From positions 1 to 23,501 of the IMG/VR virus record IMGVR_UViG_3300046355_000136: 23,501 nucleotides of DNA; one strand, given 5' to 3'. This document shows positions 1-23,501 of this stretch, in pieces (within the stretch, counting starts at the first letter, position 1; every line of letters begins with the position of its first letter). Both the position numbers and the translations under genes were made by a program. Source of the stretch: a virus. The notes under the pieces are model-generated. The model ran no database searches, was not told the DNA's origin, and saw nothing but the letters and a program-made list of their open reading frames with translations.

Positions 1-1038
1 GGCCTTAAAGTAGCGGTGAGAGATCTCGGCTTTCTTGATCTCCTCGTGCTCTGGGTAGAGCTCGGCTTCACGCTCGCACTTGATGCGGTATTCGATCAAG
101 AGCAGTGAGGTCTCCTTGCTCATCACCAAACGCTTGTTGACGTTGATGATGTCGGCCAGGCCTTCCAATCGATCAGAGATCTCTTCCAGGTACGTGTTGC
201 TGTCCTGGTTTGTCAGCTGGTCATAGACTTGCTCAGGCGTCATGTCCATGGTCTTGTTGGACGCACGGCTGTAGCCGAAGAAACAACGACGTGCATAGCC
301 TGTCTCGAGCATCGAGTAGAGCTCTTCTTCAGTCTTTGCACCATTCAGCAACTTGGAGGGTGTGCCAAACAACAACATGTTGGTCGGTGTGCGGCCGAGA
401 ATCTCTTCCGAGCGCACGTTCTCCGATGTGTTCTTGACCAGCTTCTGCTTGATCAAGCCCATGTCGTAGAGCTCCAAGAACGTGTTGAGCACGTCCGTGT
501 TGCTGACCAGGTTGGAACCGATCTCGTCAATCTGCAGGTTTACTGAACCCGCATCTGCCATGAGCAGCTTGTGACGCATCTGCTTAACCGCTGCCGGCGT
601 ACCGGAGTCAAAGCTGAAGACCAGTGGGCCCAGCAACTCGAACTCCTTCTGCACGCGCACGAGCTCCTCATCAGGATCAGAGCTTTTGCGGTTGGCTCGC
701 TTCACAGCAAGCTTGGGCATGTTCTGTTCTGCCAGCACCGGGAAGGTCTCTTCAAGGAAGCGACCACGGAACTGGTTGATGACGGCGTTCTCCATGATGT
801 TGGTGGAGAAGCCTTTGCCAGAGCCTGAGGTGCTCAGATTGAGCGCGTACATGTTCACGGGGATGTCACCGCGATCATGCGTGGCGATGGTGGTGCGCAT
901 CATCGATGCGACCAGGCTGAAGTAGTAACCCACGAGCACTCGGAAGAACAACGGGTTGCTGTTCTGGGTCTTGTTGCACAGGATGCTGACAAGTTTTTCT
1001 GAGGTCGGGTTGAACTCCATTTCGTCGTAGGATTTCAT
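1..1038 (-). CDS. P-loop ATPase / helicase-like replication protein (partial)
   Basis: A frame of 346 codons is open from an ATG at 1038 to the left edge, so the C-terminus is missing. A GAAAGG ribosome site precedes the ATG. Residues 69-79 form a glycine-rich P-loop-like segment (STSGSGKGFST), followed by charged helical sequence. This resembles phage primase/helicase-type ATPases of the DUF3987 kind, known to me from other phages; I could not confirm it. The canonical Walker A would have Ser or Thr after GK, but here it is Gly. It is the last visible gene of the minus-strand replication cluster, 11 bases after the nuclease stop, so a role in DNA unwinding or priming is inferred from context. 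Confidence 0.6.
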   Translation of the reverse strand, partial: MKSYDEMEFNPTSEKLVSILCNKTQNSNPLFFRVLVGYYFSLVASMMRTTIATHDRGDIPVNMYALNLSTSGSGKGFSTNIMENAVINQFRGRFLEETFPVLAEQNMPKLAVKRANRKSSDPDEELVRVQKEFELLGPLVFSFDSGTPAAVKQMRHKLLMADAGSVNLQIDEIGSNLVSNTDVLNTFLELYDMGLIKQKLVKNTSENVRSEEILGRTPTNMLLFGTPSKLLNGAKTEEELYSMLETGYARRCFFGYSRASNKTMDMTPEQVYDQLTNQDSNTYLEEISDRLEGLADIINVNKRLVMSKETSLLLIEYRIKCEREAELYPEHEEIKKAEISHRYFKA

Positions 1039-1049
1039 GAGAGCCTTTC

Positions 1050-2036
1050 TTAGGTGAAGATGAGATCGCCTGAGGCGACGAGTTGATCTTTTTGAGAGCA
1101 AGCGGCAAATGCGGGGCAGTACTTGCAAGCGGTGACTTGACCAGGGACTTCCTTCACGATGCCGACGTTGCCGTCTTCAGCCATGCGGATCATGGCTTCA
1201 GGGCGGGTTTCAAAGTTCTTCGTGCTGCGAGCTGTTTTGAGTGGGTTCTTGTAGTACTTGAACTGGGGTTCTGAACGCCACAACTCGGAGTCATCACACA
1301 GTGGGATATCGTCTTCGTCTGCATTCCAGTACTGCTCGATCATCTCGAGCTTGCGGCGGATGAAGTTCTCTGTCTCTACCAATGACATGAGCGGGAAGCT
1401 CTGCTTGTGAAAGCGTCGTGGTGGGTAGCTGGGATCTGTCTTGGCCATGCTGGGCTTCCAGTCGGTGAAGATGTAATGAATGTCCATCTCGTCCTGGGTG
1501 ATCAGCTGTGGGTCAAGCCAGCGATAGATGCTGCCTTGCTGCGTGTACTTGTCAGCGTTGGTTTGCTTTTTGTAGGTGAAGGTGCCGGTGGACTTGAAGT
1601 CCTGAACACGGCCTTCGCCAACAAAGTCAAACTTGCCAGTAATCTTCCACTTGCCCAGTTGACGGCTCAGACGCTGCTCGAGGTAGATCGGCAGAATGTC
1701 GTCGCTCAGTTCTTCTGGTTTGGGGTTGATGCGTACACGGTCAATGACGCGTTGGGGCAAGCCCAGCGCTGCCATGGCGGCTTTGTAGTTGGTGGTCCAA
1801 GCTTTCTCGATGCCGTCGTGAATGGCGTTACCCATGCGGCTGGCCATCATGTCGGCCAGGTTGACTAGGCCATCGCCTGGAGGCACGCGCGCTGCCAAGA
1901 TGATCTGGCGAAGCGGCTTGAGCAATGCCGTGGCACTGATCGTGTGGGGATCATCGTCGTGATCGTAGAAATCACTGGCGAGGAAAACGGCGAGTGCGAG
2001 TGGCACCTCCGAGACGTTGGCATAGAGAGCAGACAT
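1050..2036 (-). CDS. RecB/Cas4-type PD-(D/E)XK nuclease
   Basis: A protein of 328 residues with the ordered signature of RecB-family nucleases: GNAIHDGIE around His73, YLEQRLSR around Glu120, GKFD with Asp137, QDFKST with Asp146 and Lys148, and a QQxxxY helix at 166-171. These residues normally bind Mg2+ and cut DNA. Four cysteines (247, 304, 307, 313; the last three as CxxCx5C) could hold an iron-sulfur cluster, as in Cas4 and AddB. Their spacing differs, because no N-terminal cysteine exists. Lying beside a helicase-like gene, it probably acts as a phage DNA exonuclease in replication or recombination. AAGGA precedes the start. There is no sign of CRISPR association. Confidence 0.8.
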   Translation of the reverse strand: MSALYANVSEVPLALAVFLASDFYDHDDDPHTISATALLKPLRQIILAARVPPGDGLVNLADMMASRMGNAIHDGIEKAWTTNYKAAMAALGLPQRVIDRVRINPKPEELSDDILPIYLEQRLSRQLGKWKITGKFDFVGEGRVQDFKSTGTFTYKKQTNADKYTQQGSIYRWLDPQLITQDEMDIHYIFTDWKPSMAKTDPSYPPRRFHKQSFPLMSLVETENFIRRKLEMIEQYWNADEDDIPLCDDSELWRSEPQFKYYKNPLKTARSTKNFETRPEAMIRMAEDGNVGIVKEVPGQVTACKYCPAFAACSQKDQLVASGDLIFT

Positions 2037-2085
2037 ACTGGTCCTTGGTTAATTGATCGAAGAAGCGGGAGGAACCCGCTTGGGG

Positions 2086-2448
2086 TTAGAGAGTCTTGTT
2101 GAGTTCAAGCCAACGATTCAACGTATCGCGGGCTTCGGTGATGTCTTTGATGGGTGACTTGCCACCGGTGCGCACACCAGCAAGCAGCAGCTTTTTGCTG
2201 GCGTGTTGAATGCAGCCCGACGGGTCTTGGATGTCGAACAGGTGGTGCACGGCATAGACGTCGATCTCCGTGAGACCTTGGGTCTTCTTGTAGTACTGGG
2301 GGTACTTGTCGGCGATTGACAGGGCCGGTGCTTTTCGCAGTTGACTGCTGATGCTTTCAGAGCACGGTGCACAGAACTCGCCGTTGTCTTTCACGATCGA
2401 GTTGCAGTTCAGGGCTTTGCATCGTCTGGGTTCTAGTTTGAGATTCAT
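2086..2448 (-). CDS. Small zinc-finger protein with DUF3310-like C-terminus
   Basis: A protein of 120 residues. The N-terminus has two cysteine pairs (C10/C15 and C26/C29), a likely zinc ribbon. Residues 60-120 resemble the DUF3310 fold found in T7 gp1.7-like phage proteins, with a His-rich helix, an HASKKLLLAG segment, and a DITEARDTLNRWLEL helix. That family is linked to nucleotide metabolism in T7. The match is by eye only. The gene follows nrdJ after a terminator and has its own GAGGAA ribosome site. A regulatory or nucleotide-related role fits the neighbours but is inferred. Confidence 0.55.
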   Translation of the reverse strand: MNLKLEPRRCKALNCNSIVKDNGEFCAPCSESISSQLRKAPALSIADKYPQYYKKTQGLTEIDVYAVHHLFDIQDPSGCIQHASKKLLLAGVRTGGKSPIKDITEARDTLNRWLELNKTL

Positions 2449-2464
2449 AGGTTCCTCGGCTGGG

Positions 2465-2496
2465 GAAAGAAAAGAGCCACGGGATTTGTGGCTCTT
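2465..2496 (-). terminator. Intrinsic terminator after nrdJ
   Basis: On the minus strand a 9-bp stem (AAGAGCCAC / GTGGCTCTT, arms 2488-2496 and 2472-2480) with a 7-base loop runs into a T-rich tract (TTCTTTC). It lies 32 bases after the nrdJ stop and just before the next ribosome site, so it should reduce transcription into the DUF3310-like and nuclease genes unless they have their own promoter. Confidence 0.75.
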
Positions 2497-2501
2497 CGAA
2501 G

Positions 2502-2518
2502 AGACCCCGGAGGGGTCT
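2502..2518 (-). other. Second hairpin between nrdJ and its terminator
   Basis: A perfect 7-bp stem (AGACCCC / GGGGTCT) with a 3-base loop sits 10 bases after the nrdJ stop. It has no T-tract of its own. It probably protects the mRNA end or assists the terminator at 2465-2496. Confidence 0.5.
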
Positions 2519-2527
2519 GCAGCTGCG

Positions 2528-4486
2528 TTAGAGGACTTCGCAAACGCCGGCGGTGCAAGCCAGTTCTTTGGTGTTCACTGTGCTGTCGTCTTGTTCAAAC
2601 GTAGCCAGTGCTTGCCAATCGAACTGAGGCATGCGTGCCAGCAGTGCTTCGTACTCTTCCTTGGTGCACTCGGTGTAAGGTGCTTGCTTGTAGCTGTGAT
2701 CGCTATGGGGCAAGAAGCTCACGCCGGCAATGCGGTCGAAGTGTCGGTAGACCCAGTCACCCACACCCATCCACTCGTGGTCTTTCACGTAGACCGTGAT
2801 TGACACGTTGTGCTCTGTCCACTCTTCTTGCAGCATCAGGTAATGCTCGAGCTGCTCAAGAGCAGTGCGGTCATTGCGGAAGACTGCATGGCTGGGTGCT
2901 TGCACGGGGAATGCAAACACGTCAGTGCTGTGCGGCTTCATCACATCGTCTTCGACTGGGAAGCCTTGTTCACGCATGAGTTGCGCAAGCGGGTCTTTCT
3001 TGTCGGCACGAACGGTGCGGATGTAGTACTCGGAGTAGCGTGGGTGAATGCCAGAGGCTGAATCCACCAACTGAGACACAGTGCCTGATGGCTTGACTGT
3101 AGTGATGGCTGCGGCTTGGTTGATGCCAAGCTTTGCGGCCCACTCCTTGTTTACCGCAATCGCGGTAGCCTTCATGGAACGCAACCACTCTTTGGCTTCA
3201 GCATTGGTTTGGCTGAGCACAGGGTGATCCATGATGCCGGTCAAGCTCACACCCAACAGACGCTCTTCTTCCTGGTTTTTCTTCCAGATCGAACGGACGT
3301 GGCGGAAGTTGGTCAGCATCGATTGGTAGGTACCAATGATCGTGGCAATCTCAACCTTTTTGCACAAGTCAATCAGATCGTCTTCCTTGCGGATCACGAC
3401 TTCAGACAAGTTGCACACGCCGGCTGAACGCAAGGTGATCTCGGCACAAGGATTGGTGCCCACGATCTTGGTGTGATCACGGCGTCCTGATTCGATGGCC
3501 TTGTTGATGGCAGCTTGGCGGTTGAAAATGCCGCGCTCACCAGACTTGGATTCGATCAAGCTCAGCCATTCCTTCATGAAGAGCTCCATGCCTGGGCGCT
3601 CGGTGTAGGCAGCTGAGTTGTTGGCCAAGGCGCGTTGTGGATCGATAACCCACCACTGACCGTTCTTGGCACCACGCATGCGATCGTCAGACAAATTGCT
3701 GAGCGAGATCAATGCGGAGCGGCGAACACCACCCACAACCACGATGTCAGCGATCTTGCAGACGAGGTCATGGCATTCGATGGAAGTGAGCTTGCGGCCC
3801 ACGGCACCTTTGAACATGTCGACGGCAAACGTGAACAAGTCGATCAAAGGCTGGGGACCACTGGCTCGGCCACCAAAGGTCTTGAGCTTGGCACCGGCTG
3901 GGCGGATCTTGCTCATGTCCCACTTGGGGATGTGGCCGGCGTAGAGGTGATTCAGCAATTGACGGAGGGCCATGGACCAGCCGCCTTTGGAATCACGCAC
4001 TTCAATCGTCACGTCGATGGGTTGGAGTTTTTCCACGCAACCCACGACCGGTTTGCCTTCGCTATCGAACGACACCTGGATGCCGACGATGGGAAGCTTG
4101 GTGATGAACTGACGCTCTACCGAAAAGCCTGCACCGGTACCGCACATTAGGATGTAGAGGATGTCGTCGAAGGCTCGGACGTCGTCTACGGCCGTGAAGC
4201 TGCAGTTGTAGCCAGCCATGGGGTCACGCTCGAGTGCGGGGCCTGCGGTCATGAGCGCACGCATGGAGGGCATGGTTTTCAGGCTCACGATGGCGTCGTA
4301 GACCTGCTGGGTCGGGTAGTGCGGGAACTTGTTGCTGAAGTAATTCACGTAGCGTTGGACGGTCTCAGGCCAGGTTTCACGACGCTGCTCCTTGTCGATC
4401 CAGCGCGCGTAGCGGCTCTTGTGCACGTATTCCTGTAGCGGGGTGGGTAGTTGTTTTTCTGTCTGCATGTATGGAAGCGCTTTCAT
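2528..4486 (-). CDS. nrdJ: Class II (adenosylcobalamin-dependent) ribonucleotide reductase
   Basis: Reduces ribonucleotides to deoxyribonucleotides using coenzyme B12, supplying dNTPs for phage replication. From the ATG at 4486 the protein has 652 residues. Expected catalytic parts are present: GYNCSF (Cys95, redox partner), GTGAGFS (117-123), NPCAE (345-349; Cys347 as thiyl radical, Glu349), Cys358 eleven residues later as in the Lactobacillus enzyme, KPSGTVS (465-471), and a C-terminal Cys644/Cys649 pair with CxxxxC spacing that re-reduces the active site. It is monomeric-type, somewhat shorter than the roughly 740-residue Lactobacillus enzyme. A TTG at 4510 would lie inside a terminator stem and is less likely; AGGA sits correctly before the ATG. 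No B12 riboswitch fits upstream. Confidence 0.95.
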   Translation of the reverse strand: MKALPYMQTEKQLPTPLQEYVHKSRYARWIDKEQRRETWPETVQRYVNYFSNKFPHYPTQQVYDAIVSLKTMPSMRALMTAGPALERDPMAGYNCSFTAVDDVRAFDDILYILMCGTGAGFSVERQFITKLPIVGIQVSFDSEGKPVVGCVEKLQPIDVTIEVRDSKGGWSMALRQLLNHLYAGHIPKWDMSKIRPAGAKLKTFGGRASGPQPLIDLFTFAVDMFKGAVGRKLTSIECHDLVCKIADIVVVGGVRRSALISLSNLSDDRMRGAKNGQWWVIDPQRALANNSAAYTERPGMELFMKEWLSLIESKSGERGIFNRQAAINKAIESGRRDHTKIVGTNPCAEITLRSAGVCNLSEVVIRKEDDLIDLCKKVEIATIIGTYQSMLTNFRHVRSIWKKNQEEERLLGVSLTGIMDHPVLSQTNAEAKEWLRSMKATAIAVNKEWAAKLGINQAAAITTVKPSGTVSQLVDSASGIHPRYSEYYIRTVRADKKDPLAQLMREQGFPVEDDVMKPHSTDVFAFPVQAPSHAVFRNDRTALEQLEHYLMLQEEWTEHNVSITVYVKDHEWMGVGDWVYRHFDRIAGVSFLPHSDHSYKQAPYTECTKEEYEALLARMPQFDWQALATFEQDDSTVNTKELACTAGVCEVL

Positions 4487-4494
4487 ATTCCTGG

Positions 4495-4541
4495 ACAAAA
4501 AAAGAGCCAAAACTCCCCCAGGAATTACCCGGGAGCTTTGG
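4495..4541 (-). terminator. Intrinsic terminator/attenuator between thyX and nrdJ
   Basis: Minus strand: CCAAAGCTCCC pairs with GGGAGTTTTGG (one mismatch) around a 13-base loop, then CTCTTTTTTT. The T-tract ends three bases before the nrdJ ribosome site, so no promoter fits between. nrdJ must be read through this hairpin or transcribed from within or before it. Confidence 0.8.
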
Positions 4542-4582
4542 CCCTGTTTGGAGGGGGATGCTGAGTTTAGCGGCTTTTGCTG

Positions 4583-5320
4583 TCAGTACGCGCCTTGTGT
4601 CAAAGCCGACCAACTTACAGGGAATAGAGGGCTAATGATTTGGTTCACTTGCTCGGCCAATTCTTGAACTTCCTTCTGCGCATGGCTGTCTGAGCGCTGG
4701 TTGTAGAAATTGGCAAAGGCATAGAGCGAGCCAGTCCACACCCAGTTGACCTCACAACCCTGAGGCAACATGAAGCGGGCTTGCTCTGGGCACACACCGT
4801 CCTTGATGGCTTCTTCGTAGGTGTCGATCATGTTGTTGCACTCGGTCCAGTAGCGCGAGATCCAGTAGGCGTTGTTGGGGTGCACGCCGGCAGAACCCTG
4901 CTTGACCGATGCTGCAGCCTCACGGATGTGGTCTGGCACGTAGATCTCGGGGCGGCTCGAGATGTAGCGGCGGGACTCTTCTGACTCCACAAAACCGATC
5001 TTGTGCTTGAAGCACTGGACTCGGATTGGGATGGGCGCGTTCATGCGCAAAGTGACGTGCGGGTGACCGAAGGGAACCCAATGCTCGGGAATCTTGCGCA
5101 GGTACGTGGCCAGCTCTTTTTGACCTGTGGGGGTAAGGGGTGTAGCCATTTGGCCCACCAGCTTTTCCCAATCGCCACTGGCCATGCCGCGCGCTAGGAA
5201 TCGGATCAGATTGTTGTTTTGTTCTTCACTGAACTCGTCTGCCAGCTTGGCAAACGACTGACGAGCGTAATTGGCAACATCGCGGTCGGTGAGATAATGG
5301 GCTAAATATTCTGCTTTCAT
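4583..5320 (-). CDS. thyX: Flavin-dependent thymidylate synthase
   Basis: Methylates dUMP to dTMP using methylenetetrahydrofolate and FAD/NADPH. The 245-residue protein carries the phage form of the ThyX signature at 105-119 (KHKIGFVESEESRRY), in place of the cellular RHRxxSxNxxSxRY. It also has the QARFMLPQ segment at 180-187 and the FANFYNQR...HAQKEVQ helix near 203-218 that completes the dUMP/FAD site. Length is normal for the family. It is the first gene of the minus-strand metabolism block and is divergent from the tail operon, with 59 bases between the two starts. With nrdJ it forms a complete dTTP-supply pair. Confidence 0.9.
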   Translation of the reverse strand: MKAEYLAHYLTDRDVANYARQSFAKLADEFSEEQNNNLIRFLARGMASGDWEKLVGQMATPLTPTGQKELATYLRKIPEHWVPFGHPHVTLRMNAPIPIRVQCFKHKIGFVESEESRRYISSRPEIYVPDHIREAAASVKQGSAGVHPNNAYWISRYWTECNNMIDTYEEAIKDGVCPEQARFMLPQGCEVNWVWTGSLYAFANFYNQRSDSHAQKEVQELAEQVNQIISPLFPVSWSALTQGAY

Positions 5321-5379
5321 GGTTTCTTTCTTGGTTGGTTTAAGGGAAATCGGGAAGGCTTTCGCCTTGGAGTGTCTTG
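5321..5379. promoter_or_regulatory. Divergent intergenic region between thyX and the tail operon
   Basis: Only 59 bases separate two divergent starts, so promoters for one or both directions should lie here or inside the flanking genes. I see no convincing -35/-10 pair. A small hairpin (AAGGC/GCCTT, 5355-5368) directly precedes the GGAG ribosome site at 5369-5372 of the tail-tip gene. Confidence 0.3.
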
Positions 5380-6474
5380 ATGACTTGTTCTGACAATACC
5401 TGCGGTACCGGCATCGGGACGGTGACCCTACCTGGGGATCCGAGTAACGAATCGATTGTGACGGCGCTGCCTATGTTTGGTGGCATCGAGATTTCATGGA
5501 CGCTGCCGTCGCTCAATGCTTTTGCAGTGGCTTACACGCAAATCTTCCGAAGCTTCACAAACAATTTCAACGCTGCGTTGATGATTGCCAATGCGTCGGG
5601 GGATCGGTATTTTGACCGATACGACTTTGCCAGCGGTGTTTTTTCAAACACCTATTACTGGATTCGGTTTGTCTCGGTCAACGGTACCGTGGGGGAACCC
5701 ATCGGTTGGGCTGTGGCCATGCCACTGCCGGCTATTGACGTGCTGCTGGATCAGCTGGCTGCCAAGATCGACTACAGCACGCTGTCAGTTGAGCTCAAAG
5801 GCACAGTCGACAAGGCGGACCTGTACAAGCAGGCTCAGGAAGCCGTCAACACCAACATCACCAGCGAACAAGTCTCAATCCGAGATGCGCTGGCTTTGGT
5901 TCAAAGCGACTTGGAGAACTCGTTTGTCTTGATCAGCAATGAGGTAACAGCTCGCCAGAGCGCCGAGCAGGCGTTTGCCAGCTCCATCAACACCTTGGCT
6001 GTGGCCACGGAAGAGAACCTGGCCACGGCCCAGACCTCACTGCAAGTCAGCATTGACACCGTCACAGGCGACGTGAGCGCGATGTACACGGCCAAGCTGA
6101 CCGTCAATGGTTTAGTGGGTGGCTTTGGCTTGGTCAACGATGGAGACACTGTTGAAGCTGGGTTTGATGTCGACACCTTCTGGGTGGGTCGAACCAACAG
6201 CGACAAGAAAAAGCCTTTCATCATTGCTGATGATCAGGTCTGGTTGAACAAAGCGGCCATTGCTGAGGCCAGCATTGAGCTTGCCATGATCGACAAGGCC
6301 ACGATCCAGAACCTGTCTGCAGTGTCTGCCGACATGGGTACGCTCACCGCCGGCAAGATTCAGTTTGTGCAGCAAGGTGCACCGACCAGCTACATGACGA
6401 TTGACGCTGCAAGCCAAAGCTTGCAGGTCTGGAACAGTGGTGTGATGCGTGTGCGCATTGGGAAGTTGTCATGA
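5380..6474 (+). CDS. Tail-tip / host-specificity protein, gpJ C-terminal-like
   Basis: A protein of 364 residues that opens the plus-strand late operon. Residues about 25-115 look like a fibronectin type III domain (FGGIEISWTLP ... YYWIRFVSVNG). Residues 125-235 are helical and Ala/Gln/Ser-rich. Residues about 236-300 resemble the DUF1983 domain of lambda gpJ, with an AKLTVNGLVGGFGL strand and a FIIADDQVWL segment. Such proteins sit at the tail tip and connect to receptor-binding fibres. The large N-terminal hub part of gpJ is absent, so it is probably encoded as a separate protein elsewhere. The ATG at 5380 is chosen over TTG 5377 because GGAG lies 7 bases upstream of it. Confidence 0.75.
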   Translation: MTCSDNTCGTGIGTVTLPGDPSNESIVTALPMFGGIEISWTLPSLNAFAVAYTQIFRSFTNNFNAALMIANASGDRYFDRYDFASGVFSNTYYWIRFVSVNGTVGEPIGWAVAMPLPAIDVLLDQLAAKIDYSTLSVELKGTVDKADLYKQAQEAVNTNITSEQVSIRDALALVQSDLENSFVLISNEVTARQSAEQAFASSINTLAVATEENLATAQTSLQVSIDTVTGDVSAMYTAKLTVNGLVGGFGLVNDGDTVEAGFDVDTFWVGRTNSDKKKPFIIADDQVWLNKAAIAEASIELAMIDKATIQNLSAVSADMGTLTAGKIQFVQQGAPTSYMTIDAASQSLQVWNSGVMRVRIGKLS

Positions 6475-6752
6475 GTTTTGGCTTGGAGGTCTATCACTCC
6501 AACGGCAGCTTGACGTACTCGTCAGCAGACGTCACCTGGAATCAGGTTGACTTCTTCTACGTGGCAGCCAGCGGATCTCAGAGCTATACCTATCCAGCGC
6601 TTGAAGGACGTGAGGTGTTGTTAGCTCAGGTCTTTGTGCAAGCCCCGCCTTCTGATCGCCGTGCGATTGCCCACACGCTCAGCCGGTCTGGTAACACGGT
6701 CACGGCATCAGGTGGCTCAGAAGCTGCTTATATCTTGGTACTCATGCGATGA
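6471..6752 (+). CDS. Small virion-associated protein, unknown
   Basis: A protein of 93 residues whose ATG overlaps the previous stop by 4 nt (ATGA). It is rich in Ser, Tyr and beta-type sequence with no recognised motif, membrane segment or cysteines. Its tight coupling to the gpJ-like gene, and the 4-nt overlap with the next gene, suggest a small tail-tip or fibre-base component. Function is inferred only from position. Confidence 0.6.
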   Translation: MSFGLEVYHSNGSLTYSSADVTWNQVDFFYVAASGSQSYTYPALEGREVLLAQVFVQAPPSDRRAIAHTLSRSGNTVTASGGSEAAYILVLMR

Positions 6753-7672
6753 CACACGGATTCTTAGCGCTCAACAACAGCAACCAGGTGCTGGTGTCTT
6801 CTGACACCCGCAACCTGCACTTAGTAGCCAAGCTCAGTGCACCAATTGCGGTGGACTACAGCACCGACTACTACGGTGGCATTCGCATCCTGCGGTACCG
6901 CGTGACTTGCTCGGTCTACCCAGTGCCGTTTTTTACGATGCCCACTGCTGATTTCCATGGGGTGACTCGCATCACCAACAATGGTGATGGCACCTGGGAC
7001 GTTGAGCTGGTGCGCTCTGGCTCGAGCAATACCTATCCTGAGGTCTACGTGTTTGCCGATCCGCGCGCTGGGAACCCGACGGACACCCATGGCATGCAAG
7101 TGTTCAGGGATGATGGCAGCGTGGCATTTGACAGCCGCATGCGTCCGCTGGCGGTGTCTGGTGGCTTGCCAGTAACGCATCCCAGCAACCCGCGTCCGTC
7201 GTTTCCGTATGGCCTGAATGCCCAGTACTGCGGTTCGGATGAAGCCACAACCGGTGGGTTTTTTGCACCTACCGAATACAACAGCTACAGCGTAGGCGGT
7301 CAGCCAACCAAGCCAATGTTTTTCTATTCGTCTTTGGCTCAAGCAGAGCGCGAAGCGCAGTATCACACCAGTGATGACGACTGTTTGGGTTCAGACAAGT
7401 TTGGTGTGTGTATCACTCGAACGACCTATGACTGGAACTCTTGGTACTGGGCGTTCTACCGAGGCGGCATCAAGTGGACCGGTGCTGTCATACAAGCCGG
7501 TTGGGTCGTGGTGAAATTTGGCTGCTACTGGCGATACGAACAAGACGATTCTTTGCTTGGTGTTGGAACCGGTGGTAGCAGTGGGGGTGCAGGCTCATGG
7601 CCCTATTCAAACGAAACTTTGAACCTAAGTGCTTCGACAGTTCTTATTGGAGACGCTGCTCGCTATGATTAA
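6749..7672 (+). CDS. Tail-associated structural protein, unknown
   Basis: A protein of 307 residues starting in a 4-nt ATGA overlap. The N-terminus (HGFLALNNSNQVLVSSDTRNLHLVAK) resembles small phage tail proteins often placed after the tail-tip gene. The body is aromatic and Gly/Ser-rich, with beta character, many Tyr/Trp and a few cysteines. The C-terminus has a GTGGSSGGAG linker. No catalytic motif is visible. Together with the preceding 93-residue gene it probably forms part of the tail tip. Confidence 0.6.
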   Translation: MTHGFLALNNSNQVLVSSDTRNLHLVAKLSAPIAVDYSTDYYGGIRILRYRVTCSVYPVPFFTMPTADFHGVTRITNNGDGTWDVELVRSGSSNTYPEVYVFADPRAGNPTDTHGMQVFRDDGSVAFDSRMRPLAVSGGLPVTHPSNPRPSFPYGLNAQYCGSDEATTGGFFAPTEYNSYSVGGQPTKPMFFYSSLAQAEREAQYHTSDDDCLGSDKFGVCITRTTYDWNSWYWAFYRGGIKWTGAVIQAGWVVVKFGCYWRYEQDDSLLGVGTGGSSGGAGSWPYSNETLNLSASTVLIGDAARYD

Positions 7673-7865
7673 GCCATTCACAATTCTGGATGTTCGGGAC
7701 GAACCGTGCGGTGGGAAGACTGTGTTTTTCCGTGTGCGCAAGGTTGAGCAGGTGTCTGACAGTCGAAAGACAACTCAGACTATGGAGACTTCTACCCATG
7801 TAGAAGCCGACCAAGACATCGATGCTCATGTTTTCAACATCCTTCAACAATCGGGGTGGCTCTAA
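7665..7865 (+). CDS. Small protein, unknown
   Basis: A protein of 66 residues from an ATG 8 bases inside the previous gene. GGAG at 7649-7652 is a slightly distant ribosome site. It is charged, with the N-terminal sequence MIKPFTILDVRDEPCGGKTV. The next gene starts in a TAATG stop-start overlap, so all three are probably translated together. No known family was recognised. Confidence 0.6.
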   Translation: MIKPFTILDVRDEPCGGKTVFFRVRKVEQVSDSRKTTQTMETSTHVEADQDIDAHVFNILQQSGWL

Positions 7866-8533
7866 TGCCTGACGTTCTCTACCGCCAAGACGGCACCACT
7901 ACACGCAACTTCAACAAGGGTGAGGCTGAAGTGCCCGCACTCTTTGCCCGGATCAAGGATGTGTTTCCTTGGTTCCAAGAAGGTGAGCACCGCGCTGCTT
8001 CTGAGGCATACCACCACGAGGTGCTACAAGAAGAGGTCATGCGCACCTGCGTGATGATTGCTACGGCTGAGGATGCGCTGGGTAAGCGTGTGGCCACGGC
8101 GCACAGGCTCTTTGGCATGGAAAGCCAGACGTCGATGCTCTATGTCACCGTGCTGTTTGAAGGTGCCAAGCCAGTCTGGATGGACCCTGATGCGTTCATT
8201 TTGGGGGTGACTGAGCACCATGAGGAGTACGGCCGCCCGGTGAATCCAGCAATGCTGGGCTTCAAGGAGTACTTCTTTGTCGTGCCGCCCACAGACATGA
8301 GCCAGTTTGGTTTAAGCCTTGAGAACATCAATGCCGACACGGTATTTAGTGCTTTAGAAGTAAATGGCGAAGTGGTGGCGTATCGCCGCTATTCAAACTT
8401 TGCCGAGGGCGACACTGGTGTTTTAGCCAACTGGCAGATGTTGTACGTGCTGCATGCCAAATTGGCACGCCGCATGGACTTGGTTCGGGAGATGTTTTCC
8501 CTGCCCTACATCGGACAGCTAACCGAGCTCTAA
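7865..8533 (+). CDS. Unknown phage protein in the tail operon
   Basis: A protein of 222 residues from the ATG in a TAATG overlap; a GTG at 7856 is possible but lies inside the preceding gene. It is soluble and acidic, with mixed helix and strand and many aromatic residues, and has no membrane segment or recognisable active site. It is the last gene before the only long gap in the late operon (8534-8643), so it may end a transcription unit. A structural or assembly role is plausible but unproved. Confidence 0.6.
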   Translation: MPDVLYRQDGTTTRNFNKGEAEVPALFARIKDVFPWFQEGEHRAASEAYHHEVLQEEVMRTCVMIATAEDALGKRVATAHRLFGMESQTSMLYVTVLFEGAKPVWMDPDAFILGVTEHHEEYGRPVNPAMLGFKEYFFVVPPTDMSQFGLSLENINADTVFSALEVNGEVVAYRRYSNFAEGDTGVLANWQMLYVLHAKLARRMDLVREMFSLPYIGQLTEL

Positions 8534-8540
8534 TCTTTCT

Positions 8541-8559
8541 ATGGTCTAATATGGACCAT
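8541..8559 (+). promoter_or_regulatory. Inverted repeat with possible extended -10 promoter
   Basis: A perfect 6-bp inverted repeat (ATGGTC / GACCAT) surrounds a 7-base AT-rich centre. The TGGTCTAAT at 8542-8550 is one base from an extended -10 (TGnTATAAT), but no -35 is apparent. It could be a promoter with an operator, or a small hairpin. It lacks a T-tract, so it is not a good terminator. Confidence 0.3.
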
Positions 8560-8577
8560 TAAACGGATGACTGAGTA

Positions 8578-8641
8578 GCAGGAACTTCCGACCACCCTTT
8601 CCTTGGCACCTGCGGGTGTCAAGTCCGTCGGAGAAACCTGC
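8578..8641 (+). ncRNA. Candidate structured cis-regulatory leader
   Basis: The RNA can fold into one long interrupted hairpin: GCAGG (8578-8582) with CCTGC (8637-8641), TCCGAC (8587-8592) with GTCGGA (8627-8632), and CTTGGCACC (8602-8610) with GGTGTCAAG (8615-8623), closed by a TGCG tetraloop. This gives 20 pairs including one G-U. It ends two bases before the ATG at 8644. The GGAG ribosome site (8630-8633) lies mostly inside the middle stem, so folding should block translation. No known riboswitch class was recognised. Confidence 0.5.
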
Positions 8642-8643
8642 GA

Positions 8644-8979
8644 ATGACATCACGAATCAAACTCGTCCGAGGTGATACCGGTCCTCAGATTCGCCTTGCC
8701 CTGACTGACACGATCACGGGCAACCCAATTGACTTGACCGGTGCCACAGTGACCTTGCACTTCCGAGCTGCGTTCTCGGACACAGTGCTCTTCTCACGTC
8801 CTGCCTTCATCAACCCCGATACAGACACCACAGGTGTTTGCTACGTTGAATGGGCTGTGGGCGACCTGGACAAAGAGCCTGGTGACTATGACGGTGAAGT
8901 CGAAATCGTCAGTGCCACGGGCGTGCGCGAAACCATTTACGAGATCCTGAAGTTCCGGATCCGTGAGGACTTCGCATGA
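8644..8979 (+). CDS. Baseplate/fibre attachment protein, BppU N-terminal-like
   Basis: A protein of 111 residues. The opening KLVRGDTGPQIRLALTD and the following DLTGATVTLHFR strand are typical of the N-terminal domain of BppU-like baseplate proteins and of many small phage tail proteins of beta-sandwich type. This domain usually anchors fibres to the baseplate. It is the first gene after the structured leader and overlaps the next gene by 4 nt. Its ribosome site GGAG is 10 bases upstream and lies in the hairpin. Confidence 0.65.
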   Translation: MTSRIKLVRGDTGPQIRLALTDTITGNPIDLTGATVTLHFRAAFSDTVLFSRPAFINPDTDTTGVCYVEWAVGDLDKEPGDYDGEVEIVSATGVRETIYEILKFRIREDFA

Positions 8980-9884
8980 AGTTAAACGCCGTTTCCAAAG
9001 CCATCAATGTGGCAGCCACACGGCTGGGCATTGGCATGTCTGCGCGTGTCGCAGGCTTGGGTATGGAAGTGGTGGTGTCTCCCATCAAGATGGCCTACGA
9101 GTTGGGCTTGTGGATCCTGCGGATTGCACGCGAAGACGGTGTGGGTGTGAATGACGGAGCAGGTGTCTTGAGCGAGATGTACATCTCCTTCTTCAAGACC
9201 CTGACCGACAACGCTGCACTGGCTGATGCCTTGTCCTGGGAGTTCAACAAGGCCTTGCATGATGAGGCTGGCTTGACAGACACCCAAGTCATGGACTTCT
9301 TTAAGACCTTAGTAGACCAAGCCAATGTGACCGATGTTCAGTCCATGGCTTTCACCAAGGATGTGCAAGATAGCCTCTGGGTCACCGATGACATCGACGG
9401 TGAAGCCACTATTGCTGATGAACAGATCATGGCGTTCATGAAGCAGCGCACGGACATGGCTGGTGTCAGCGATGTTTTCTACCGTGTGGTGCAGTTTGTT
9501 CGTAGCTCAGAAGAACTGGCTGCTGTTCTCGATGAACAGGTCATGGCTTTTGGCAAGGCCTTGAACGATGTGGCTGGAGCCACTGACAGCTTGACTCGTG
9601 CCATGGGCAAGAGCTTGCAAGACACGGCTACGTTCACAGACGAGCTCTCGTTTGACACGGCCAAGGCCCTTAGCGATGTCGCTGGAGCCAGTGACTTTGC
9701 TTCTAAATTCTTGGCTCGATCGCTCAGCGATGCAGCCGCAACTTCTGACCAGATCTCAGTGGGTTCTGGTCCAACCAAAAATGACTCGGCCCAGATTACC
9801 GACACCGGGTCGCTGCGAAGTCAGGGGTACTGTGAGTTCTCCTACTTTGCAGAAGACTTCGTCGGGGCCTCACGATCTTTCTAA
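8976..9884 (+). CDS. Repetitive tail/fibre protein with 18-residue repeats
   Basis: A protein of 302 residues. After an N-terminal hydrophobic and helical part (1-70), residues about 71-258 contain about ten copies of an 18-residue unit with the pattern F-x-K-x-L-x-D-x-A-x-x-x-D. The C-terminus ends in YFAEDFVGASRSF, a form of tail I have seen on other phage structural proteins. The repeats predict an elongated shaft. It is translationally coupled to the BppU-like gene by an ATGA overlap, and AAAGGA for the next gene follows its stop. Confidence 0.65.
   Translation: MKLNAVSKAINVAATRLGIGMSARVAGLGMEVVVSPIKMAYELGLWILRIAREDGVGVNDGAGVLSEMYISFFKTLTDNAALADALSWEFNKALHDEAGLTDTQVMDFFKTLVDQANVTDVQSMAFTKDVQDSLWVTDDIDGEATIADEQIMAFMKQRTDMAGVSDVFYRVVQFVRSSEELAAVLDEQVMAFGKALNDVAGATDSLTRAMGKSLQDTATFTDELSFDTAKALSDVAGASDFASKFLARSLSDAAATSDQISVGSGPTKNDSAQITDTGSLRSQGYCEFSYFAEDFVGASRSF
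9186..9749 (+). repeat. Degenerate 54-nt / 18-residue coding repeat
   Basis: Within the preceding protein the repeat lysine occurs at residues 74, 92, 110 and 128, then again at 194, 212 and 230, with the equivalent arginine at 248. The spacing is exactly 18 residues in both blocks. Two longer and more diverged units (28 and about 20 residues) lie between the blocks. Confidence 0.6.
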
Positions 9885-9894
9885 AGGAAAAACC

Positions 9895-10353
9895 ATGATC
9901 AATGAAAACCTGAAACTCAGTGGCGAACTGAGCATTGTCCTCAAGGACAAAGACGGCAACGTCAAAGACACGCGCGACATCAAGAACTTGGTGGTCAACG
10001 GTGGTCTGGCTTTCATCATCAGCCGCATGCAGGGCACAGACAAAGCGGTCATGTCTCACATGGCCCTTGGCTCGAGCACCACTGCTACAGCCGGTGATCA
10101 GACCGACTTGATCAGCATGCTGGGTGCGCGTGAGTCGATTGACTCGGTGAGCACCTTGGGCGTGAACAGCGAGAAAGTGCGCTACGTGTGCAACTTTGAA
10201 GCAGGCGATAGCACGGGTGCTGTGACTGAAGCTGGTGTGTTCAACGCAGCTACTGGTGGTGACATGCTGTGTCGCACCGTGTTTGACGTGGTCAACAAAG
10301 CCGCTGATGACACGATGGCCATCACCTGGACCGTTACCCTCGCTGCTGCTTAA
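9895..10353 (+). CDS. Tail fibre-associated protein, conserved phage type
   Basis: A protein of 152 residues with AAAGGA before the ATG. It has the sequence style of a common phage fibre module: an N-terminal beta hairpin (LSIVLKDKDGNVKDTRDIKN), LVVNGGLAFIISRM, MSHMALGSS, then AVTEAGVFNAATGGDMLCRTVF and ITWTVTL at the end. These proteins occur with fibre genes in siphoviruses and myoviruses, and their exact role is not settled. In-frame sequence extends further upstream (from 9598), but it is within the previous gene and is not used. Confidence 0.65.
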   Translation: MINENLKLSGELSIVLKDKDGNVKDTRDIKNLVVNGGLAFIISRMQGTDKAVMSHMALGSSTTATAGDQTDLISMLGARESIDSVSTLGVNSEKVRYVCNFEAGDSTGAVTEAGVFNAATGGDMLCRTVFDVVNKAADDTMAITWTVTLAAA

Positions 10354-10365
10354 TAGGAGCTGCAA

Positions 10366-10578
10366 ATGGCTGCAATCACTTCACGGGCGACTAAGGGAGC
10401 ACCCCTCACGAACAATGAGGTGGATGCAAACTTTGCGAACCTAAACACGGACAAGATGGAAGGTTCCAACAACTTGTCTGAAATCGATAATGCTGCAGCT
10501 GCCCGGGGAAACCTGGGTGTCTACAGCGTTCAGCAGGCACAGGATTACGCAACGGCCATGGCCATTGCTCTTGGTTGA
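10366..10578 (+). CDS. Short fibre-attachment module protein
   Basis: A protein of 70 residues with AGGAG upstream. The sequence ATKGAPLTNNEVDANFANLN followed by KMEGSNNLSEIDNAAAARGNLGV is the N-terminal collar motif of many phage tail fibres, where it precedes a long shaft. Here the protein stops after the collar, so it is either a free-standing adaptor or a remnant of a longer fibre whose distal part is now encoded separately. Confidence 0.65.
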   Translation: MAAITSRATKGAPLTNNEVDANFANLNTDKMEGSNNLSEIDNAAAARGNLGVYSVQQAQDYATAMAIALG

Positions 10579-10590
10579 TCGAGGTAATAG

Positions 10591-10917
10591 ATGGCATTCA
10601 AATCAAAAGCAAAGGCGGCCATCGGTACATCCGGTAGCCCGTCTGTCCTGAGCGCTACGGTGGATACAGGACTGAGCCATACCGTCATTGGTTTGTCTCT
10701 GGCAAACGTAGGCACGGCTGTGGTCACAACGAGCGTAAAGCTCAACAAGAACGGTGCTGATAGCGTGTTCCTGGTCAAGGATGCAGTCGTCCCTATGGGC
10801 GGTGCATTGATTGTGGTGGGCGGTGATCAGAAGCTGGTGCTTGAAGAAGGTGACACGATCACCGCTTACTCGAGTGCTGTGGCTTCAATCGACGCGGCGT
10901 TGAGCTATTTGGTGTAA
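10591..10917 (+). CDS. Small beta-rich tail/neck-type protein
   Basis: A protein of 108 residues with GAGGT upstream. The pattern AAIGTSGSPSVL, HTVIGLSLANV and GGALIVVGGDQKLVLEEGDTITAYSS resembles a small beta-sandwich protein found near fibre genes in many marine and freshwater phages. It has no membrane segment or catalytic site. It probably forms a trimeric or hexameric ring-like accessory; this is inferred. Confidence 0.6.
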   Translation: MAFKSKAKAAIGTSGSPSVLSATVDTGLSHTVIGLSLANVGTAVVTTSVKLNKNGADSVFLVKDAVVPMGGALIVVGGDQKLVLEEGDTITAYSSAVASIDAALSYLV

Positions 10918-10920
10918 CGC

Positions 10921-12009
10921 ATGAGCTACCTCGGTTCCTCAGCCACACCGATCCCCGTTGCTTTCAGCGGGGTACGTACCCAGTCCTTCAACGGGACTGG
11001 CTCAGCATCTCTGTTCACTTTGAACCGTCAGGTTAACGCTGTGACGGACATTGAGGTGATCGTCAACAACGTGCAGCAGAGCCCGTTTGATGGCTCTTAC
11101 AGCATTGTGAACAACGGCTTGGGTCTGCAGTTCTCTGAGAACCCAAGTGCTGGTACAAACAACATCTACGTGGTGTACCGCGATCAGCCTTTGGGTTCAT
11201 TGATTGATCAAGGTGCTGTGCGCAAGACTGGCGACACCATGAGCGGTGGTTTGACCGTCAACGGCAACTTGCTAGTGGCTGCAGCCCCGGGCGGTAATCG
11301 AGTCATTGGTGCTGCTTCTGGTACAGACACCACGGTGGTGCTGCAAGCCAGTACTGCCATTGGTGGTGGCCCAAACATTGAGCTCACCAAAGACAACGTC
11401 GCCTACTTTGATTCGAACATCATCAAGTTTCGAAGCACAGATGCTTCGATGACGTATGGCGGTTTTGATACTGCAGGTCGTTTGACGTTGCCATTGCAGC
11501 CTGCTTTTAGAGTAATAGGAAACACAAGCGGCTGGGTTGCTTATGGATTAAACGGTACTTACTTTACTCCGGTAGGTTCTGCAGGACAGGCATCGCAAAC
11601 AACTTCTGCTGACGGCTCTAAAGCAGGGTTTAACTTAAACGATTCAGGCACTCGCTTACTAAATAGAGGTGGGCATATGAATCTTGCAACAGGAACTTTT
11701 ACAGCTCCTGTTGCAGGCTTGTACTATTTTGCTGCAAGCGCTCTTTTTAAAGCGTCAACGGTAAACAACCCTGCTTACATGAATTTGAAATTCTTTGTAA
11801 ATGGTGCAGAGGTTTCTCAACCAAATGGACAATATTTTTACTACCAAAACGTGAGTAGCGGCGCAGAATGTGCAGGTAGTGAAAACGTGTCTTTGTATCT
11901 TGCCGCAAATGATCAAGTACAGTGCCGCATTCGAAGAGCTAACGACGCAGCAAACGCATATCAATGCTACGCTGATTTGTATCATTTTGAAGGATGCCTT
12001 CTCGGTTAA
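10921..12009 (+). CDS. Tail fibre protein with C-terminal C1q-like receptor-binding domain
   Basis: A protein of 362 residues. Residues 1-90 form an attachment domain (SYLGSSATPIPVAFSGVRTQSFNGTG). Residues 98-120 contain a GAVRKTGDTMSGGLTVNGNL collar. A short beta shaft follows. From about residue 193 comes a C1q/TNF-like head with the characteristic GTFTAPVAGLYYF strand and a C-terminal FEGCLLG. C1q heads form trimers and bind ligands. The DNA from about 11500 becomes visibly richer in A+T and uses different codons, as if the head was swapped in. The head matches the one encoded at 14993-15469. Confidence 0.75.
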   Translation: MSYLGSSATPIPVAFSGVRTQSFNGTGSASLFTLNRQVNAVTDIEVIVNNVQQSPFDGSYSIVNNGLGLQFSENPSAGTNNIYVVYRDQPLGSLIDQGAVRKTGDTMSGGLTVNGNLLVAAAPGGNRVIGAASGTDTTVVLQASTAIGGGPNIELTKDNVAYFDSNIIKFRSTDASMTYGGFDTAGRLTLPLQPAFRVIGNTSGWVAYGLNGTYFTPVGSAGQASQTTSADGSKAGFNLNDSGTRLLNRGGHMNLATGTFTAPVAGLYYFAASALFKASTVNNPAYMNLKFFVNGAEVSQPNGQYFYYQNVSSGAECAGSENVSLYLAANDQVQCRIRRANDAANAYQCYADLYHFEGCLLG

Positions 12010-12023
12010 TCAAAGGAAACATC

Positions 12024-12314
12024 ATGAATTACCAAATCACCCTCACTCAAGCTGAAAACTCAGCTCTCGGCTATGCAGCTCTCTCTCAAGACGACTGGAT
12101 TCAAAATGCAGTCCATGAGCGTGCACGCATTGCCATTGACGAGATCGTTCAGATCACCGTAGCCAAGTGCTTGGAAACAGGTATTCAGATTCCTGGTTCA
12201 AAGGAAGACATGGTTGAGCTGGCATTTACCCAAGGCTGGGTGAAATCTGCTGCTCAACGTCAGGCTGAGTTTGAAGCTGAAGCTGCTGCTCGTGCAGCAG
12301 AGCAAGGCGAGTAA
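12024..12314 (+). CDS. Small fibre-operon accessory protein
   Basis: A protein of 96 residues with AAAGGA upstream. It is helical, opens with NYQITLTQAENSALGYAALS, and ends in an Ala/Glu-rich helix (AEFEAEAAARAAEQGE). Similar small proteins accompany fibre genes in large environmental phages. It may be an assembly helper for the C1q fibre just upstream. No motif establishes this. The next gene starts in its stop codon (TAATG). Confidence 0.55.
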   Translation: MNYQITLTQAENSALGYAALSQDDWIQNAVHERARIAIDEIVQITVAKCLETGIQIPGSKEDMVELAFTQGWVKSAAQRQAEFEAEAAARAAEQGE

Positions 12315-13150
12315 TGTCTCTTAGCAAAGTCCCAGCAGCCAGCCTTAGTGGCTTGATTCCTGGCCCGAATACAAGCCAGGTAAATGGCGTCCATGCAAAT
12401 GGTGCTATTCCGGCCAGCTACGTTCTTGGATTCATTTATTTGGATTCAACGACTACAGCTGCAACACTACCTGCATCTACTGCAGTGACGGCCTATTCGA
12501 CTGTGACTTTGCAGAACACCACACCAGGTGCATTTATTACGATCAGCACAGCTGCTGGAGATAGTGTGTTTTGGAATGGTGGGGCAGTTACAAGCTTCCC
12601 GCTTGCTTACTTAGATATTGTTGAACTGATTCAGTCACCTGGTTTTGGTTGGTTTCTGCTGAACAAAGGCCGAAATAAACAAGCGGGTGCTGTGCTGCAA
12701 GTTGTGCAAACGGTTAAAACTGACACTTTTACTACAACTAGCACTGGGTTTGTTGACGCTGGTTTGTCTGTGTCCATTACTCCTCACAGCGCTGCCAACA
12801 AAATTCTTGTGATGATTACTTCACCTATTGGTATGGGCGGTTCTGTTTCAGGGGCTGCACGTTTGTTGCGTGATTCCACTGCAATTTTGTTAGGCAACCC
12901 AGATGCTGGATATGTGCAGGTCAGTTCTGCCAACTTCTATGGTGGCAGTGCTGATAGCAACAACAACGAAACGTGCTCTATTCATTACGTGGATTCGCCC
13001 AATACTTTGAATGCAATTACATACAAAATGCAGGTTGCATCTCCTCAAGGCGGTGCGCTTTGGGTGAACACTCTTGGCAGCAACATTAGTGGCCAAAGCT
13101 ATTCAATGCGCTCTGCTTCAACAATTATTGCTATGGAGATTGCAGGATGA
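12314..13150 (+). CDS. Tail fibre / receptor-binding protein, paralogue pair A
   Basis: A protein of 278 residues. Residues 1-124 are an attachment and beta domain. Residues 125-278 form a distal module that begins GAVLQVVQ, contains SITPHSAANKILVMI and RLLRDSTAILLG, and ends IIAMEIAG. This module is clearly homologous to residues 25-169 of the protein at 13594-14103, including the SYLDSP/HYVDSP segment. It is probably a receptor-binding head. The segment is AT-richer than the gpJ-like gene. Two alternative heads may bind different receptors or be a recent duplication. Confidence 0.7.
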   Translation: MSLSKVPAASLSGLIPGPNTSQVNGVHANGAIPASYVLGFIYLDSTTTAATLPASTAVTAYSTVTLQNTTPGAFITISTAAGDSVFWNGGAVTSFPLAYLDIVELIQSPGFGWFLLNKGRNKQAGAVLQVVQTVKTDTFTTTSTGFVDAGLSVSITPHSAANKILVMITSPIGMGGSVSGAARLLRDSTAILLGNPDAGYVQVSSANFYGGSADSNNNETCSIHYVDSPNTLNAITYKMQVASPQGGALWVNTLGSNISGQSYSMRSASTIIAMEIAG

Positions 13151-13584
13151 GTTATGTAGGCATTCCTCCATTTGGACAAACAGTTCGCACAACCACTGAG
13201 CTCACAGCCAATGCTGGGCAAGTGGATTTCTACCCATCGGGTGGATATCTTCCTGGCTACATCGACATCCTACTAAACGGACAAGACCTGAGCAGCAATG
13301 ACTTCATTGCTTTGGATGGTGTGAAGGTCACGCTGGTTGAAGCGTGTGATGCGCTGGATGAATTCAAGTCTCGAGCCCATTGGCCAGTGACCTTGGTTGA
13401 CGTGAAATCAACCAGCGTTGCCAAGGGCGGTGGTAATGACAAGATCTTCTTTGAGAACGATCAAGTGGTTACCTCGGACTATACAATTACGGCAGGCAAA
13501 AATGCCATGAGCGCAGGTGACATCACGATCAATGACGGTGTCCTTGTAACCGCACCAAGTGGTTCCACTTGGACAATCGTTTAA
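13147..13584 (+). CDS. Fibre N-terminal attachment protein
   Basis: A protein of 145 residues starting in an ATGA overlap. MSYVGIPPFGQTVRTTTELTA, GYIDILLNGQDLSSNDFIALDG and the C-terminal ITAGKNAMSAGDITINDGV are typical of the baseplate-proximal domain of long fibres. It stops after about 145 residues where fibres usually continue. The C-terminal part (MSAGDITINDGV...PSGSTWTIV) forms the usual beta end-piece. Probably an adaptor for the receptor-binding protein that follows. Confidence 0.65.
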   Translation: MSYVGIPPFGQTVRTTTELTANAGQVDFYPSGGYLPGYIDILLNGQDLSSNDFIALDGVKVTLVEACDALDEFKSRAHWPVTLVDVKSTSVAKGGGNDKIFFENDQVVTSDYTITAGKNAMSAGDITINDGVLVTAPSGSTWTIV

Positions 13585-13593
13585 AGGACTGAC

Positions 13594-14103
13594 ATGCCAT
13601 TGATTCTTTCTGGTTCTGCTGGCTTGTCAGGCAACGTAGGCACCACTACAAAAGAGATGCTGCCTGCGGGTAGCGTTTTGCAAGTGGTTCAAGCGTCGAC
13701 CACAGTAAGTGCTACGTCCACATCAACAACGTATGCTGATACCAACTTGGCAGCAACCATTACTCCAAGCTTTGCTTCTAGCAAAATCCTTGTATTGGTT
13801 TCCCAGGCAGTTGAGACCTACGCATCAAACAGTACGCACATGGGCTTACGTTTGCTACGGGGTGCTACTGCGCTTTTTGCAAATGAGCGTGCATGGGGTG
13901 ATAACACCAACGCTGCAAACGATCTGATGGGTACGGCGTCAATGTCGTACCTGGATAGCCCAGGTTCTACTGATGCACAGATTTACAAGACGCAGTTTTC
14001 TCGTGCTCAGAACGCTAGCGGGTCTTACGGAAACTACTGTGCTGTGCAACCAGGCGGAGGCATTACCCCAAGCACAATCACTCTCATGGAAATCAAAGGA
14101 TAA
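13594..14103 (+). CDS. Receptor-binding protein, paralogue pair B
   Basis: A protein of 169 residues: a short N-terminal tag (MPLILSGSAGLSGNVG) followed by the same distal module as the 12314-13150 gene, from GSVLQVVQ to ITLMEIKG. Shared positions include VSATSTSTTYAD, SSKILVLV, GLRLLRGATAL and SYLDSPG. It is compact and beta-rich with no enzymatic motif. A likely head-only adhesin that plugs onto an adaptor such as the preceding protein. Confidence 0.7.
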   Translation: MPLILSGSAGLSGNVGTTTKEMLPAGSVLQVVQASTTVSATSTSTTYADTNLAATITPSFASSKILVLVSQAVETYASNSTHMGLRLLRGATALFANERAWGDNTNAANDLMGTASMSYLDSPGSTDAQIYKTQFSRAQNASGSYGNYCAVQPGGGITPSTITLMEIKG

Positions 14104-14106
14104 AAA

Positions 14107-14403
14107 ATGATCGCAAAAGCCCTTACAACTCTTCGCCCAGGTGCTCAATGGGTTCTTCGTGGTGACACCTACGAAGGTCTGGATTGGCTCGACACTGAGC
14201 AAACCAAACCCACTGAAGCAGAGATCGCTGCAGAGACTGCACGTCTGCAAGCTGAGTGGACAGCTACGCAGTATCAGCGTGATCGTGCACCTGCTTACCC
14301 ATCACTCGGTGACCAGCTGGATGCGTTGTTTCATGCAGGGGCTTTCCCTGCTGAGATGGCTGCTCAAATCCAAGCAGTCAAAGATCAATTTCCAAAGGTC
14401 TAA
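14107..14403 (+). CDS. Tail fibre assembly chaperone-like protein
   Basis: A protein of 98 residues. AKALTTLRPGAQWVLRGDTYEGLDWLD is followed by a helical stretch (EAEIAAETARLQAEWTATQYQRDRA) and the AYPSLGDQLDALFHAG signature with a QIQAVKDQFP helix. This is typical of small assembly-chaperone-like proteins (XkdW type) next to phage fibre genes. The position in the middle of the fibre array fits. AAGGA sits just upstream of the ATG. It is not expected in the mature virion. Confidence 0.7.
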   Translation: MIAKALTTLRPGAQWVLRGDTYEGLDWLDTEQTKPTEAEIAAETARLQAEWTATQYQRDRAPAYPSLGDQLDALFHAGAFPAEMAAQIQAVKDQFPKV

Positions 14404-14406
14404 GCC

Positions 14407-14991
14407 ATGCCATTGAGACTACGTAGCGCAGGAGGCGGAAGCGTCCTTCTGAAACCACCTGTGGCATTGGCTGCGGACGTTTCAATGGAGGTGCCTGGGT
14501 ACGCCGGGGCTACGCTGTTGACTGACAAATCACCCGGAACTGTTCTGCGTACATATACAGCAAGCTCAAGCACCGGGGTAAGTATGACTAACGTCAGTAC
14601 CGCTGCTGATATCGGCTTGAACTTTAGCAACGTAGTGATTAACGCGGGGGAAACCCCCATTCTGTTTTTGCACGTCACCCTGCGTGGGGATGGTACAAAT
14701 CCAATCCATAGCGCGTTAAAACTACGTTACACAGGTAGCGCTACAGGGGCTATTGGGAATAGCTCGTATGGTTTCGGCATTACTAACCCATCATATAGCT
14801 GGTCGTTGTACTCGCTTGCGGGGGTTAATCTGAAGCAAGTTCGTGAGAGCCCGTTTGCAAGTACAGGCACTTTCACTTTCTACGTGCAGGCTACGTGCCA
14901 AAACACAGTTGTGTTTGGTGGTGAGGTCGGGGGCAATTTGACTGCTGGATACGGCAACATGCACGGCACAATTCTGATCGTGAAGGAATAA
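14407..14991 (+). CDS. Tail fibre protein, unknown beta domain
   Basis: A protein of 194 residues. The N-terminus MPLRLRSAGGGSVLLKPP and the VPGYAGATLLTDKSPGTVLRTY segment belong to a recurring phage fibre start. The remaining approximately 140 residues are Gly/Ser/Thr-rich strands, ending GNMHGTILIVKE. It has two cysteines at most and no membrane segment. It is probably another adhesin or capping module. The distal domain was not recognised. Confidence 0.6.
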   Translation: MPLRLRSAGGGSVLLKPPVALAADVSMEVPGYAGATLLTDKSPGTVLRTYTASSSTGVSMTNVSTAADIGLNFSNVVINAGETPILFLHVTLRGDGTNPIHSALKLRYTGSATGAIGNSSYGFGITNPSYSWSLYSLAGVNLKQVRESPFASTGTFTFYVQATCQNTVVFGGEVGGNLTAGYGNMHGTILIVKE

Positions 14992-14992
14992 C

Positions 14993-15469
14993 ATGAGTCG
15001 CCTTCAAATAAACGCTATTCGTCATCTTGGCTCTGCTGTTGACAACCTGACGTTGGACAATGCTGGTCGTGTGTTGATGCCAAATCAGCCTTCATTCTTT
15101 GCTGGAAGAAGTACTCTTGGTAATCCAAGTTTAAACACTACGATGGTGTTTAATTCCGTACTTCACAACATTGGAAATGCGTATAACTCTTCAACTGGCG
15201 TGTTTACTGCTCCTGTTGCAGGCGTTTATTTGTTTAGTGTCATGTTGCTAGGTAATTCGGCCTCAGTAACTGAAGCACAAATTCATGTAAACGGATCAAG
15301 CCGATTAAGCGGCAGATCAAAAGAGTCTGCGGGTAACAATGACGAAGTAAATATTCACGGTGTTCTGCGCTTAGCAGCCAATGATTCCGTAACAGTGCAA
15401 CTTACTACTGGTGCAATTTATGGAAATGAATTGCGAACAGATAACTTTTGCGGCCATCTGATCGGCTAA
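14993..15469 (+). CDS. C1q-domain receptor-binding protein
   Basis: A protein of 158 residues: a 30-residue tag (MSRLQINAIRHLGSAVDNLTLDNAGRV) then a C1q-like domain at 32-158 with GVFTAPVAGVYLFSV and a terminal FCGHLIG. It shares the QPxF linker and the C-terminal LRLAANDSV strand with the head of the 10921-12009 protein (LYLAANDQV). The coding DNA is AT-rich with codons such as TTA and AGA, in contrast to the neighbouring genes. It is likely a second, separately encoded head. Confidence 0.7.
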   Translation: MSRLQINAIRHLGSAVDNLTLDNAGRVLMPNQPSFFAGRSTLGNPSLNTTMVFNSVLHNIGNAYNSSTGVFTAPVAGVYLFSVMLLGNSASVTEAQIHVNGSSRLSGRSKESAGNNDEVNIHGVLRLAANDSVTVQLTTGAIYGNELRTDNFCGHLIG

Positions 15470-15478
15470 GGAACACAC

Positions 15479-15715
15479 ATGGGACGCGCACGAATTCTCT
15501 CTAAATTTGCTTCCAAGCTGGGCCTTGATTCAAAGGTTCAAGCTGCAGGCATTTCTCCTGAAGCCACTGCCGGCACAGTGACGTTGTCTTCTTGGACTAT
15601 CACTGAAGCCGGTGGTGTTCTTTATTTCTCAGTGGGTGGAGTCAAGAAAGCCAAGCTCGATAGCTCTGGAAACCTGACTGTGATTAGCAACATCACGGGC
15701 TACGGAACGGTCTAA
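15479..15715 (+). CDS. Short fibre module protein
   Basis: A protein of 78 residues with AAGGA upstream. MGRARILSKFASKLGLDSKV is followed by a beta hairpin (WTITEAGGVLYFSVGGVKKAKLDSSGNLTVISNI) like the repeated strands of fibre shafts. It stops where a shaft would continue. The following gene starts in a TAATG overlap, which suggests joint translation and possibly an adaptor for the glycine-rich protein. Confidence 0.6.
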   Translation: MGRARILSKFASKLGLDSKVQAAGISPEATAGTVTLSSWTITEAGGVLYFSVGGVKKAKLDSSGNLTVISNITGYGTV

Positions 15716-16623
15716 TGACGCTTCCAGTATCAGGCGAAATTTCGCTGGCCCACATCAACACTGAGTTTGGTCTCAGTGCTACGTTGACGCGCAGTCTCAA
15801 TGATGCAACCACGCGTGCGTTGTTTGGTAAAGCCAGTGGTGAAATCAGCTTGCTGGATGGTCGTGGAAAGTCCAATGCCTATCCAGGACAGATTCTGACT
15901 TTTGATGGTCAAAGCCTCAGCTCACCTCGAGTCACTTTGTCTGGTTCTACTGGCTTCTCGGCAGCAGTAGCCGGATCAACAGCAATTGTCGGCGGGCGTA
16001 TTAGCGAGCTCCACATCATTTGTTGGGGTGCTGGTGGTGCTGGTTCAACATGGCCTAGCTCAGCAGCTGGTGGTAACGGTGGTGCTGGGTACCGCGCATC
16101 TTGGTTACGCAGCTCTGGTGGGGCTGTAGCCGCATTCCTGGACAGTATTGCTACCTTGACAGGTGCTGCCGGTAATGGCGGTACTTCTTATGGCAGCGGC
16201 ATTGCTGACAACCGTCAAGCCGGTGGTGCAGGCGGTACCAGCTACGTGAACATCAATGGCACGCGCATTGTGACAGCCAAAGGTGGCAACGGTTCACGAA
16301 ACATTTACAACAACGGTGATGCCAACTACGTCTACCCAACGGTGACCTCTTATGTGGGTGACAACGGTGGAGCAGGTGCCCCTGAAAGTAGCAGCGGCGG
16401 TAGTGCAGCAACGTATGGCGGTGGTGGTGGTGCTTCAAGCCCAAGCGCATCTTTTGGTGCCTCTACTTACGGAGGCCGAGGAGGTTCTCGTGCAAACGGT
16501 GGAGCCCCTGGTTATGCACCGGGCGGTGGCGGTGGCGGCTACGACACAGGTTCAGGTGGTAACTATCCAAGAGGTGGTATCGGCCGCGTCACTATCTACA
16601 TCAACACACCGGCACCTTTCTAA
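15715..16623 (+). CDS. Glycine-rich adhesin, gp38-like architecture
   Basis: A protein of 302 residues. Residues 1-54 are a common fibre tag (LPVSGEISLAHINTEFG ... LFGKASGEISLLDGRGKSN). Residues about 104-290 contain many glycine runs (GGAGGTSY, GGNGS, GDNGGAGA, GGGGGAS, GGRGGS, GGGGGGYDTG) and end in an RVTIYI strand. In Salmonella phage S16 gp38, similar poly-glycine strands form a sandwich that presents variable receptor-binding loops. This protein is a credible distal adhesin. It could equally be a generic glycine-rich structural domain. Confidence 0.65.
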   Translation: MTLPVSGEISLAHINTEFGLSATLTRSLNDATTRALFGKASGEISLLDGRGKSNAYPGQILTFDGQSLSSPRVTLSGSTGFSAAVAGSTAIVGGRISELHIICWGAGGAGSTWPSSAAGGNGGAGYRASWLRSSGGAVAAFLDSIATLTGAAGNGGTSYGSGIADNRQAGGAGGTSYVNINGTRIVTAKGGNGSRNIYNNGDANYVYPTVTSYVGDNGGAGAPESSSGGSAATYGGGGGASSPSASFGASTYGGRGGSRANGGAPGYAPGGGGGGYDTGSGGNYPRGGIGRVTIYINTPAPF

Positions 16624-16624
16624 A

Positions 16625-16825
16625 ATGCAAATTTCAACTCAAATTCTCCAGCAAGCGACAGCTCCTCAAAGTGTTTTTGATTGGTTCACTTCTGTGTTTG
16701 CAGAAGCAACGGTCAATGAACAGGACACCTTGGATGCGGCCCGTGAAGGTGCCTTTGCTGACTTCGACGTGTACACCTGGTTTCAAGACAATTTGTTCTT
16801 GGAAGGCGGAGCACTATTCAACTAA
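16625..16825 (+). CDS. Small acidic protein, unknown
   Basis: A protein of 66 residues from an ATG two bases after the previous stop, with no clear ribosome site, so it may depend on translational coupling. It is acidic and aromatic (FDWFTSVFAEAT, DFDVYTWFQDNLF). No membrane segment or known family was found. It separates the fibre genes from the lysis block. Confidence 0.5.
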   Translation: MQISTQILQQATAPQSVFDWFTSVFAEATVNEQDTLDAAREGAFADFDVYTWFQDNLFLEGGALFN

Positions 16826-16847
16826 AACCATTCAAATTCAAAGCATC

Positions 16848-17099
16848 ATGATGTCACCCGAAGACCGCGCTGAACTCGTTCTTGAGTTCACCAAAGCCCT
16901 AGCCTGCAATGCCAACCCGCATCAGCTTAGCGATGAAGAACTCCAGTGGGTTCGTCTTGCCATTGCAGCTGAAGCACGCAAGATTAAGTTCCGCGACGCG
17001 GTCATCGAAAAGACCTTGGTTGGTCTGGCTTGGCTTTTGATCTTGGGCATTGGCTCGATGTTTTATGAATGGGCTCAGGCCCATGGCTACAAGCCGTAA
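16848..17099 (+). CDS. Small single-span membrane protein of the lysis region
   Basis: A protein of 83 residues. The N-terminal 50 residues are helical and charged, and one membrane segment lies at about 55-73 (TLVGLAWLLILGIGSMFY) with a short tail. A second ATG at 16851 is an alternative start. The ribosome site is weak. Position just before the other lysis genes suggests a holin-related or accessory membrane protein; no family was recognised. Confidence 0.55.
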   Translation: MMSPEDRAELVLEFTKALACNANPHQLSDEELQWVRLAIAAEARKIKFRDAVIEKTLVGLAWLLILGIGSMFYEWAQAHGYKP

Positions 17100-17111
17100 G
17101 CTGAATACCGT

Positions 17112-17894
17112 GTGGATCCAATCAGTCTTCTCATGGCCGCACAAGCTGCAGTTGCAGCTGTGCGCAAGGGCTGCGAGATGCTCAGCGAAGGCAAGGCTGA
17201 AATTGGAAAGCTTAAAAAAACTGTTGAGCAAGGCATCGGAGATGCCAAGGCTATCTACGCTGAAGTCACTACGCTTTGGTCGTGGCTTTTGGGCCTCCTG
17301 TCGGGCAAGAAGCCAAGCAAACAGGTACCAGTTGCTGCACCAGCACCAACAGAAGTTATTGCGCAAAGCCCTGCTCCGAAAAAGAGCAAGAGGGTTGTAG
17401 AGCCAGAGCTCTCCTACGAGGAATACCAGACCCAGGCGATCCACCAGGTCTGCGAGCAGCTCAAGACCTTCTTTGAGATTCGTCGGAATCTGCGGGCCTA
17501 CTGTCTGGAGCTTGAAGAAGTCTCCAAGACAACAGCGACAATCGAGGATAGTGCAATTGATCGAGTAGAGATCGAACTGCAACTCGAGAACATGACCGTT
17601 CAAATCAGAGAATCGATGGTGTACGCACCGGAAGCCTTGCGCGACATCTACAGTCGATTCCTGCACATGTACGAGCAAATCCTTGAAGAGCAGGAGTTCG
17701 CTCGACAGGTTAAAAAGAAACAAGAACGTGATGAGAAAGCAAAGCAATGGCGACTCAGAGACCAACGAATCGAGCTGGGGGTGGAAGTAGCAGCTACGGT
17801 AATTCTGTTCCTGATACTGGGCGGAATACTAGTGGATCTTCGAATCCAAACTATGCAACGCTCAAGCTTCTGGCAAGGATCCTCGTCCATTTAG
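17112..17894 (+). CDS. C-terminally anchored coiled-coil membrane protein
   Basis: A protein of 260 residues with a GTG start (GTGGATCCA). Residues 1-65 are an amphipathic and hydrophobic helical part, 70-97 a Pro/Ala/Lys linker (QVPVAAPAPTEVIAQSPAPKK), 100-220 long helices rich in Glu, Gln and Arg, and about 223-242 one membrane segment. Its last 148 nt are also read in another frame by the 17747-18070 gene. The layout is unlike a classical endolysin or spanin. It may be an anti-holin-like or envelope protein; this is open. Confidence 0.55.
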   Translation: MDPISLLMAAQAAVAAVRKGCEMLSEGKAEIGKLKKTVEQGIGDAKAIYAEVTTLWSWLLGLLSGKKPSKQVPVAAPAPTEVIAQSPAPKKSKRVVEPELSYEEYQTQAIHQVCEQLKTFFEIRRNLRAYCLELEEVSKTTATIEDSAIDRVEIELQLENMTVQIRESMVYAPEALRDIYSRFLHMYEQILEEQEFARQVKKKQERDEKAKQWRLRDQRIELGVEVAATVILFLILGGILVDLRIQTMQRSSFWQGSSSI

Positions 17895-18070
17895 CCATTG
17901 CAATCTTTGTCACAATGTCGTTTTTGGCTTTCATCGAAACCAATTGGATGAAGGCCGAAATAAAGAGTGAAGCTCGTGAGCTTCGTAGATTAAAACGTGA
18001 GGTGGAAACACTGATCCAAAAACAGAAAGGCAGTACCCATGAAAGAAATATTTCTTCTGTGGATGAATAA
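17747..18070 (+). CDS. Overprinted small membrane protein, spanin-like layout
   Basis: A protein of 107 residues in frame +2 relative to the gene above. The first 48 residues lie inside it and are Ser/Gly/Asn/Thr-rich, as expected of sequence constrained by another gene. A membrane segment covers about 45-63 and a charged coiled coil 68-93. A short N-terminus, one span and a coiled coil is the outline of inner-membrane spanins, but the periplasmic part is short and no partner lipoprotein was found. In-frame stops lie just upstream, so it starts independently at the ATG. Confidence 0.5.
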   Translation: MATQRPTNRAGGGSSSYGNSVPDTGRNTSGSSNPNYATLKLLARILVHLAIAIFVTMSFLAFIETNWMKAEIKSEARELRRLKREVETLIQKQKGSTHERNISSVDE

Positions 18071-18347
18071 ACCGAACCCAACCGTCGAAGAGGTAGAAGT
18101 TCAAGTGTGGGCCTTCGTGGTTCGCAGCATCACCGTCATGGTGATGGTCATCGCATTCGGCGTGCTCTATGCGATTGCCTTTGAAACCCAGTCTGAAGAG
18201 CTGGCTCCGATCGATGCGATCTTCTTGGAGATCTTGAAAGCGATTGCTTTCATGGGCGTCGGTACGTTGGGTGGTATCTCGGGTCGTAAGGCCACGGCCG
18301 CTGTTGCCAAAGCCATTGTGGGTGAGCCAAAGAAAGAGGGTACGTAA
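18039..18347 (+). CDS. Putative class II holin
   Basis: A protein of 102 residues with two membrane segments at about 24-48 and 59-80, and a basic tail (GRKATAAVAKAIVGEPKKEGT), the usual build of a two-span holin. It overlaps the previous gene by 32 nt and the next by 1 nt (TAATG). Holins open the inner membrane at a set time to let endolysin reach the peptidoglycan. Which of the two candidate holins sets the timing cannot be told from sequence. Confidence 0.55.
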   Translation: MKEIFLLWMNKPNPTVEEVEVQVWAFVVRSITVMVMVIAFGVLYAIAFETQSEELAPIDAIFLEILKAIAFMGVGTLGGISGRKATAAVAKAIVGEPKKEGT

Positions 18348-18823
18348 TGTTGCCAATCGTCATGTCAATCGTGCAGGGCTTGATTGCCAACAACATGCAC
18401 AAGGTCGCTGATGCAGTGATCGACAAGGGTGTGGACTACGTTCAGGACAAGATGGGCATCACGCTCAAGCCTGAAGGTGAAGCCACCAAAGAAGACTACG
18501 AGAAGTGGAATGCCGAGGCTGCCAAGCATGATGAGTTCAGGGCAGAGATGGATCAGAAGAACATGGACGGCGCGCGCAACATGCAGCTGGCCGCCATGCA
18601 GTCTGAAGATCCCATCGTTCGACGCTTTGCGTATTACTTCATGGGTGTGTGGTCGCTCTTTGCGATCGTCATCATCCCGTGCTTGATCTGGGTACCCATC
18701 CCTGAAGGTCAGATGCGCTTTGCTGATGCGTTCCAGGGTTTCCTGTTGGGCACCATCGTGGCTGGCATGTTCCAGTTCCTGTTGGGTTCGTCGCTTGGCT
18801 CCCGTAACAAGGACAAGAAATGA
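18347..18823 (+). CDS. Putative holin, GTA-holin-like
   Basis: A protein of 158 residues. The N-terminal region has an amphipathic helix and a charged helical middle (40-90). Membrane segments are at about 94-116 (FAYYFMGVWSLFAIVIIPCLIW) and 128-148 (FQGFLLGTIVAGMFQFLLGSS), followed by a basic tail. This arrangement resembles the holin family associated with gene-transfer agents (three-helix type). It ends in a 4-nt overlap with the endolysin, a strong context for a holin. Confidence 0.7.
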   Translation: MLPIVMSIVQGLIANNMHKVADAVIDKGVDYVQDKMGITLKPEGEATKEDYEKWNAEAAKHDEFRAEMDQKNMDGARNMQLAAMQSEDPIVRRFAYYFMGVWSLFAIVIIPCLIWVPIPEGQMRFADAFQGFLLGTIVAGMFQFLLGSSLGSRNKDKK

Positions 18824-19509
18824 AACCAACGATTGAACACTTGATCGCTGCAGGTGTGAAGTCGGACAAGGCTGCCCAATGGATTGAAGGCATTGTGGCG
18901 GCCTGTGCAGAGTTCAACATCGATACGCCTCAGCGGGTGGCTTATTTCATTGGCCAGTGTGCCCATGAGACGGCGGGTTTCTCTGTGCTAGAGGAGAACC
19001 TCAACTACAGTGCGGACTCCATGGCCAACGTCTGGCCAACCCGTTTTGCAGTGGTCGAGCCTGATCCGGATAAACCGGGGAAGACTCGCTACAAGTTGGA
19101 CAAGGGTCGCAAGATCCCCAACAAGTTTGCGTTGGCGCTTCATCGCAAGCCTGAGTTGATTGCCAACTCGGTTTACGCGAACCGTATGGGGAACGGTCCT
19201 GTGGAGTCCGGCGATGGTTGGAAGCACCGCGGCATGGGTTTGAAGCAGCTTACGGGCTTGGACAACCATCGTCGATGTGGGGCAGCCTTGAATGCTGACT
19301 TTGTCAACCATCCAGAGCTTCTCCTCACACCCCAGTACGCCGCTCGATCAGCAGCTTGGTTTTGGAAAGAAAACAAGCTGTGGCTCTTTGCGGACGTAGG
19401 CGATCTTGAAGGCATGACCAAGAAAATCAACGGTGGCTTGATTGGCATCGACGATCGCAAGAAGCGGTGCAATGCCGTGTTGGGCTGCAGTCGAGCAGCC
19501 TACGCATGA
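18820..19509 (+). CDS. Endolysin, glycoside hydrolase family 19
   Basis: A protein of 229 residues of the GH19 chitinase/lysozyme-type fold, which hydrolyses the glycan backbone of peptidoglycan. FIGQCAHETAGF holds the catalytic Glu50, with the usual second acid near LEENL (58-59). GDGWKHRGMGLKQLTG at 131-146 and KKINGGLIG at 201-209 are the family substrate-site motifs. There is no signal peptide or membrane span, so release needs a holin. The ATG overlaps the holin-like gene by 4 nt, and the coding region is followed at once by a strong terminator. Confidence 0.9.
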   Translation: MKPTIEHLIAAGVKSDKAAQWIEGIVAACAEFNIDTPQRVAYFIGQCAHETAGFSVLEENLNYSADSMANVWPTRFAVVEPDPDKPGKTRYKLDKGRKIPNKFALALHRKPELIANSVYANRMGNGPVESGDGWKHRGMGLKQLTGLDNHRRCGAALNADFVNHPELLLTPQYAARSAAWFWKENKLWLFADVGDLEGMTKKINGGLIGIDDRKKRCNAVLGCSRAAYA

Positions 19510-19536
19510 AAAAAGGCTCCTTCGGGAGCCTTTTTT
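19509..19536. terminator. Strong bidirectional intrinsic terminator
   Basis: AAAAAAGGCTCC, a TTCG tetraloop and GGAGCCTTTTTT form a perfect 12-bp stem with an ultra-stable C(UUCG)G closing loop. It works on both strands: for the endolysin operon (plus) and for the convergent small-gene operon (minus), whose last stop codon begins inside the T-tract. Confidence 0.9.
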
Positions 19537-19954
19537 ATTGGGGCACTTGCCCGCCAAAGTAGGCCATGGGTAGCGCCATCAGTTCGGAAGCATTTACGAA
19601 CGTGGTGTACTCGGACCATGGCTCCTGTGGAGTGAAAGCCAGAACCTTGACACGAGCTCCTGTTTCAAGCGCTATGACGTGCATTTCGTTCCAGAGGTAC
19701 CTGTGCCCTTGCCGAGCAATTTGAGGCCTCTGTGGCCCCGATACGAGGCCTTGCTTCCACTTGACCACGGGCTTGATCTGGCAGCTGTGGTGCAACACAG
19801 AGTTGCCCTTGGCACCTTTACGGTGAACCACGTACTTGATGCCGCCTAAAGCTGATGGCCCAGCAGAGATCAAGGTAAAGCGCTGACCGGTACGGGTCAG
19901 GTAGAAGTCGAAGCCAACAGGCAAAAGCCTGAGGGTCATGGGCTTGCGCATCAT
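19535..19954 (-). CDS. Unknown phage protein, last in 4-nt-overlap chain
   Basis: A protein of 139 residues from the ATG overlapping the previous stop (ATGA). The sequence is beta-rich and basic, with GQRFTLISAGPSALGG, KYVVHRKGAKGN and TFVNASELMALP. Two residues near the end of the operon (VPQ) abut the bidirectional terminator. A longer reading from 19981 is possible but lacks coupling. No family was recognised. Confidence 0.55.
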   Translation of the reverse strand: MMRKPMTLRLLPVGFDFYLTRTGQRFTLISAGPSALGGIKYVVHRKGAKGNSVLHHSCQIKPVVKWKQGLVSGPQRPQIARQGHRYLWNEMHVIALETGARVKVLAFTPQEPWSEYTTFVNASELMALPMAYFGGQVPQ

Positions 19955-20154
19955 GTGACCCACCTTTGCTCGATAGAGCACCAGACAACATGGTCTGACT
20001 CGGTGATCACATGGCCGGCGACGACATCCTCAACCTGGCCACCCAGTCGGAAGTACCGGTCGTCACGGAAGCACATGAGCTTGTCATCTGGCTCGAGCAC
20101 TACAGTGACTTCACGTTTTCCTTGTCGGTTGATCTTTTCTTTGGTGATCTTCAA
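19951..20154 (-). CDS. Small unknown protein, TTG start
   Basis: A protein of 67 residues. Its start codon is TTG, overlapping the upstream stop as TTGA in the same 4-nt way as the ATGA junctions. An AGGA ribosome site lies 4 bases before it. The sequence is basic at the N-terminus, then beta-rich (TVVLEPDDKLMCFRDDRYFRLGGQVEDVV). A later ATG would break the tiling pattern. Confidence 0.55.
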   Translation of the reverse strand: MKITKEKINRQGKREVTVVLEPDDKLMCFRDDRYFRLGGQVEDVVAGHVITESDHVVWCSIEQRWVT

Positions 20155-20363
20155 TGTGTCCTGCCTCTCTCGGCATCAGCTAGTGGATCGGGGTAGTCAA
20201 TCACGTAGCTGAGTTGAATGGTGTCTAGTTTGTGAAGTGGGACTTCAATGGGGTACTCACGTACAAACGGCACCCCGTTTTCGTAGGTGCCGCTCATGGT
20301 TAGCTTGGTGATAGTGATGGGCTTGCTGGCTCGAATAGCAGCAGCCTCTTCTTTGGTCATCAT
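20151..20363 (-). CDS. Small unknown protein
   Basis: A protein of 70 residues starting at the first of two ATGs (20363 or 20360) that overlap the upstream stop. It is a hydrophilic strand-rich sequence (KPITITKLTMSGTYENGVPFVREYP). No motif or membrane segment. Coupled by 4-nt overlaps at both ends. Confidence 0.55.
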   Translation of the reverse strand: MMTKEEAAAIRASKPITITKLTMSGTYENGVPFVREYPIEVPLHKLDTIQLSYVIDYPDPLADAERGRTH

Positions 20364-20545
20364 CGCAAGACGAGGTTCTCTTGATAGACCCCGGTGTGAG
20401 ACGTGCGGTCCTTGAGGATGCCCACGCAACCGTTCGATGGCGGCTTGTAGGGCACAGGGATGCCGTTGACCATGGAAGGCTTGGTGAAGGCATCCTGAGA
20501 GCCAGGGCGCATAACAGGAGAGGGGTTGAGTTGAAAGGTTTTCAT
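20360..20545 (-). CDS. Small unknown protein
   Basis: A protein of 61 residues (MKTFQLNPSPVMRPGS ... YQENLVLR), Pro/Gly-rich and without a hydrophobic segment. The start is fixed by the ATGA overlap with the preceding gene; in-frame sequence farther upstream lies inside that gene. Function unknown. Confidence 0.55.
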   Translation of the reverse strand: MKTFQLNPSPVMRPGSQDAFTKPSMVNGIPVPYKPPSNGCVGILKDRTSHTGVYQENLVLR

Positions 20546-20781
20546 AGTTCGTCGATGTAAGTAATTTTGGTTTTTGGTTCCTTGATCGAGTAGACGTTGG
20601 GGAACTCTTTGATGTTGGTGATGTGAAGCGATGCGGTCACTCGTTGAGGACCGGATTCGCACCACCACCAGACAGCATCGTCAGGGGCTACAAAGCCATC
20701 ACGAACTTTGATGATGGCTCTGCGGTTGAGGTTGAACGCTTGGGCGATCTGGTCCAGCTGTTCATCAGTGAGGAGGCTCAT
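20542..20781 (-). CDS. Small unknown protein with Trp-rich segment
   Basis: A protein of 79 residues. The N-terminal helix SLLTDEQLDQIAQAFNL is followed by AIIKVRDGFVAPDDAVWWWCESG and a strand-rich end. The ATG is chosen because it overlaps the upstream stop by 4 nt. No family was recognised. Confidence 0.55.
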   Translation of the reverse strand: MSLLTDEQLDQIAQAFNLNRRAIIKVRDGFVAPDDAVWWWCESGPQRVTASLHITNIKEFPNVYSIKEPKTKITYIDEL

Positions 20782-20960
20782 GGCTTGGTCTTTCTGACTT
20801 CGATGCACAGCGCGCGAGGAGCTCTGAGACGGCGCTCAAAGACTTCCTGCACACGCAGACATTCTTCTTGGTTGATGATGTTTTCGACAGCAAGTGGGCC
20901 GCCACTGTTGTTGCTGTTGGGGTGGGCGAGGTAGACCACGAGGATCCAGGTGGAGATCAT
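20778..20960 (-). CDS. Small secreted or membrane-associated protein
   Basis: A protein of 60 residues. The N-terminus (MISTWILVVYLAHP) is a short hydrophobic stretch, possibly a signal or anchor, followed by a charged helical part with two cysteines (34 and 52) that could form a disulfide outside the cytoplasm. Small phage proteins of this form are common and uncharacterised. Confidence 0.5.
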   Translation of the reverse strand: MISTWILVVYLAHPNSNNSGGPLAVENIINQEECLRVQEVFERRLRAPRALCIEVRKTKP

Positions 20961-21082
20961 CGGCAGCCCTCCACGGTGAGACCGGTGCGGTGACGCAGGC
21001 AGTCCCAGACGTCGGGGTCGCCTTGGAAGAGGAAGAACAGGACGAAGACGAACACCCAGAACTTGAGGTCATAGTTGGACAT
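20957..21082 (-). CDS. Micro-protein with one membrane segment (41 residues)
   Basis: An ATG at 21082 opens a frame of 42 codons ending in a TGA that overlaps the next ATG by 4 nt. The protein begins MSNYDLKFWVFVFVLFFLFQ, a clear single membrane span, then a short soluble tail with Cys28 and Cys40. It heads the chain of seven tiled genes and is too short for most gene finders. The 4-nt junction supports it being real. Confidence 0.5.
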   Translation of the reverse strand: MSNYDLKFWVFVFVLFFLFQGDPDVWDCLRHRTGLTVEGCR

Positions 21083-21090
21083 GAGGAACT

Positions 21091-21120
21091 TTCAATTGCA
21101 GGATTCCGCTTCAATTGCAG
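21091..21120. repeat. Direct repeat TTCAATTGCAG, two copies 19 bp apart
   Basis: Perfect 11-base copies at 21091-21101 and 21110-21120, just upstream of the micro-protein start. They share the core AATTGCAG with the pair at 21345-21363 on the other side of the tRNA-like segment. They could be integrase arm sites or operator/promoter sites for the minus-strand operon. Confidence 0.45.
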
Positions 21121-21129
21121 AACCCAAAG

Positions 21130-21162
21130 AAAAAGGGTCTAGGCGGTTAAGCCTAGACCCTT
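21130..21162 (-). terminator. Intrinsic terminator
   Basis: On the minus strand AAGGGTCTAGGC, a 6-base loop and GCCTAGACCCTT (12-bp perfect stem, 21133-21162) run into TTTCTTT. It stops transcription arriving from the right, insulating the tiled operon from the genes beyond 21328. Confidence 0.8.
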
Positions 21163-21179
21163 GATTTTGCTACGTTTAT

Positions 21180-21224
21180 TGGCGCGCCCGGCAGGATTCG
21201 AACCCACGACCCCTTGGTTCGTAG
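21180..21224 (-). other. tRNA-Arg(ACG) 3' half, candidate attachment-site core
   Basis: On the minus strand this reads anticodon loop CTACGAA (ACG), 3' stem CCAAG, variable GGGTC, T-arm GTGGG-TTCGAAT-CCTGC, acceptor strand CGGGCGC, discriminator G and encoded CCA. The 5' half (expected to begin GCGCCCG) is absent upstream. Sequence before the loop does not pair with the CCAAG arm. A 3' tRNA half starting in the anticodon loop is the usual content of a tyrosine-integrase attP. Confidence 0.6.
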
Positions 21225-21255
21225 ACAGCTTGTTTGCCGTACCTGACAGCGTTAG

Positions 21256-21325
21256 AAATCAATGGCTTGGGACACCCAGTTCACGCAAGAGGCGAGATAT
21301 GGGTACCACGCTAAGTCATTGATTT
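21256..21325. repeat. Imperfect inverted repeat beside the tRNA-like core
   Basis: AAATCAATG at 21256-21264 faces CATTGATTT at 21317-21325 (perfect over 9 bases; 13 of 15 including the flank AAATCAATGGCTTGG). The arms are 52 bases apart. They might bind a protein such as an integrase or excisionase, but length alone does not prove it. Confidence 0.35.
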
Positions 21326-21327
21326 TA

Positions 21328-21603
21328 TTAGGTGGTCGGACGGGCAATTGCAGGAATTGCAGGCCCTTGCTTGCTCCTCACGTACTTGATGAGGCGCACG
21401 ATCCCGGTCATGCCACGGCGCTGCTCACGGATCCACCAGGTGCCCCGCATGGGCCAGAAGTCGATGGTCTCTGTGTGCGTGCGGATGGTGATGTAGTCAT
21501 GGGTTGCCGAGGCCTCGAACTTGATGCCGTCGCGCTGCAGATGCTGGCAGACATGGGTCATGGTCAGCGGCACCCGAGTCAGGGGTTTGCGGCCGCGCTT
21601 CAT
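21328..21603 (-). CDS. Unknown small basic phage protein
   Basis: A protein of 91 residues from the ATG at 21603, which overlaps the upstream stop by 4 nt. It opens with a basic KRGRKPLTRVPLT, then a helix, then an ITIRTHTETIDFWPMRGTWWIR strand region resembling small nucleic-acid-related phage proteins. Its C-terminal PAIPAIA is encoded by the tandem AATTGCAGG repeat. Function unknown. Confidence 0.55.
   Translation of the reverse strand: MKRGRKPLTRVPLTMTHVCQHLQRDGIKFEASATHDYITIRTHTETIDFWPMRGTWWIREQRRGMTGIVRLIKYVRSKQGPAIPAIARPTT
21345..21363. repeat. Tandem AATTGCAGG repeat
   Basis: Two adjacent AATTGCAGG copies (21346-21354 and 21355-21363) in the same orientation as the pair at 21091-21120. 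They lie inside the 3' end of the 21328-21603 gene, so they are also constrained as protein code. Together the four copies bracket the tRNA-like core. Confidence 0.4.
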
Positions 21604-21794
21604 CGCATGGCCCTCAGCTTGAGGATGAGCCCGTTGGTGTAAAGCGCTGCCCACTCTTCAAGCCGGTTGTGGGCTTGGACGAGGGGCAGGATGCGCATCA
21701 GCTGGGTGAGGGTCTCTTCGGTCTGAGCAACCATCTCGCGGCGGCTACTGGCGCGCGTGTGCTGGGGGGAGGTTGGGCGGGATGAGTTGCTCAT
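21600..21794 (-). CDS. Small unknown protein
   Basis: A protein of 64 residues from the ATG at 21794, with GGAAA upstream, overlapping the previous gene by 50 nt. A shorter form from ATG 21734 (44 residues, MVAQTEETLTQLMRIL) avoids that overlap and is also possible. The common part is a helical protein with EETLTQLMRILPLVQAHNRLEEWAALY. No family was recognised. The start is uncertain. Confidence 0.45.
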   Translation of the reverse strand: MSNSSRPTSPQHTRASSRREMVAQTEETLTQLMRILPLVQAHNRLEEWAALYTNGLILKLRAMR

Positions 21795-21990
21795 ACGGAT
21801 TTCCATCAAACATTTTGGCAAGGGGAACGGTGGTGACCTCCTGGGTGTGCGGGTCATGTTGGAAGGCACAGATGATGACTACAGGTTTGCCTGTCTCAGC
21901 GTCGGTGCACTCCATCAAGCCAGCATCACCACTGATGATTGCTCGAGCCAGTGTTGCGAGGTTTTGTTGATAGCCTTTGGCGATTGTCAT
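21745..21990 (-). CDS. Small unknown protein
   Basis: A protein of 81 residues (MTIAKGYQQNLATLARAIISGD ... LIPPNLPPAHARQ). It is soluble, with an N-terminal helix and a central strand (KPVVIICAF). The ATG is 7 bases after the stop of the 33-residue gene upstream. No clear ribosome site lies at normal distance. Confidence 0.5.
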   Translation of the reverse strand: MTIAKGYQQNLATLARAIISGDAGLMECTDAETGKPVVIICAFQHDPHTQEVTTVPLAKMFDGNPYEQLIPPNLPPAHARQ

Positions 21991-21997
21991 AGTTACT

Positions 21998-22099
21998 TCA
22001 TCGGTTTGACCACCTCCGCTTTGCGTCGGTAGATTTGTTTTGTGGTTTAGCTGTCAGCGCGCGGACTTCATCTTCCGAAAGGAAGGTGTCAGTGGCCAT
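21998..22099 (-). CDS. Micro-protein, 33 residues, DUF4224-like start
   Basis: An ATG at 22099 (overlapping the previous gene by 11 nt) opens 34 codons ending in TGA at 21998. The first residues, TFLSEDEVRALTA, resemble the start of DUF4224 proteins, which often sit beside phage integrases. The rest (KPQNKSTDAKRRWSNR) is basic and shorter than the family. It may be a truncated relative or an unrelated short peptide. Confidence 0.35.
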   Translation of the reverse strand: MATDTFLSEDEVRALTAKPQNKSTDAKRRWSNR

Positions 22100-22757
22100 T
22101 GACTTCTGCCAGCTCCATGATGTGTTTATCAGAAGCTGCGTCGTAGGTTTTGACAGCCCACGCAATTGCGTAACAGCACCAGATGTAGTGAAACGTGTGG
22201 CACTCGAGACGGTGCTCCCAAAAATCTACAAACTGGAAGTTTGTGTCTTCATGTGTGAACTCCATGGCAGCTGTCACTGCTGAGTGTTGCCCGTCGGCAG
22301 TAGCACCCAGCACGTTAAGTTCAAGTTGGTCCCAAAGGTCTTCAAAGAATTTTTTCTTTGTTGGATTGTCTGCACACCAAGCGTCGAACTCTTCCTTGAT
22401 GACTTCGTTAAAACGCAGTTCATCAAATTCGCGGCAGCCGCGCTTAGGCATAGCATCAAGCTTTTCTTCCCAGTAGCTTGGGTTGATGCTCAAGCCACCT
22501 TCTCGGTTGAAGTTCCAGTCGTTCTTGTCGATGCGAAAGAAGTCGAACATGTCTTCGATGCGGCTGAACACGTATGTGCCCATGTCACCGGTGATGCAAA
22601 GCTTGCCGGGCCAAGTGATGATGTCAAACCAGTAGGAACTGGTGTCGGGCCGGCGGAACCGCAGATGGCGACTAAACCCGCTGTCTGCAATGACAGTCAT
22701 TTGATGGGTGGCAATGTCTTTGAGGAACTGTTGTTCAGAGCAGAGGTGGTTAGACAT
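22089..22757 (-). CDS. Conserved-looking unknown phage protein
   Basis: A protein of 222 residues. FSRHLRFRRPDTSSYWFDIITWPGKLCITGDMGTYVFSRIEDMFDFF is a style I have seen in phage and prophage proteins of unknown role. The rest is helical and acidic. No metal site or catalytic motif is evident. It starts 8 bases inside the preceding gene. Confidence 0.6.
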   Translation of the reverse strand: MSNHLCSEQQFLKDIATHQMTVIADSGFSRHLRFRRPDTSSYWFDIITWPGKLCITGDMGTYVFSRIEDMFDFFRIDKNDWNFNREGGLSINPSYWEEKLDAMPKRGCREFDELRFNEVIKEEFDAWCADNPTKKKFFEDLWDQLELNVLGATADGQHSAVTAAMEFTHEDTNFQFVDFWEHRLECHTFHYIWCCYAIAWAVKTYDAASDKHIMELAEVNGH

Positions 22758-23106
22758 GTGCTGCTACTTTCTCTTGGAGTTTGGTAAACAAGCCAGCTTC
22801 AGCAAAAGCAATGCCGCCCTCAGGCGGCAATGAATCAAAGAGGTTGGGCCATGCGCTGTTGCGAATGTGGGCAATCTGGCCGGTGCGAACAGCATCAGCT
22901 AAACCAGTTGGTTTATTGCTGACTTCGATCAAGGCGGTGTAGCCGTCTTGGCAGAGTTTTTTGTGCTCCTCGCACATGTCGTAGCCGAGGAATTCGTTTC
23001 GGGTCAAGGTTGGCCGCAAAAAGCGGTTGAGCAGAACCTCTTCGCCGTGGTTTTGGCCACAGACGGGGCAAATGTAATGGCCCATGCCGACGTGGGATTT
23101 GTCCAT
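22750..23106 (-). CDS. Small zinc-finger-like protein, unknown
   Basis: A protein of 118 residues. CPVCGQNHG (Cys13, Cys16) and a later MCEEHKKLC can form a small zinc site. The remainder is a mixed helical domain with no catalytic motif. AGGA lies 6 bases before the ATG. It is the first gene of the right-hand minus-strand cluster and is divergent from the gene at 23148. Confidence 0.55.
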   Translation of the reverse strand: MDKSHVGMGHYICPVCGQNHGEEVLLNRFLRPTLTRNEFLGYDMCEEHKKLCQDGYTALIEVSNKPTGLADAVRTGQIAHIRNSAWPNLFDSLPPEGGIAFAEAGLFTKLQEKVAAHV

Positions 23107-23147
23107 GTTTTGTCCTAAAATAAGGATATTCTTTGAAAGGGAAACCT
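23107..23147. promoter_or_regulatory. Divergent intergenic region with short inverted repeat
   Basis: 41 bases between two divergent starts, rich in A+T. TCCTAAAATAAGGA (23113-23126) is a short inverted repeat (TCCT/AGGA) that covers the ribosome site of the minus-strand gene. GAAAGG serves the plus-strand gene. Divergent promoters are expected here or inside the flanks; none is certain. Confidence 0.25.
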
Positions 23148-23501
23148 ATGGCCGCCGCTGAATTGATCTGCAAGCTGTTCCATGCCCGCACAGCGGCTCA
23201 CATGGCTCATCTCCAAACCACCTCTTATGCCCAGCACAAGGCGCTCAACGACTTCTATGACGGAATCGTTGGCCTAGCTGATGACTTTGCTGAGACCTAC
23301 CAAGGCATTTTTGGCCTGATTGGTCCTTACCCTGAGATGGCCATGCCATCGGGCAAGCCGACAGAATGGATTGATGGCTTGCGCACTTGGCTCAAGGAAT
23401 ACCGCAAGGAATGCTGCCAAGGCGAAACGCCGTTGGAGAACATTCATGACGAGATTCAAGCGCTGTGTGCCAGCACGGTTTACAAGCTGAAGTACTTGGA
23501 C
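23148..23501 (+). CDS. Helical phage protein, DUF5856-like (partial)
   Basis: A frame of 118 codons is open to the right edge, starting ATGGCCGCCGCT after GAAAGG. The HARTAAHMAHLQTTSYAQHKAL and DFYDGIVGLADDFAETYQG segments form an all-helical, His/Glu-rich pattern like the DUF5856 proteins of large phages, whose role is unknown. The His and acidic residues recall ferritin-like folds, which is an inference. The C-terminus is missing. Confidence 0.55.
   Translation, partial: MAAAELICKLFHARTAAHMAHLQTTSYAQHKALNDFYDGIVGLADDFAETYQGIFGLIGPYPEMAMPSGKPTEWIDGLRTWLKEYRKECCQGETPLENIHDEIQALCASTVYKLKYLD

Follow-up and report, generated by a model that had tools for sequence, protein, structure and literature searches.

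How a phage comes to carry one half of a transfer RNA gene, and what this half says about its way of life, is the question raised by positions 21180-21224 of the viral contig considered here (the window, by which we mean the whole stretch of 23,501 nucleotides that was analysed). The minus strand of this segment, CTACGAACCAAGGGGTCGTGGGTTCGAATCCTGCCGGGCGCGCCA, corresponds to tRNA-Arg(ACG) from the ACG anticodon loop through the encoded CCA, and a first-pass annotation had described it as an orphan 3' half and a candidate phage attachment site. The orphan 3' half is borne out in full. The match is exact at 45 of 45 positions, whereas 200 shuffles reached at most 28/45, which excludes chance. With its default threshold, ARAGORN detected neither a tRNA nor a tmRNA in the whole window, and no tRNA was called there when introns of up to 3 kb were allowed. 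A relaxed threshold yielded 22 scattered low-quality calls across the window, including a malformed one at 21180-21275, which we take as noise. The 5' half of tRNA-Arg(ACG) has no match in the window with up to three mismatches, and its best ungapped match anywhere in it (19/32) is at the level of the shuffle mean of 19; a search of curated RNA families gave nothing relevant. As ARAGORN with and without introns and the searches for the 5' half all came back empty, a complete or intron-split tRNA is ruled out.

In a scan of one genome per species, the exact 45-mer was present in at least 120 genome stretches, mostly of Betaproteobacteria, and the carriers among the matches listed include Nitrosomonas, Nitrosospira, Bordetella, Zoogloea, Lautropia and other members of this class. 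Extended by the two preceding bases of the window (GT), it was found in no genome, so that the identity between phage and host starts at C32, precisely at the edge that had been proposed. The fetched loci of genomes and viruses contain 146 copies. Most of them (126) belong to complete tRNA-Arg(ACG) genes, in every one of which C32 is preceded by GG; 17 are orphan 3' halves, and the other three run into N or the end of a contig. The presumed core matches the 3' end portion of a host tRNA gene base for base, and the suggested check for a bacterial tRNA-Arg sharing at least 40 bases at its 3' end has a positive answer in these complete genes. The accompanying guess of a Burkholderiales tRNA-Arg and host was right about the tRNA; as to the host, it is a little too narrow under the older taxonomy, since Nitrosomonas/Nitrosospira, Bordetella, Lautropia, Zoogloea and others carry the block, and it should read Betaproteobacteria.

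The same block occurs in three IMG/VR virus records, G001 (71,514 b), G002 (71,628 b) and G003 (20,831 b). G001 and G002 can be aligned over their whole length as circularly permuted versions of one another, and both thus look complete. G001 encodes the N4 virion RNA polymerase (3,450 aa), an N4-type portal, RNAP2 and a DNA polymerase, and the virion RNA polymerase is also encoded by G002 and by the record containing a further locus, L166; these records are therefore N4-like (Schitoviridae-type). Over its first 5.4 kb the window shares 92.6% identity with G001, and it represents a 23.5-kb part of a genome for which a DNA search for a close known phage returned none. A search for an HTH_3 (CI-type) repressor in G001, G002 and the record of L166 gave none, which makes a DUF5856 / phrog_858 gene ('starvation-inducible transcriptional regulator') a possible lifestyle regulator; it lies at 23133-23501 of the window and at L027 6270-6695 (G001:66270-66695), on the strand opposite to the early genes. 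Two other features of the window are recorded here in their own right. The tail protein encoded at 5377-6474 matches phrog_496 and the lambda central tail fiber J families, which is unusual beside N4-like genes, and a strong bidirectional terminator-like hairpin at 19512-19537, in the stretch that separates the endolysin gene from the convergent early genes, gave sub-threshold matches to Rfam Atu_C8 on both strands.

The surroundings of the block (Table 1) are 94.6% identical to G001 over 518 bp and 88% identical to G002 over 535 bp. Judged from the sequence, their layout of paired outer repeats, two IHF-consensus sites, core and terminator supports the 45 nt as the core of a lambda-type attP. 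For the IHF consensus and the lambda layout we rely on established knowledge of lambda, and all assignments of proteins to these sites, including the predicted integrase and IHF sites, are to be read as predictions.

Table 1. Features of the putative attachment site and of the integrase deletion in the window, with strand and basis of placement.
Feature	Position	Strand	Basis
Whole attP as delimited, about 270 bp	21094..21362	-	similarity to G001, G002
Candidate arm-type repeat P1, CTGCAATT, upstream arm	21355..21362	-	
Candidate arm-type repeat P2, CTGCAATT, upstream arm	21346..21353	-	
IHF-consensus site H1, AATCAATGACTTA, 100 nt upstream of C32	21312..21324	-	match to WATCAANNNNTTR
IHF-consensus site H2, opposite orientation, 45 nt upstream of C32	21257..21269	+	match to WATCAANNNNTTR
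tRNA-Arg(ACG) 3' half, C32 to CCA; putative attP core and segment rebuilding the host tRNA	21180..21224	-	exact genome matches, no 5' half
CTACGAA, anticodon loop; putative 7-bp strand-exchange region	21218..21224	-	left edge of phage/host identity
IHF-like site H', downstream arm, one mismatch	21154..21166	-	exact in G001
Intrinsic terminator, 12-bp stem and T run, just behind the tRNA half	21133..21162	-	perfect inverted repeat
Candidate arm-type repeat P'1, CTGCAATT, downstream arm	21113..21120	-	
Candidate arm-type repeat P'2, CTGCAATT, downstream arm	21094..21101	-	
Integrase relic, last ~21 codons	21993..22058	-	alignment to intact integrases
Deletion junction, CGCTGAC microhomology	22053..22059	-	alignment to relatives
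Fused reading frame, 33 aa	21998..22099	-	first DUF4224 (excisionase-position) codons, out of frame to integrase tail

The IHF consensus is matched only twice in the whole window, at H1 and H2. Consensus sites at the same distances (-100/-45) recur in G001, G002, G003 and the attR of two bacterial prophages discussed below (Nsp11 and G217), and at -101/-45 in L166, although the sequence between them differs among the records. An IHF site at some distance lies upstream of 15 of 23 orphan halves, as against one of 119 complete tRNA genes. The repeat CTGCAATT has four copies around the core, two per side, and one more elsewhere in the window. Other phages with an orphan half have repeats of their own on both sides in similar places (TGTGCCATAG, TGCGTCATAG, TTGTACTATCG, TGTGCAATTC), and a repeat that differs from phage to phage is as expected if the arm sites vary between integrases. 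Both marks of a lambda-type intasome, repeats of arm type on either side of the core and consensus matches for IHF at fixed places, thus appear to be present in the sequence. A test for 9-mers shared between the arms was clear for most phages and empty for Nsp11, L039 and L097, and its cross-locus controls shared 9-mers in 55 of 176 pairs; the arm repeats alone are therefore weaker evidence than the fixed IHF spacing. In the hosts, the anticodon stem flanks CTACGAA in the manner of inverted core-type half sites, and the exact point of strand exchange would presumably fall within the anticodon loop. The terminator would end the transcript of the rebuilt tRNA. Equivalent hairpins with different stem sequences are present in the relatives, and in an automatic test hairpins followed 8 of 22 orphan halves and 58 of 122 complete genes, as against none of 500 random pieces; since complete tRNA genes have them as well, the terminator is not special to attP. 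A search of titles and abstracts for attP sites in the anticodon loop of tRNA-Arg brought up nothing that bears directly on the case.

G001, G002 and G003 each encode one tyrosine integrase (PF00589 above the cut-off), a reading frame of 363 aa at about 0.8 kb from the tRNA block. It is preceded by a DUF4224 gene, intact in G001, at whose position a putative excisionase is annotated in Xanthomonas phage PBR31. Between G001 and G002 the integrase has a dN/dS of 0.05, which indicates that the gene is maintained by purifying selection. Of the tyrosine recombinase catalytic residues R-K-HxxR-H-Y, the relatives' integrases possess K, HDLR, H and Y. The position of the first Arg (TGxR) is occupied by A/P/S, with Gln next to it, in the N4-like members; in the integrases of the Nsp11 and G217 prophages it is Ala, with Arg as the next residue, and in most other relatives it is Arg. 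As purifying selection acts on them, the N4-like integrase genes are presumably functional. The motif that replaces the canonical first catalytic Arg in the N4-like and related integrases (L175, L176, L177, L178, L179) reads TGM[APS]QGDLL; in the Nitrosospira prophage integrase the signature is TGMARSDLL, with Ala at the first-Arg position and Arg one residue later.

What such integrases do at this tRNA can be read from two prophages that are not N4-like. In Nitrosospira sp. Nsp11, a complete tRNA-Arg(ACG) (C34:101299-101343) and an integrase with 60% identity to that of G001 are 105 bp apart, and the orphan 45-mer is found 39.4 kb from this complete tRNA, the shared repeat being TGG plus the 45-mer. 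Similarly, G217 has an integrase 58% identical to that of G001 beside a complete tRNA and an orphan copy 51.5 kb away. With a complete tRNA at one end and the orphan repeat at the other, these two prophages show that integration by their integrase family rebuilds tRNA-Arg(ACG), and together with the integrases beside the block in the relatives they bear out the candidate attachment site. No N4-like provirus at tRNA-Arg(ACG) was present in the genomes sampled; a match to the N4-type portal in G037 was rejected as such a provirus, its neighbours not being relatives of G001 genes.

Further traces of related elements were noted in passing. In Nitrosospira sp. Nsp14 (L207 3203-3590) an orphan 45-mer adjoins a fragment of a decayed integrase, probably what is left of an old prophage, and in Nitrosospira multiformis Nl12 (L045 5147-5863) a frameshifted integrase lies beside a complete tRNA-Arg(ACG). 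The 43.5-kb plasmid NZ_CP098024.1 of Microbulbifer sp. MI-G (L035 1599-1649) has a similar tRNA-Arg(ACG) 3' half without a 5' half, with ATTGATTT upstream and a terminator-like hairpin behind it, and may be a phage-plasmid or an integrative element whose att site is of the same kind.

The window itself holds no intact integrase: PF00589 has no match in it, and only a relic of the gene is left. Relative to G001, G002 and G003, about 1.2 kb comprising the integrase and the DUF4224 gene are missing from this single metagenome contig assembly. CACGCTGAC is found at both ends of the deleted stretch in G002; the microhomology measures 7-9 bp. In the relic, one can still read the codon of the catalytic-Tyr motif (IYRRK), an in-frame TAA has arisen at 22047-22049, and the substitutions relative to G001 include an Arg-to-Gln change. 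The remaining ~48 kb of the phage lie outside the contig, and another integrase could be encoded there, although in G001 and G002 there is just one per genome. The expectation of an integrase elsewhere in the phage is thus answered by a relic and by the PF00589 integrases of the relatives, with none intact in the window, and the objection that there might be no integrase of any kind does not apply in substance, because relic and relatives show what was lost. The site is attP by descent, and the phage stems from an integrating lineage that has probably lost autonomous integration. Of the earlier suggestion that the phage is temperate, or recently was, it is the second half that stands as far as can be read from the DNA, the integrase being a deletion relic.

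Very probably, then, the 45 nt form the core of a lambda-type attP inherited from N4-like ancestors that integrated into the tRNA-Arg(ACG) gene of betaproteobacteria, with the integrase since deleted and the phage now probably obligately lytic. Integration via attP would have involved the DUF4224-associated tyrosine integrase acting on the arm-type repeats, with the help of host IHF at H1, H2 and H', and strand exchange across the anticodon loop. The phage would then provide the replacement 3' half (to CCA) together with the terminator, so that the tRNA would stay intact in the lysogen. One deletion of ~1.2 kb between short repeats would have taken out the DUF4224 gene together with all but the end of the integrase, while leaving attP in place; with its integrase deleted, the phage could not integrate by itself and would probably be obligately lytic. 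Several points weigh against this reading: the single assembly behind the deletion, the ~48 kb outside the contig, the negative searches for a CI-type repressor in the relatives and for an N4-like provirus at this tRNA in the sampled genomes, and the replaced first Arg of the N4-like integrases.

Could the site still be in use? If a resident prophage or a co-infecting sister phage provided an integrase in trans, the phage would be conditionally temperate; in favour of this are the intact attP, at 94.6% identity to that of G001, and the same-family integrases with the same target tRNA that circulate in betaproteobacteria. However, the arm repeats vary by phage, so that a foreign integrase would need specificity for CTGCAATT, and the conservation of attP may reflect nothing but a recent loss of the integrase; we consider this use unlikely. 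We give a similarly small chance to the more general idea that integrase-less N4-like phages keep attP by way of sister integrases in trans, which work without the canonical first Arg (TGM[APS]Q) despite being under strong purifying selection. It is equally unlikely that the deletion arose as an artefact of assembly, or is carried by a minority only, in a population that is really temperate. The deletion is seen on a single metagenome contig, and the same junction was found in no other viral contigs; on the other hand, a repeat of 7-9 bp is too short for the collapse of a usual assembly, and the in-frame TAA and the Arg-to-Gln change relative to G001 are as expected of a real relic.

A functional RNA, be it a tRNA half, an intron-split tRNA or a phage-made tRNA mimic, is very improbable. 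The encoded CCA, the terminator behind it and a region that folds better than shuffles (z -2.7) would fit such an RNA, but what is stable in the fold is the terminator together with the inverted pair of IHF sites, there is neither a 5' half nor an intron call, the host identity ends at the anticodon loop, and the att architecture and integrase partners account for the block. Hardly any weight remains for host DNA at a prophage edge or in a chimeric contig: orphan halves do occur at prophage ends, but this one is flanked by phage genes, and independent phage genomes of ~71.5 kb repeat the arrangement, so that the relatives already contradict it.

The proposed lambda-type attP is best compared with the tRNA-gene attP sites of tyrosine-integrase phages, whose intasome comprises arm sites, IHF sites H1/H2/H' and a core. 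As in these, the core is a tRNA 3' half, repeats and IHF-consensus sites appear in both arms by sequence, and an integrase is adjacent in the relatives of the window, whereas the window phage itself has lost the gene. The Nsp11 prophage shares the tRNA, the 45-bp block and the IHF distances, together with the related integrase, but it measures 39.4 kb, about half the genome size of the N4-like relatives, its integrase is intact and has the signature TGMAR, and the N4-type portal has no match in the Nsp11 genome. Xanthomonas phage PBR31 resembles the relatives in an integrase 58.7% identical to that of G001, with the excisionase-position gene upstream, and in that the integrase is followed by a tRNA 3' half that has repeats on either side; unlike them, it is a 40-kb phage, and its half is from another tRNA (tRNA-Ser-like by eye).

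A study of N4-like viruses (PMC10654107, mSystems 2023) reports 54 genomes with lysogeny hallmark genes, states that the group had been considered strictly lytic, and proposes from integrase genes and proviruses that its members can be temperate. The relatives studied here are likewise N4-like genomes encoding integrases; a term search of the main text of that study found no attachment site, and a search of titles and abstracts for Schitoviridae att sites brought up nothing that bears directly on the case. Relative to that text, what is defined here is an attP, its attB and a secondary loss of the integrase. New are the findings that the closest relatives, two apparently complete N4-like genomes of ~71.5 kb, share this attP and keep an intact integrase on which purifying selection acts, and the removal of the window's integrase and DUF4224 neighbour by one microhomology deletion of ~1.2 kb. 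An intact attP alone is no proof that a phage is temperate today. The locus nevertheless gives the exact attP, the target tRNA-Arg(ACG) of betaproteobacteria, the integrase of the sister genomes and a natural deletion variant, and with these in hand, lysogeny in N4-like phages and its loss become directly testable.
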